A DNA stretch of 64,000 nt from the NCBI RefSeq assembly GCF_001625445.1, contig NZ_LWHG01000034.1:62001-126000 (forward strand), read 5' to 3'. Below are positions 1-64,000 of the stretch, piece by piece. Position numbers and translations under genes: made by a program. Positions within the stretch are counted from its first letter, which is position 1; every line of letters begins with the position of its first letter. The notes under the pieces were generated by a model, which did no database searches, had not been told where the DNA came from, and saw only the letters and a list, made by a program, of their open reading frames with translations. This stretch comes from Haladaptatus sp. R4. GTDB taxonomy: Archaea; Halobacteriota; Halobacteria; Halobacteriales; Haladaptataceae.

Positions 1-853
1 GACGGCCGCGAAGAACGCGCTGATGGCGAACGCGCCGAGTTTGTAGCGGAAGGTGTCGTAGCCCACCGCAATCGCGCGCTCCTCGTTCTCGCGGATGGCG
101 ATCATCACTTTTCCGAACGGCGAGTGGATGATTCGCTGCATGGCGAAGTAGCAGACGAGCACCACCAGACCGACTATGTAGTAGGACACCTCGGTCTGCC
201 CGAGGTGGACGAATCCCAACGTCACCTCGTCGCCGGTCAACGACCCGATGGCGAGGTTCAGCGCATCGACGCCCGGCACGCCGACGTTGAGACCATTCGC
301 GCCGCTCAGGAAGATTCCGTCGTGCGGGTTCGACCCGACGTAGTCCCACCCGCTGATGAAGACGTACAACACCTGCGCGAAGCCAAGGGTGATCATGGCG
401 AAGTAGACGCCCGTCAGTCGGAACGACACCGCCCCGATTGCCAGCGCGAGCGAGACGCCACGAGTCCGCCGACGACCAGCGAATCATGAACGGCGTGTTC
501 GACGGCAGGAACGGGACCTTGTCGTTCGCGGTGAGGACGACGAAGTACGCGCCGGTGCCGTAGAACGCGGCGTGGCCGAACGACAGGTAGCCGGTGTAGC
601 CGCTGATGAAGTCGAACGACATGGCGAACAGGCCGAAGTAGAACACCGGAATCATCGTCTCGACCTGCGGGAGGACCGTCGCCGCCTCCGTCCCGAACGG
701 CGAGTTCACCAACAGCGTGTAGATTCCGGGATAGGCCGCGAGGACGAGGATGACGGCGAAGTGGACGGTGTGGTCGCGGGCATACTCCGCCACCCACGAG
801 GTGTCCGTTTCCCTCGATACCGTTTGTCCGTCGGTCCCGGTTTCGGTGCTAAT
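1..853 (-). CDS. livM: Branched-chain amino-acid/carboxylate ABC transporter permease LivM (3' end beyond window, frameshifted)
   Basis: Second membrane permease of a Liv/HAAT-type ABC importer. The frame reads through several hydrophobic helices and the LivM-typical stretch FISGYTGYLSFGHAAFYGTGA. The frame then breaks at about 481 and again at about 453; joined, it continues into the family pattern VSFRLTGVYFAMITLGFAQ and IIHSPFGKVMIAIRENEERA, and leaves the window at base 1. Both breaks look like one lost base each. No ATG opens the frame: an ATT at 853 overlaps the livH stop, and a GTG at 793 is the first normal start codon, so the start is uncertain. It is the last visible gene of the five-gene transporter operon, after livH. 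Substrate specificity cannot be read from the permease. Confidence 0.85.
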   Translation of the reverse strand, partial: MSTETGTDGQTVSRETDTSWVAEYARDHTVHFAVILVLAAYPGIYTLLVNSPFGTEAATVLPQVETMIPVFYFGLFAMSFDFISGYTGYLSFGHAAFYGTGAYFVVLTANDKVPFLPSNTPFMIRWSSADSWRLARAGNRGGVVPTDGRLLRHDHPWLRAGVVRLHQRVGLRRVEPARRNLPERREWSQRRRAGRRCAEPRHRVVDRRRGDVGIRPPRADRGVLLHSRSGGARLLLRHAANHPLAVRKSDDRHPRERGARDCGGLRHLPLQTRRVRHQRVLRGR

Positions 854-1884
854 GGCCCCCCACCTCCTCGACGCCGAACAGTCCCTGCGGGCGCAGAACC
901 AACACGACCACGAGGATGAGGAAGACAGTCATCTCCGGCAGTCCGGCGAAGTCGATGGCGTTGACGAACCACCACGACATCACCGCATCGACCAACCCGA
1001 CAATCAGTGCGGCGACGACGGTCCCCCGGAACGTTCCGACTCACGACGATGACGACGACGAACGCCGGAAGCAACGCTTGTCGAAGCGACCGAACGCTCG
1101 CACCCCATTTCGGATCCCACATCAGCAGGACGCCCGCGATTCCGGCCAATCCGGTGCCGAGCGCGAAGACGACGGTGAACACCCGGCGAACGTCGATGCC
1201 GAGCGCTTCGGTCATCTCCGCGTCCTCGCTGCCCGCTCGGATGACGAGGCCGTAGCGGGTCCGGGTCAGGAAGGCCCAGATTCCGGCGACCGTGAGGACG
1301 CCGAACGCGATTTCGAAGAGGGCGAGGCCGTTCACCGAAATCCCGGCGAAGCCGACCTGCGTGGTCAGGAATCCGGGTTTCGTTGCGAAGGCGTCCTGCC
1401 ACGCAGTCTGCGGTTGCATGCCGTAGAACTGGACGACGATGCGGGCGAGTTCGTCCAACACCAGCGTCAGCCCGAACGTCAACAGAATCTGGTACACCGG
1501 CGGTCTGTCGTACAGTTTGCGAATGAGGCCGACTTCGACGGTCGTCCCCAACCCGGCCAGCAGACCGAAGGTGACGACGACGGCGACGAAGAAGGCGCCC
1601 ATCTGGGTGAGCGAACTGCTCCCCGCCGAAACGAGCACGACCATTATCACCCCCCCGAGGTACGCGCCGAGCATCGTCAGCGACCCGTGGGCGAAGTTCA
1701 ACACGCCCATCAGGCCGAAGATGAGGGTCAGACCGCTCGCAATCATCACGTACAGCGCGGCCTTGGCGAGACCCTGAACGAACACCGACGCGAGGGTCGA
1801 TGGGTCGAGGAAGTCACCCAGTGCGCTGCCGAAGTTGGCAAGCGGGACGAGCGGAACGAGCGGAGCGACTGTTTGGAAAATCAT
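849..1884 (-). CDS. livH: Branched-chain amino-acid/carboxylate ABC transporter permease LivH (frameshifted)
   Basis: First permease of the Liv-type importer, an integral membrane protein that pairs with LivM. The N-terminal two-thirds are intact: helices with GLTLIFGLMGVLNFAHGSL, the LivH signature region, then PPVYQILLTFGLTLVLDELAR. The frame breaks near 1036 after LLPAFVVVIVV; another frame continues with GTFRGTVVAALIVGLVDAV and ends PQGLFGVEEVGGH at 849, the normal LivH end. The break needs a net +1 or -2 correction. The ATG at 1884 overlaps the livF stop (ATGA), so translation is probably coupled. Length after correction (about 345 residues) is slightly long for LivH because of an N-terminal extension. 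Confidence 0.88.
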
Positions 1885-2579
1885 GCGGAGAGATACCTCC
1901 TGAGTCGCTCGTCGTCCATCGAGACGTCGTTCGAGTCACCCGATTCGACGACGCGTCCGTTGTCCAACACGTAAAATCGGTCCGCGAGGTCGAGCGCCAG
2001 CGGGAGGTTCTGCTCGACCAACAGGATCGTGGTGTCGGTCGCCGCCTCGGCCAGCGCCTCGGCGACGGCCTCCACGATGAGCGGGGCGAGTCCCTCGCTC
2101 GGTTCGTCCACCAGCAGAATCTCGTTGTCGCCGACGAGTCCGCGGGCGAGGGCCAACATCTGCTGTTGGCCCCCGCTGAGATTTCCGGCCTCGCGGTCGC
2201 GGTGCTCTTCGAGGGCGGGGAACGTCTCGAACGCCACGGCGAGCGCGTCGTCCACGTCGTTCCCTTTCGGCACCGCGACGCGGACGTTCTCCTCGACCGT
2301 GAGTTGGGTGAAGATACGTCGTTCCTCGGGAATCCAACCGATTCCCATCTCGGCGACTTCGTGGGTCCCCTTGCCGACGAGTTCGGTCCCGCGGAACCGA
2401 ACGCTGCCCCGTCGCGGGGGATTCAGTTGGAGGATGGTGCGGAGCGTCGTCGTCTTGCCGACGCCGTTTCTGCCGACGAGGGCGACGACTTCGCCTTCCT
2501 CGATGTCCATCGAAACGCCCTCCAGAACGTGGCTTTCGCCGTAGTAGGTGTGGGCGTCTTCGACCGAAAGCAGGCTCAC
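1881..2579 (-). CDS. livF: Liv-type ABC transporter ATP-binding protein LivF
   Basis: Cytoplasmic ATPase of the importer, 232 residues, the usual LivF length. Walker [10 protein letters not shown] lies near residues 37-45, the Q-loop follows in LQLNPPRRG, the signature [10 protein letters not shown] is complete, Walker B is ILLVDEP, and the LivF-type ending [20 protein letters not shown] is present. The frame is open far upstream, but the GTG at 2579 is the best start: it overlaps the livG stop (GTGA) and gives the family N-terminus [18 protein letters not shown]. The gene is intact and sits between livG and livH in the operon. Confidence 0.93.
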
Positions 2580-3342
2580 GCGATACCCTCCTCGGTCTCG
2601 TAGCCGCCGAGATACGCCTTCTGCACCCGTTCGTCGTCGCGCACCGATTCGGGAGGAGCGTCGGCGATGACCGAGCCCTGATTCAACACGACGATGCGGT
2701 CGCTGACTCGCATCACGATGTCCATGTTGTGTTCGACCAGCAGAACGGCGTGGTCTTCCGCCACGTCTCGATGAGGTCGATGATCGTTCCGACGCTCTCC
2801 GAGGAGACGCCCGCGTTCGGTTCGTCAAGCAGGAGGACGTCGGGGTCACCCGCGAGCGCGACGGCGACTTCCAACTGCCGGGTCTGCCCGTGGCTCAGGT
2901 TTTGTGCCGTCGTGTCCGCGAACTCCGAGAGTTCGACGCGTTCCAGAATCCGGTGGGCTTGCTCCGTGTGTTCCGGAAACGCGCGCGTATTCCGCCACGC
3001 GTTGGCCGACCCGTTGCCGTGGGCCTGGACTGCCACGCGAACGTTTTCGAGGACGGAACTCGTCGGGAAGACGTTCGTTATCTGGTAGGATCGGTGCAGT
3101 CCCAACCGCGCCGTCTCGTGCGGCGGCGTATCGGTGATATCTCGCCACGACCCGTTCGTTCGAAACTCGATACTGCCCTCGCTCGGTGTGAGGACGCCCG
3201 TTAACAGGTTGAAAAACGTCGTCTTTCCGGCACCGTTCGGGCCGATGAGCGAACAGAGTTCGTCCTCTTCGAGCGAGAAATCCACGTCATCGACGGCGTC
3301 GAGGCCGCCGAATCGCCGCGTCAGCCCCGTGGTTCGGAGCAT
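2576..3342 (-). CDS. livG: Liv-type ABC transporter ATP-binding protein LivG (frameshifted)
   Basis: The second ATPase of the importer. Walker [10 protein letters not shown] (about residues 35-43), signature [16 protein letters not shown] and Walker [12 protein letters not shown] are in one frame. At about 2760 the frame breaks after DLIET, and the C-terminal part [18 protein letters not shown] (with the H-switch histidine) is in the next frame, ending at 2576. One missing base explains it. The LivG-type insert between Walker A and signature ([20 protein letters not shown]) separates it from LivF. The ATG at 3342 follows the livJ stop by one base. Confidence 0.9.
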
Positions 3343-3343
3343 G

Positions 3344-4765
3344 TTAGAGCGAGCAGGACATGCCGCTCGCGTCCTTCGGGATGGTCGCCTCCTCGCCGTC
3401 GATGGTGGCGAGCGGCTTTCCGGGCATGACGGCGGCGTCCCAGCTATCCGCCCACTCGTCCGTCGTCGGAACCGGGTTGGCGACGGTCATCGAGGAGCGG
3501 GCCTGATTGTTGTACTTCTGGAAGACGTAGCCGTCCTCTCCCTTCGGCGTGTCCTTCACGGTCATGCCGCGCATGGCGTCCGCGATGTCGGTTCCCTTCG
3601 TGGACCCGCTCTCGCGGACGCCCTGCACGATGGCCGACGCCGCGGTGAACGTTCCCGAGGTGAACAGGTCGGGGACGACGCCGTAGGCTTTGGTGTACGA
3701 ATCGACGAACGAGGAGTTGATGTCGTTGTCGTACTGGTTCCAGTGGTAGCGGGTCGTGAACGGTCCGAGCTTCGTTTTTTCGATCTTCTCCTTCGTCAAC
3801 GGTTTGCCGATGACTTTCTGCATCGTCTGGCCGACGACCTGGTTCGTGATCTGGGTCGCAAAGCCACCGAAGACGCGGTAATCGTAGTCGCCGGAGAGGT
3901 ACTCGGTGAACAGGTTCGGCAGCGTGGCGACGGTGAACCCGCCGACGATTCCCTGTGCGCCCGCCTTTTGCGCGTTGTCGAGCAGGCCCTTCCACTCGGA
4001 GTGACCCTGCGGGACGAACTTCTTGCCGACTATTTCCACGCCCTCGTCCTTCAGGACCTGTTCGTAGTTGTTCACGACGGCCTTGCCGAAACTGTAGTCC
4101 GCGCCGAACAGGTACACCTTCTTCACGTCCGTCTGCGTCGCGACGTACTTCCCGCCGCTCCGGGCGTCCATCGCGGTGTTCTCGCTCGCGCGGAAGACGA
4201 GGTTGTTGCACGTTTCGCCGTTCGAGGTGATGTCCGCGGACGCCGCGGGACCGGCGATGTACGGGACGCCAGCCGTTTTCGCCACCGTCTTGATGACCGT
4301 CGTCGCCGAGGACGACGACGCACACCCGAACAGCATGTCCACGTCCTGGTCCTTGACGAGGTTCGTCGCCAACTTCTGTGCCGTCGCCTGTTTGAACTTC
4401 GTGTCACGGACGTACAGTTCGAAATCCACGTCGCCGACCGAGACGGTTGTCTTCCCGGTCTTGACGCCGGTCTTCGGCTTCGCGTCGGCTTTGTACGCCA
4501 GACCGGACAGAAAGCCCCACAGGCTCTGTTGTCCGTAGTACTTCAGGCTCCCTGAAATCGGTTGGAGTACACCGACCTTGACCGTTCCCGATACGTCCTT
4601 CATCGTCGTTTTACCTCCCGTTCCAGCATCGTTACCATCTTTCGAGTCGCTCGTTGTATCGTTGTTGTCATCGTTTCCGTTTCCGGTACACCCTGCCAGT
4701 CCAGCGATGCCGACCGCACCCGCCGCCGTGAGGACGTTGCGCCGTGTCAGTCTCCGGTTCGTCAT
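3344..4765 (-). CDS. livJ: Tat-exported substrate-binding lipoprotein of the Liv-type importer
   Basis: A 473-residue periplasmic-binding-protein-like (type I fold, Peripla_BP_6) receptor. The N-terminus has a twin-arginine motif (NRRLTRRNV) and a lipobox, LAGC, followed by an Asp/Asn/Thr-rich linker, the usual haloarchaeal Tat lipoprotein layout. The domain opens with TVKVGVLQPISGSLKYYG and ends with YNNQARSSMTVANPVPT. The longer open frame upstream lacks a signal, so the ATG at 4765 is chosen. It is the first gene of the operon. The palindrome at 4805-4820 lies 39 bases before this ATG. The related-family ligands are amino acids, amides, urea and aromatic or short-chain acids; the gene neighbourhood favours a carboxylate, by inference only. 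Confidence 0.92.
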   Translation of the reverse strand: MTNRRLTRRNVLTAAGAVGIAGLAGCTGNGNDDNNDTTSDSKDGNDAGTGGKTTMKDVSGTVKVGVLQPISGSLKYYGQQSLWGFLSGLAYKADAKPKTGVKTGKTTVSVGDVDFELYVRDTKFKQATAQKLATNLVKDQDVDMLFGCASSSSATTVIKTVAKTAGVPYIAGPAASADITSNGETCNNLVFRASENTAMDARSGGKYVATQTDVKKVYLFGADYSFGKAVVNNYEQVLKDEGVEIVGKKFVPQGHSEWKGLLDNAQKAGAQGIVGGFTVATLPNLFTEYLSGDYDYRVFGGFATQITNQVVGQTMQKVIGKPLTKEKIEKTKLGPFTTRYHWNQYDNDINSSFVDSYTKAYGVVPDLFTSGTFTAASAIVQGVRESGSTKGTDIADAMRGMTVKDTPKGEDGYVFQKYNNQARSSMTVANPVPTTDEWADSWDAAVMPGKPLATIDGEEATIPKDASGMSCSL

Positions 4766-4804
4766 ACCATCTATACCGGGTGCGAGAAGTGGCAAATACT
4801 GCTG

Positions 4805-4820
4805 GGTTAACATGTGAACT
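4805..4820. promoter_or_regulatory. Operator-like palindrome upstream of livJ (copy 1 of 3)
   Basis: GGTTAACATGTGAACT matches the pattern GGTTnACATGTnAACC at 13 of its 14 fixed positions. It ends 39 bases before the livJ ATG. The same element recurs at 5662-5677 and 12286-12301 at nearly the same distance from start codons. Function as a repressor or activator site is inferred from symmetry, recurrence and spacing. Confidence 0.7.
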
Positions 4821-5104
4821 GACTGGCGCATGGGAGTGGGAAACGGCACTGATCGCCGACTCCCTCGATTACTGGTTTCGAGGAAAACGGTCTCGTAAGC
4901 AACCATCCATCCCGAATAAACAAGCGTGATATATGCAAATAAACTCGAATTTAATTACACAATTAGAAAGCCAAAAAACTGAATGGGGCGGATGGAATAC
5001 AATAATCCGTCGGGGCATCACTCCATGATTGTGGTTGAATCGATTCGCTCTCCCGACAACCGTGAGAAGCGCTCATGTGCACCCAATGGCTCCTCACGGT
5101 CTTT

Positions 5105-5313
5105 CGATACTGACGCTCGTTAGTGGATGACAGACGTACGAACTATCGATTGTAAATGGACATCGTTTCGGCCAAAAGATCAATGCAAGATACGGAGCTA
5201 CCGTAGATTGTCGGGAATTCCATGATTGCATCGTCCACAGCAACTCCCGACGAGACGTGGGGATGACACGTCGTTTGCTGCCCACCCACGTTTTTCGTAC
5301 CGACGCTCGTTAG
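5105..5313. repeat. Two direct repeats in a 840-bp gene-free stretch
   Basis: The stretch 4821-5661 has no convincing gene and is visibly less G+C-rich than its surroundings. It holds two copies of a roughly 19-base element, CGATACTGACGCTCGTTAG at 5105-5123 and TCGTACCGACGCTCGTTAG at 5295-5313, each preceded by a T-rich run. Short open frames over them look non-coding (no start signal, no recognisable protein). They could be remains of a mobile element or regulatory DNA; I cannot tell which. Confidence 0.4.
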
Positions 5314-5661
5314 AAAGATGCAGTCATAGAAGTGGATGGATAAGCAGTTAGCATTTGCAACCAACTCACTCACGGTCCGCTCACCCTACTGAACGTATGT
5401 CGAAGGGAAAGCGCATAGACATCCTCTCCCTTCGACGTTCCCCGCTTTGCAACCGTCGTGTCTGTGAGGGAATTTTCCGCCCTGCATTTTGTTTTGGACG
5501 CGACATCTGTCCACAGTTGTGTTTGTCAATCGATCCGGCAACTACACAGTCGAGGCGGTAGGCACCTAACCAACGGCAAGAGCCTGTTCCATACCAAACG
5601 GACGGATGTGAGAAGTACCAAAGACGTCTGGAGTACCATGTGAACTGACCGGCGATACGGC

Positions 5662-5677
5662 GGTTCACATGTCAACC
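5662..5677. promoter_or_regulatory. Operator-like palindrome upstream of the SDR gene (copy 2 of 3)
   Basis: GGTTCACATGTCAACC is a perfect match to GGTTnACATGTnAACC. It ends 36 bases before the ATG at 5714. A weaker half-like copy (CCATGTGAAC, 5636-5645) lies just upstream; together they form a 9-bp inverted repeat, CATGTGAAC (5638-5646) and GTTCACATG (5663-5671), which may allow two dimers to bind side by side. Confidence 0.72.
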
Positions 5678-5713
5678 CGGTGCTTTTCCTCGTTGCCTCA
5701 CGCGTTCGTAGAT

Positions 5714-6570
5714 ATGGCAGACGACGCGGTAACGCCGCCCGAGTTCGACCCCGACGAAGTACTGTACGTCGAAGACGACCGTTTCAGGCCCGAGAACGTC
5801 GCCATCGTCACGGGCGCGGCCTCCGGCATCGGACGCGCGGCGGCGTCGCGCTGGCGGCGAACGGCCTCACCGTTGTCGGCACCGACGTGGACGAGGACGG
5901 ACTGAGCGAGACGACCGACCGGGCCGAGGAGTACGGCGTCGCGGAAAACGTCGAGACCATCGCCGCCGACCTCAGCAACGAGGACGAGATCGACGGCATC
6001 GTCTCGCACGCGGCGGACGCGGGCGCGGTGAAATATCTCGTCAACGTCGCCGGACTCCAGCTCATCGACCCCATCGACGAGTTCCCGGCCGAGCAGTTCG
6101 ACCTGCTCCACGACGTGATGGTTCGGGCCCCGTTCCTGCTGGCGAAAGCCTGCCTTCCACACATGCGCGACAGCGACGACGGAACCGGCTGTATCGGCAA
6201 CATGGCCTCGGTCCACGGCCACTACGTCACCTCGGACAAGGTCGCGTACAACGTCTCCAAGTTCGGCCTCCGCGGTCTCACCCAGTCCATCGCGGCGGAG
6301 GGTGACGGCGACGTTCGCGCCTTCTCGATCAGTACCGCCTACGTGAAGACGCCGCTCGTGACGGATCAAATCCCGGACACCGCCGAACAACGCGGGATTT
6401 CGGTGGACGAAGTGGTCGAAGACGTGATGCTCGGCCAATCCCGGACGAAAGAGATGATGACGCCACAGGAGGTGGCGAACCTGTTCGTCTTCGGGTTCTC
6501 GAAGCACGCGAGTCATCTGAACGGCGGCGACCTACTGTTCGACGGCGGCATGACGCTGACCTACGACTGA
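5714..6570 (+). CDS. Short-chain dehydrogenase, 3-hydroxybutyrate dehydrogenase-like (frameshifted)
   Basis: NAD(P)-dependent oxidoreductase of the classical SDR family. The Rossmann motif VTGAASGIG is in the first frame; near 5852 one base is missing, after which LAANGLTVVGTDVDEDGL resumes. The active site is SVHGHYVTSDKVAYNVSKFG (Ser, YxxxK). The late region TPLVTDQIPDTAEQRGIS followed by VVEDVMLGQSRTKEMM resembles D-3-hydroxybutyrate dehydrogenases, which interconvert acetoacetate and 3-hydroxybutyrate, but the true substrate is unknown. The first ATG of the frame (5669) falls inside the operator, so 5714 is chosen. Its operator ties it to the liv transporter and the maoC/hydrolase pair. 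Confidence 0.82.
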
Positions 6571-6677
6571 GTCCCGACGCGCGGTTTCGATGGAACGGGA
6601 CGAAAATAACGCCGAAAACGAGGGACCACATCGAACTGCCGACGTGGTCATTTGGCGGGTCCAGAGTTACCCGTCGA

Positions 6678-6896
6678 TCATCCCCACAGCCAATCCGTGA
6701 ACCATACGGCGAGGCCGAGGAGGACTGATGCGATGCCGATCGGTTGGAACGGCGGAATGATCAGCATGACTACTCCGGCGGCGATCAAGAGGATTGCCAA
6801 CTCCTCTTCCGCGTACTCTTCTGTGAACCGGACGAACAACGATCTGTTGTCCTCTTGTTCGGTAGATACGTTCTGTTCGGTTTCTTCGGTTGCCAT
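6678..6896 (-). CDS. Small membrane protein, two transmembrane segments
   Basis: A 72-residue protein starting MATEETEQNV. An acidic, Gln/Glu-rich N-terminus (about 30 residues) is followed by two hydrophobic segments, LAILLIAAGVVMLIIPPF and IGIASVLLGLAVWFTDWLW. No family recognised. The start at 6896 is preferred over 6911, which would only add MRGKD. It stands alone, converging on the SDR gene. Haloarchaeal genomes carry many such small membrane proteins; this one shows normal acidic codon usage, which supports it being real. Confidence 0.6.
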   Translation of the reverse strand: MATEETEQNVSTEQEDNRSLFVRFTEEYAEEELAILLIAAGVVMLIIPPFQPIGIASVLLGLAVWFTDWLWG

Positions 6897-7368
6897 ATCT
6901 TTCCCCCGCATACGCAGAGGGGACGACCCTATTTCCCTCCCCCGTCAGTTCACGAAATCAGATCGTATCTGATGGAGTCATTTCCACGTTATATTCCCAT
7001 GGGAATGTCCGATTTAATACGCGAACATCGTATTTTTCGATTCGAAGGGACCGACCGGGCGATAGAAGCCGTTTCGATGGACCACGTCCCCCGAGCGGCG
7101 GCGACGTATACGACATTTCATCGGTACGTCCCCGTTTGTGTCTGTTTCCCGTCCGAGAGTACGATCTAAGCGATCATTGAACCGACTCCCACGACGACAC
7201 ACACGTTCGAACGATCGTCCGTCGGTCGTTCCGACGCGGTTACCGGGAGTACTCCGGAACACACCAAACCTCCAATAGCTCCCCGTTCAAATAATTACCC
7301 GTGAGGACAGCAATGTACACGAAAATGGAGGACTCACTTATCGATCGTCAAAAGAACGGACGGGTCAC
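6897..7368. other. Gene-free interval
   Basis: About 470 bases without a convincing gene. It contains A+T-rich patches (TTATATTCCC near 6990, AATAATTACCC near 7290) that may be promoters for the flanking divergent genes. No RNA gene, repeat or palindrome stands out. Confidence 0.4.
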
Positions 7369-8318
7369 ATGGTAGACGAGCCGGACCCGCAAGTGCAGGA
7401 CGTCCTGTCGCTGTTGGGTCAATCCACGGTCGCCCGGTTACAGGGTCGCGGCCTCACGGTTTCGGCCGCCCGCTCGATGATGGAGGAGCGGCGACCCTCG
7501 CCCAACCGGAATCGGTCGGGCAAATCGAGGAGTTCGAGATCGAAGGCCCGGACGAACCGATTCCGGTTCGACTGTACCAACCCGACGGTGATGGCGATAC
7601 CCGACCACTGGTGGTGTACTACCACGGCGGCGGGTTCGTGCTGGGCGACTTGGACGGCGTGGACCCCATCTGTCGGCGACTCGTGAACGAAGCCGATTGC
7701 GTCGTCCTGTCGGTCGATTACCGACTCGCGCCGGAACACCCCTTCCCGGCCGGGTTCGAGGATGCCTACGCCGCCGCCGCGTGGGCGAGCGAACAGGCCG
7801 CCGTCCTCGGCGTCGATTCCGACAAAATCGCCGTCGCCGGCGACAGCGCAGGTGGAAACTTCGCGGCCGCCGTCGCGCTGGCCGCTCGGGATCGCGGCGG
7901 CCCCGACCTCGCCCACCAACTGCTCATCTATCCGGTCGTCCGCTCGCCGGTCCAACCGGCACCTGATTCCATCGAGGAGAACGCCACGGGCTACCTCCTC
8001 GAAGCCGACGCGATGGAGTGGTTCGAGGAGCAGTACTTCGCCCGCCCCTCGGACGCGCGAAACGAGTACGCCCATCCACTGCTGGCCCGCGACCTTTCGG
8101 ATCTCGCACCGGCGACCGTCGTGACTGCCGGTTTCGACCCGCTCCGCGACGAGGGAATCTCCTACGCCGACCGACTCGCGGAGGACGGCGTGCCGGTCGA
8201 GCACCGCAACTACGAGGCGATGATCCACGGCTTTGCGAGCATGGTCGGCGCCGTGGACCGGACCGACGATTTTCTGGCTTACGCTGGCGCGCGGTTACGG
8301 GACGCGTTCGAGGAATAA
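7369..8318 (+). CDS. Alpha/beta hydrolase (HSL/esterase-lipase type; frameshifted)
   Basis: Carboxylester hydrolase of the hormone-sensitive-lipase (alpha/beta hydrolase 3) group, about 316 residues after repair. The oxyanion motif YYHGGGFVLGD, nucleophile GDSAGG, acid region PATVVTAGFDPLRDEG and catalytic histidine in NYEAMIHGFASM are all present, so the enzyme should be active. The N-terminal 40 residues are in another frame; one base is missing near 7489 (EE, then ATLAQPESVGQIEEFEIEGP). It probably releases an acid from an ester and would feed the acyl-CoA ligase and MaoC steps nearby. No copy of the operator palindrome lies before it. Confidence 0.85.
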
Positions 8319-8320
8319 AA

Positions 8321-9022
8321 TCAGTCGAGCAGTTCCAGCGCGTCCACGACGCGCTGGATCATCTTTCGCTGGCCGCGTCGCAGGTTCTTCGAGACGGCCG
8401 GTTTCGAGACCCCGAACTCGTCGGCCAGCGTTCCGAGCGTCGCGGAGCGCGGACTCTGGAAGTAGCCGTCCCGAACCGCGTGTTCCAGTTCGTCGCGCTC
8501 GACGTCCGAGAGGTCACGACAGCCGTCGATGAGCGTCATCGCGGCCCCGGCGTTCTGTACGAGGTTCTGGAGGTCGGGCAGGTCGGGCGTCTCGCGTGAC
8601 ACCACGTCGAACTCGTTCTTCCATTCGAGTTCCGAGAGCGCGCCGTTGGCCACGTCCTCGTGGTCGAAGCCGACGTGCCACAGTTCGTGGCCGTCCTCGA
8701 TGTAGAACGGGCCGGTGATGTAGCCGTCGTGGTTTCTGATCGCTTCCATCGCCTCCGTCTGTCCGATGACGGTACGGATGTGCGCGACGTTGTCCCGCTT
8801 CGACAGCAGCGAACAACCGTGCATGTTGTCGTGTTCGCGGAGCGCCTGCAACCCGTGTTCGAGTTCGTTCCTGTCCTCCCCCTCCACGACCAGCCGCGTC
8901 TCCAACTCCTCCGCCGAGCGGTCGAAATCCCAGTGGACGGCGGAGTACGTCACCCCGTAGTCGTCGGAGGTGTCGATGAACGGGCAGTCGTACTGCTCCA
9001 TGTCCATCGTGAGGTCTATCAT
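8321..9022 (-). CDS. Bacterio-opsin activator-like HTH regulator
   Basis: A 233-residue putative DNA-binding regulator of the haloarchaeal Bat/HTH_10 type. The N-terminal 150 residues form the usual sensor-like module (CSLLSKRDNVAHIRTVIG). The C-terminus carries the HTH_10 domain: LSDVERDELEHAVRDGYF, then LGTLADEFGVSKPAVSKNLR. The ATG at 9022 is taken; an in-frame ATG at 9007 is also possible. It converges on the esterase gene with a three-base gap. Being embedded in the catabolic block, it is one candidate for a regulator of that block, but HTH_10 proteins are not known to favour the palindrome described here. Confidence 0.85.
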   Translation of the reverse strand: MIDLTMDMEQYDCPFIDTSDDYGVTYSAVHWDFDRSAEELETRLVVEGEDRNELEHGLQALREHDNMHGCSLLSKRDNVAHIRTVIGQTEAMEAIRNHDGYITGPFYIEDGHELWHVGFDHEDVANGALSELEWKNEFDVVSRETPDLPDLQNLVQNAGAAMTLIDGCRDLSDVERDELEHAVRDGYFQSPRSATLGTLADEFGVSKPAVSKNLRRGQRKMIQRVVDALELLD

Positions 9023-9168
9023 TATCGTTCGCTCTGTTACCGCGAACCATACGTAAGACGAGTTAAAATAGTTTTCTTATCTGTTGGAGGAAGTTGATTA
9101 CTGACGGTCGATTTCCGAGCGAGGTAATCGAGGGCGGTCAGGGAGTCGTACCGAAGTCCAAAACGAAA

Positions 9169-9378
9169 CTAGGAATTATTTTTCGGCGCTTTCCATTCGT
9201 CTCGGCGGAGATAGACGGTCATGAGTCCGAACGCCAGGCCACCCATACCACCAATGAACAACTGGTAAGACCCCTGTTTGTCGAAGACGAGCGTCCCGAT
9301 GGCCGCCCAGATGACAGCCCAAATCACGACCATGACCGGAACGAAAATCCACGGGTTTTGGAGGTTGAATTCCACCAT
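9169..9378 (-). CDS. Small two-helix membrane protein, paralogue A
   Basis: A 69-residue protein, MVEFNLQNPWIFVPVMVVI onward, with two hydrophobic segments and a basic end (LRRDEWKAPKNNS). It resembles the neighbouring gene at 9528-9737: both have NPxIFxPxMVV, a following hydrophobic stretch, a central Gln, Gly-x3-Gly, and an Arg-rich tail. The longer upstream frame lacks features, so the ATG at 9378 is chosen. Function unknown. Confidence 0.6.
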   Translation of the reverse strand: MVEFNLQNPWIFVPVMVVIWAVIWAAIGTLVFDKQGSYQLFIGGMGGLAFGLMTVYLRRDEWKAPKNNS

Positions 9379-9527
9379 ACCCGATATTTGTTTCACACAA
9401 TCAAATAAATGTTGGAAGATGGGGGTGTGCACCGAATCGTTCACCCTTGAAGCCCGTTCCCCACCGAAATTCTGCAGGAACGGAAACTTCGGCGGCGCTC
9501 CAGAAAAGCCGAAAGCTCTCACGCGGA

Positions 9528-9737
9528 TCAACTACGTCGATATCCGTCTCTTATCCATCGTTCGAGGATGAAGACGAGGGAGAGAAGGAACCCCGTCTGG
9601 GCACCCGAAACCACCTGATCGACCGGGTCACCCGAAAATAAGAGACCGACGAGTAGCCACGTCACCATTCCGAAGACTACCATACCGGGTATGAATATCG
9701 ACGGATTTTCCGGGCGCATCGTCTTCATGAACGTCAC
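9528..9737 (-). CDS. Small two-helix membrane protein, paralogue B
   Basis: A 69-residue protein that shares the NPSIFIPGMVVFG start of helix 1, central Gln/Gly pattern and Arg-rich tail with paralogue A immediately downstream, so the pair probably arose by tandem duplication. Several Met codons near the start (MTFMKTM) leave the exact start open by six residues. No family recognised; a membrane location is all that can be inferred. Confidence 0.55.
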   Translation of the reverse strand: MTFMKTMRPENPSIFIPGMVVFGMVTWLLVGLLFSGDPVDQVVSGAQTGFLLSLVFILERWIRDGYRRS

Positions 9738-9816
9738 ATTATTTTCAACTAACTAACCAGTACTGGTAACCTCAGATCCGAACCGTTCGCCACTTCCGTG
9801 AAAACGGAATTCCAGT

Positions 9817-11453
9817 CTATTCCCCGCCGAACTCCGCCGTAACGGTTTCCCGATCGATTTTCGACGGCCCGGACATCGGCATCTCGCCCACGAACGCGAG
9901 GTAGCGCGGACGCTTGAACCGGGCGAGTTTGCCGTCCAGAAATTCCTCCACGTCCGGGAGCGTGAGCGACTCGTCCCCCTGAACGACGGCCTTCCCGACC
10001 TGTCCCCACTTCTCGTCGGGGACACCGATGACGACGACCTCCTCGACCTTCGGATGGTCGGCGATGACGTCCTCGATTTCGGCGGGGTAGACGTTCTCGC
10101 CGCCGCTGACGTACATATTCTTCTTCCGCCCCTCGATGTAGACGTATCCTTCGTCGTCTACGCGCGCGAGGTCCCCCGTCGAAACCCAGTCGCCGGAAGA
10201 CTCGCTCCGCTCGCCTTCAGTGCTCCCGTTCGCTTCGCTCACGGGAATACCGAACGTCTCCACGCTCTCCTCGGGATTCTTCCAGTAACGGTCGGCGGCG
10301 TGGGGCGAGGCGAGTTCGAGTTCGCCGATTTCACCGGTCGAAAGCGGTTCGCCGTCGTCGTCCACGACGCGGGCATCGACGTGCATCGCCGGGACGCCAA
10401 CGCTGTCGGATTTCTCGTGGGGCCACCCGTCGGGCAGGGTGAAGTTGTTCGGCCCGCACTCCGTGAGGCCGTAGCCCTGCGTGAGTTCGACGTCCCGGTC
10501 CCACCACGCTTCCATCACGGAGTGGCGACACGGGCCGCCGCCGCTCTTGGCGAATCGAAGCGTCGAGAGGTCGGTGTCCGCCCACTCGTCGTGGCGGCAC
10601 ATCATCCGCAGGACGGCGGGCACCGCGACGAGAACCGTCGCACCCTCGGATTCCACCATCCGGAGCACGGATTCGGGGTCGAACTCGCGGGCGATGACGA
10701 CCCGCGCGCCGAGGTGGAACAGTGGAACCGTCAGCACGTTCCACCCGCCGGTGTGGAACAGCGGGAACACCATCGGCGTCACGTCCTCGGGGCGAAGCCC
10801 CCACGCCGTAATCGTGTTGAACGAGTTCCAGACGATGGACCCGTGCGTGATAACCGTCTCCTTCGGGACGCCCGTCGAACCGCCCGTGTGCAGGAAGAGA
10901 TGCGGGTCGTCCATCGACAGCGAGGCCGTCTCGACCGGCGAATCGTCCGCCGGAAGCGCCGCATTCCACGATTTGGCCTCCAAAACCTGCGATTCGGACT
11001 CGTTCGGCGAGTCCGAATCGCTCGTCGGTAGACGGAGTACCGAACTCTCGAACTCGCGGGCGTGGTGTGTTGAGCACGTCGTCCGCGAGTTCCGAGAACG
11101 GTTCCTCCACGACGAGCAGTTCCGGATCCACGTCGTTCAGCATCTGGACGAGTTCGCCCGCCGCGAGGCGGTGTGAGAGCGGTGCGAGCACGCCGCCGGT
11201 CTTTCCCGTGCCGAAGAAACAGTCGATGAGTTCCGGCCGGTTTCGGGAGATAGCGGCGACGCGTTCCCCGTCTTCGACCCCGTGCTCGCGGAGCAGACGG
11301 GCGGTTCGGTTCGCCCGCCGGTCGAGTTCCCGATAGGTGTAGCGCTCGCCCGTCGTGGCGCTCCACGACTCCCACCCGTTCGGGTGAGAGTTGCGCCCGT
11401 TTTTCGCTCCACGCGCCGACCCAGTCGTACGGTCGTGTGGAGTGATCAGGCAT
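9817..11453 (-). CDS. Acyl-CoA synthetase (AMP-forming; two frameshifts)
   Basis: Activates a carboxylic acid to its CoA thioester through an acyl-AMP. The P-loop is LHTGGSTGVPKET, followed by YGLTECGPNNF, the STGDLARVDDEGYVYIEGRK hinge region, SGGENVYPAEIEDV, and the C-terminal catalytic lysine in GPSKIDRE; these make an active ANL-family enzyme. The N-terminal third is split by indels near 11375 (+1 or -2) and near 11040 (-1); joined pieces read SPERVGVVE, ATTGERYTYRELDRRANRTA and GGVLAPLSHRLA. The ATG at 11453 overlaps the hydrolase stop by eight bases, so it is the second gene of an operon read from the palindrome at 12286. Substrate class is not certain. Confidence 0.88.
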
Positions 11454-12249
11454 CGTCGATGAAAGTGCGGAGTCGTTCGTTTACCGCGTCGGCCTGCTCG
11501 ATGAAGAAGAGGTGTGGGCCGCCGTCGAACAGTTCGAGTTCGGCGTGCGGAAGCAGTTCCGCGAGCAGTTCCCCGTTTTCGACCGGAAGCACGCGGTCAG
11601 CGGTTCCGTGCGCGATGAGGGTCGGAATCGAGATTTCACCGAGTCGGTCGCTGGCGTCGAAGTTCATCACACCCATGGCCTGCGCCTCCCTCCCCGCGTC
11701 GGAGGCATCGCCCTCCAGTCGCCAGTCCACGATGTCGGAGACGACGTCGTCGTGTTCCGCGGCGAACTCGTCGGTCATCGCGGGATCCATCTTGTAGCGA
11801 ATCTCCTCGCGTTCGTCGTACCCCTCGGGCACGTCGAACATCTTCTCCTGCGTCTCGGGCGGCGTCGGCACCGCGTTCTCGCCGCCAGGCGTAGTGCAGA
11901 GCAGAGACAGCGTCTCCGCGCGGTCGTAATCGAGGACGTATTCCTGGGCGATCATCCCGCCCATGCTCGCCCCGACGATGTGGGCGGATTCGACGCCGAC
12001 CGCGTCGATGACGGCGTCGAGGTCGCTCGCCATCTCCTCGATGCTGTACGGGCCGTCCGGCGCGTCGGATTTACCGGTTCCGCGGTTGTCCCACACGACG
12101 ACGTGGTAGTCGTCCTCGAACGCTTCGCGTTGCCAACGCCACATCCATCGTCCGTAGCCGAGTCCCTCCACGAAAACGATGGTTTCGGCGTCCGTCGGAC
12201 CGCCCTCCTCGTAGAAGAGCGAGACGCCGTCGTTGTCGGTAAATGGCAT
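11446..12249 (-). CDS. Alpha/beta hydrolase (enol-lactonase/ester hydrolase-like)
   Basis: A 267-residue alpha/beta hydrolase fold 1 protein. The core motifs are VVVWDNRGTGKSDAP, nucleophile elbow GASMGG, the acid region LIAHGTADRVLPVEN and histidine GGPHLFF. This pattern is shared by 3-oxoadipate enol-lactonases and other C-C or ester hydrolases, so the substrate is open. The start at 12249 (MPFTDNDGVSLFYEEGG) fits the family better than the upstream 12279 and lies 36 bases from the palindrome at 12286-12301. The stop overlaps the acyl-CoA ligase start, so the two are co-translated, consistent with hydrolysis followed by CoA activation of the released acid. Confidence 0.87.
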   Translation of the reverse strand: MPFTDNDGVSLFYEEGGPTDAETIVFVEGLGYGRWMWRWQREAFEDDYHVVVWDNRGTGKSDAPDGPYSIEEMASDLDAVIDAVGVESAHIVGASMGGMIAQEYVLDYDRAETLSLLCTTPGGENAVPTPPETQEKMFDVPEGYDEREEIRYKMDPAMTDEFAAEHDDVVSDIVDWRLEGDASDAGREAQAMGVMNFDASDRLGEISIPTLIAHGTADRVLPVENGELLAELLPHAELELFDGGPHLFFIEQADAVNERLRTFIDDA

Positions 12250-12285
12250 ACGAAGGGCGACGCGTGTTCGCGTAATCAACCCCCT

Positions 12286-12301
12286 GTTTTACATGTTAAC
12301 C
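12286..12301. promoter_or_regulatory. Operator-like palindrome between the hydrolase and maoC genes (copy 3 of 3)
   Basis: GTTTTACATGTTAACC matches GGTTnACATGTnAACC at 13 of 14 fixed positions. It is centred between divergent genes: 36 bases to the hydrolase start (12249) and 35 bases to the maoC start (12337). The symmetry of spacing suggests one site governs both directions. Confidence 0.7.
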
Positions 12302-12336
12302 CGGAGATTCATTCCGGCGCGGAACCGAGTTCGGGT

Positions 12337-12878
12337 ATGCCAGTCGCATCCGTCGGGGACGCCGAAACGGCGACGTTGGAACTGACTCAGGAACGCATCG
12401 ACCAGTTCGCCGCACTCACCGGCGACGAAAACCCGCTCCACGTGGACGAGGAGTACGCCGAAGAGGGCCTCTTCGGCGGCCGCGTCGCCCACGGCGCGCT
12501 CACGGCCAGCGTCGTCAGCGCCGCGCTCGCGGCGCTTCCCGGCGACATCGTCTATCTCTCGCAAAATTTGGAGTTCGAAAACCCGTCCGGCCGGGCGAAA
12601 CCGTCAGCGCAACCGCGACCGTAACCGAGGATTTGGGAACGGACCGACTCGCGGTGGAAATCGACGCTGAAACCGACAGACAGGTGCTCTCAGGTGAGAC
12701 GACGATCATGTCGCCGGCACGAATAGCGCCGAGTAGTTCGATCGGTCCCGATATTCTACTGGCGGCGGTTTTCTCACCTTACGCGAAGTTCGACACGATA
12801 CCGCCTCGAATCCGCCGATTTCCGTTTTCGGGGTCGATAGCATCGGCTGGAGCAGTGTTGGTACAAGATGGAGAATGA
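12337..12878 (+). CDS. MaoC-family enoyl-CoA hydratase/dehydratase (frameshifted)
   Basis: Hot-dog-fold hydratase acting on enoyl-CoA or hydroxyacyl-CoA esters. The hydratase-2 motif is recognisable: QFAALTGDENPLHVDEEYA, then FGGRVAHGALTASVVSA, with the catalytic Asp and His. A base is missing near 12585, within ENPVRPGETVSATATV, after which the chain continues VTEDLGTDRLAVEIDAE. The tail beyond about residue 125 does not look like MaoC and makes the protein longer than the usual 130-160 residues, so another undetected indel near the 3' end is possible. It is divergent from the hydrolase/ligase operon and shares its operator. Confidence 0.82.
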
Positions 12879-12888
12879 TCGGGGGTGA

Positions 12889-14090
12889 TTAGTCAGCCGA
12901 AACGTGCTCCGCCGCGTTTCGGTTGATGGCGTTGAGCAGGAACGATCCACCGCCGAAGAGACCGACCGCGCCGACGAAGACGACGACTGCGCCGACGAAG
13001 AACGGGACGCCCGGCGAATAGGCGTCCTTCAAGTATCCGGCGAGGACCGGCGCGATGGCCGCACCCGACCACCGCAGGAAGTTGTACGCGCCGCTGCTGA
13101 CCGAGCGCGTGAACGGCGACACCTGAATGGCGAACGTCGTGAACATCGCGTTGGCGATACCGCAGAAGATACCCGAAATCACGATGACTGGGAGCAGTAG
13201 TTCCGCCTGTCCTTCCGCGAATCCGGCCGCGGCGAGGACGAGGGCCATTCCAAGCACGTCAGCGAACAACACTTTCGATGCGTCGAACCTGCTCGTCAAC
13301 CAGTTCACGACGAACACCGAGGAAATCGCCACGAGCGCACCCCACGCGAAGAACGTCACGCCGAGCGCCGTGGCCGAGAGGTCCGGAAGCGTAAGCGGCG
13401 AGTACGCGAGGATGGTGAAGAACCCGAAGCTGTAACAGAGACCGATGAGGGCGTTGACCAGCACGGGCGGATTTTTCAGCGCCATGATCATGTCCGCGGG
13501 CGTCGCTTGCTCCTTTCCTTCCGGTTCACGGAGGAAGGCGAGCGAGACGATGAGGGCGAGCGCCATCAGCGTCGCCGTACCGAAGAAGGGGTAGCGCCAC
13601 GAGAACGAACCGAGATAGCCGCCGAGAAGCGGGCCGCCCGCGATGCCGAGGCGAGCGCCGCCTCGTACAGCATGATGGCTTCTTCAGTCCCGCCTTCCGC
13701 GAGGCCGACGATGACGGCGAGTGCCGTCGAGGTGAACAACGCGTTACCGAAACCCCACCCCCCGCGCACGATGGCGAGTTCGGTGATGGAGTTCGACAGT
13801 CCCGCGAGTGTCGCCATCACGACGACGATGGCGAGACCGACGATGATGACTCGTTTGTTGCCGAATCTGGCACTCAAAACGCCCGATACGAGCATGGCGA
13901 CCGCCATCACGATCAGGTAGGTGGTGAACAACAGTTCGACTTCCGCCCCCGACGCGCCCATCTTGTCGCCGATGATGGGGAGCACCGGGTCGACGACGCC
14001 GATTCCGAGAAACGCGACGAACGTTGCGAACGCCGTCGCCAGAACGGCAGGGGAAAAACGATCCGTAACTGTTCGTGTAGATGTACTCAT
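12889..14090 (-). CDS. MFS transporter (drug/solute carrier; frameshifted)
   Basis: Polytopic carrier of about 400 residues with roughly 12 hydrophobic segments. The N-terminal half starts STSTRTVTDRFSPAVLATA and carries the MFS loop motif SARFGNKRVIIVG. The frame breaks near 13653 (missing one base in ALGLGIAGGPLLGGYLG) and continues through MALALIVSLAFLREPEG to the end. It lies between maoC and the cupin gene in the catabolic block, so it may carry a related acid or an inhibitor, but its operator-like site (14223-14240) is of the type used by TetR repressors of exporters. Substrate unknown. Confidence 0.83.
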
Positions 14091-14222
14091 CGGACAGTCA
14101 TAGGTCTAACTCCCCATTTAACTTGTTGGTTTCGTCACCACCGACCAGTGACGGCCCGTATCGGGTGTTTATCCAACATCTTCTTTCGTTTCGTAACGGA
14201 CGATAGACGGTCAGAATGCAAC

Positions 14223-14240
14223 TTACTGACTGGTCAGTAA
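14223..14240. promoter_or_regulatory. TetR-type operator-like palindrome upstream of the MFS gene
   Basis: TTACTGACTGGTCAGTAA is an 18-base inverted repeat: arms TTACTGAC and GTCAGTAA with a two-base centre. It lies 132 bases before the MFS start in the 197-base gap to the cupin gene. Repeats of the ACTGAC..GTCAGT kind are typical binding sites of TetR-family repressors of efflux genes. No tetR gene is adjacent; the nearest is at 19763-20407. Confidence 0.55.
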
Positions 14241-14287
14241 ACACGAAGTCGGGAGAGGTGGCACACGAACGCTCCCGGACTCGTTGG

Positions 14288-14749
14288 TCAGGTGTATCTC
14301 CCGGTTTCAGCACCACAGGTTTCACAATAGAACGCGACTCCGCCATCTATCTCCTCGGGGACTGCCGGGGTCCGCTCGTCACACGACGGGCACGTGCGGC
14401 GGAGTTCCATCGGTTCGTCGTCGCGCGGCGCGCCGAGGGCGAGGACGACGAGTCGTTCGTCGCCGCTGTTCCGTCCCTGTTGCCACTCGCCCGGCGCGAA
14501 CCGTATCAGTTCACCCGAAACGACCACGACGTCACCGTCCTCGGTTTCGAACGTCGCCGTCCCCGAGAGCACGTAGAACACCTCCTCCTGTTCGAGGTGA
14601 CGGTGATAGCAATGACCGACGTGTTCGCCGGGAGCGCGTTCGAAGTAGTTGATCGCGAGGCCGGTCGTCCCGAGCGCTTCCGAGAGCGGGTGGAAAAACC
14701 GTGAGCGGTCCTCGTCCTCACCGGGGTTTTCGATTGCGACTTTTTTCAT
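14288..14749 (-). CDS. Cupin-domain protein with C-terminal zinc ribbon
   Basis: A 153-residue protein. Residues about 35-105 form a cupin: HVGHCYHRHLEQEEVFYVLSG supplies the HxH(x)E metal-binding motif, and GELIRFAPGEWQQGRN the second motif. The C-terminal 45 residues add two Cys pairs, CPSC and CETC, a likely zinc ribbon. The start at 14749 (MKKVAIENPG) fits a long open frame whose upstream part shows no protein features. Cupins of this sort act as small dioxygenases, isomerases or ligand sensors. The added zinc ribbon hints at a binding or regulatory role rather than catalysis; this is inference. Confidence 0.78.
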   Translation of the reverse strand: MKKVAIENPGEDEDRSRFFHPLSEALGTTGLAINYFERAPGEHVGHCYHRHLEQEEVFYVLSGTATFETEDGDVVVVSGELIRFAPGEWQQGRNSGDERLVVLALGAPRDDEPMELRRTCPSCDERTPAVPEEIDGGVAFYCETCGAETGRYT

Positions 14750-14914
14750 TCCGGTCGGGATTCGCGGCGAGATGCATAACGGTTTGGCGTGCACTGAAAC
14801 TGTCGCCGGGATCGCCTGGGTCGCCGGGTTTGCCGTGCTCGCTCGCAGTCCGCCGCTCGACCCGGGCCAACTCGCCCACTGTATTTTTACCCGTGCCCGT
14901 TGCCCACATGACCC

Positions 14915-16257
14915 ATGACGACGACAGCCGAACTGGCGGATTTCGTGGCGGAAACGAGCTACGACGACCTCTCGGCGGACACGGTGGACGAACTGAAAAA
15001 GCGCGTGCTCGACTCGGTTGGAATCGCCGTGGGTGCGATGGGGGAGGAACCCGTGGAAGCGGTGCGAGCGACCGTCGAGGAGATGAACGACGGAGGAGAT
15101 TGCACCCTCTGGGGAGGAGGGGGTGCGTCCCCCCCGGACGCGACCATGCTGAACACCGCGTACGTTCGCTACCTCGATTACATGGATTCGTTTCTCGCAC
15201 CCGGCGAGACGCCGCACCCGAGCGACAACATCGCGGCGGCCATCGTCTGCGGTGAGTACGCCGATAGCACCGGCGAGGAACTCATCGCCGCGATAGCCAT
15301 CGCCTACGAGATACAGGCGGAACTGGCGTGGAACGCGCCGGTTCGGGACCGCGGTTGGGACCACGTCACCCACACCGTCATCTCCGCGAGTGCGGGGGCG
15401 TCGAAACTGCTCGGCCTGAATCGGGAGGAAACCCGGTCGGCGATCGGTATCGCCGGGACTGCGCACAACGCCCTCCGGGTGACGCGAACCGAAGGAATCT
15501 CGGAGTGGAAGGGACTCGCCTCCGCGAACACCGCCCGAAACGCCGTCTACTCCGCGATGCTGGCGAAGAACGGCGTGGAGGACCGACGAACCTCTTCGAG
15601 GGACAGAAAGGATGGAAACAGATAGTCGCCGGGGAGTTCGACGTGGACCTGTCGCCGGGCGAGCGCGTCCACGACGTGATGACGAAACGCTACGTCGCCG
15701 AGACGTACGCCCAATCCGCCGTGGAGGGGATCATCGAACTGGCCGAGCAGGAGGACATCGACCCCGAGCACGTCGAGTCGATCCATCTCGACACGTTCGC
15801 GGGCGCGAAACTCATCATCGGCGGCGGCGAAGGGTCGCGCTACGAAGTCGAGACGAAAGCGCAGGCGGACCACTCCCTGCCGTACATGCTCGCCGCCGCG
15901 CTCATCGACCGCGAGATGACCAACACACAGTACGACCCCGACAGAATTCAGCGGGACGACGTTCAGGAACTGCTCCGAACCGTCGAAGTCGAGGAGGACG
16001 AGGCGTTGACCGACCGTTTCGAGGCTGGCGAGATGCCGGCCAACATCGACATAGAGATGGACGATGGCACGACCTACCGAGTCGAGAAGGACGATTTCGC
16101 GGGGCATCCGAACAACTCGATGTCGTGGGAACAGGTCGAATCGAAGTTCGACCGGATAGCGAGCGCCTACGACGACTCGCGGCGCGAGGAAATCGTCGGG
16201 ACGGTACGCGGAATGGACGATCACACCGTCGTCGACCTCGTGGAACTGTTGGACTGA
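14915..16257 (+). CDS. MmgE/PrpD family protein (2-methylcitrate dehydratase-like; frameshifted)
   Basis: About 447 residues, the normal length for MmgE/PrpD, a family that includes 2-methylcitrate dehydratase, cis-aconitate decarboxylase and iminodisuccinate epimerase. Family hallmarks: LKKRVLDSVGIAVGA near residue 28, MNTAYVRYLDYMDSF type (here LNTAYVRYLDYMDSFLAPGE), HPSDNIAAAI and RGWDHVTHT, GTAHNALR, GISEWKGLASANTARNAV. One base is missing near 15583 (VE, then GPTNLFEGQKGW). The C-terminal domain then continues to 16257. The family member cannot be fixed by eye; with MaoC, CoA ligase and SDR in the block it fits catabolism of a branched or tricarboxylic acid. Confidence 0.86.
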
Positions 16258-16508
16258 CAGAGGTAGTCCTGGGTAATCTCGTGATTCGTGTGAGGCTACT
16301 CGACGTATAGGTTGTGAATGGATAGCATATAACTCAGCAATCAGTTCGACAATACTGACGATTACCAGACACTACGAATCCGGTCGGGTGGGCTTTATCG
16401 GATAAGGTCGCTCGAAGAATTCGGTCTGAAAGGCCTGAATTCAAGCATTGCAGACGTCATGTCGCGCTTATTCGGTTCCGAGTCGGATAGCCGAATGATA
16501 CCCGGCAA

Positions 16509-16526
16509 ACCGTTCGATAAAACGGT
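16509..16526. promoter_or_regulatory. Inverted repeat upstream of the exported Gln/Asn-rich protein
   Basis: ACCGTT-CGATAA-AACGGT, a six-base perfect inverted repeat with a six-base loop, about 87 bases before the ATG at 16613. The surrounding gap 16258-16612 has no gene. It could be an operator or a terminator for upstream transcription; the lack of a following T-run argues against the latter. Confidence 0.3.
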
Positions 16527-16612
16527 ACCAGGGGTTGAAATACAGTTGCGGCGACACGAGAAAGTGGACGACGAACACAGGCAACGTGCCGGTGTCGTCC
16601 AAGGTAGATACA

Positions 16613-16951
16613 ATGAAAAAAGGACTTAGAATGCTGCTCGTGATGACCGTCGTGGCCAGTGTCTTCGTGGTTGGCTTCGCCGGTAACGCGGCCGCATACG
16701 GACACCATCACGCAGGAGACTCCCAGCACAGTGCCCAGTGGGCAAGTTCGCACGTAGACCAAGAGCAGTACGTCGCACAGGGTAACGCCAACTCGCAGGA
16801 AGACAGCTACGCAATCTCCGCTGCGGTCGGCTGGAACGGTGGCGAAGCCGAATCGGGCGACGCGTACTCGGTTCAAGCGAGCTACCAGAACAACGACAAC
16901 ACGCAAGCCGCGTGGTCCGGAGCAGGCAACTGGAACGAACAAGAAAACTAA
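16613..16951 (+). CDS. Secreted small Gln/Asn/Ser-rich protein
   Basis: A 112-residue protein with a clear Sec-type signal: MKKGLRMLLVMTVVASVFV, ending AAA near residue 28. The mature part is rich in Gln, Asn, Ser, Ala, Gly and Tyr, with spaced blocks such as QYVAQGNANSQEDSYAIS and AYSVQASYQNNDNTQAAWS. That Q-x-G-N-x-x-x-Q type spacing recalls curlin-like beta-strand repeats of functional amyloids, but the match is loose and there are only two or three units. No cysteines. A start at 16535 would place the signal internally, so 16613 is chosen. A surface or matrix protein is the most that can be inferred. Confidence 0.7.
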   Translation: MKKGLRMLLVMTVVASVFVVGFAGNAAAYGHHHAGDSQHSAQWASSHVDQEQYVAQGNANSQEDSYAISAAVGWNGGEAESGDAYSVQASYQNNDNTQAAWSGAGNWNEQEN

Positions 16952-17109
16952 GCTTTCAACGCGGTACTGACCGCAGGGGATTCGTCCCCAACTGATAACC
17001 AATTCGTCAATTTTTCCGGCCGTCTACGTCACGACGACCAGTAATCGGTGTTGTGCGTCGAGTGGTCGCCAAATAACAAAGCACGATAGATCCGTCATTT
17101 CATCAAGCT

Positions 17110-17442
17110 ATGACCATACACGAAGGAATCCCGGCCGACGCGGACGACTCGACCGAGCGTGACGAACGACGTAGGAAGGTGAGTCGGAGAGCACACGTCG
17201 TCGCCGTCGTTTTCGTCGTCGTCCTCTCGTCGATGGCGAGCGTCGGCGTCCTCGCGGGAGCACCATCGCCGCAGCACCCCGATTCGGTCGCCAATAGCTG
17301 TTCCCCGGACGCCGGAGCGGGCGACCACGTCGCGTGGCACGTCAAACGCTACGGTGCTGGCTGTCACGAGAACGAGTTTACCCGATTTCCGGAAGGTGAA
17401 CAGATAGACCACATCGGCGATCCGCCGTGGGTGCCGCTGTAG
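17110..17442 (+). CDS. Small membrane-anchored or exported protein of unknown function
   Basis: A 110-residue protein. An acidic N-terminus ends in a basic stretch (ERRRKVSRRAH) followed by one hydrophobic segment, VVAVVFVVVLSSMASVGVL, then a hydrophilic domain with two Cys (NSCSPDAG, GAGCHENEF) and a Pro/Trp-rich end. The positive-inside pattern suggests an outward-facing C-terminal domain. No family recognised. The nearby sequence AAATAACAAAG before the start could serve as a promoter. Confidence 0.5.
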   Translation: MTIHEGIPADADDSTERDERRRKVSRRAHVVAVVFVVVLSSMASVGVLAGAPSPQHPDSVANSCSPDAGAGDHVAWHVKRYGAGCHENEFTRFPEGEQIDHIGDPPWVPL

Positions 17443-17563
17443 GCGACGGGCAATAGCGAACTACACCGAAAATACTGAATTTCACGGGGATTGACGAACT
17501 CACACCGTTGTGCGGCGGCGGACGTGCGAAATCGTTACTACACGGTAGCGGAATCACTGTACG

Positions 17564-17749
17564 ATGAACGCTCGGGACGCTGTTATCGAAGTCGGTATCG
17601 CGGTGCTCTCGTTTCTCGTCGTGGGCGTGCTCGCGACGGAACTCCTCCGGGAGCGCATCTGGCCCTCGTTACTGGTCGGGATTCCGACCGGGTTGATCGC
17701 CGGTATCGTCGTCTTCGGGGTGATACATTACGTCCGCGCCCGTGACTGA
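17564..17749 (+). CDS. Small two-helix membrane protein
   Basis: 61 residues: MNARDAVIEVGIAVLSFLVV, then ATELLRERIWPSLLVGIPTG and LIAGIVVFGVIHYVRARD. Two transmembrane segments separated by a short charged loop. No family recognised; codon choice (GTC, CTC, GAC) is typical of the genome. Confidence 0.55.
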   Translation: MNARDAVIEVGIAVLSFLVVGVLATELLRERIWPSLLVGIPTGLIAGIVVFGVIHYVRARD

Positions 17750-17934
17750 GTTCGGTTCTCGACTGGATCCAACGAACCTCGTCCGAGTCCAACGAACGCG
17801 TGCCGCCCAACTCCTTTTGTAGCTGTTCGTCGTAGCCCGTTCGGGGGTTTCATGACCGGCAGGATATTCGACTTCTGCAAAGTAACGAGCCGCGAATCGC
17901 CCCGTAACCGACAACCATAGTTCCATCAACAACC

Positions 17935-18765
17935 ATGCCTATAGAAAATCGAGCGTTCGACTTCCTACACCACAACGACCGACCAGACAAACCGCGTGAG
18001 ACCGGTATCACCGAGATGCGGGGGCCATACTACGATCCGATGGGGCCCCGTGAACTGAAGGACATCCTCGAAACGATGGGGTGGTACATCGACATCTACA
18101 AATTCAGCGGCGGATCGTTCGCGTTGATGCCCGAGGACGCCGTCACCGAACTCATCGACATCTGTCACGAGCACGACGTCAAGGTCTCGACCGGCGGGTT
18201 CATCGAGAACGTCCTCGTGCGCGACCACGACAAGGTCGAGAAGTACATCGAGGAAGCGGAGAACCTCGGCTTCGACATCGTCGAGATTTCCAGCGGGTTC
18301 CTGGCGACCGGTACCGACGATATGATTCGGCTCACAGAACTCGTTCAGCAGTACGACATCGAGCCGAAACCCGAGATCAACGTCCAATTCGGTGCGGGCG
18401 GTGCCTCCGATCCGGAGGACTTGGAGCGCGGCGGACAGCAGAGTCCCGAGCAGGCCATCGAGGAAGGAAAGCGACACCTCGAAGCCGGTGCCGAATTACT
18501 GATGGTCGAAGCGGAAGGAATCACCGAGGAAGTCACGGAATGGCGCACGGACGTGGCCTTCCAGATCGCCAACGAGTTGGGTATCGAAAACCTGGTGTTC
18601 GAAGCACCCGCCCCCGATATGTTCGAGTGGTACATCAAGAACTTCGGCCCGAACGTCAACCTGTTCGTCGACAACTCACAGGTCGTCGAACTCGAATGCA
18701 TGCGTTCCGGCCTGTGGGGCAAGTTCGACAGTTGGGGGCGCACCGTCACGTTCGGCACCGATTGA
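17935..18765 (+). CDS. comA: Phosphosulfolactate synthase-like protein (ComA family)
   Basis: A 276-residue TIM-barrel protein of the ComA family, whose characterised members add sulfite to phosphoenolpyruvate to make (R)-phosphosulfolactate, the first step of coenzyme M synthesis in methanogens. Family motifs: KPRETGITEMRGPYYD near the N-terminus, IDIYKFSGGSFALMP (conserved Lys), VSTGGFIENVLVR, FDIVEISSGF, LLMVEAEGI, and NVNLFVDNSQVVELECMRSG at the end. Haloarchaea do not make methane, so the product may be sulfolactate or another sulfonate used as an osmolyte or sulfur store; that is inference. It is not in an operon with sulfur genes here. Confidence 0.85.
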   Translation: MPIENRAFDFLHHNDRPDKPRETGITEMRGPYYDPMGPRELKDILETMGWYIDIYKFSGGSFALMPEDAVTELIDICHEHDVKVSTGGFIENVLVRDHDKVEKYIEEAENLGFDIVEISSGFLATGTDDMIRLTELVQQYDIEPKPEINVQFGAGGASDPEDLERGGQQSPEQAIEEGKRHLEAGAELLMVEAEGITEEVTEWRTDVAFQIANELGIENLVFEAPAPDMFEWYIKNFGPNVNLFVDNSQVVELECMRSGLWGKFDSWGRTVTFGTD

Positions 18766-18855
18766 AGCCTCGAAGCACGTACGAGGGGGAGTGATCGACC
18801 CGAACCCCACCAGTCCGCCAGTCGATATTTAGGGTTGTCCGTCCACCAACAGCAC

Positions 18856-19674
18856 ATGGAGTACGAGACGATGGGCGGCGAGGAGATTCCGAAGATAGGC
18901 CTCGGAACGTGGCGGATGGAAGGTGGGACGTGCCGCGATGCGGTCTCGACGGCGCTCGACCTCGGCTACCGACACATCGACACCGCACAGGCCTACGGCA
19001 ACGAGCGGGAGGTCGGGCAGGCCATCGAACACTCGGACGTCGACCGCGATGACGTGTTTCTGACGACGAAGGTGTGGCCGATGCACCGCAAACGGACCGA
19101 CATCGTGAACTCCGTCAACGAGAGTCTCACGAAGCTCGGTACCGAATACGTCGATCTGTTGCTCATCCACTGGCCGAACCCGCTCGCCTCGACGGGAGAG
19201 GTGATGCGGACGCTGTCCGACCTCCAGAACGACGGGTTGACGCGACACATCGGCGTGAGCAACTTCGGCGTCGAGCAGTTGGAGGAGGCTCGGAACGAGG
19301 CCACGGTGGACGTGTTCACCGACCAACTCCAGTTTCACCCGTTCAACCCGCAGGAAGAGCTACTGGAATACTGCCAAGAGAACGACGTGCTGTTGACGGC
19401 CTACAGTCCGCTCGCACACGGCGGAGCCATGCACGACCACGTGCTCACTGAACTCGGCAAGAAGTACGACAAAACGCCCGCACAGGTCGCGCTTCGATGG
19501 GTGACACAACAGGAGAAGGTGGTCACGATTCCGAAGTCCACGAGCGAGGAGCACCTGAAACAGAACCTCGACGTGTTCGACTTCGAATTGACCGAAACGG
19601 AGATGGCGCTGATCGCCCGCCCGTCCCGCCTCCGAACCGGACTCTCGATGGTTCGCGGTCGATTGGGGCGGTAA
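18856..19674 (+). CDS. Aldo/keto reductase
   Basis: A 272-residue NADPH-dependent aldehyde/ketone reductase of the 2,5-diketo-gluconate reductase type. The catalytic tetrad is visible: Asp42 and Tyr47 in HIDTAQAYGNE, Lys72 in TTKVWP, His105 in LLIHWP. The strand motif IGVSNFGVEQLEE and the late PKSTSEEHLKQN cofactor loop are also present. The in-frame ATG at 18856 gives the family start YETMGGEEIPKIGLGTWR; the earlier one at 18835 adds seven atypical residues. Physiological substrate unknown. Confidence 0.88.
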   Translation: MEYETMGGEEIPKIGLGTWRMEGGTCRDAVSTALDLGYRHIDTAQAYGNEREVGQAIEHSDVDRDDVFLTTKVWPMHRKRTDIVNSVNESLTKLGTEYVDLLLIHWPNPLASTGEVMRTLSDLQNDGLTRHIGVSNFGVEQLEEARNEATVDVFTDQLQFHPFNPQEELLEYCQENDVLLTAYSPLAHGGAMHDHVLTELGKKYDKTPAQVALRWVTQQEKVVTIPKSTSEEHLKQNLDVFDFELTETEMALIARPSRLRTGLSMVRGRLGR

Positions 19675-19762
19675 TTTCCGTTCGGTATCTCCGTCGAATC
19701 CGCTCCACTCAGCAGTTCTACAAGCGGAACATCAGCCATAGAGAGATAGATCGTCGGCGTTC

Positions 19763-20407
19763 TCAGTCGCTTTCGGTATTCCCAGCAGGATCGTTTACCC
19801 AGCCCTCAGACAGCAGCCCAAGTATGAATATTCGTATCAGTGAGTCTTTGAACTGGGAATAACCGCTCCAACCGTAGCTCTCGTGACCCTCTTTTTGAGC
19901 GACTACCAGTTCGAGGACGGACAACAGCTCGATGACCATTTCGGGAGTGAGATCGCGGATCAATCCGTCGCACCGTGCTTGAATATCTTCGATTAGCGGT
20001 GCGATCCGACGGATAACGTTCGCTTTTACTTCTTCGACTTTCTGCGCATCAACCTCTCGGAGTATCTCCAGCGGTGCTTCATGGCTCCGTAATAACAGCG
20101 GTCGTTTCTCGAACTCGGTGGTCCACGTTTGGAAGAGTCGTTCGAGTTGTCGCTCGGGAGCTTGTAATTCCTTCAACTCGGCTTCGACGACATCGATTAC
20201 CCCGTCTTGTTGTCTGTGCAGAACCTCCACATAGATTTCTCCCTTCGTGTCGAAGAAACGGTAAAACGTACTTTTTGCGATCCCCACCGGTTCAGTAATG
20301 TCCTCGATAGTGGTTTTCTGGTAGCTTAGCAACGTGAACAGTTCTTGTGCAGTTTCGATCAGCTGTTCTCTGATCTCCTCTCGTTCCTCGTCACTGAAGT
20401 TGTGCAT
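19763..20407 (-). CDS. TetR-family transcriptional regulator
   Basis: A 214-residue repressor. The N-terminal HTH (about residues 8-55) reads EQLIETAQELFTLLSYQKT, then IEDITEPVGIAKSTFYRFFDTKGEIY. The rest is an all-helical ligand domain. The ATG at 20407 (MHNFSDEEREE) is preferred to 20452. It is divergent from the ABC exporter genes at 20603-23007 with a 195-base gap, the classic layout for a repressor that senses the exporter's substrate. The gene uses more A/T-ending codons than the rest of the window. Confidence 0.87.
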   Translation of the reverse strand: MHNFSDEEREEIREQLIETAQELFTLLSYQKTTIEDITEPVGIAKSTFYRFFDTKGEIYVEVLHRQQDGVIDVVEAELKELQAPERQLERLFQTWTTEFEKRPLLLRSHEAPLEILREVDAQKVEEVKANVIRRIAPLIEDIQARCDGLIRDLTPEMVIELLSVLELVVAQKEGHESYGWSGYSQFKDSLIRIFILGLLSEGWVNDPAGNTESD

Positions 20408-20602
20408 ACTTCTACCACTAGTGATGTGAGTGATGACTATATTGTTCCTCATTCACGATCGTATGACCGAAATGGATATACAGTTATGAGTCCAAGCAAG
20501 TGGTATGCACCGGACGCGAAATCCCTCGATACGATCTATAAGTGGAGTTCTCGAAAACGAGGACACAGCGATTTTTACGTCAGGTAGTCCGGAGCGGGTT
20601 CT

Positions 20603-21463
20603 ATGAGCGTCATCGAAGCCGAGGACCTTCGATTCACGTACGCTGGAGCGAACTCACCAACATTAGAGGGACTGGAGTTCGATGTCGAACCCGGAGAGAT
20701 ATTTGGATTCCTCGGACCGAGTGGAGCGGGGAAAACCACGACCCAGAAAATTCTGATCGGACTGTTAGACGACTACGAAGGGAGGGCGACCGTGTTTGAC
20801 CGGGAAGTTCGCGACTGGGGACCCGAATACTACAAACGAATCGGAATCGCTGCCGAGACCCCAAACTTGTATCATAAATTAACCGGACGGGAAAATCTCG
20901 AACTGTTCGCGTCGCTCTACGGCGGCGCGAAGCGAGACCCGTTCGAGTTGCTCGACCGAGTCGGAATGGGCGATGCAGTCGATCAATTCGTCGAGGAGTA
21001 CTCGAAGGGCATGCGGATGCGATTGAACTTCGTCCGCGCACTCGTTCACGAACCGGAGTTAGTGTTCTTCGACGAACCGACCGCGGGCATCGATCCGACG
21101 AATGCAAAAGAAGTCAAGAGTATCATAGAGGAGTACAGGGACGCGGGGAATACGGTTTTCCTCACAACTCACGACATGAGCGTCGCTAGCGAGTTGTGTG
21201 ACACTATCGCGTTCATGATCGATGGTCGCCTTCCGGTCATCGATGCTCCCCGAGAGCTCAAATTGGAACACGGCCAAGCGGCAGTCCGTGTCGAATTCCG
21301 GCGGAACGGAGCACTCGAATCCGCGGAATTCCCGCTTTCGAATCTCGGGACGAACGAGGCCTTTCAGGAGTTGTTGCAACGAACTCGCGTCGAAACGATT
21401 CACACGGAAGAGGCGACGCTCGAAGATGTGTTCCTCGACATCACTGGTGAAACCTTAGTATGA
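20603..21463 (+). CDS. ABC exporter ATP-binding protein
   Basis: A 286-residue ATPase of a drug-export-type ABC system. Walker A GPSGAGKTT is at residues 38-46, the signature is the degenerate YSKGMRMRLNF (the LSGGQ-like loop of many exporters), Walker B is LVFFDEPTAGID, and the H-loop is TTHDM. The C-terminal 70 residues form the extension common in exporter ATPases. The stop overlaps the permease start (ATGA). Frequent TTA, AGG and A-ending codons give it lower G+C than most genes here. Confidence 0.9.
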   Translation: MSVIEAEDLRFTYAGANSPTLEGLEFDVEPGEIFGFLGPSGAGKTTTQKILIGLLDDYEGRATVFDREVRDWGPEYYKRIGIAAETPNLYHKLTGRENLELFASLYGGAKRDPFELLDRVGMGDAVDQFVEEYSKGMRMRLNFVRALVHEPELVFFDEPTAGIDPTNAKEVKSIIEEYRDAGNTVFLTTHDMSVASELCDTIAFMIDGRLPVIDAPRELKLEHGQAAVRVEFRRNGALESAEFPLSNLGTNEAFQELLQRTRVETIHTEEATLEDVFLDITGETLV

Positions 21464-23007
21464 GTTCGAACCACAATGAAGTGGCGGAGAGTAACAAATC
21501 GGGGTCGAGTTCAGTTCAAACCCCGCTACGGGCGATGGTTCTCGCGGATATTCGCTTGCAGGTCAGATATGGGTTATACCTCGTGTACGCCATCTTGACG
21601 GGTATTTTCATCGTCGGACTTCAACTGCGACCGGCCGGACTTCGAACTGATCTCGGGGTACTCGTAATCGTCTCCAATCCCACGAGCCTCGGTTTCTACT
21701 TTATCGCCACATTGATCATATTCGAGAAGACCGAGGGCGTGTTAGACGCGTTAGTGGTCTCGTCTCTCACCGTCCGTGATTATCTCCTCTCAAAAGCAGT
21801 TACACTGTCCCTCATTGCGATCTCATCGGGAGTTCTCATCGCGCTCTTCGTTCGGAGTACGACACCGAGAATAGCGATACTGATTATCGGAATTGCGCTT
21901 TCGGCACCGCTGTTCGTGTTCATCGGGGTGATCGGTGTCGCGCGGTTTGATTCGATCAACCAATACTTCCTCAGCTCTGTCGTCTGGGCAGGCGTCCTGT
22001 TCGTTCCACCGATATTCGGTTATCTCGGCTTCGTCCACAGTCCACTCCTGTACTTACTCCCGACGAAGCCAGTACTACTCATCGTGGAGGCGGGATTCCG
22101 TCCAATTGCTCACTGGAAGCTCCTCTACGCCATCAGCTATCTGCTGATCGGTGATGTCGTCGCATACAAAGGGGCAAAATTGGCGTTCGAAAAGTACATC
22201 GTTCGCGGCGAGACGAAGCGTCCGAGCGTTGGATTTGGTGGACGTATCTCGACGAGACAGCGAGGAAATCGGGAACTAGTACCGTCATCCCCCTGGAAAG
22301 CGATGGCTCGTGCGGATTTCAGAAACCTAATTCGAGATCCGTTGCTCTGGTTCACGTTTCTCACACCACTTTTACTGGCGCTGATGGTGAGATTCGGTGT
22401 TCCCTGGCTTGCGACTATGGCCGGGCCAGCGATACCGTTGCATCAGTACTATTCGCTCATCGTCGGTTCGATGGCGTTGGCTGCGCCCGGCATCTTCGGG
22501 TTCGTCATCGGAATAATCGTCCTCGAAGACCGGGAACAGAGTGTACTCACGGCCTACGTAACGAGTCCGCTCTCCTCCACCGGCTATCTCGGGTATCGAT
22601 TCACGACCACCTATCTCCTGAGCGTTATCGTCACGATTCCCACGGTTTGGTTGACCGGTCTTATTCCGGTCCCGCCAGCGATCATCGTCGGGACCGCAGC
22701 AGTCAGTTCCCTCACCGCACCGCTGTTCGCCTTCTCGTTGGGCGCAGTGGCCTCGAATACCGTCGAGGGTATCGCGGTGAGTAAATTTGCTAACATCATC
22801 ATGTTGGGACCGTCCGCGGTCATCGCATTGGTCCCCGAACCGATTCAATTTGCCATCGGAGTGCTTCCGATGTATTGGCCGGTAAAGGCGTTCGTCGTCG
22901 GCGTCGGGGGAGGCGGAGAGTGGATCGTTTATCTCCTTCTCGGTGTGTGTAGCCACGGTATCGCCATTTCCGTTTTTGGATGGTGGTTCATCAGGCACGC
23001 AAAATAG
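21460..23007 (+). CDS. ABC exporter permease (fluoroquinolone/drug-export type)
   Basis: A 515-residue polytopic protein with about 12 hydrophobic segments in two halves; each half carries an ABC-2-like core with VLDALVVSSLTVRDYLLSK in the first half and SVLTAYVTSPLSSTGYLGYR in the second. These paired boxes are typical of haloarchaeal and actinobacterial exporters that work with a single ATPase. It is co-translated with that ATPase. Substrate unknown; the divergent TetR gene suggests an organic molecule sensed in the cytoplasm. Confidence 0.85.
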   Translation: MSSNHNEVAESNKSGSSSVQTPLRAMVLADIRLQVRYGLYLVYAILTGIFIVGLQLRPAGLRTDLGVLVIVSNPTSLGFYFIATLIIFEKTEGVLDALVVSSLTVRDYLLSKAVTLSLIAISSGVLIALFVRSTTPRIAILIIGIALSAPLFVFIGVIGVARFDSINQYFLSSVVWAGVLFVPPIFGYLGFVHSPLLYLLPTKPVLLIVEAGFRPIAHWKLLYAISYLLIGDVVAYKGAKLAFEKYIVRGETKRPSVGFGGRISTRQRGNRELVPSSPWKAMARADFRNLIRDPLLWFTFLTPLLLALMVRFGVPWLATMAGPAIPLHQYYSLIVGSMALAAPGIFGFVIGIIVLEDREQSVLTAYVTSPLSSTGYLGYRFTTTYLLSVIVTIPTVWLTGLIPVPPAIIVGTAAVSSLTAPLFAFSLGAVASNTVEGIAVSKFANIIMLGPSAVIALVPEPIQFAIGVLPMYWPVKAFVVGVGGGGEWIVYLLLGVCSHGIAISVFGWWFIRHAK

Positions 23008-23103
23008 AGCGATATCGCCGATGGAGTATTTTAGTTTGTAACGGGACGAGAACGGACGGCGTCTGGTGAGCGAACCGCTTTTCACGGCCGATACGAACGG
23101 CTT

Positions 23104-24035
23104 TCAGTCCGATTCCCCGCCGACGGCGCGGAGTTCGTCCACGATGGCCGCTCCGACGCTGACGACGTTGTCCAGCGTGGCGTCGAACGTTTCCTTCTCC
23201 ACGCCGTCGTGGAGGCTCTCCCGAATCGACTGGCCGTCGTACGGCCGGTCGAAGTTGACGACGCCGCGGACGCTCAGATATCTGTCCAGCAACCCGAATC
23301 GGTCGAGGGCAGTCGCGGTTCCCATCTCCTCCATCTCCGTCGTCGCGTAGGTTCCCGCGTCGTACTCGTCCACGAGCCACTGAGCCTGCTCGGCGACCGT
23401 CCCGCCGTGCCAGAACTCGTCGCTACAGAGCGTCGTTCCGACGGCCACGCTCGGATCGGACCGCGCGACGTCCGTCGAGTAGTGATCCCGATACGCCCTC
23501 GAAGCCCCCGAATCGCGTAGCTCGACCGATTTCCCGGCATCGAGGGCCGTCGTCACGAGTTCGTCGTTCAGGTGATAGACGTAGTCGTGCGGTCGATACG
23601 AGAACGGTTCGAGGGGGTGAGTTCGTTCTTCCTCCGTTTCGCCGTCACGGGCCGCCCAGCGATGTTTCTTGTCCCAATCGACGATGGCGTCGGCGACGAA
23701 CACCGACCCGAGCGTTCCCACGTCCGGCGGCGTCCCCGCGACGCGACCGTGACGAAGTACGCCGAAGAGCAGTCGAATTTCCGCGAAGCGAGGATGGCGG
23801 TCACGGTGGCCGCCGCTTCCGGTTTCCCCATCCCGGTTGACGTGATTCCGATGCCGTCGTCGGTGTAGTAAACCGGCATGTTCGCGCCGGGGACCGACGC
23901 AGAGTTCTCGAACTCGTAGGTCGAGAGCCACCGTTCGAACTCGTCGGGGAGGTCTTTTTTCATCTCGAAATCGTCCGCCGCGAAGGCGGGCAACAGGAGT
24001 ACGTCGAGCGAAATCGGCCCCTTCGTCTCCGTCAT
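23104..24035 (-). CDS. NUP-family protein (purine nucleoside permease/phosphorylase-like; frameshifted)
   Basis: About 310 residues after repair of one missing base near 23750. The pattern follows the NUP family throughout: LLPAFAADDFEMKKDLPDEF, GIGITSTGMGKPEAAATVTA, ASRKFDCSSAYFVTVA, GTLGSVFVADAIVDWDKKHR, SDEFWHGGTVAEQAQW, DAGTYATTEMEE and VNFDRPYDGQ. Members were described in yeast as purine nucleoside permeases but resemble nucleoside phosphorylases and nucleosidases, so a soluble enzyme is likely: no transmembrane segment or signal peptide is visible here. It follows the TPP-enzyme gene by eight bases and is probably co-transcribed. Confidence 0.75.
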
Positions 24036-24043
24036 ACGCGAAC

Positions 24044-25622
24044 TCACTCCACCGGAATCTCGACCAGCGTCATGCCGTCGCTCTCGACGGCCTCGGTCAG
24101 CGCTTCCTCGATCTCGTCCCACGTCTCGGCCGACGCCGTCGATACCGAAGCTCTCGGCGAACTTCACGAAGTCGGGGTTCGTGAGTCCGGTGCCGAAGTG
24201 TTCGCCGAACTCCTCCTCCTGTTCCTCGGTGATGAGTTTGTACTCGTCGTCGTTGAAGACGATGATGGTGTAATCGCAGTCGAGGCGAGTCGCCGTGTCG
24301 ATCTCCGCGCCGTTCATCAGGAATCCGCCGTCACCCGTTGCGACGACGACCTCGGAATCGAGCGCGAGGTCCGCCGCGAGGCCGCCCGGAACGCCGATAC
24401 CCATGCTGGCGAGGCCGTTCGAGACGAGGACCGTGTTCGGTTCGTAGGTCGGGAAGTCCTGGGCGATTGCCATCTTGTGACTGCCGACGTCCGAGACGAG
24501 CACGTCGTCGTCCACCCGCCATCGCCTCGCGGAGGACGGGGAGGACGTTTTCCACCGAAACCGGGTCGTCGGCGTCGGGCCACCGCGTCGTCTGTTCCAC
24601 GAGCGCTTCGCGCTGTTCGCGGTACCATCCGGCGGGACAGGCGACGTCGAGTCGGTCCCGAAGCGCGTCGAGTCCGGCGGAGATGTCACAGACCAGTTCG
24701 ACGTTCGGGTTGTAATGTTCGTACACCTCGGCGGGTTCCGAATCGAGGTGGACGACGTCCTTGTCGCGGTCGGGGTTCCAACTCTCCGGGTCGTGTTCGG
24801 CGATGTCGTAGCCCAGCGTGAGCACGCAGTCGGCCTCCCGAATGGCGTCTTCGGCTTCGCCGTTTTCGCCCGAGTCGAGCGTGAACAGCGAATGTTCGTC
24901 GGCGTCGAGAGCGCCCCTTTTCCCATGTACGTCGCGGCGACGGGGATGGCCGTTTCCGAGACGAACTCCCGAAGGCTTTCGGCGGCCTGCTCCCGAACCG
25001 CGCCGTTACCCGCGATGACGAGCGGTCGGTCGGCGTCCTGGAGCAGTTCGACGGCGTACTCGACGGACCGTTCGTCGGGGTCGGAACGGCGGACAGGACG
25101 ACGGGTGACGAGCGGTTCCGCGTCCGTCTCCTCGGCCGCGACGTCTTCCGGAAATTCGAGGTGCGTCGCGCCGGGTTTCTCGTATTGGGCGAGTTTGAAC
25201 GCCTTGCGCACCGATTCGTTGATTATCTCCGGATCGCTCAGTTGGGTGTTCCACTTGGTCACCGACCGAAACGTGTGGATCACGTCGATGAGTTGGTGGC
25301 TCTCCTTGTGGAGTCGTTCCAGTCCCGCCTGCCCGGTGATGGCGACGACGGGACTCTTGTCGAGGTGGGCGTCGGCGACCCCCGTCAGGAGGTTCGTCGC
25401 GCCCGGGCCGAGCGTCGAGAGACAGACGCCCGCTTTCCCGGTCACGCGCCCGTGTACGTCGGCCATGAAGGCCGCGCCCTGTTCGTGTCGTACCGGGATG
25501 AACTCGATGTCGGAATCGCGGATGGAAAACAGCACGTCGCCGAGTTCCTCGCCCGGCAGGCCGAAGACGTACTCGACTCCCTCCGCTTCCAGACACTCCA
25601 CGAGTAAATCGGATGCCTTCAT
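24044..25622 (-). CDS. Thiamine-diphosphate enzyme, acetolactate synthase-like (three frameshifts)
   Basis: Large-subunit type TPP enzyme of about 525 residues. Cofactor glutamate Glu47 lies in PVRHEQGAAFMAD; TPP-binding motif GDGGFLMNGAEIDTA is followed by IIVFNDDEYKLITEEQEEEF. Indels near 24917 (-1), 24527 and 24135 (each +1 or -2) split the middle and 3' end; joined, the chain reads LTLGYDIAEHDPESW, VDDDVLVSDVGSHKMAIAQ and WDEIEEALTEAVE, ending EIPVE. Acetolactate synthase forms acetolactate from pyruvate. However, no regulatory subunit or other ilv gene is near, and the partner is a NUP protein, so this is probably one of the acetolactate synthase-like paralogues of unknown or catabolic role. 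Confidence 0.83.
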
Positions 25623-25648
25623 CGGTCGAAATAGGACGACCGAGGATT

Positions 25649-25747
25649 AGTGCCTGTTGGCAGTTCCGCGATTAGCGCTCCTTGGTAGTTCTGCGATTGT
25701 GCTCCTTGCCAGTTCCGCGATTAGTTCCCCTTGGAAGTTCCGCAATT
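25649..25747. repeat. Four-copy 25-bp tandem repeat over the 3' end of the Tat cysteine-rich gene
   Basis: Units of 25, 25, 24 and 25 bases at 25649-25673, 25674-25698, 25699-25722 and 25723-25747, each ending GTTCYGCRATT. The fourth unit codes for the last residues (NCGTSKGN) of the minus-strand protein; the stop codon falls at the third/fourth boundary. The 24-base unit shifts the phase of the repeat. Repeat expansion by slippage is the simplest origin. Confidence 0.75.
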
Positions 25748-26287
25748 GCACGGTGCGACGCTATCGATGGCGAGCAGGCGACAACCGCTGCCCGTTTCCG
25801 CTTCGAGGAGCAGGTTGCAGTCGTTGCGGCGCAGTTCGAGGGCACAACTGTTGAACCGCACCACCGTATCGTTGTCCCCATCGTTATCGACGTCCTCGAC
25901 CGTTAGGTGACACGGACTCGCCGCCCGACCGTCGGTCTCCGCGAGGAGACCTTCGATGTCGGAACAGGAGACCTGCTTCCACCGCGGATTGCGGTACTTC
26001 TGGCAGGTCGGCGTGTCGAACGTTGCTCGCGTCGAGGACGGCCGCAACCGGATGCTCTCGGGTTTCACGTTCGGCCACCCGATGTAGACGGTGAACACTT
26101 CGTTTTTCCTCGCGTCGATCCTGTTCGGGCAGCAACCGGGCTTCACGTCCATCCAACAGGTCTTACAACACTCGGTCGCGCTCGCCGCACCGATGGCCGA
26201 CGAACTCCCAAAAGCGGTGCCCGCGACGGCGAGGCCGCTTCGTTTGAGGACGCTTCGCCGGGTCCAGGTGTGTCGTTTCGGTTCCAT
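25721..26287 (-). CDS. Tat-exported cysteine-rich protein
   Basis: A 188-residue protein. The N-terminus MEPKRHTWTRRSVLKRSG carries a twin-arginine motif, followed by a hydrophobic stretch and an Ala-x-Ala site near residue 36. The mature part has about 12 cysteines in clustered pairs (ECCKTCWMDVKPGCCPNR, SCALELRRNDC, GCRLLAI, CNCG) plus the calcium-binding-like stretch VEDVDNDGDNDTVVRF, which matches a dockerin/EF-hand-like Asp pattern. Exported disulphide-bonded or metal-binding protein is a fair inference; no family recognised. The upstream extension to 26497 lacks a signal, so 26287 is the start. Confidence 0.72.
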   Translation of the reverse strand: MEPKRHTWTRRSVLKRSGLAVAGTAFGSSSAIGAASATECCKTCWMDVKPGCCPNRIDARKNEVFTVYIGWPNVKPESIRLRPSSTRATFDTPTCQKYRNPRWKQVSCSDIEGLLAETDGRAASPCHLTVEDVDNDGDNDTVVRFNSCALELRRNDCNLLLEAETGSGCRLLAIDSVAPCNCGTSKGN

Positions 26288-26617
26288 GTGAGTCGAGGGA
26301 GAATGGGTATGCGATATGTTACCTTTTTTGACCGTCTCGGAGAGAGGTCTTTCGTCGGATACCCGTCGGCGTTGGTCCACGGACGGATCGATCGACAAAA
26401 TGGGTGGGGCCGGTGACGGAGGTTTCCTCGTTCGACCCGTGAAATCGAGGCGGTCGAGCGAAACCTCCCGTTTCGGTGATCCCCTCTCCAACGACACTTC
26501 TTTTCACGTGACTATTCACGTCGTACACAATTCAGGTCATAGATGGGACCCGAGTCGTTCCGGAATAAATGACAAACCACCGAAACGAATTACTCCTTTC
26601 CGACCGACTGTTTGACG
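26288..26617. other. Intergenic region between the Tat protein and cytochrome oxidase gene
   Basis: 330 bases without a gene; both flanking genes read outward, so it should hold two promoters. It contains a direct repeat TTCACGTgactaTTCACGT around 26512-26530, about 90 bases before coxA, which could bind a regulator. Evidence for function is only the repeat itself. Confidence 0.35.
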
Positions 26618-28390
26618 ATGGCAGCGTTCAGCACATCATTGGCGCTCACCATTCTGATGGGTGTGTTCCTCATCGCGGTCTTCTACTTCATCCTCCAAGT
26701 GGAAGATTGGCGGTCGTACACACCCACTGGAGGGGGGGTGAGGCAAGGCGGAGAGCAACGAACCGGTTACGAACAGAAGCCATCGGGGGTGATACGCTGG
26801 CTGACGACCGTCGATCACAAGGATATCGGCATCCTGTACGGCGTGCTCGGGATGATATCGTTCGCGTGGGCGGGCGTCGGCGTCATGCTGATGCGGGTCG
26901 AACTCCTGAAGCCGGAATCCTGGATTCTCACGGCCACGGAGTACAATGCCCTGATGACGACGCACGGACTGACCATGCTGTTCCTGTTCGCCACCCCGAT
27001 GATATTCGCGTTCGGGAACTACTTCGTCCCGCTGCTCATCGGCGCGGACGACATGGCGTTCCCGCGACTGAACGCCATCGCGTTCTGGATGCTCCCGGCC
27101 GGTGCAGCCCTCATCTGGGTCGGCTTCCCGCTCGGCGCGCTCGGGACGGGAATCCAGCCGTCCCAGACGAGTTGGACGATGTACACGCCGCTTTCCGTAC
27201 AACAACCGAGTCCGGCCACCGACCTGATGCTCCTCGGATTACACCTCTCCGGCATCAGCACCACGATGGGTGCGATAAACTTCATCGCCACCATCTTCAC
27301 CGAGCGCGGCCCGAACATCGGCTGGGAGAACCTCGACCTGTTCTCGTGGACGGTGCTCACGCAGGCGGGTCTCGTCCTCTTCGCGTTCCCGATGCTCGGG
27401 AGCGCCATCATCATGATACTGCTCGACCGAAACTTCGGGACGACGTTTTACGCTCCGACCGGGGGTGGCGGACCGATTCTGTGGCAACACCTGTTCTGGT
27501 TCTTCGGCCATCCGGAGGTGTACATCATCGTCCTGCCGCCGATGGGACTCGTGAGCCTCATCTTACCGCGGTTCGCGGGTCGGAAGCTGTTCGGGTTCAA
27601 GTTCGTCGTCTACTCGACGCTGGCCATCGGCGTCCTCTCGTTCGGCGTCTGGGCCCACCACATGTTCGCCACCGGCATCGACCCGCGACTCCGACTCAGT
27701 TTCATGGCCGTCTCGCTGGCCATCGCGGTGCCGAGCGCCGTCAAGACGTTCAACTGGATCACGACGATGTGGAACGGGAACCTCCGTTTGACCGCGCCGA
27801 TGCTGTTCATGATCGGGTTCGTGCAGAACTTCATCATCGGCGGCGTCACCGGCGTCTTCCTCGCCGCAATTCCCGTCGATCTGATACTCACCGACACCTA
27901 CTACGTGGTCGGTCACTTCCACTTCCTCGTGATGGGGGCCATCGCCGTCGCCCTCTTCGGAGCGGTGTACTACTGGTTTCCCCTCGTCACGGGACGGATG
28001 TACAACAAATCACTCGCTCACTGGCACTTCTGGCTGACGATGGTCGGGTCGAACGTGACGTTCTTCGCCATGCTGTTCCTCGGCTACGGCGGGATGCCGC
28101 GCCGGTATGCGACCTACCTTCCACAGTTCACCACGTGGAACGAAGTGGCAACCGTGGGGGCATTTATCCTCGCCATCGGTCAGGTCATCTTCGTCTGGAA
28201 CATCGCCCAGTCCTGGCTCGACGGGGCAAAAGTCACGACCGGCGACCCGTGGCAGTTGGAAGACGAAGGGATGCTCTCGCCCGAATGGGCGTGGTTCGAG
28301 AAGAAGCAGGAAACCGCCCTCGCGGCGGACGGTGGCGATGACGGCGGGCGAACCGACGGCGGATCGGACGGCACGGGAGGTGAGAACTGA
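26618..28390 (+). CDS. coxA: Haem-copper cytochrome oxidase subunit I
   Basis: Catalytic subunit of a terminal oxidase that reduces O2 to water and pumps protons, 590 residues, about 12-13 helices. Ligands are all visible: His116 in TTHGLTM and His435 for the low-spin haem, His433 in VVGHFHF for the high-spin haem, and His298, His347, His348 for CuB, with the cross-linking Tyr302 in HPEVYI. This is the A-type arrangement. An Asp/Gly-rich hydrophilic tail of about 25 residues ends the protein. The ATG at 26618 is chosen over a TTG at 26612. No subunit II gene lies next to it. Confidence 0.93.
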   Translation: MAAFSTSLALTILMGVFLIAVFYFILQVEDWRSYTPTGGGVRQGGEQRTGYEQKPSGVIRWLTTVDHKDIGILYGVLGMISFAWAGVGVMLMRVELLKPESWILTATEYNALMTTHGLTMLFLFATPMIFAFGNYFVPLLIGADDMAFPRLNAIAFWMLPAGAALIWVGFPLGALGTGIQPSQTSWTMYTPLSVQQPSPATDLMLLGLHLSGISTTMGAINFIATIFTERGPNIGWENLDLFSWTVLTQAGLVLFAFPMLGSAIIMILLDRNFGTTFYAPTGGGGPILWQHLFWFFGHPEVYIIVLPPMGLVSLILPRFAGRKLFGFKFVVYSTLAIGVLSFGVWAHHMFATGIDPRLRLSFMAVSLAIAVPSAVKTFNWITTMWNGNLRLTAPMLFMIGFVQNFIIGGVTGVFLAAIPVDLILTDTYYVVGHFHFLVMGAIAVALFGAVYYWFPLVTGRMYNKSLAHWHFWLTMVGSNVTFFAMLFLGYGGMPRRYATYLPQFTTWNEVATVGAFILAIGQVIFVWNIAQSWLDGAKVTTGDPWQLEDEGMLSPEWAWFEKKQETALAADGGDDGGRTDGGSDGTGGEN

Positions 28391-28602
28391 TGTCCTACTC
28401 TCCGTTCGACCGTGAAACCCTCCTCGACATCGTGGTGAACATCGTTCCCCTCGTCATCCTCGGGTTTTTCTTCCTCCTCTTTTTCTTCTATACGCCGTAC
28501 CCGCGGAACCTACTCTACCAGTATCTGAGTCTCATCCTGGTAATCGTCCCGTTCGCTCTGCTCGCACTGCTAACGTGGGTCGCCGCCCGTTACGTCGGAT
28601 AA
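28390..28602 (+). CDS. Small membrane protein coupled to oxidase subunit I
   Basis: 70 residues with two hydrophobic segments: IVPLVILGFFFLLFFFYTPY and QYLSLILVIVPFALLALLT. The ATG overlaps the coxA stop (TGATG), so it is translated with it and is probably a small oxidase subunit or assembly factor, by position only. Its last 33 bases overlap, in opposite direction, the 3' end of the MFS gene. Confidence 0.75.
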   Translation: MSYSPFDRETLLDIVVNIVPLVILGFFFLLFFFYTPYPRNLLYQYLSLILVIVPFALLALLTWVAARYVG

Positions 28603-29844
28603 CGGCGACGTCACGCGGCGCTCCACCAGCGCGGTCACACCGGCCAAGAGCGCTCCACCTGCCATCGTGACCGCGAGGAGACCGAACGCAACCCCGAACC
28701 CGGCAGCGTCGGAAAGCACCCCGACGACCGCGGGGGCCAACGCACCGACACCCATCAGAATCGTTCGGGCGATGCCGAGGCCGCCACCGGCGACGTCCTC
28801 GGGAATCGATGCCGCGAGGTACGCCCCCCTGATCGGTCGAAATCCGTGGCTACCGAGTCCGAGCGCGACGACGATAGCGCCGAAGACGAGCGCGCTCGCG
28901 TTTCCGACCACCGACAGCGCACCCAGTGCGCCCGCGGCGACGGCGAGGACGGCCATCGCCAACGGAAGCCGTCCGATCCGGTCCGAGAGGTCGCCGGTAA
29001 GGATCTGAACGAGACTCACGGCGAACAACAGACTGTAGACCAGCGACGCCGTCGAATCCGAGAGCCCATGCGTGGTGAGATAGAGCGGGAGAAATGCGAC
29101 GACGCCGTTGTACGCGAAGCTGAAGCAAACCGTCACGCCGACGAACAGCGTGAACCGGCGACTTCGAAACAGCGCGAGGTAGCGCCGCGGTTCGAACGAC
29201 CCCGTCGATTCCCCGCCGTCAGTCGCGCTCGCCGCGGACGCCGATTCGGCGTCCGCGGACTCCCTCCGGCGCGGAACGTACACGAGGACGCCAGCCGCGA
29301 GCAGGAGTCCCATCGCCGCCCCGACGAGGAAGAGCGCGTGCCAGTTTCCAATCCCGGTGACGAACAGTACCGCCGTGGGTGCCGCCACGCCGCCGAAGGC
29401 ACCGAGCGTGTCGAACAGGCCGAGCGCGCGGCCGGTTCGCTCGGAATAGACGCGCGAAAGCAACCGGATTGCGACGGTCTTGTGGACGCCCGTCCCGAGG
29501 CCGACGAGGAGCATGCCGACGATGAGGACGACGAGCGGGATGTGAAATCCGAGCACCAGCGCTCCGGCGGCCGCGAGCACGGCCCCGACGGCGATGACCT
29601 GGACGGCCCCGAACCGGTCCGCGAGGACGCCGCTGGGAAACTGCATGAGCGAGTAGCCCAACATCGTCGCAGTGAACACCCCGCCCAGAAACGCGTTCGA
29701 GACGCCGAACTCCGTCCGGAAGGTGGGAAACAGCGCCGGAAACGAAAAGCGGAGGAACTTCGCCAGAAACCAGATTCCGGCCGTCAACAACAGCGTGTCG
29801 TACTCCGACACGCTCGAAAGCCGATTCCACGCTCGGTTCGTCAT
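28570..29844 (-). CDS. MFS transporter
   Basis: A 424-residue carrier with 12 predicted helices and an Ala/Ser/Asp-rich central loop (ESADAESASAASATDGG). N-terminal MFS motif: GVLADRFGAVQVIAVG, and its repeat in the second half, TGDLSDRIGRLPLAMAV. The nearest families are nitrate/cyanate-type and general sugar or drug carriers; substrate unknown. It converges on the oxidase pair with a 33-base overlap. The gene is intact, which is notable in a stretch where many long genes are split. Confidence 0.87.
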   Translation of the reverse strand: MTNRAWNRLSSVSEYDTLLLTAGIWFLAKFLRFSFPALFPTFRTEFGVSNAFLGGVFTATMLGYSLMQFPSGVLADRFGAVQVIAVGAVLAAAGALVLGFHIPLVVLIVGMLLVGLGTGVHKTVAIRLLSRVYSERTGRALGLFDTLGAFGGVAAPTAVLFVTGIGNWHALFLVGAAMGLLLAAGVLVYVPRRRESADAESASAASATDGGESTGSFEPRRYLALFRSRRFTLFVGVTVCFSFAYNGVVAFLPLYLTTHGLSDSTASLVYSLLFAVSLVQILTGDLSDRIGRLPLAMAVLAVAAGALGALSVVGNASALVFGAIVVALGLGSHGFRPIRGAYLAASIPEDVAGGGLGIARTILMGVGALAPAVVGVLSDAAGFGVAFGLLAVTMAGGALLAGVTALVERRVTSPLSDVTGGDPR

Positions 29845-29903
29845 TGTCGAGTGTCGTCACTCGAAGGAGAAAAAACGGATGAAAGCGGCGAGGTAAACGA
29901 CCG

Positions 29904-30927
29904 TCAGTCGAGGTCTATCGACACGCGCTCGCCGCTCCGGGCCGACTCGTAGGCCGCTTCGGTGAGCGCGGTTACGGCGTACGCGTCCCGCGCGGTCGCT
30001 GGCGGCGTCGCTCCGCTCTCGATGCAGTCGATGAAGACGGCCGCCTTCTCGTCGCTCAGCTTGTGGTCGATGTACGGGACGATGACCGTGCTGTCGGCAC
30101 GGATTTCGGTCAACTGCCGGGGTTCCCACTGTCGGCCTTCGAGGTAGACGGCACCGTCGTCGTCCCAGATGTGGATGTGCTCGCGGACGCACGGCGCGTC
30201 GCTGAACACCGAAATACTCGCCGAGGCACCGTTCTCGAACTCGACGGTTAGCTGAGCACACTCGTCCACCCGGTTCTCGTCGTCGGCGAAGGTCATGTTC
30301 GCCTGGACGGAGGTGGGCGTCAGGCCCGTCGTCCAGAGGACCGCGTCGACGAGATGGCTTCCCGTATCGTAGAGGTTGCCGCCGCCCGAGAGGTCGGGGT
30401 CGGTTCGCCACGCGTCCTCGAACCGGGAAATCCAGTTCTGCGTGATTTCCGCGGTGATGAAGTTCGGCGACAGGTCGGTTTCGGCCCATCGGTCGCGCGC
30501 CTCGACGAACGCCTCGTTTCGTGCCGCTGGTAGCCGACCATCAGCACTTGATCCTCGGCCGCCTCGCTCCGCTGAACGACTTCGCGGGCCTTCTCGCGGT
30601 CGGTCGTGAGCGGCTTGTCACAGAGGACGTGAAGCCCCTGGTCCAGCGCGTCCATGATCTGTTCGTAGTGGAAGACGTGCGGCGTCCCGATGAGCACCGC
30701 GTCCAGTTCCTCCTCGTCGAGCATCGCCTCGTGGCTTTCGTAGCGCGCGCCTTGGCCGACGTAGAGGGCGTTTCCGGCTTCCTCCCGCGCCGCTCGCTCA
30801 CGTCCGCGATGGCGACGACGGTCGAACGTGGGTCCTCCTCGAACGCACGGCCGACGGTCGTTCCGATGAATCCGCCGCCGATGACGCCGACGCGTACCTT
30901 TTCCGACTGTGGTGAATGTCCTGACAT
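29904..30927 (-). CDS. Gfo/Idh/MocA family oxidoreductase (two frameshifts)
   Basis: NAD(P)-dependent dehydrogenase of about 341 residues acting on sugars or cyclitols. The Rossmann motif VRVGVIGGGFIGTTVGRAF opens the protein. A missing base near 30797 is followed by AREEAGNALYVGQGARYES and VLIGTPHVFHYEQIMDALDQ, with the family motif HVLCDKPLTTDREKARE (catalytic Lys). A second missing base near 30525 is followed by NEAFVEARDRWAETDL and GGNLYDTGSHLVDAVLW, which supplies the D-x3-H motif. Three frames join without gaps. Stands alone between an MFS gene and an APH-like gene that reads away from it. Confidence 0.85.
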
Positions 30928-31138
30928 AAGTTACTCCGGTTTGAAGAAATCTGTACGACCCGTGGATAGGAAGGGTCACGACTTATCTTTCACGGCAGTC
31001 GAGGCGGAAGTTCTTCAGGCCAATCATGAGTCGCAGCAGGTCCGTCACTCCGGTAACAGGACGGCAACGCATGCGTTGTCATCTCACACTTACGGGAGAC
31101 TTTTGCTGGAGGGTGTATTCCGTCACGTTACGGCAGAA

Positions 31139-32209
31139 ATGAAGACGCTTGCACTCGAATCGTATCTCGCGGCGGAACTCGGAATCGACGTGGACGAAGT
31201 CGATGTACTCGCCGACGGGCTCAATTTGATTCTCGGGATTTCGACCGAGGACGATGAAAAGTACGTGGTACGCCGGGAAACCAAGTTGCGGGACGCTAGT
31301 TACATGACCGACGTGGAGACGGAGTACAAGGTGATGCGACGACTCGCCGATACGCCGATACCGATGCCGCGACCGCTCGCGTTTTGTGACGACAAATCGG
31401 TTCTCGGCGGTCCGTTCTTCGTCATGAGCGCCCTCGACGGCGAAACGGTCTCCTTAGGGTCCGACCTTCCCGAACGGTTTCGGAATCCACGGTCTCGGGA
31501 ACGGATAGCCCACCAGTTGATTGACACACTCGCCGACGTTCACTCGCAGGCAGTCGAACCGTTCGCGGATGTTTGTGAGCGGCGGACCGCACGGGAACAA
31601 GTCGAGAATGCCGTCGAACGGCTCGACGCGGCGACGAGCGTGACGGAACACGACGTGCCAAAACTCCAGTCCGCTGGAGAATGGCTTCTGCGGAATGCTC
31701 CCTCGCATTCAAAAACGACCCTCATTCACGGAGATTTCAGGCCGGGAAACGTCCTTTTCTCGAACTCGAATCGTCCCGAAATCACCGGGGTTCTCGACTG
31801 GGAATCGGCGAAACTCGGCGACCCGCTGACCGAACTCGGCTATCTCCTGCTCCGCTGGCGTGACGAGGGGGACCCGACGCTATCCCTCGACGAACTCGAA
31901 GCGAAATATCCGAATCACGACTCGATACGGGAGTTGCGCGAGGACAACGAGAACGGACTGGCCCCGTTCACGGCAAAGCCCGGCAGTCCGACCAGGCGTG
32001 AGTTGGTTGCCCGCTACGAGGAACGAACGGGATTCTCATTCAAACACGAACGGTTCTATCGGGCGCACGCGGCATTTCTGCTGGCGGTGGTGTGGGAGGA
32101 CCTTCACCGCCACGATGTCGAATCCGGGACGGAACCGGAAGAGGACCCCTATATCGAGTACATGGGGATAGTAGCGAACAGCATCATCGACGGTGAATTC
32201 GAACTGTAG
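31139..32209 (+). CDS. Aminoglycoside phosphotransferase-family kinase
   Basis: A 356-residue APH-fold protein. Brenner motif HGDFRPGNVLF (His197, Asp199) and the metal-binding DWE at 220-222 in GVLDWESAKLGDPLTELGYL are intact, as is the nucleotide-loop region ILGISTEDDEKYVVRRE. PFFVMSALDGE matches the ACAD11-like subgroup that phosphorylates small hydroxy-acids or hydroxyacyl groups, so a metabolic kinase is more likely than antibiotic resistance. The open frame extends upstream to 30521 across the neighbouring gene, but that part is a shadow; ATG 31139 begins the real protein. Confidence 0.82.
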   Translation: MKTLALESYLAAELGIDVDEVDVLADGLNLILGISTEDDEKYVVRRETKLRDASYMTDVETEYKVMRRLADTPIPMPRPLAFCDDKSVLGGPFFVMSALDGETVSLGSDLPERFRNPRSRERIAHQLIDTLADVHSQAVEPFADVCERRTAREQVENAVERLDAATSVTEHDVPKLQSAGEWLLRNAPSHSKTTLIHGDFRPGNVLFSNSNRPEITGVLDWESAKLGDPLTELGYLLLRWRDEGDPTLSLDELEAKYPNHDSIRELREDNENGLAPFTAKPGSPTRRELVARYEERTGFSFKHERFYRAHAAFLLAVVWEDLHRHDVESGTEPEEDPYIEYMGIVANSIIDGEFEL

Positions 32210-32225
32210 CGAATCCGTCGGGCGC

Positions 32226-33848
32226 TCACACCGGCATCGGTCCGCTCGGGCCGGGACCCGACGGATACCAACCGTCAGCCATCTCGAAGACGGCGACGCC
32301 GTCGTTCTCGAACACGAGATGATACTGCGGCGACGACTGCATCGTGGACAGCATCATCGACGGTTGGGTGTGACGCATGCCGCGAATCGTGTACGCCCCC
32401 TTCGGCACGTAGACGTACTGTGGGTGAACGTCCATCCGCATCAGTTTGCTCGTCAGCGCCGCGGCGGTGTGGCTCCGGGATAACGTCCGGAAGTGATGTA
32501 ACTGATAGCGATACTGCTGATGGCCCTTCCACTCGACGCCCCACGGCCCGACGGCGATGGTCCTGTGTGTCTGCTGTGGGAACCACTCCGCCGCGTCGCC
32601 GAGGACCACGAACTGCGCCGATGGGTCGGTGTTCGTGCTCGCCCACGACATCGCCTCCACGTCGTTGTTATCGACGAACCCCGGCAGCGACGGACTGCCA
32701 GCGTGAGCGTTCAGTCCGCCCGTCGCGTACAACATCCCGCCGCTGAGGCCGATGGTGGCGAGCAACACGACCGAGAAGGTGACGATTTCGTTCCGACCGA
32801 CGGACGCCGATTTCCGGATCCATCGAAGGATGCCCTCGAAGATAAACCGGGCGCTGATGAGCGCCCCGATGAGGAAGACGAATCGAGCCTCGTCCATCGT
32901 CGCCATGATGACGACCAGCCACGCGGGGAGGAAGTACTCCTTCCGCCAGACCAGCCAGAGACACCCGACTACGGGGAGCAAGTGCCACGCCGAGAGGAAC
33001 GGCGGTTCGTGTATCTGCTGCCTGAGGAGCGCGTACAACGCCGGAACCGCACCGCCGAGGCCGCCGTGGGTTCCGGCCGCGCCGCTGAAGACGGACGAAC
33101 CGTGCATGGCGATGACCGACAACCACCACGGTGCCGTGAGGACGAGGCCGCCGAGACCGACGATCAAGCCGTAGCCCATCCCGCGAAGCGACCTGTCGAA
33201 CCGCGCGTAGAGCAGGAGAAAACTGATGACGAAGAAGATGGTGTACATCGGGTGAGTGAGCACGGTGAGCGTGAACGCGATGAGTGCGGGCGCGAGCCAT
33301 CGTTCATCCCCGTCACGGAAGAGGTGTAATCCGGCATATATTCCCACCAGCGAGAACAGCATCGCCGGGGCGCGAACGATACCACCGGACGAGATGTGCC
33401 ACTGGAGCACCGGCGGACTGACGGCGACGATGAGCGTTGCGAGCGCCGCTTGCGGGCGCGAACCGAACAGGTCTCGCGCAAGGAAGTAGAGCGGGACGAG
33501 ATACGCGACCGAAACCAATCCGGGGAGAAACCGGGCGATGGTGAACGCATCCAGATGCGTCACGTTCTGGAGCAGAGCCACCACGTAGAACATGAGCGGC
33601 GGGTACGCGAACGGGACGCCAGCAGGGGTGTAATTCGGAATCGTCTTCGGCAGAACGTAGCCGTTGGTCTGTATTTGTTCGGCGATGTGAAAGTACAGTC
33701 CGGCACCGAACGACCCGTACGGATGTGTCCCGATATAGAAATACAGCACACAGACACCGGCTAAAAGCGCGGGAATGAGCCATGGTAACTCGTAGCTCAA
33801 CCCTCGTGATTCCTGCGTCGTTTTCGAATCCGTCTGATGACTAGCCAT
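32226..33848 (-). CDS. Polytopic membrane protein, GT-C glycosyltransferase-like
   Basis: 540 residues, about 11-12 hydrophobic segments in the first 390 residues, then a soluble domain of roughly 150. The first outside loop has an Asp-poor GT-C-like context: THPYGSFGAGLYFHIAEQI and a conserved PPLMFYVVALL. Architecture resembles the PMT/ArnT-type or dolichyl-phosphate-sugar mannosyltransferases of haloarchaeal surface glycan clusters, but no catalytic motif is certain. Sits with its 3' end near the kinase gene; starts at 33848 with a Ser/Gln/Lys N-terminus. An S-layer or glycan assembly role is inferred. Confidence 0.62.
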   Translation of the reverse strand: MASHQTDSKTTQESRGLSYELPWLIPALLAGVCVLYFYIGTHPYGSFGAGLYFHIAEQIQTNGYVLPKTIPNYTPAGVPFAYPPLMFYVVALLQNVTHLDAFTIARFLPGLVSVAYLVPLYFLARDLFGSRPQAALATLIVAVSPPVLQWHISSGGIVRAPAMLFSLVGIYAGLHLFRDGDERWLAPALIAFTLTVLTHPMYTIFFVISFLLLYARFDRSLRGMGYGLIVGLGGLVLTAPWWLSVIAMHGSSVFSGAAGTHGGLGGAVPALYALLRQQIHEPPFLSAWHLLPVVGCLWLVWRKEYFLPAWLVVIMATMDEARFVFLIGALISARFIFEGILRWIRKSASVGRNEIVTFSVVLLATIGLSGGMLYATGGLNAHAGSPSLPGFVDNNDVEAMSWASTNTDPSAQFVVLGDAAEWFPQQTHRTIAVGPWGVEWKGHQQYRYQLHHFRTLSRSHTAAALTSKLMRMDVHPQYVYVPKGAYTIRGMRHTQPSMMLSTMQSSPQYHLVFENDGVAVFEMADGWYPSGPGPSGPMPV

Positions 33849-34087
33849 AGTGTGTAGTGGGGAGCGACCGCTCCGAAGCGGAGGAGCGGCCGGGTTCTCG
33901 TTCGGAGAAAACTATCGCAGGATTCACTCTTTGTTATCCAGTGGCTATCCGCGAGATAGCAAGCAATACCTACGATGAAGGGAAGGTAGGTACGGGTTCC
34001 GTACTGGGTAACGCGCTGTTGTGCAGCGACCGATTTTCCGAACGAACGGCGAAAAAACAGTTCGCTCCGTCGCGGTCGTTTTTGGAA

Positions 34088-34121
34088 CCGCTGAAACAGT
34101 TCACGTGAACGGTTTGAGCGG
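34088..34121. repeat. 34-base near-perfect palindrome
   Basis: A 34-base inverted repeat with no spacer, centred on GTTCACGTGAAC (34099-34110). Extended arms run AAAC / GTTT and CCGCT / AGCGG with only two mismatched pairs. It lies in the 317-base gap between the glycosyltransferase-like gene (starts 33848) and the ABC permease stop (34166), 45-78 bases past that stop. It could be a terminator hairpin for the permease or an operator. The gap holds nothing else obvious. Confidence 0.6.
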
Positions 34122-34165
34122 CCAAGGTCGCCCAAACGTCCTCTCCCAGCGGTCCAACACCCGTC

Positions 34166-35427
34166 TCACTCGTAGCGGAGCGCGTCGATGGGGTCGAGTG
34201 GGACGCGTCCCATGCCGGATAGATTCCCGCGACGATGCCGACGAAGACGCCGACCACCACCGCGATGCCGAACCACTCCACCCGGAAGGTGAGCGGAAGC
34301 CCGATGAGTTGTGCGGCGACGTAGCCTCCCAGGTACCCGACGAGCGCACCCAACGCGGACCCGAACATGCCGAGGAGTATCGCCTCGAACAGGAACAACT
34401 GGAGGACGTCGGTGCTCTCCCCGCGCCGACGGCTTTCATGATCCCGATTTCACGGGTCGTTCGGTCACGCTCACCAGCATGATGTTGGCGATGCCGATGG
34501 CACGACGATGAGCGAGATGAGGGCGATGCCGGAGATGTACGCCGTGAACGTGTCGCTGACCCGTTTGACCTGATTGACGAGTTCCTCCTGTGTCGTCACC
34601 TTGAATTTGTAATTCTGCGATTTCAGTTTTCGTGCGTCCGAGTGCTCCCCGAGGTACGTGTAGACGCGGCCCTGCACCGCATCCACGCGGGCGGGGTTAT
34701 TCGAGAGCACGAGGATGCGACCGTACACCCGCTGCGTGCTGTTCGTCGCTGGGCTGTTCACCGTTCGCTGATAGAAGGGATCGGTCGGCGCGAAAATCCG
34801 TGGTGTCGGGCCGCTGCTGATACCCAACGTGCTTTCGCCCGAGGCCTTCACGACTCCCGTCACCGTCGCGTTTATCTGTTGACCGGTAGCCGCACGGGTA
34901 ACGGTGATCTTGTCCCCGACGGAGACGTTGCCGTCACCGAACATTCGCGTGGCCGGTTCGTTCAGGACGACTTCGCGTTTCCCGCTCCGGAACGACTTCC
35001 CGGCGACGAACTGCTGGTCCTTCACGCTGAAGTACGATGGTGACGTGACAACCACCCACTGACGGCCGACGCTCGTCCCGTTGAACGCTACCGTCGAAGC
35101 AGCCATACCACTCTCCGGAACGGCGGCTTGCACGCCGTCGAGCGACCGGATGCCATCGACATCGTGCTGAGTAAAGATCGTCTGTCCGCCGGTGCCTCCG
35201 AAGTTCGGGATGCCGTTCTGACTCGGCGACTGTGCCGAAACGTACATCGTCGCCGCGTTTCCGCCCGCGACGGTGTTGACGATATCCGCCTGTAAACTCG
35301 CGCCGAGCGTGACGAACGTGATGACCGCCGCCACGCCGATGATGACGCCGAGCGTCGTCAGCGTCGAGCGGAGTTTGTGCTCCCGAATGTTCCGCCAGCT
35401 GATTCGAATACTTTCGAGAACGTTCAT
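34166..35427 (-). CDS. MacB/FtsX-type ABC transporter permease (three frameshifts)
   Basis: About 420 residues after repair. The N-terminus SIRISWRNIREHKLRSTLTT is the MacB/SalY permease signature, with one helix, then a large outside domain (about residues 50-260), and the C-terminal three-helix FtsX core. The core is interrupted near 34500, 34427 and 34215, each by one lost base; rejoined it reads VGAIGIANIMLVSVTERTRE, IGIMKAVGA, LQLFLFEAILLGMFGSALGA and ends DPIDALRYE, the canonical MacB end. No ATPase gene lies on either side, which is unusual because these permeases usually sit beside their ATPase. Likely exports a lipoprotein, peptide or drug. Confidence 0.83.
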
Positions 35428-35624
35428 CCGCCCGTGTCCGTTCTCGGTGTGTCAGTTCGCGTGTCTCTCATTTTCTCGTACACCCGAAACCGTCTACGGC
35501 GTCATCCGACAAAAGTCTATGACGATAAATCCCGTCTTAACGGCCTGAAACGCAAGATTATACCGTATTCGGGTTCGTGGCGTACCGAATTATTCGACCC
35601 GTTCACTCATCTTATTCTCCCTGT

Positions 35625-36056
35625 TCACCCATATCCGTTCATTCTGACCGTCAGCACGGGTATCTTCGAGAGGCGAACGACCTTCGCGGTGACGCTCCCG
35701 AGGAGATATCGGTCGAGTCCCTTGCGCCCGTGTGTTCCCATCACGATACAGTCGATATCGTGTTCGTCGACGTAGTCGAGGATGATCTTGTGCGGCGTTC
35801 CGTGCTCTATCGTCGTTTCCACGTCGATTCCCGCCTCGTTCGCCGCTGCTTCGACCTCCGCCACCGCTTCTGCACACTCCGTTTCGAGTTCGTCGTAAAG
35901 GATGTCGGCACGAACGTCCGTCGGGACGATGGTCTTATCGACGACCGACAGGACGTGAAGGCTCGCGCCACACATGTCAGCGAGTTCGAGTGCTTGCTCG
36001 ATGGCCCGCTCGGTGGACGGCGTTCCATCCGTGGGCAGTAAAATCCGTTCGTACAT
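35625..36056 (-). CDS. Universal stress protein UspA family
   Basis: 143 residues, normal for a single UspA domain. The start MYERILLPTDGTPSTERAIE and the ATP-binding pattern G-x2-G-x9-G-S/T (GTHGRKGLDRYLLGS) near the C-terminus mark the ATP-binding subgroup. The first ATG at 36074 adds six residues; 36056 fits the family. It is divergent from cydAB with a 151-base gap, so both may respond to low oxygen or respiratory stress; this is inference from position. Confidence 0.88.
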   Translation of the reverse strand: MYERILLPTDGTPSTERAIEQALELADMCGASLHVLSVVDKTIVPTDVRADILYDELETECAEAVAEVEAAANEAGIDVETTIEHGTPHKIILDYVDEHDIDCIVMGTHGRKGLDRYLLGSVTAKVVRLSKIPVLTVRMNGYG

Positions 36057-36197
36057 CCGGATAACACACGCCACCGAGACTCAAAGCTGTACTGGTGGGA
36101 CTTGTTATGGGGCGAACATTTATGATTCCCAGTAACTGATTATCGTGGGACGAGAATCAGCCGTGTTCTAAAACCGATACTACGCGAAGTTCGAAAC

Positions 36198-36204
36198 AGG
36201 AGGT
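36198..36204 (+). promoter_or_regulatory. Strong Shine-Dalgarno before cydA
   Basis: AGGAGGT ends four bases before the A of the cydA ATG. Most genes in this window have no such element, so cydA probably has a leadered transcript with efficient initiation. Confidence 0.6.
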
Positions 36205-36207
36205 ATC

Positions 36208-46056: not shown

Positions 46057-46103
46057 TGTGTATCCACTGCTATCGCCTACAGATACAAAAACGTTCGTAT
46101 AGT

Positions 46104-46131
46104 ATTCCGAATTTCCCGCAATACCGAATTT
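46104..46131. promoter_or_regulatory. Direct repeat in the divergent promoter of the sulfur operons
   Basis: ATTCCGAATTT and ATACCGAATTT, 17 bases apart (10 of 11 identical), in the A+T-rich 209-base gap between the rhodanese-MBL gene and tusA. Differs from the TauE/HTH element. A regulator site is possible; a chance repeat in A+T-rich DNA is too. Confidence 0.4.
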
Positions 46132-46265
46132 GTCGTAACTGATTAATTGCGTGTAGGAGCGCACAATGTACAATAACTTATTATCGGTAGTGGATGGTCT
46201 CTACAATAATCAACACACTTTTAACGTCCTAACCAATATTGTCCGATACGTCCAATACACGAACC

Positions 46266-46523
46266 ATGAGTACGAAATTCGATATCACGGAGACGCTCGA
46301 CGTAATGGGAATGAACTGCCCGATGCCGGTCGTGAAGACCAAGCAGGCGACCGACTCGCTCTCGGAAGGGGAGGTCCTCGAAGTCGTGGCGACCGACTCG
46401 GGGAGCATGAGCGACTTGAAAGGATGGGCCGACACCACCGACGGCGTCGAGCTCCTCGACCAGGAAGAGGGTGAAAAGAACGGCGAAGCGGTGTTCCGCC
46501 ACTACGTTCGGAAGACGGAGTGA
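46266..46523 (+). CDS. tusA: TusA-family sulfur carrier protein
   Basis: 85 residues. The CPxP-type motif is GMNCPMPVVKTKQA, with sulfur-carrying Cys18. TusA proteins relay persulfide sulfur between enzymes such as rhodaneses and DsrE proteins. The in-frame ATG at 46239 adds nine residues of no family character, so 46266 is used. Followed after three bases by the DsrE-like gene, so the two are one operon, divergent from the rhodanese-MBL operon. Confidence 0.92.
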   Translation: MSTKFDITETLDVMGMNCPMPVVKTKQATDSLSEGEVLEVVATDSGSMSDLKGWADTTDGVELLDQEEGEKNGEAVFRHYVRKTE

Positions 46524-46526
46524 CCC

Positions 46527-47101
46527 ATGAGCACGGACACAACGACCGCTACCGGTGACGGCGTCGATGACGAAACTGCTCTCGCCAGCCGTATCGAAGA
46601 GTTGGAGGAGGAACTAGCCGACCTGAAGGAGGAAGTCGGCGGGCAGAAGAAGATGACCATCATCGCCACGAAAGGCACGCTGGACATGGCCTACCCGCCG
46701 CTCATCCTCGCCAGCACCGCCGCCGCGTTCGGCTGGGACGTCGTGGTCTTCCACACGTTCTGGGGGCTCGACATCCTCCATCAGGAGAAATCGAAGAGCC
46801 TCAAACTCAGCGCGGTCGGCAACCCGAGCATGCCGATGCCGACGCGCTCGCGGCGCTCCCCTACATGGATTCGATGGCGACGAAGATGATGGAGCGCAAG
46901 ATCGAGGAGAACGGGACGGCGACCATCGAGGAACTCATCGACGTGTCGATCGAGACCGGCGTCGAACTGCAGGCCTGTCAGATGACGATGGACCTGATGG
47001 ACTACGACGAGGCCGAATTCTACGACGGCGTCGTCTCGGGCGTCGGGGCCGCCACCGCTCTCGAACACATGGCCGATTCCGACGTGCAGTTGCTCGTATA
47101 G
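46527..47101 (+). CDS. DsrE/DsrF-like sulfur-relay protein (frameshifted)
   Basis: About 191 residues. A coiled-coil-like start (ASRIEELEEELADLKEEVG) precedes the DsrE/F-like domain: MTIIATKGTLDMAYPPLILA, FGWDVVVFHTFWGLDIL. One base is missing near 46848, within PSMPMPDALAALPYMDSM; the chain resumes ATKMMERKIEENG, and ends with the Cys motif VELQACQMTMDLMDYDE (the sulfur-accepting Cys region) and DVQLLV. Forms a TusA-DsrE relay pair, presumably passing sulfane sulfur from the imported thiosulfate or from persulfide. Confidence 0.86.
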
Positions 47102-47366
47102 ATCGGCCGTCTCATCGCGATTTCCTTTTCCTCATGCCGAGGATTGTCACACTCTCACAAGTTTTTTTGCGGAGATACTCGTTTCAGTGAGCAAGGTCGA
47201 ACCATGACCACCACTCTCCTTCACTGACCGGATACTCCGGGTCAGTTCGCCGTTTACCCGTTCGTTACGCCAGCGTAGCGGCCGCCAGTGACCCGTTCCC
47301 GGTCGGAATTCGAACCCGAAAGCGTAGAGCGGCGTCTTCGCCGAAGTACTGCGAAAGAATTCAGGC

Positions 47367-48664
47367 ATGCAATCAGGTTCAGCAATCATCGCGAAACGAG
47401 TGGACGACGGACGTCCGAAAACGGACGATATCAGCGCGCTCGCCGACGCGGCGGGCTACGAAGTGGTCGGGACGATAACCCAATCGCGGACGGAGGATTC
47501 GAACTATCAGTTCGGTCGCGGAAAGGCCGAGGAACTGGCGAAACGGATCGACGATTCGGACGCCGATTCCGTGGTCTTCGACAACCCGCTCTCGCCACAA
47601 CAGACGTTCGAAATCGGGGAACTGTGTCCGGACGAAACCGAAATCCTCGACAGATACCGTCTCGTCCTCGAAATCTTCGCCCAGCAGGCCGGAACGAAGG
47701 AAGCACAGCTACAGGTCAAACTCGCGGAGTTACGGTACGAACTACCGCGCGTCCAGGCCGAAATCAGGTTGGAGAAGGAAGTCGCGAACGAGCGGCGGTC
47801 GCGGAACGGCCTCGGCGAGAAGGAGGACCGGCGCGTCACCGACATCCGTGACCGAATCGAAACGATCGAAACGAAACTCGACAACCTCTCGGACATCGAC
47901 GGGCAGCGGCGCGAAAAGCGCCGCGACCAGGGGTTCTCCCTCGTCGCCTCGCGGGGTACACGAACGCCGGGAAGTCCACGCTCCTGCGTAGAGTGGCCGA
48001 CGAGATGGAGGTCTCCCCGGAACGCCACGAGGACCTCCACGAGAGCGCGGGCGTCGAGGATAGATTGTTCAAGACGCTCGAAACGACGACGAGACGGGCC
48101 GAGATTCGCGGGCGACGGACGCTCGTCACCGACACGGTCGGGTTCATTCAGGACCTGCCCCACTGGTTGGTCGAATCGTTCGAGACGACGTTGACCGAGA
48201 CGTACGAGGCGGACCTCGTCTGTCTCGTCGCCGATGTGAGCGACCCGGTAGCGGAACTACGCGAGAAACTGCGAACCTCACGCGACCTCCTCGACGACGA
48301 AGTCGAGCGGGTCGTGACGGTACTGAACAAGGCGGACGAACTTTCTTCATCGGAAATCGACGAACGACTCGAAGGCGTGGCCGACCTCGCCCCGAATCCC
48401 GTCGTGGTCAGCGTCATCGAGGACGACGGAATCGATAGCCTCGAAAAACGAATCGCCGACGAACTCCCGGCGTTGAGGGAGGAGCGGATACGGCTTCCCA
48501 ACACGGACGACGGCATGGCGCTGCTCTCGTGGCTCTACGACCACGCTCGCGTCGAGGAGGTGTGCTACCCGTCGGGAGAGCGCGTCGTCGTGGAGTTCGC
48601 CGCCGTCCCGTCCGTGGCGAAACGAGCGACTTCGAAGGCCGACGCGATGGTAAGCCGAGGGTAA
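47367..48664 (+). CDS. hflX: HflX-type GTPase (frameshifted)
   Basis: About 433 residues. The N-terminal HflX domain is recognisable: GRGKAEELAKRIDDSDADSV, VFDNPLSPQQTFEIGELC, EILDRYRLVLEIFAQQAG, KEAQLQVKLAELRYELPRVQ. One base is missing near 47952; the G domain follows with G1 GYTNAGKSTL, G3 DTVGFIQDLPHWL, LVCLVADVSDP and G4-like VLNKADEL. HflX binds ribosomes and splits stalled ones. In archaea it is a general GTPase of translation or RNA metabolism. Upstream 265-base gap has a run of seven T at 47161-47167. Confidence 0.9.
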
Positions 48665-48736
48665 CGGCCGAATATTCATAGCGTTCCCGCCCGTACCTCG
48701 TTCGATGCCCGCGACGGGCACGGGGGACTGGGGACC

Positions 48737-49450
48737 ATGAGTAGTGAAACACAGCCACCGAAACGACAGCAGGGGGCGTCAGAACGGGAATTCGTCGCCC
48801 CGACGAATCGGGAACAGGGCAAGGAGGAACTGCCGGGGCGTTTCGACTCGAAACTCCGGGACTCGCTCGGTACCTCGCCGTTCATCCTCACGAAGTTCGA
48901 TAAGTTCATGAACTGGGTCAGGGGGTCGTCGATGTTCATGCTGCAGTTCGGCATCGCCTGCTGTAGCATCGAGATGATGCACACCTACGCCGTGAAACAC
49001 GATTTGGATCGTTTCGGGGCGGGGGTTCCGCGCGCCTCGCCGCGGCAGGCCGACGTCATCATCGTGCCGGGAACCATCGTCTCGAAGTTCGCGCCGCGGA
49101 TGAAGCGCGTCTACGACCAGATGCCCGAACCGAAGTTCGTCGTCAGCATGGGGTCGTGTACCTGCTCGGGCGGGCCGTTCCAGCAGGGGTACAACGTCAT
49201 CAAGGGCGCGGAGGAGGTCATCCCGGTCGACATTCACGTCCCCGGGTGTCCGCCGCGACCCGAGGCGCTCATCTACGGAATCACCCATCTTCAGGAGCGA
49301 ATCGCCAACGGCGAGGCGGCACCGGTCGTGGTCAAACCGTACGAACTGGAGCGGTTCGGCGATTTGGAACCCGACGAGTTGGTGCGTTCGCTCGCGGACG
49401 AAATCGACGAGGACACCCTCGTCATGCGCTACAACTGGGTGGAAGAATGA
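48737..49450 (+). CDS. nuoB: NADH dehydrogenase-like complex I subunit B (NuoB)
   Basis: 237 residues, with a haloarchaeal N-terminal extension. Binds the N2 [4Fe-4S] cluster: Cys75-Cys76 in FGIACCSIEMM, Cys141 in GSCTCSGGPF, Cys171 in PGCPPRPEALIYG. It couples the arm to quinone reduction. Overlaps nuoCD (TGA/ATGA). The usual nuoA partner is missing upstream, where hflX ends 72 bases away. Confidence 0.94.
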   Translation: MSSETQPPKRQQGASEREFVAPTNREQGKEELPGRFDSKLRDSLGTSPFILTKFDKFMNWVRGSSMFMLQFGIACCSIEMMHTYAVKHDLDRFGAGVPRASPRQADVIIVPGTIVSKFAPRMKRVYDQMPEPKFVVSMGSCTCSGGPFQQGYNVIKGAEEVIPVDIHVPGCPPRPEALIYGITHLQERIANGEAAPVVVKPYELERFGDLEPDELVRSLADEIDEDTLVMRYNWVEE

Positions 49451-51107
49451 GTTCCCAGACGGAGGAACGAGGGCGAACGCGTCCGCAGGAGTTCGACCGC
49501 GACGAACTGGCGGAACTGCTCGGCGGTCACGTGCTCTCCCGCGACGACCACCTGAACGCACCCGGGTTCGTGATTCGGCCGGACGAAGTGCAGGAAGTCC
49601 TGACCGTACTGCGGGACGAGGCCGGATTCGACCATCTCTCGTGTCTGACCGCCCAGCAGTACGAGGACCGCTACGAGAGCATCTACCACCTCAAGAAGTA
49701 CGCGGACCCGACACAGGAGGTGAGCATCGTCGTTCCGACCACGACCGACGACCCCGTGAGCGAGACGGCGGAACCCGTCTTTCGGACGGCGGAGTGGCAC
49801 GAACGCGAAGCCTTCGACCTCGTCGGAATCGAGTACGACGGCAACCCGGATTTGCGGCGGATTCTCCTCCCGCGGGGCTGGCAGGGCCACCCGCTCTCGC
49901 TCGACTACGATCAGTACAAGACCCAGATCGTCCCGTTCGAGAAGCACAAGAATCCCATCGCGAAGGACGAGTACGCGGACAACGCCGATACGCTGTTCAT
50001 CAACATCGGGCCGCACCACCCGGCGACCCACGGCGTCCTCCACATCGAGCGCGTCCTCGATGGCGAGCAGGTGATCGACGTGCACCCCGACATCGGCTAC
50101 CTGCACCGCTGTGAGGAGCAAATGGCCCAAAACGGCACGTATCGCCACCAAATCATGCCGTATCCCGACCGTTGGGATTACACCGCGAACATGACCAACG
50201 AGTGGGCCTACGCGCGGGCCGCGGAGGACCTCGCGGACATCGACGTTCCGGAATACGCCCAAATCCTGCGGACGTTCGGCGTCGAACTCTCGCGCATGGC
50301 GGGTCACTTTCTCGCGCTCGGCACTTTCTCGCTCGACGTGTACGGCGACTTCACGGCCATCTTCCAGTACGCGTTCCGCGACCGAGAAATCGTTCAGAAC
50401 GTCCTGGAGGATTTGACCGGTCAGCGCATGATGTTCAACTACTTCCGCCTCGGCGGCGTCATCTGGGACGTTCCGGAGCCACGGGAGGAGTTCTTCGACA
50501 AGACGCTGGACTTCGTCTACGGACTCCCGGCCGCGCTCGAAGAGTACCACGCCCTGCTCACGGAGAACGAACTCTTCCAACTGCGCTGTGTCGATACCGG
50601 CGTCCTCGACCCGAGGTCGCAAAACAGTACGGCGTGACGGGTCCAGTCGCCCGCGGGTCGGGAATCGACTACGACCTGCGCCGCGACGACCCGTACGGCT
50701 ACTACGACCAACTCGACTGGAACGTCGTCACCGAAGACGGCTGTGACAACTACGCCCGCGTGTTGGTTCGGCTACGCGAGGTCGAACAGTCCGCCAGAAT
50801 CGTCGAGCAGTGCGTCGAACTGCTGGCCAACTGGCCCGAGGAGGAACGGACCTTGCAGTCGAACGTGCCGCGAACCCTGAAACCGCCGATGGACGCCGAA
50901 ACGTATCGCGCGGTCGAAGGGGCGAAGGGCGAACTCGGTGTCTACATCCGCTCGGACAACACCGCCAAGCCCGCGCGGTTCAAGATCCGAAGCCCGTGTT
51001 TCCACAACCTCTCGGCGCTGCCGGAGATGGCCGAAGGCGAGTTCGTGCCGGACCTGATCGCCTCGCTCGGCAGCCTCGACATCGTGTTGGGCGAGGTGGA
51101 TCGGTAG
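49447..51107 (+). CDS. nuoCD: Complex I subunits C/D fusion (frameshifted)
   Basis: About 553 residues. N-terminal NuoC-like domain (about 1-150: HDLHSCLTAQQYEDRYE type, EREAFDLVGIEYDGNPDLRR) fused to NuoD: FINIGPHHPATHGVLHIERV, DIGYLHRCEEQMAQNGTYR, LGGVIWDVPEPREEFFDKT. One base is missing near 50612, in LDPEVAKQYGVTGPVARGSG; the remainder reads to VLGEVDR, including PRFKIRSPCFHNLSALPEM-like quinone-site region. The fused CD form is normal for haloarchaea and several bacteria. No nuoH or nuoI follows. Confidence 0.93.
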
Positions 51108-51161
51108 GTTTCCCGAGAACACACCGAAGCACTCTTTCTTTTCGCCTTCGTGGTCCCGAAT

Positions 51162-51320
51162 ATGGCAAGCCTCAAACGCAGCCTCGCCTTGCTCGTCGCG
51201 CTCGTCGGCGTCGCGTTCGCCGTCCACTACGTCCTCTTCGGATCGCTCCCGCTCGGCAAACCGCAGATGCTTGAGGACGACGAAATCGACGAAATCGACT
51301 TCGAAACGGCGACGGAATAA
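51162..51320 (+). CDS. Small membrane protein downstream of nuoCD
   Basis: 52 residues: MASLKRSLALLVALVGVAFA, then VHYVLFGSLPLGKPQMLEDD and EIDEIDFETATE. One transmembrane helix with an acidic tail. It starts 54 bases after nuoCD and may share its transcript. Shorter than the usual ORF cut-off. A role as a small complex I subunit or assembly protein is possible but only by position. Confidence 0.6.
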   Translation: MASLKRSLALLVALVGVAFAVHYVLFGSLPLGKPQMLEDDEIDEIDFETATE

Positions 51321-51380
51321 CCGCGATTTTCGGTCCGTATTTTCTTCCGTGAGCGTCCGAGACCACGGATTCCGACCCGC

Positions 51381-52355
51381 TCAGTCTTCACACCACGTCA
51401 GCGAGAGGTATCGCCCCCTGAGGCGTCCGGGTGTCGGCACCGATCCGACGACGTTCCAGCCGTCGGATTCGCGCCGAAGGAGCGTCCCGCGGTGGGTCAC
51501 GGCCAGCACGTCGCCATCGACCACGCACCAACCGATTGCCACCTCCTCCGGGGTCGGTGACGACACCGATTCCAGCGTTTCCCCGTCGTGACTTTCGAAC
51601 AGCGCGTGGCCGCCGTCGTCCCACGACGGGGACGAACCGGGTGCGCCGCCCGCGTAAAGGGTGCCGCCGTGGACGAACGCCCCGCGGAAATACCGCTGAT
51701 CGTATTCGCCGTCCAACCGCGACCACGACCGTCCGACATCAGTGGAGCGGTACCAACCGCTCCCCGTCGAGGCGACGAGGGTTTCCGCGTCGGCCATGTG
51801 GAGGTGGTGGATGTCGTCCGTATTCGGCGCGTCGTGGTCGATACACCGCTCCTGCCAACTCTCGCCGCCGTCGTCGCTCACGTGCACGCCGCCGACTTCG
51901 ACGCCAGCGACGAGTCGGTCGGGAGCATCCGGGTGGGTGCAGAGGCTTCGAACCTGCGCGAGTCCGTCGTGGCGCTCCAGTCCCCAGTCGAACCGCTCGC
52001 GCAACTCCCGAAAGCCGACGACCTCGTCCCAGTCCGCCGCCTCGGATGGGAGTCCGTACTCCACGTCGGCGACGAACAGGCGGGCGGGGCGCGTCCCGAC
52101 GTAGAGCCTGTCGCCGGACGGATTGGTGGCGACGGCGTACACTTCCTCGTCCGGGAACGGAAGCTTCGTCCAGTCGTCTCCGTCCGCTGCGTGATACAGC
52201 CCGGATTTCGCGGCCGCGAAGGGTCCGGAAAGAGCGTCGAACCATTTCACTCGGAACACGCGTTCCGCGTCGAGCAGTTTTTCGTCCGTCGTTTCACCCG
52301 GCCCGCGGACGCTGGAGATTCGATACACGCCGTCGTCGCTTCCTGCGATGAGCAT
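51381..52355 (-). CDS. BNR/Asp-box beta-propeller protein
   Basis: 324 residues without a signal peptide. At least four Asp-box (SxDxGxxW) motifs occur, for example VSDDGGESWQE and STDVGRSWSR, spaced as in six-bladed BNR or WD-like propellers. The start LIAGSDDGVYRISSVRG and C-terminal VVGSVPTPGRLRGRYL are part of the blades. Haloarchaea have several such cytoplasmic HVO-type propellers of unknown function; no catalytic residues of sialidases are visible. It faces the 52-residue gene across a 60-base gap. Confidence 0.78.
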   Translation of the reverse strand: MLIAGSDDGVYRISSVRGPGETTDEKLLDAERVFRVKWFDALSGPFAAAKSGLYHAADGDDWTKLPFPDEEVYAVATNPSGDRLYVGTRPARLFVADVEYGLPSEAADWDEVVGFRELRERFDWGLERHDGLAQVRSLCTHPDAPDRLVAGVEVGGVHVSDDGGESWQERCIDHDAPNTDDIHHLHMADAETLVASTGSGWYRSTDVGRSWSRLDGEYDQRYFRGAFVHGGTLYAGGAPGSSPSWDDGGHALFESHDGETLESVSSPTPEEVAIGWCVVDGDVLAVTHRGTLLRRESDGWNVVGSVPTPGRLRGRYLSLTWCED

Positions 52356-52477
52356 ACGAAAGAAATCCGTCAGGATTGGCTTAAACGCTCCCGAAAGCGC
52401 GTTTGTGTAGAATTATTTTCAATTTCGAGCGTTGCCGACCGGACGGCTACAAGAGAAGAGGTGTTACCGAAGGGAAC

Positions 52478-53929
52478 TCAGCCCAGTCGGTATTTCAGCC
52501 CGTTCGAAATCCGTTTTCGCTGGTACACCAGTTCGCCGAGCAACCAGAGGACGAGGAGCAGGATGGCGAAGATGACGGCGATGAACGCGTACTCGCTCAT
52601 CCAGATGGGACGGATGAACGGCGTCACTTGGTCCCATCGCTCGCCGTAGTGGCGCATCGTGTCCTGCATCGACGTTCCGGCGAAGGCGTGGCCGAGGAAG
52701 ACCGACATCCTGAGGCTCTTTCCGGTTCCGGGGTCGAGGTTCGCGCTGCCGGAGATTTGGTACGTTCCGGAGGCGTTCTGGTCGGCGATGGTCGGACCGT
52801 TGGATTCGTCGCCGGTGCCGATGCGCTCGGCGTCGTACGGAAGCCACGGTGCGTAGAACTCCCAGACGATTTTTCCTTCGGGAGTGACTTCGATGACGCG
52901 GTGGTCCGAGGAGTCCACGACGAGCGTGTTGCCGTTCGGGAGGCGGTCGGCGTCGCGCGGCCACGTCAGCGTGTCGGACGACCCGAGCGTCCACGTCCGG
53001 TTCCAGTCGTTCCCATCCTTCTCGTACTCGACGACGCGGTTGTTCTCGGAGTCGGCGACGAGAAACGTCGGTTTGCCCGACTCGCTTTCGAGGTAGTCGG
53101 GATTGTGCTGTTTGTTGAGGATGGAGGTGTTCCCGGGTTCACCGAGTTTCATCGTGACTTTCTTCGTCTTCCGGTCGATGACGAGGACTTGATCCATGTT
53201 TCGCGGGTCCACCGCGAACTTACCCGGCGCGATCTGCTGGACGTTGTTGAGGTGCGTCCAGTCGCCGGTGAATTCGCCACCCTGGTTCTTGTCGTAGTAG
53301 TTGGTGAAATGCCACTGCCAGACGATTTTGTCCTTTTCGAGACTGTAAACGTACACGCGGTCGTTGTTCTCTCCCGTGCTCGAATTGTAGTTGCGGAGGT
53401 TACCGACGAGCAGTTCCGTGCCGTTGTTGATGAGGTCGATGTCGTGGGTGTCCTTGATCGGAAGGGTTCGAGACCAGACTTTCTTCTTCGTCTCCGGATC
53501 CATCTCGTACACGACGGTCTTGCCGCGCTGCGTCGAGACGACGAGGAGGTTGCCGTTCGGAAGCGGATCGACGTCGTAGAACCACGATACCCCTTCCTTC
53601 GACCCGTTGTACACCCAGTTTATGTTGCCTTTGGGGCCGACGGAGACGAGTCGGGCGGGCTTCTTCCTGTTTCCTTCTCCCTGAAAGTTGAACCCTTGAA
53701 CGCTGATTATCGTCGTACCGTTCGCGGGTTGATCGATGGTTCCAGGTTTGAGGTTCGATACGCTCGGGTCGTACGTGATTGCGGAGACCACGGAGGGCGT
53801 AAGCAGGGCGACGACCACTAATAAGACGATCCCACGCGTGAGCCAAGCACGCGGTGGGAGTCGCTCCGTCAAGTCCATAACGTAATCATGTTGACGTACT
53901 GTTTGAGTATTTTGCGTTTCGTCTACCAT
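52478..53929 (-). CDS. Arylsulfotransferase (ASST)-like membrane protein
   Basis: 483 residues. A hydrophobic helix near residues 30-50 (GIVLLVVVALLTPSVVSA) anchors an outside beta-propeller with the ASST/Arylsulfotrans_2 pattern: YDVDPLPNGNLLVVST, DTHDIDLINNGTELLVGN, WPRDADRLPNGNTLVVDSSD and VIEVTPEGKIVWEF, plus a conserved HNPDYLE. The C-terminus has a second helix (FIAVIFAILLLVLWLLG) and a basic tail. In-frame ATG at 53878 (MDLTERLPP) is an alternative start. In haloarchaea these proteins sit in cell-surface glycan clusters and could transfer sulfate to surface sugars; the catalytic His of bacterial ASST was not confirmed. Confidence 0.75.
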   Translation of the reverse strand: MVDETQNTQTVRQHDYVMDLTERLPPRAWLTRGIVLLVVVALLTPSVVSAITYDPSVSNLKPGTIDQPANGTTIISVQGFNFQGEGNRKKPARLVSVGPKGNINWVYNGSKEGVSWFYDVDPLPNGNLLVVSTQRGKTVVYEMDPETKKKVWSRTLPIKDTHDIDLINNGTELLVGNLRNYNSSTGENNDRVYVYSLEKDKIVWQWHFTNYYDKNQGGEFTGDWTHLNNVQQIAPGKFAVDPRNMDQVLVIDRKTKKVTMKLGEPGNTSILNKQHNPDYLESESGKPTFLVADSENNRVVEYEKDGNDWNRTWTLGSSDTLTWPRDADRLPNGNTLVVDSSDHRVIEVTPEGKIVWEFYAPWLPYDAERIGTGDESNGPTIADQNASGTYQISGSANLDPGTGKSLRMSVFLGHAFAGTSMQDTMRHYGERWDQVTPFIRPIWMSEYAFIAVIFAILLLVLWLLGELVYQRKRISNGLKYRLG

Positions 53930-54088
53930 CCTCGTCGGCTGATTTTTGGTTTCTCGATGACAGTATCAGATCTGACATGACGGCGAACGATCTTCGGCGT
54001 TCGATCGCCGAGAACAAGCCGTTACTCCATCCGGTGGACGAGTAGCGAGCAATGTCTTTTAAGCGAGCAGGTAGTCACGAACTCCCGA

Positions 54089-55196
54089 ATGGCCCCTGAC
54101 ATCGACCTCCGGTTGCTCGTCCCCGCACCCGTTCGGCGCATTCCCACCGACCTCGGGGTCGTCGTCTGCTTCGTTCTCGTGACCGGTCTCTCGGTTCTCC
54201 TCCCCGTCGTGCGCGACTGGCCGATTCGACTCCTCCTCGCGATGCCGTTCGTCCTGTTCGTTCCCGGCTACGTCGTCATCGCGGCGCTGTTCCCAGAGGG
54301 GAAATCGGCGGACCGGGAAACATCGGCGGGTCCGGAACGACCAGCAGAATCGGAACGATCAGCAGAGTCCGAAGAAACGGCGGAAGTCGGGTCCACCGTC
54401 GAACGGGTTCGCTCCCGGTTCGACGGCGGAATCGGCCTCCTCGACCGCTTCGCGCTCTCGTTCGGCGCGTAGCATCGCGGTCGTCCCGCTGATCGGACTC
54501 GTGCTCGATTTTACCCTGTGGGGAATCAGACTGGTTCCCGTGGTCGTCGCAGTCGGCGGATTTACCCTCCTCACGACGGCCCTCGCAGTGGTTCGTCGGT
54601 GGAACGTCCCCGAAGCGGAGCGGTTTTCGATTCCGTTCCGTCGGTGGGGCGCAGCGATTCGGACGTCGCTCCTCCGTCCGGCAACGCGAACCGATGCGGC
54701 GTTGAACGTCGTCGTCGTGCTGTGTGTCCTGCTCGCCGTTGCGAGCGTCGGGTACGCGGTCACGGTGCCCAACGACGGGGAGAACGTCACCGAGTTCTAT
54801 CTCCTATCGCGGGGCGACAACGGCACCCTCACCGCTGGCGGGTATCCGACCGACCTCACGACGGGGGAGCGGAAATCGGTGTACGTCGGGGTGAAAAACC
54901 ACGGGCACCAACGGGAGCGATACACCGTCGTCGTGCTCGTCCAACGGTTGGACACGACCGGGAACGGAAACGGAGCGAGCGTTCGGAACCAGCGGGAACT
55001 AACCCGCGTTCACGCCGTCGTCGGCCCGAACGAAACGTGGCGAACCGAAACGACGCTCGACCCAGGGATGACGGGGGACCACCTTCGCGTCCAGTATCTG
55101 CTGTACGAAGGACCTGTCCCGAACGAACCGTCCCAGAAGACGGCAGCACAGGAGCTTCACCTGTGGGTGAACGTTTCGAACGGTGGGAATTCGTGA
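54089..55196 (+). CDS. DUF1616-family membrane protein (frameshifted)
   Basis: About 369 residues after removal of one extra base near 54471 (SFGA, then SIAVVPLIGLVLDFT). Typical DUF1616 layout: VPTDLGVVVCFVLVTGLSVL-type first helix (here IPTDLGVVVCFVLVTGL), RLLLAMPFVLFVPGYVVIAA, an acidic loop, two further helices, then an outside beta-rich domain (VTEFYLLSRGDNGTLTAGGY to VNVSNGGNS). Found in haloarchaeal and methanogen cell-surface/S-layer glycosylation clusters, function unknown. The external part resembles a C-terminal immunoglobulin-like domain. It precedes the phosphatase-superfamily gene. Confidence 0.8.
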
Positions 55197-55294
55197 GATG
55201 TCGATCCCTGAAAATCGGTTCAGTATCGCGTTTCCGATTCGAGAGGTGTAGAACGGACGACAGAGTTATGTGAGTATCCCTATACAAAGTGACG

Positions 55295-56218
55295 ATGCAC
55301 ACAGTAACTGCCGAGCGCGTATCCAAGGCTCTGCGGAACCCATATCTACTGGCTCGGGAGACCAACAAACTCTATTACGGGACTTATAGGGACAACAGCG
55401 TCTACGGTACTGCCGTTCTGGACGAGGAGTGGGACAACCTGATACTGCTGGACGCCTGTCGGTACGACGTTTTCGAGGCGGAGAACACGCTTCCGGGTCG
55501 GTTGCACAAGCGACTGTCGAAGGCGAGCAGCACCGTCGGCTTTCTCGACCACAACTTCGATGGGAGACGGGTCCACGACACCGTCTACGTGACCGCCAAT
55601 CCCCAGCTAACGCGGAAGTCAGACGACCTCGACGCGGAATTCCACTCGGTCGTCAACGTCTGGGAGACCGACTGGGACGAGGAGGTCGGGTCGGTGACAC
55701 CCGAGGCGATGGCGAAACGCGCACTGGAAGCGAACGACGAGTTTCCGAACAAACGGCTGATACTGCACTTCCTGCAACCACACCTCCCGTTCATCGGCAA
55801 GTTCGGGCGGTCGCAGTTCGGATCGGGATTCGGCTCCGGATTCTGGACGAAGGTGAAGGAGGGCGACGTTTCGATTTCGGAGGAACGACTGTACGCCGCG
55901 TACCGCGAAAACCTACAGATCGCACTCCCGAGCGTACAGTCCCTCCTGGAGGAACTACCCGGACGGACGGTCGTCACGGCGGACCACGGACAGGCGTTCG
56001 GCGAACGCTCCTTCCCGCTCCCCATCAAGGAGTACGGTCACCCACGGGAGACGTACATGCCGTGCTTGACGGAGGTCCCGTGGTTGGTGTTCGATTCGGA
56101 CGAGGAAAAGCGGGTCACGGCCGAACCGCCGGTCGAACGGGAGCGCGAAATCGATACCGAGCGGCCGACGTCGGCGGAAGTCGAATCGCGATTGGAGCAA
56201 CTCGGTTACAAACTCTGA
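55295..56218 (+). CDS. Alkaline phosphatase-superfamily (sulfatase-like) protein 1
   Basis: 307 residues. The fold is visible through WDNLILLDACRYDVF (metal Asp and the nucleophile position) and RTVVTADHGQAFGER (metal-binding DHG), with HFLQPHLPFIGKFG between. The usual sulfatase nucleophile Ser/Cys-x-Pro-x-Arg signature is absent, so it may be a phosphatase-type or an inactive relative. In haloarchaeal surface glycan clusters such genes accompany glycosyltransferases and may add or remove phosphoryl or sulfuryl groups. An in-frame GTG at 55289 is an alternative start. Ends six bases before the flippase gene. Confidence 0.75.
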   Translation: MHTVTAERVSKALRNPYLLARETNKLYYGTYRDNSVYGTAVLDEEWDNLILLDACRYDVFEAENTLPGRLHKRLSKASSTVGFLDHNFDGRRVHDTVYVTANPQLTRKSDDLDAEFHSVVNVWETDWDEEVGSVTPEAMAKRALEANDEFPNKRLILHFLQPHLPFIGKFGRSQFGSGFGSGFWTKVKEGDVSISEERLYAAYRENLQIALPSVQSLLEELPGRTVVTADHGQAFGERSFPLPIKEYGHPRETYMPCLTEVPWLVFDSDEEKRVTAEPPVEREREIDTERPTSAEVESRLEQLGYKL

Positions 56219-56224
56219 TAGCCG

Positions 56225-57670
56225 ATGAAGGGGAGTTTCACGGAGAAAATCTCCGTCACCTTCGTCGGGGGAATCGTCGGCCGGTTCACGCAGTATCTCG
56301 TCTACATCCTGATTTCGCGCACCTTGGGGGCGGCGGCGCTCGGTGTGTTCAGCTTCGGCTACGTGCTGTTGAACTTCACCTCGATCATCTCGCGGTTGGG
56401 GTTGGACAACGCGGCGAAGAAGTTCATCCCGAAGTACTCCGACCGGGACGAGAAGATTCGCGGGATAATCATCATCTGTCTGTTGATCCCGGTCGTCTCC
56501 GGAACCCTCCTCTCGTCCGGCCTGTACGTCATCTACGACGCCCTGAACGGCGTCCTCCACGTCAACGTGGATCGAACCGCGCTTCTGTTCCTGCTCGGGG
56601 TTCCGGCCTTCTCGGCGCTGACGGTGGCGATGGCCGCCACGCTCGGCTTCAAGGAGACCAAATACTCGGTGTACGCCAAGGACTTCATCCAAGGCGGGTC
56701 GGCGGCCGTCCTCATCGCCGTCGCGGTTTACTTCCGCGACGATATTCGGGTAGTCATCCTCGCCTACGTCGTCTCGGTCGTGTTAGGGTTGGCGTACGCG
56801 ATTGCCGTGTTGGCCCGGAAGAGCGGCATGTACGACTCGCTGGCGTACGACGTTCAGTTCCGCGAGGTGTTTCTCTACTCGATTCCGGTGATGTTCACCG
56901 CCGTCTCGCAGTATCTCGTCTCGTGGACGGACATCCTGATGCTCGGAATCCTCAAGGACAGCGCCGCCGTCGGGTACTATCAGGTGGCGTTTCAGACCGT
57001 CGCGATCCTCGGTTTCGTCATGTTCGGCGTGAACTCGCTCTTCCCGTCCGTCGCCGCGGACCTCTATCACACGGACCGACTCGACGAACTGCGGAGCACC
57101 TACCAGATCGTCACGAAGTGGATCACGTATCTGACCGTCGTCGGGTTCCTGTTCATCGTCATCAAATCCGACGAGATACTGCGCCTGTTCGGCTCATCGT
57201 TCGGCCGGAGTCAGCAGGCGCTCGTCATCCTCGGCATCGCGTTCATCGTCGCGGGCGTCGTCGGCCCGACGGGGTATCTTCTGAGCATGACCGGCTACGA
57301 GCGCGTGGAATTGGTCAACAACGTCCTCATCGCCCTGTTGAACATCGGTCTGAACTACGTCCTCATCACCCGATTCGGCATCGTCGGCGCGGCGGTGTCC
57401 ACCTCGATCTCGTTGGCCGTGCTGAACACCCTCCGGGTGATCGAGAGTTGGGTGTTCCTCGACATCGCGCCAGACCCGTCCACCTACTACAAAGGGGTCG
57501 TCCCCATCGTCGCCGCCATCGTCGTCCTCGAACTGGTGTCGGGAACGCTCTCCGGCCACCTCGCCGACCTCGTCGTCAGCGGCCTCGGCTACACCGCGAC
57601 GTTCGCGGTGTTGATGTACTACCTCGGCGTCGAGAAGCGTGATCGGAAGCTGTTGCAACCGATGCAGTAG
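56225..57670 (+). CDS. Wzx-type polysaccharide/lipid-oligosaccharide flippase
   Basis: 481 residues with about 12-14 hydrophobic segments and the MOP/Wzx profile: KISVTFVGGIVGRFTQYLVY at the start, RTLGAAALGVFSFGYVLLNF, DNAAKKFIPKYS and TDILMLGILKDSAAVGYYQV. Moves lipid-linked oligosaccharides across the membrane for surface-glycan or glycoprotein synthesis. Immediately follows phosphatase-superfamily gene 1, so probably co-transcribed. Converges with the GT-C-like gene with a six-base gap. Confidence 0.88.
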   Translation: MKGSFTEKISVTFVGGIVGRFTQYLVYILISRTLGAAALGVFSFGYVLLNFTSIISRLGLDNAAKKFIPKYSDRDEKIRGIIIICLLIPVVSGTLLSSGLYVIYDALNGVLHVNVDRTALLFLLGVPAFSALTVAMAATLGFKETKYSVYAKDFIQGGSAAVLIAVAVYFRDDIRVVILAYVVSVVLGLAYAIAVLARKSGMYDSLAYDVQFREVFLYSIPVMFTAVSQYLVSWTDILMLGILKDSAAVGYYQVAFQTVAILGFVMFGVNSLFPSVAADLYHTDRLDELRSTYQIVTKWITYLTVVGFLFIVIKSDEILRLFGSSFGRSQQALVILGIAFIVAGVVGPTGYLLSMTGYERVELVNNVLIALLNIGLNYVLITRFGIVGAAVSTSISLAVLNTLRVIESWVFLDIAPDPSTYYKGVVPIVAAIVVLELVSGTLSGHLADLVVSGLGYTATFAVLMYYLGVEKRDRKLLQPMQ

Positions 57671-57676
57671 AACGAA

Positions 57677-59293
57677 TCACGCCGTCCGGTTCGTGCTGTA
57701 GTAAATCGTCGTTTCCTCGGCTTGGTACACCTTATCGACGTGCTCGTTGGCCTGAATCCGCGCTTTCGACCGTCGCCACGATTCGAGGTTGACCCAGTTT
57801 TTCAGCGCCAGCCAGTTCCATTCGTAGTTGATGGCGTAGTAGCCCGCCGGGAGCGCGGACCCGTTTCGAAGCGCGCCGACGTTCGCGATGGATATCTTCT
57901 GTATCGACGCGCCGTTCTTCGCCGGTTGTGGCGTGTTCTCCTCCATGTACAGTTGCAGGAGATACTTCGTGAGGACGCTCGACCGTATCTCCGAGACGTT
58001 CGCGTACTGCATCGCCCACACCGAGGTGGCGTCGAAGTCCTCGTAGCCGTCGGTTCGGTTGATGGTGTGGTGTTGCTGGTTGGCGACGAAGAACGCCGGT
58101 TGCGTGACGAGCAACACGGCGAGCGCCAGCGCGCTCCACTTTCGAAGGCTCACTCGCGGTAGCTTCGGCAGTTTCGGGAACGACCGATCACTGAGCCGCC
58201 AGAAGTAGGCGATACAGAGCACCGCTGGCGGGTGTAGCCATGCGACTGCGGGGTGACCCATGGCGAATCGGATGAAGATGAACCCGCCGATGCCGACGAG
58301 GAACGAGTGAATGAGGATGCTGTCCTCGCGCGGTTCGTCCCGCACGACGTGGTAGTAGAACATCGCGACGAAGAACAACAGCGAGAGTCCGATGACGACG
58401 TACTTCGCCAGCGCGATGTACGTCACCTCCGGCGGTTGCGAGAAGTACAGCGAGCCCGCGAGCTGTTTCGACTGCTCGTCGGATTTGAACCACTCCAACA
58501 GCAGTTTGTCGAAGCTGGAAATCGACGGCCCCGCCCCCAGAAACACCGGGAGGAATCGCAGATAGACGAAGTTGAGGAAGCCGAACTCGACGACGAGCAG
58601 GACGGGAACGACCTTTTCGATGCGCCGTTTCACCGTCGCGCGCTCGACGTCGTCGTCGAGCGGGTGTGTCACCCAGAGCGCCACGAGGGTCATGAGGACG
58701 ATTGCGGTTCGGTCGTAGGAGACGAACACCAACGTCGATCCTGCCAGCAGTCCGACCGGATACAATCGCTTCGTCGGCCGCTCGATCTCGATGAACAGCA
58801 GGAGGAGAATCGTGAATTCGAGCAGGGCACCGATGCCGTGCGGCCAGTAGAACGTCTTGCTCGTTCCGTTGAGCGACGCGAGAAACTGCACCAACACCAG
58901 CACACCGGCGACGACGTAACTGCCCGAGACGCGCTTGATGAGGGCGTAGTAGAGGGCGATGTACGGGAAGATGGTCAGCGGCGTGTACAGCAAGGGCGTC
59001 GCCTTCGTTCCCCACAGCAGGGTCATGATCGACCCGAGCGAGTAGAATCCCGAGAGGTAGACGTCCCGTCCCGCGATGTGGCCCGTCTCCACGATCTGCT
59101 GTACCCGAGCGACGTGCTGTGGCGCGAACGAGTCGATGGAGATGATGTGGGCGAACAGAGGGAAGGCGATAGCGAGGGAGACACAACTGATGGCGACTTT
59201 CAGTCGCGCCCGTTTTGCATACCGCCCGTACTCCGTACGTATCGATAAAACCCCGTTTCTATTACATATCTGTTCGGGAAAATCCAGCGTCAC
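57677..59293 (-). CDS. Large polytopic membrane protein, GT-C-like
   Basis: 538 residues: about 11 hydrophobic segments up to residue 405, then a soluble domain of roughly 130 residues with many Asn-x-Ser/Thr sites. Similar build to the 32226 gene, typical of GT-C mannosyl- or oligosaccharyl-type enzymes that use dolichyl-phosphate sugars, but the DxD-like motif is not clear; DSFAPQHVARVQQIVETG is a candidate first loop. The start at 59293 (MTLDFPEQIC) is the first in frame; RLKVAISCVSLAIAFPLF begins the first helix. Member of the surface-glycan cluster. Confidence 0.62.
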   Translation of the reverse strand: MTLDFPEQICNRNGVLSIRTEYGRYAKRARLKVAISCVSLAIAFPLFAHIISIDSFAPQHVARVQQIVETGHIAGRDVYLSGFYSLGSIMTLLWGTKATPLLYTPLTIFPYIALYYALIKRVSGSYVVAGVLVLVQFLASLNGTSKTFYWPHGIGALLEFTILLLLFIEIERPTKRLYPVGLLAGSTLVFVSYDRTAIVLMTLVALWVTHPLDDDVERATVKRRIEKVVPVLLVVEFGFLNFVYLRFLPVFLGAGPSISSFDKLLLEWFKSDEQSKQLAGSLYFSQPPEVTYIALAKYVVIGLSLLFFVAMFYYHVVRDEPREDSILIHSFLVGIGGFIFIRFAMGHPAVAWLHPPAVLCIAYFWRLSDRSFPKLPKLPRVSLRKWSALALAVLLVTQPAFFVANQQHHTINRTDGYEDFDATSVWAMQYANVSEIRSSVLTKYLLQLYMEENTPQPAKNGASIQKISIANVGALRNGSALPAGYYAINYEWNWLALKNWVNLESWRRSKARIQANEHVDKVYQAEETTIYYSTNRTA

Positions 59294-59503
59294 ACAGTGG
59301 GATATCTATTCCATCCCTTCTACTCCCGCATAGATGTCGTCCAGTTTTCGGGCCATGGCGGTCGCGGGTCCGGGCGATCGTGACGGTTTTCCGACCAGAA
59401 TTCGCTTGCGAGGTGGACGACCACCACCGTCTGCCACCGTGGAAACTCACGCGGGTAGACCCGAGTGGCCGAAAACGTATTCCCACACTCGGTTGTCCAC
59501 CCC

Positions 59504-60745
59504 ATGACGATGCACGTTTTACAGGTAGGGCCGGTGCCGAGACGCGTCGGCGGCCGGAACACGGGGGGCGTCGCGAATCACATCTGGGACCTGTCGAGAC
59601 AGCTAACAGACGAGGGGTACGACGTGAGCGTGCTGGCACACAACCTGTACGAATCGAGGTCGGACCCGGTCGTCCGTGAGGACGTGGAAATCTACGGCGT
59701 GAACTGGAAGCGCCTCGGGGGACACCTCGGCACGGTTTCGGCACCGGGCGACCTGTACGCCGTCAACCGCGACTACTTCGGCCAGTTTCCCCCCGCGGAG
59801 CGGGCGAAGTATCTCGCCTATCACCTTCACTGCCGAAGCGTCTTCGCCGAACTCTCACCCGATGTGATTCACAACCACCATCTCGGCTTCAAATGTCCCA
59901 TCGTTCACCACGAGCGGGACGCGACCCTCGACGCCGACCCGCCGATTTTGACGTCCGTTCACGGCTTTCACGGGATGATGTTCGGCGACGAGCGGTCGAA
60001 GGCGAACCACGAGCGACTGATCCGGGACGGCTACGCGCTCTCGTCCAACCTCCTGCTCAACAGCAGTCAGGTACGAAGCGAGGCGACCGAACTCCTCCCC
60101 GATCTGGAATCGAAACGCTACGCCGTCGGCATCAACGGGATCGACGGCCAGCGATACCGGCCGAACGGCGGGGCCGGAGTCACCGGAACCCGAGAGGACG
60201 GTGAGGGGACCGGCGACGAACCCGCGACGCTCCTCTACGTCAGTCGGCTCGAAGAGCGAAAAGGGATCTTCACGCTGTTGGACGCCCTCTCCGCGGAATT
60301 CTCGGCGTCCGACGTTCGCTGTCTCGTCGTCGGCGAGGGCGAGGAACGGCCCGCAGTCGAGCGACGAATCACGGATCACGGCATCGGAGAAATGGTGGAG
60401 TTGAAAGGGTTCGTCCCCGAACTGGCCGATTACTACGACGAAGCGGACGTGCTGGTCGTCCCCAGTTACCACGAGGACTTCGGGCTGATTTACGCCGAAG
60501 CCATGTCGTGTGGCACGCCGGTCATCGGAACGACGAACGTGCCCGAAAGCGTGATTCCGAACGAGTCGGTCGGATTTCGAGTCCCGCCGAAGGACCCCGC
60601 CAGCCTCCGCGATGCGATCCGAACGGCGATTCGAACGGAGTGGGACACGGAAACGATCCTCGACCACGCCCGGACGTTTCACTGGGAGCGAAAGATCGAG
60701 GAGTACGACGATATCTACGCCGACCTCGTGAACGGGGAGTTCTGA
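59504..60745 (+). CDS. GT4-family glycosyltransferase
   Basis: 413 residues, GT-B fold. The N-terminal domain has MHVLQVGPVPRRVGGRNTGG and SVLAHNLYE; the donor-binding C-terminal domain has LLYVSRLEERKGIFTLLDAL and the family E-x7-E motif in HEDFGLIYAEAMSCGTPVIG. Transfers a sugar from an NDP-sugar to a lipid- or glycan-linked acceptor in the cytoplasm. An in-frame ATG at 59510 is an alternative; 59504 fits. Its 3' end abuts the sulfatase-like gene (gap zero), which is convergent. Confidence 0.88.
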   Translation: MTMHVLQVGPVPRRVGGRNTGGVANHIWDLSRQLTDEGYDVSVLAHNLYESRSDPVVREDVEIYGVNWKRLGGHLGTVSAPGDLYAVNRDYFGQFPPAERAKYLAYHLHCRSVFAELSPDVIHNHHLGFKCPIVHHERDATLDADPPILTSVHGFHGMMFGDERSKANHERLIRDGYALSSNLLLNSSQVRSEATELLPDLESKRYAVGINGIDGQRYRPNGGAGVTGTREDGEGTGDEPATLLYVSRLEERKGIFTLLDALSAEFSASDVRCLVVGEGEERPAVERRITDHGIGEMVELKGFVPELADYYDEADVLVVPSYHEDFGLIYAEAMSCGTPVIGTTNVPESVIPNESVGFRVPPKDPASLRDAIRTAIRTEWDTETILDHARTFHWERKIEEYDDIYADLVNGEF

Positions 60746-62012
60746 TCACTTGTAGCCGAGCGTCCGCAACCGCGTCTCGACCGTCGAATCGTGGAGGTCG
60801 GTGCCGTCCTCCATCATGTTCCCGGCGACCTCATCGGCCGACGTGAACTCGTCCAACTCCGTCCGCAATCGACTCTCCCATTCGACGGTACCGGACACGT
60901 CCTTGGTTTCGTCGGGGTCGGCCGCCAAATCGTACGCCTCGGTTCGGAGCTGTCTGCGCGTCTCGGCGTCGAACGTCTCGATGACCTTTCGATCCTCCGT
61001 CCTGATGCCCGTGTACGCCCGATTCAGCATCGGGGAGTGATTCAACAGGTAACTCCGCCTCGCTTCGTCGCCGTGCGGAGCACCCTCCCAGTTCGACGGC
61101 ACGTCGAGACCCAGATTCGACGCTATCGTCGCGGGGATGTCGAGTTGTCGCACCTCCTCCGCTCCCGAAAACCACTCGGCGGCCGTCGGACTGGCGAACA
61201 GGGGAACCCGAACACATTCGTCGTAGAGGCGGGCGTGGCCGTACTTCCCGTGGTTGAACTCCTCGCCGTGGTCGCCGACGACGACCACGACGGCGTCGTC
61301 GTCGATAAAGTCGAAGACCTTCCCGATCTGTTCGTCCAGGAAATCCACACACTCCCAGTACAGCGCCTCCAACGTGGCGAGCGTCTCCCCGTCCACCTCG
61401 CTGTGATGTTTCGAGAACTCGTAGTGTGAGCGCAGCGTCCGCACGAGACCGCTTTCGACCGACCGCCTGAAACCGGGGAGGAACGGCACGTGGACGTCCA
61501 TCAGGTGCAGCCAACAGAATCTCGGCCCGTCCGTTCGTCCGTACCATCGCTCCGCCCGTTCCGCCAGTTCGGTCGTCGTCACCCGACCGCGGAACCGAGC
61601 GTAGTCGGTCGCGTTCCGCAGGGTTTCCGAGACGGCGTCGAGTTTCGCCGGGAGCAGGGACGAATCGACGGTCAAACCGTCGTTCCAGAACGCATCGAAG
61701 TACGGTTCCCACGCGCTCAAAAACGGGTTCGACGCGACGAACCGCCGGTCGAATACCCCGACTCGGAGAGCAGTTCCATGAGCGGCCTCGCTCCGTCGCG
61801 AATTTCGTCGAACCGTCGTAGACGAAGGGGTAGTACTGCCCGGCGAGGATGGCGGGGAAGACCCCCCGCGTCGCGGGTGCCGGACAGATGGCGTCCCGTC
61901 GGCGGTACTCCGCGGTCAGGGCTTCGAAGGAATCCATCTCGTCGGGCGCGTCGTGTCGCCAGCAGTCGATGGTGAGCAGGACGACGTCGGGTGACTCGGA
62001 AACGTCGGACAT
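60746..62012 (-). CDS. Sulfatase-family (alkaline phosphatase-superfamily) protein (two frameshifts)
   Basis: About 423 residues. N-terminus SPDVVLLTIDCWRHDAP has the Asp of the metal site; two missing bases, near 61815 and 61755, divide it. The part between reads DEIRDGARPLMELLSESGYS, and the rest FVASNPFLSAWEPYFDAFWN. The C-terminal half has the sulfatase features RFCWLHLMDVHVPFLPGF, VVVVGDHGEEFNHGKYGHA and DDETKDVSG-type ending (AADPDETKDVSG). CxPSR is not evident; the likely nucleophile region is CPAPATRGVFPAIL (Cys/Ser position with P and R), suggesting a formylglycine-type or Ser-type sulfatase needing proof. Operon with the next two genes. Confidence 0.8.
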
Positions 62013-62013
62013 C

Positions 62014-62989
62014 TCAGAGGTACCCCAACTCTTTGAGTCGCGTCGAAACGTCCCCAGCGGTTTCCGGGCGTCGTTCCGACGAGGTGCCAGACACCACCGT
62101 CCGGCGATTCGACCACTCCAGTTCGAACCACGGAACCGTAACGAGGTCGGGGGCGTGGATGCCCTCGGGATGGCCGTACACCCGAACCCCCGCCGGACCC
62201 AGACGCTCGCCGAACAGGTTGCCGTGGTCGGCCGTCACGACGGTCTTTCCGTCCAGTTCGTTCCCCAGTTCCCGAACGTGTGGAAGCACGAGATCGAGGT
62301 TCTCCCGATACGCCTTCCGGACGACGTCCTCTCGGAGATGGCCCTGTTTCAGCAGGTCCCAGACGTTCCAGTGGTCGCTCTCGGCCGTCTCGCCGCTCGC
62401 CATCCGCCGCGACAGTTCGATGCCCGCCTGTTCCTCGATGTGCTCCTGTCCGAACTCCCCGATGAACGGGTAGTGTGGCTGGATGAAATGGGCGATGATC
62501 CGTTTGTCCGGATACCGTTCCGCCGCTTCGAGCGTCCGCCGTACCATCTCGCGCGGTCGAACCGTGTTGTTGGTCTCGTCCCAGTCGGACTCCCAGACGT
62601 TCACGACCGCGTGGAACACGCCGTCGTCCGTGTGGACCTCGACTTGCGGGTTCGCGGTCACGTAGACGGTGTCGCGGAACGTCCGACCGTCGAAGTTCGC
62701 CCGCAGGAACTCGGGCGTGTTCGATCCGAGCGAGCGCTTCCGTTTCAGCGTCCCCGACAGCCCCGAACCGGGGAGCGCCCGCCAGGAACGTGTCGAACCG
62801 ACAGGCGTCGAGGAGGACCAGCGTGTCCCACTCCTCGTTCATCACCGCCGTTCCTTCGTCCCCGTCGAAGTAGCGGTAGTACGGTTTCAACACCGCCTTC
62901 TCGTAGAGGAACGGGAGCGCGATGGTGCGCCACCATCGTTCGTCGTCGTAGTGCGCCGCCGTCTGTCGAATCTTGTCGGTTACGCTCAT
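62014..62989 (-). CDS. Alkaline phosphatase-superfamily (sulfatase-like) protein 2 (frameshifted)
   Basis: About 325 residues, closely similar in layout to protein 1 at 55295: WDTLVLLDACRFDTFLAG, then HAVVNVWESDWDETNNTV, AHFIQPHYPFIGEFGQEH, KTVVTADHGNLFGERLGP, STRLKELGYL at the end. One extra base (or two missing) near 62782 splits it after FLAG, joining to LPGSGLSGTLKRKRSLG. As for protein 1 the sulfatase CxPSR motif is absent. It overlaps the upstream gene by four bases (ATGA) and ends one base before the sulfatase start, so all three are co-translated. Substrate probably a surface glycan. Confidence 0.8.
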
Positions 62990-64000
62990 GTCGGCACCTC
63001 CGTTCGTCGGGCCAGTCGTTCGGTCAGATACGTCGAAAGCGCGTACGCCATCCACGCCTGACACCATCGCATCAGCGTGAATCGCTTCGTGTAGAAGCGC
63101 CGTTTCTGGTAGTAGAACTGCCCGTCACCCGCGTACAGGTTTTCGAGCACCCAGTCGATGATGGCGCGGGCGAACTCGAACTCGCCTGCCATGCTGAACA
63201 CGATGATTCCCTGCGTCGCCGCGTGGATGTCCTTCGGGAACTTCGAGTTCTCGTCCCAGTTGGGCGCGCCGTCCGCCTCGAACAGCCGATTTCGATAGAA
63301 CTCCAGCGCCGCCGCGAGTTCGTCCGCGTAGCGCTCCGTTCCCGTCACTTCGTGATAGCGCAACATGGCCTCGATGATGAAACCGTTGTGGTGGTTGTCC
63401 ATCGACAGGTGGGACGCCGACGGCGGTTCGCGGTAGTACCACCCGCCGAGGGAGGTCTGTCGCTCGACAACGTAATCGAGCAGTTTCGAGGACCGGCGGC
63501 GCAGTTCGTCGTCGTCGAACCGTCCGTACAGATCGATCAGTAGGCGCGCGCCGAGCGCACCGCCGTTGAGCGTGTAGTAGTCGCCGCTCTCCAGCGGTTG
63601 GTACTTGATCTTGGCGGCGTCGCCTATCTCGCGGTACTCCAACTCGTCGTAGAGGAAATCGGTCGCCTCGGCCGCCGTCTCGCCGAATTTCGGATCGTAT
63701 TCTCCCATCGACAGCAACGCCTTGGTCGCGTAGGAGGTCGGGACGACGTTCGGCGTGTTCGGCGGTCGCTTCTCCCGAAGCATCTGCATCGCGTGTCGGT
63801 GGCCGCCGCAGAACCCGGCGTACCCCTCGCTCGTGTTCTCGGTCAGCCACTCGGCGAGCCGAATCGCCTCCTCCCGATAGCGTTCGTCCCCGGAGAACCG
63901 AAACAACCGCTCGTTCGCCAAGACGAAGAGGGCGGTTCCCTTGAAGCTCCGGCGCTGTTCCACGAGGAGAAGCGGTCGGACGTTCACCGGCGACCGCTTG
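62986..64000 (-). CDS. Alpha/alpha-toroid (glycan-processing-like) protein, truncated at the window edge
   Basis: At least 333 residues; the 5' end lies beyond 64000. Helix-turn-helix repeats spaced by about 50 residues, with RYREEAIRLAEWLTENTSEG, DNHHNGFIIEAMLRYHEVTG and AATQGIIVFSMAGEFEFARA, form an alpha/alpha toroid like those of C5-epimerases, polysaccharide lyases and unsaturated glucuronyl hydrolases. His/Asn/Trp-rich segments line the expected groove. No catalytic residues can be assigned. Its stop overlaps the start of sulfatase-like protein 2, so it leads the operon. Role in maturing the cluster's surface glycan is inferred. Confidence 0.65.
   Translation of the reverse strand, partial: KRSPVNVRPLLLVEQRRSFKGTALFVLANERLFRFSGDERYREEAIRLAEWLTENTSEGYAGFCGGHRHAMQMLREKRPPNTPNVVPTSYATKALLSMGEYDPKFGETAAEATDFLYDELEYREIGDAAKIKYQPLESGDYYTLNGGALGARLLIDLYGRFDDDELRRRSSKLLDYVVERQTSLGGWYYREPPSASHLSMDNHHNGFIIEAMLRYHEVTGTERYADELAAALEFYRNRLFEADGAPNWDENSKFPKDIHAATQGIIVFSMAGEFEFARAIIDWVLENLYAGDGQFYYQKRRFYTKRFTLMRWCQAWMAYALSTYLTERLARRTEVPT

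Follow-up and report, generated by a model that had tools for sequence, protein, structure and literature searches.

A conserved palindrome as the putative operator of a small catabolic regulon in haloarchaea, with an HTH_10 protein as its candidate activator

Comparative sequence analysis identifies the palindrome GGTTnACATGTnAACC, which precedes four uptake and breakdown genes of fatty-acid type, as a real switch site that is conserved across many haloarchaea. Most probably it serves as the operator for a small regulon dedicated to catabolism, and the HTH_10 protein of a neighboring gene, hitherto without an assigned role, is its candidate activating reader. We put the probability of this reading at about three in four. 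The regulon is considered real because the sites are conserved at four target genes, they lie at a near-fixed distance from the start codons, and an unlinked block in Halorussus keeps its site. The site, its spacing, its conservation, the target set, the synteny, and the co-occurrence with the regulator gene are all observed in the sequences. The first-pass annotation had proposed one regulon because the transporter, SDR, and maoC/hydrolase promoters share the palindrome, and phylogenetic footprinting, the fixed spacing, and the persistence of the site where a target is unlinked strongly support that claim. The annotation named no regulator; the HTH_10 gene is proposed in the present analysis.

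A palindrome at the promoters of a transport and catabolic cluster

The window is the 64,000-nucleotide stretch of Haladaptatus sp. R4 DNA that was analyzed. The three palindromes and the genes around them are as follows.

706–3342, minus strand, remaining LIV-type ABC transporter (two ATPases, permease); NCBIfam UrtD/UrtE/UrtB/Liv-type matches
3344–4765, minus strand, livJ-type ABC-transporter substrate-binding protein; PF13458, E = 1.6e-56; in frame from ATG 4765
4777–4828, livJ promoter segment that contains operator 1; one copy of a 52-nt direct repeat (spacing 826)
4805–4820, operator 1, GGTTAACATGTGAACT, upstream of livJ; 1 mismatch; gap of 39 bases to ATG 4765 (minus strand)
5662–5677, operator 2, GGTTCACATGTCAACC, upstream of the SDR gene; 0 mismatches; gap of 36 bases to ATG 5714 (plus strand)
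5714–6570, plus strand, short-chain dehydrogenase (SDR), 3-hydroxybutyrate dehydrogenase-like; best NCBIfam match TIGR01963
8321–9022, minus strand, proposed regulator, 233 aa; HVO_2525_N (PF24279, E = 2.9e-13) and HTH_10 (PF04967, E = 1.8e-13)
9817–11453, minus strand, AMP-forming acyl-CoA ligase, frame-disrupted; PF00501, E = 7.9e-50
11446–12249, minus strand, alpha/beta hydrolase; PF00561
12286–12301, operator 3, GTTTTACATGTTAACC, between the divergent hydrolase and maoC genes and common to both promoters; 1 mismatch; 36 bases from hydrolase ATG 12249 (minus strand) and 35 bases from maoC ATG 12337 (plus strand)
12337–12730, plus strand, MaoC-like hydratase whose frame is disrupted from about codon 83 on; PF01575, E = 3e-18

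The positions, mismatch numbers, and start-codon distances of the three operators reproduce those first described, and even with 3 mismatches allowed no copy was found upstream of the esterase and cupin genes, again in agreement with the earlier description. The only further match in the window at this threshold is at 19305 (3 mismatches), which is chance-level. The window count of 4 compares with 1.28 expected and was reached by 5 of 100 shuffles; by itself it is not significant. When 1 mismatch is allowed, the whole genome (4.9 Mb) contains just three sites, all of them in this cluster, and the reversed control gave 0. At 2 mismatches there are 5 sites versus 6 for the reversed control, which is the chance level, and one such 2-mismatch site is at C29:409817 (L005). 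The genome-wide search revealed no scattering of the motif through coding DNA.

The transporter segment 706–3342 is partly frame-disrupted in the present assembly. Disrupted frames were also found in the SDR (5714–5850; a frameshift puts ATG 5714 out of register with the long frame 5680–6570), the acyl-CoA ligase (9817–11453), maoC (12337–12730), and an MFS transporter (12889–14090). The SDR, acyl-CoA ligase, and maoC orthologues are intact in relatives, and the maoC orthologue in L065 has 130 aa. The disruptions are likely to be assembly indel errors; gene decay is possible.

The same neighbors recur over 25 loci: the LIV transporter, the acyl-CoA ligase, a KAS III-like protein (PRK06840), the hydrolase, the SDR, maoC, and the HTH_10 protein. 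The acyl-CoA ligase gene carries no palindrome of its own. It lies downstream of the hydrolase, between the hydrolase and the regulator, its adjacency to both is conserved, and it probably shares the hydrolase promoter, behind which it runs in the same direction. The SDR scored 201.8 bits and its intact orthologue 226.4 bits against TIGR01963, below the curated cut-off of 307 bits. The hydrolase scored 143.5 bits against its nearest curated model, 3-oxoadipate enol-lactonase PcaD, below the cut-off of 255.85. A plausible, putative pathway of the controlled genes is import, hydrolysis, activation, and hydration, and, judging by the types of enzyme, the cluster may serve to take up and oxidize 3-hydroxyacids or different short-chain acids. 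The KAS III-like protein that accompanies the cluster is above the PRK06840 cut-off at L099 15906–16919 and at 15 other loci. Adjacent PRK numbers also score (06839, ligase; 06841, SDR), hinting at a related bacterial operon.

A copy of the livJ promoter segment is present at 5603–5654; it is 79% identical and its operator is destroyed. Parts of the sequence between the repeats (4829–5602) match C30 (78%) and C21 (70%). The SDR sites of G006, G007, and G008 read GGTTCACATATCAACC and lie 31–32 bp from the livJ site; in the window, the livJ promoter segment and its decayed copy are spaced 826 bp.

Distribution of the sites in haloarchaea

Family genomes were searched (n = 28; the genera among the named relatives are Haladaptatus, Halomicrococcus, and Halorussus), and 24 of the 28 (Haladaptatus, Halorussus) have 1–3 sites, compared to 0–1 per genome for the reversed control. 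Most Halorussus genomes have exactly two. Across the order, at least one site is present in 110/392 genomes and the reversed pattern in 17/392; most of the order-wide sites that were examined precede orthologues of livJ, SDR, hydrolase, and maoC. The livJ orthologues of Haladaptatus, Halorussus, Halosimplex, Halomicrobium, Halobacterium, and others are preceded by the same site. Orthologues in related genomes do carry the site, whereas its absence there would have spoken against the regulon. In 41 named haloarchaeal loci (813 kb, up to 2 mismatches), 49 of 52 sites precede hydrolase, maoC, livJ, or SDR. Under a first-order Markov model, only about 1 site in total would be expected in the 813 kb.

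Constant spacing had been put forward as an argument against chance, and near-fixed distances do recur in the haloarchaeal loci. The gap to the hydrolase is 34–36 bp in 15/15 loci with a site and the gap to maoC is 35–36 in 8/8. The livJ and SDR gaps are more scattered, in part because the N-termini align poorly. The idea that three promoter-proximal palindromes are alike by chance draws on the unexceptional 3-mismatch count in the window. It has a negligible probability against fixed-position conservation in dozens of genomes and the placement of 49/52 sites at the same targets. The comparative data, together with the genome-wide specificity, rule out a chance origin.

The hydrolase/maoC site and the livJ site are 95–321 kb apart in Halorussus G011, G012, and G013 and are on different contigs in G010, G014, and G017; both sites are kept in all six genomes. 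Retention of the site by this unlinked hydrolase/maoC block rules out conservation through cluster inertia alone. Haloarcula retains the regulator and the livJ site, and several of its genomes have no palindrome before the hydrolase.

Candidate regulator, its paralogue, and operator variants

Haloarchaea encode many HTH_10 proteins, a group whose namesake is Bat, and to our knowledge few of them have a known operator or known targets. The regulator belongs to this Bat-type group (PF04967, 50.5 bits versus a gathering score of 23.1). It is not Bat proper: GAF and PAS domains were not found, and Pfam gives HVO_2525_N, HTH_10, and a sub-threshold HTH_20. A search of solved structures by sequence gave nothing useful. 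The AlphaFold model has a pLDDT of 82 and a pTM of 0.59. The best fold match to its N terminus is Thermoplasma Ta1207 (Z 11.1, 139 residues, rmsd 3.3), and the C terminus matches sigma-region-4-like domains at Z 8–10, close to background. These matches to a predicted structure serve as no more than a hint. A literature search, with most subscription journals outside its reach, returned no paper on HVO_2525 or with the operator sequence.

The HTH_10 gene is present in 22 of the 25 loci and is the sole transcription factor among the conserved neighbor families. Without correction for phylogeny, 59 of 60 genomes with at least two sites encode an HTH_10 relative, the motif is present in 61 of 67 genomes with a close regulator orthologue (the other 6 lack any site at the 1-mismatch limit), and it is present in 13 of 191 genomes without a relative, near the reversed control of 17/392. 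Four Haladaptatus species with an intact regulator gene have 3 sites each. Another four species encode the paralogue but not the regulator: 0 sites were found in three of them, and in the fourth, G001, the motif occurs once, as GGTTGACATGGCAACC with 1 mismatch, and no target gene is close to it. In H. halobius, the regulator copy is broken and the sites are decayed. The whole cluster is decaying in this genome (L103, 8992–11880), with the broken regulator, a truncated livJ, degraded operators, and an internal stop in the hydrolase; the SDR is still 81% identical. The palindrome is missing at the hydrolase in 10 of 12 genomes picked for having a hydrolase without a detected regulator. Six of those 10 are Haloarcula and carry little weight because the hydrolase site is often absent there despite the presence of the regulator.

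The genome's only other close relative of the regulator is a paralogue at C11:801611–802300 with 54% identity. A fourth site, TGTTTACATATCAACC, is at C11:798858, 2.7 kb from the paralogue, with a gap of 38 bp to an operon of a small membrane protein followed by a sodium:solute symporter (SSS). This arrangement is also kept in Haladaptatus G002 and G004. The count alone is chance-level for this site; its position and conservation are what matter. Haloarcula and relatives have variant sites near the paralogue, before an SDR (gap 36–38) and before another LIV-type binding protein. Near the paralogous regulator, variant palindromes at L110 3039 and L122 13031 are located roughly 100 bp ahead of a further LIV-type substrate-binding protein, suggesting a second, paralogue-specific regulon. 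Recognition helices that start with SKPA pair with hydrolase operators of the form ..ACATGT.., and those that start with SDTA pair with GGTTGATA.. at the same position and the center ..GATA..; this co-variation is one switch on the tree.

A genuine operator might instead be read by a regulator encoded elsewhere, with the HTH_10 gene a mere neighbor. Regulators are numerous in haloarchaea, and the hydrolase site persists in G208 and in the 81%-complete genome G374, in neither of which an HTH_10 relative was detected. We consider this idea unlikely in view of the synteny in 22/25 loci, the genome-wide co-occurrence, the fourth site next to the second paralogue, and the co-variation of helix and operator. 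These data point to the HTH_10 protein as the reader of the palindrome.

Promoter layout and comparison with known systems

Alignment of the hydrolase promoters places the palindrome at −52 to −37, followed by a conserved TT at −30/−29 with no CGAAA element between them. A consensus BRE and TATA (CGAAA/TTWT) scoring at least 8 of 9 was found in 4/70 target promoters versus 28/64 regulator-gene promoters. For comparison, 72% of the protein-coding transcripts of Haloferax volcanii are leaderless, and the promoter consensus is TTWT plus CGAAA (PMC4983044). An RNA hairpin or terminator is an unlikely role for the palindrome, which at −52 to −37 from the start codon is outside any leaderless transcript.

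The typical binding position of archaeal activators is upstream of the BRE, at promoters whose BRE or TATA is weak (PMC5512572). The target promoters have this layout at the sequence level: an operator upstream of the BRE, a constant distance, and a weak BRE/TATA. Activation by the HTH_10 protein is favored because the palindrome sits upstream of promoters without a consensus BRE, as the binding sites of described archaeal activators do. The same operator and reader could also work in repression, with release by the pathway substrate. Repression is frequent among catabolic operons, and the site ends at −37, where it touches the edge of the BRE region. However, the site is upstream of the expected BRE/TATA and does not cover them, the consensus elements that many regulator promoters have are missing in the target promoters, and the described pattern at weak BREs is that of activators (PMC5512572). 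Repression is thus improbable, though less so than a regulator encoded elsewhere.

From these observations we infer binding, dimerization, activation, and a ligand. A dimer of the HTH_10 protein (8321–9022) would bind the palindrome and most likely recruit TFB/TBP, a step suggested because the target promoters lack a consensus BRE. Between the hydrolase and maoC, one dimer placed halfway from either start would act on both promoters. A pathway intermediate or substrate, such as a 3-hydroxyacid or another short-chain acid, is the probable inducer and may be sensed by the N-terminal domain with its predicted ferredoxin-like/ACT-like repeats.

A broader model, tentative and slightly less probable than not, treats the HVO_2525_N/HTH_10 proteins as one haloarchaeal family of activators that sense metabolites and whose operators differ between paralogues. 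Clade A would use GGTTnACATGTnAACC at the LIV-transporter/hydrolase/hydratase promoters, clade B a variant site at the SSS-symporter and 3-hydroxybutyrate dehydrogenase-like promoters, and clade C GGTTGATA..TCGAAC. One dimer at the mid-point of an 87–89-bp intergenic region could activate two divergent leaderless promoters symmetrically.

The candidate regulator resembles Bat, the bacterioopsin activator of Halobacterium salinarum, in its C-terminal HTH-type DNA-binding domain, but it has an HVO_2525_N domain in place of the GAF and PAS/PAC domains of Bat (PMC3184054). The bop regulon is likewise a small haloarchaeal regulon with an upstream activator sequence common to several promoters (PMC3184054); it comprises opsin and carotenoid genes, whereas the present targets are catabolic and transport genes. 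EarA, TFB-RF1, and Ptr2 share with the present system an operator directly upstream of the BRE position and no consensus BRE (PMC5512572), a likeness drawn here from sequence; unlike those proteins, the present regulator is assigned to the HTH_10 family. The MaoC-like hydratase and the 3-hydroxybutyrate dehydrogenase-like SDR are reminiscent of polyhydroxyalkanoate (PHA) mobilization in Haloferax mediterranei with its PhaJ hydratases (PMC4823750). That link is by enzyme type only, and none of the families identified in the conserved cluster is a PHA synthase or depolymerase.

Through this reading one HTH_10 family would gain an exactly specified operator and a delimited set of targets, along with a mode of action that can be tested. 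It also provides a functional lead for a LIV-type transporter cluster that is present in many haloarchaeal genera. The symmetric operator between divergent, probably leaderless promoters would make a compact test case for archaeal activators.
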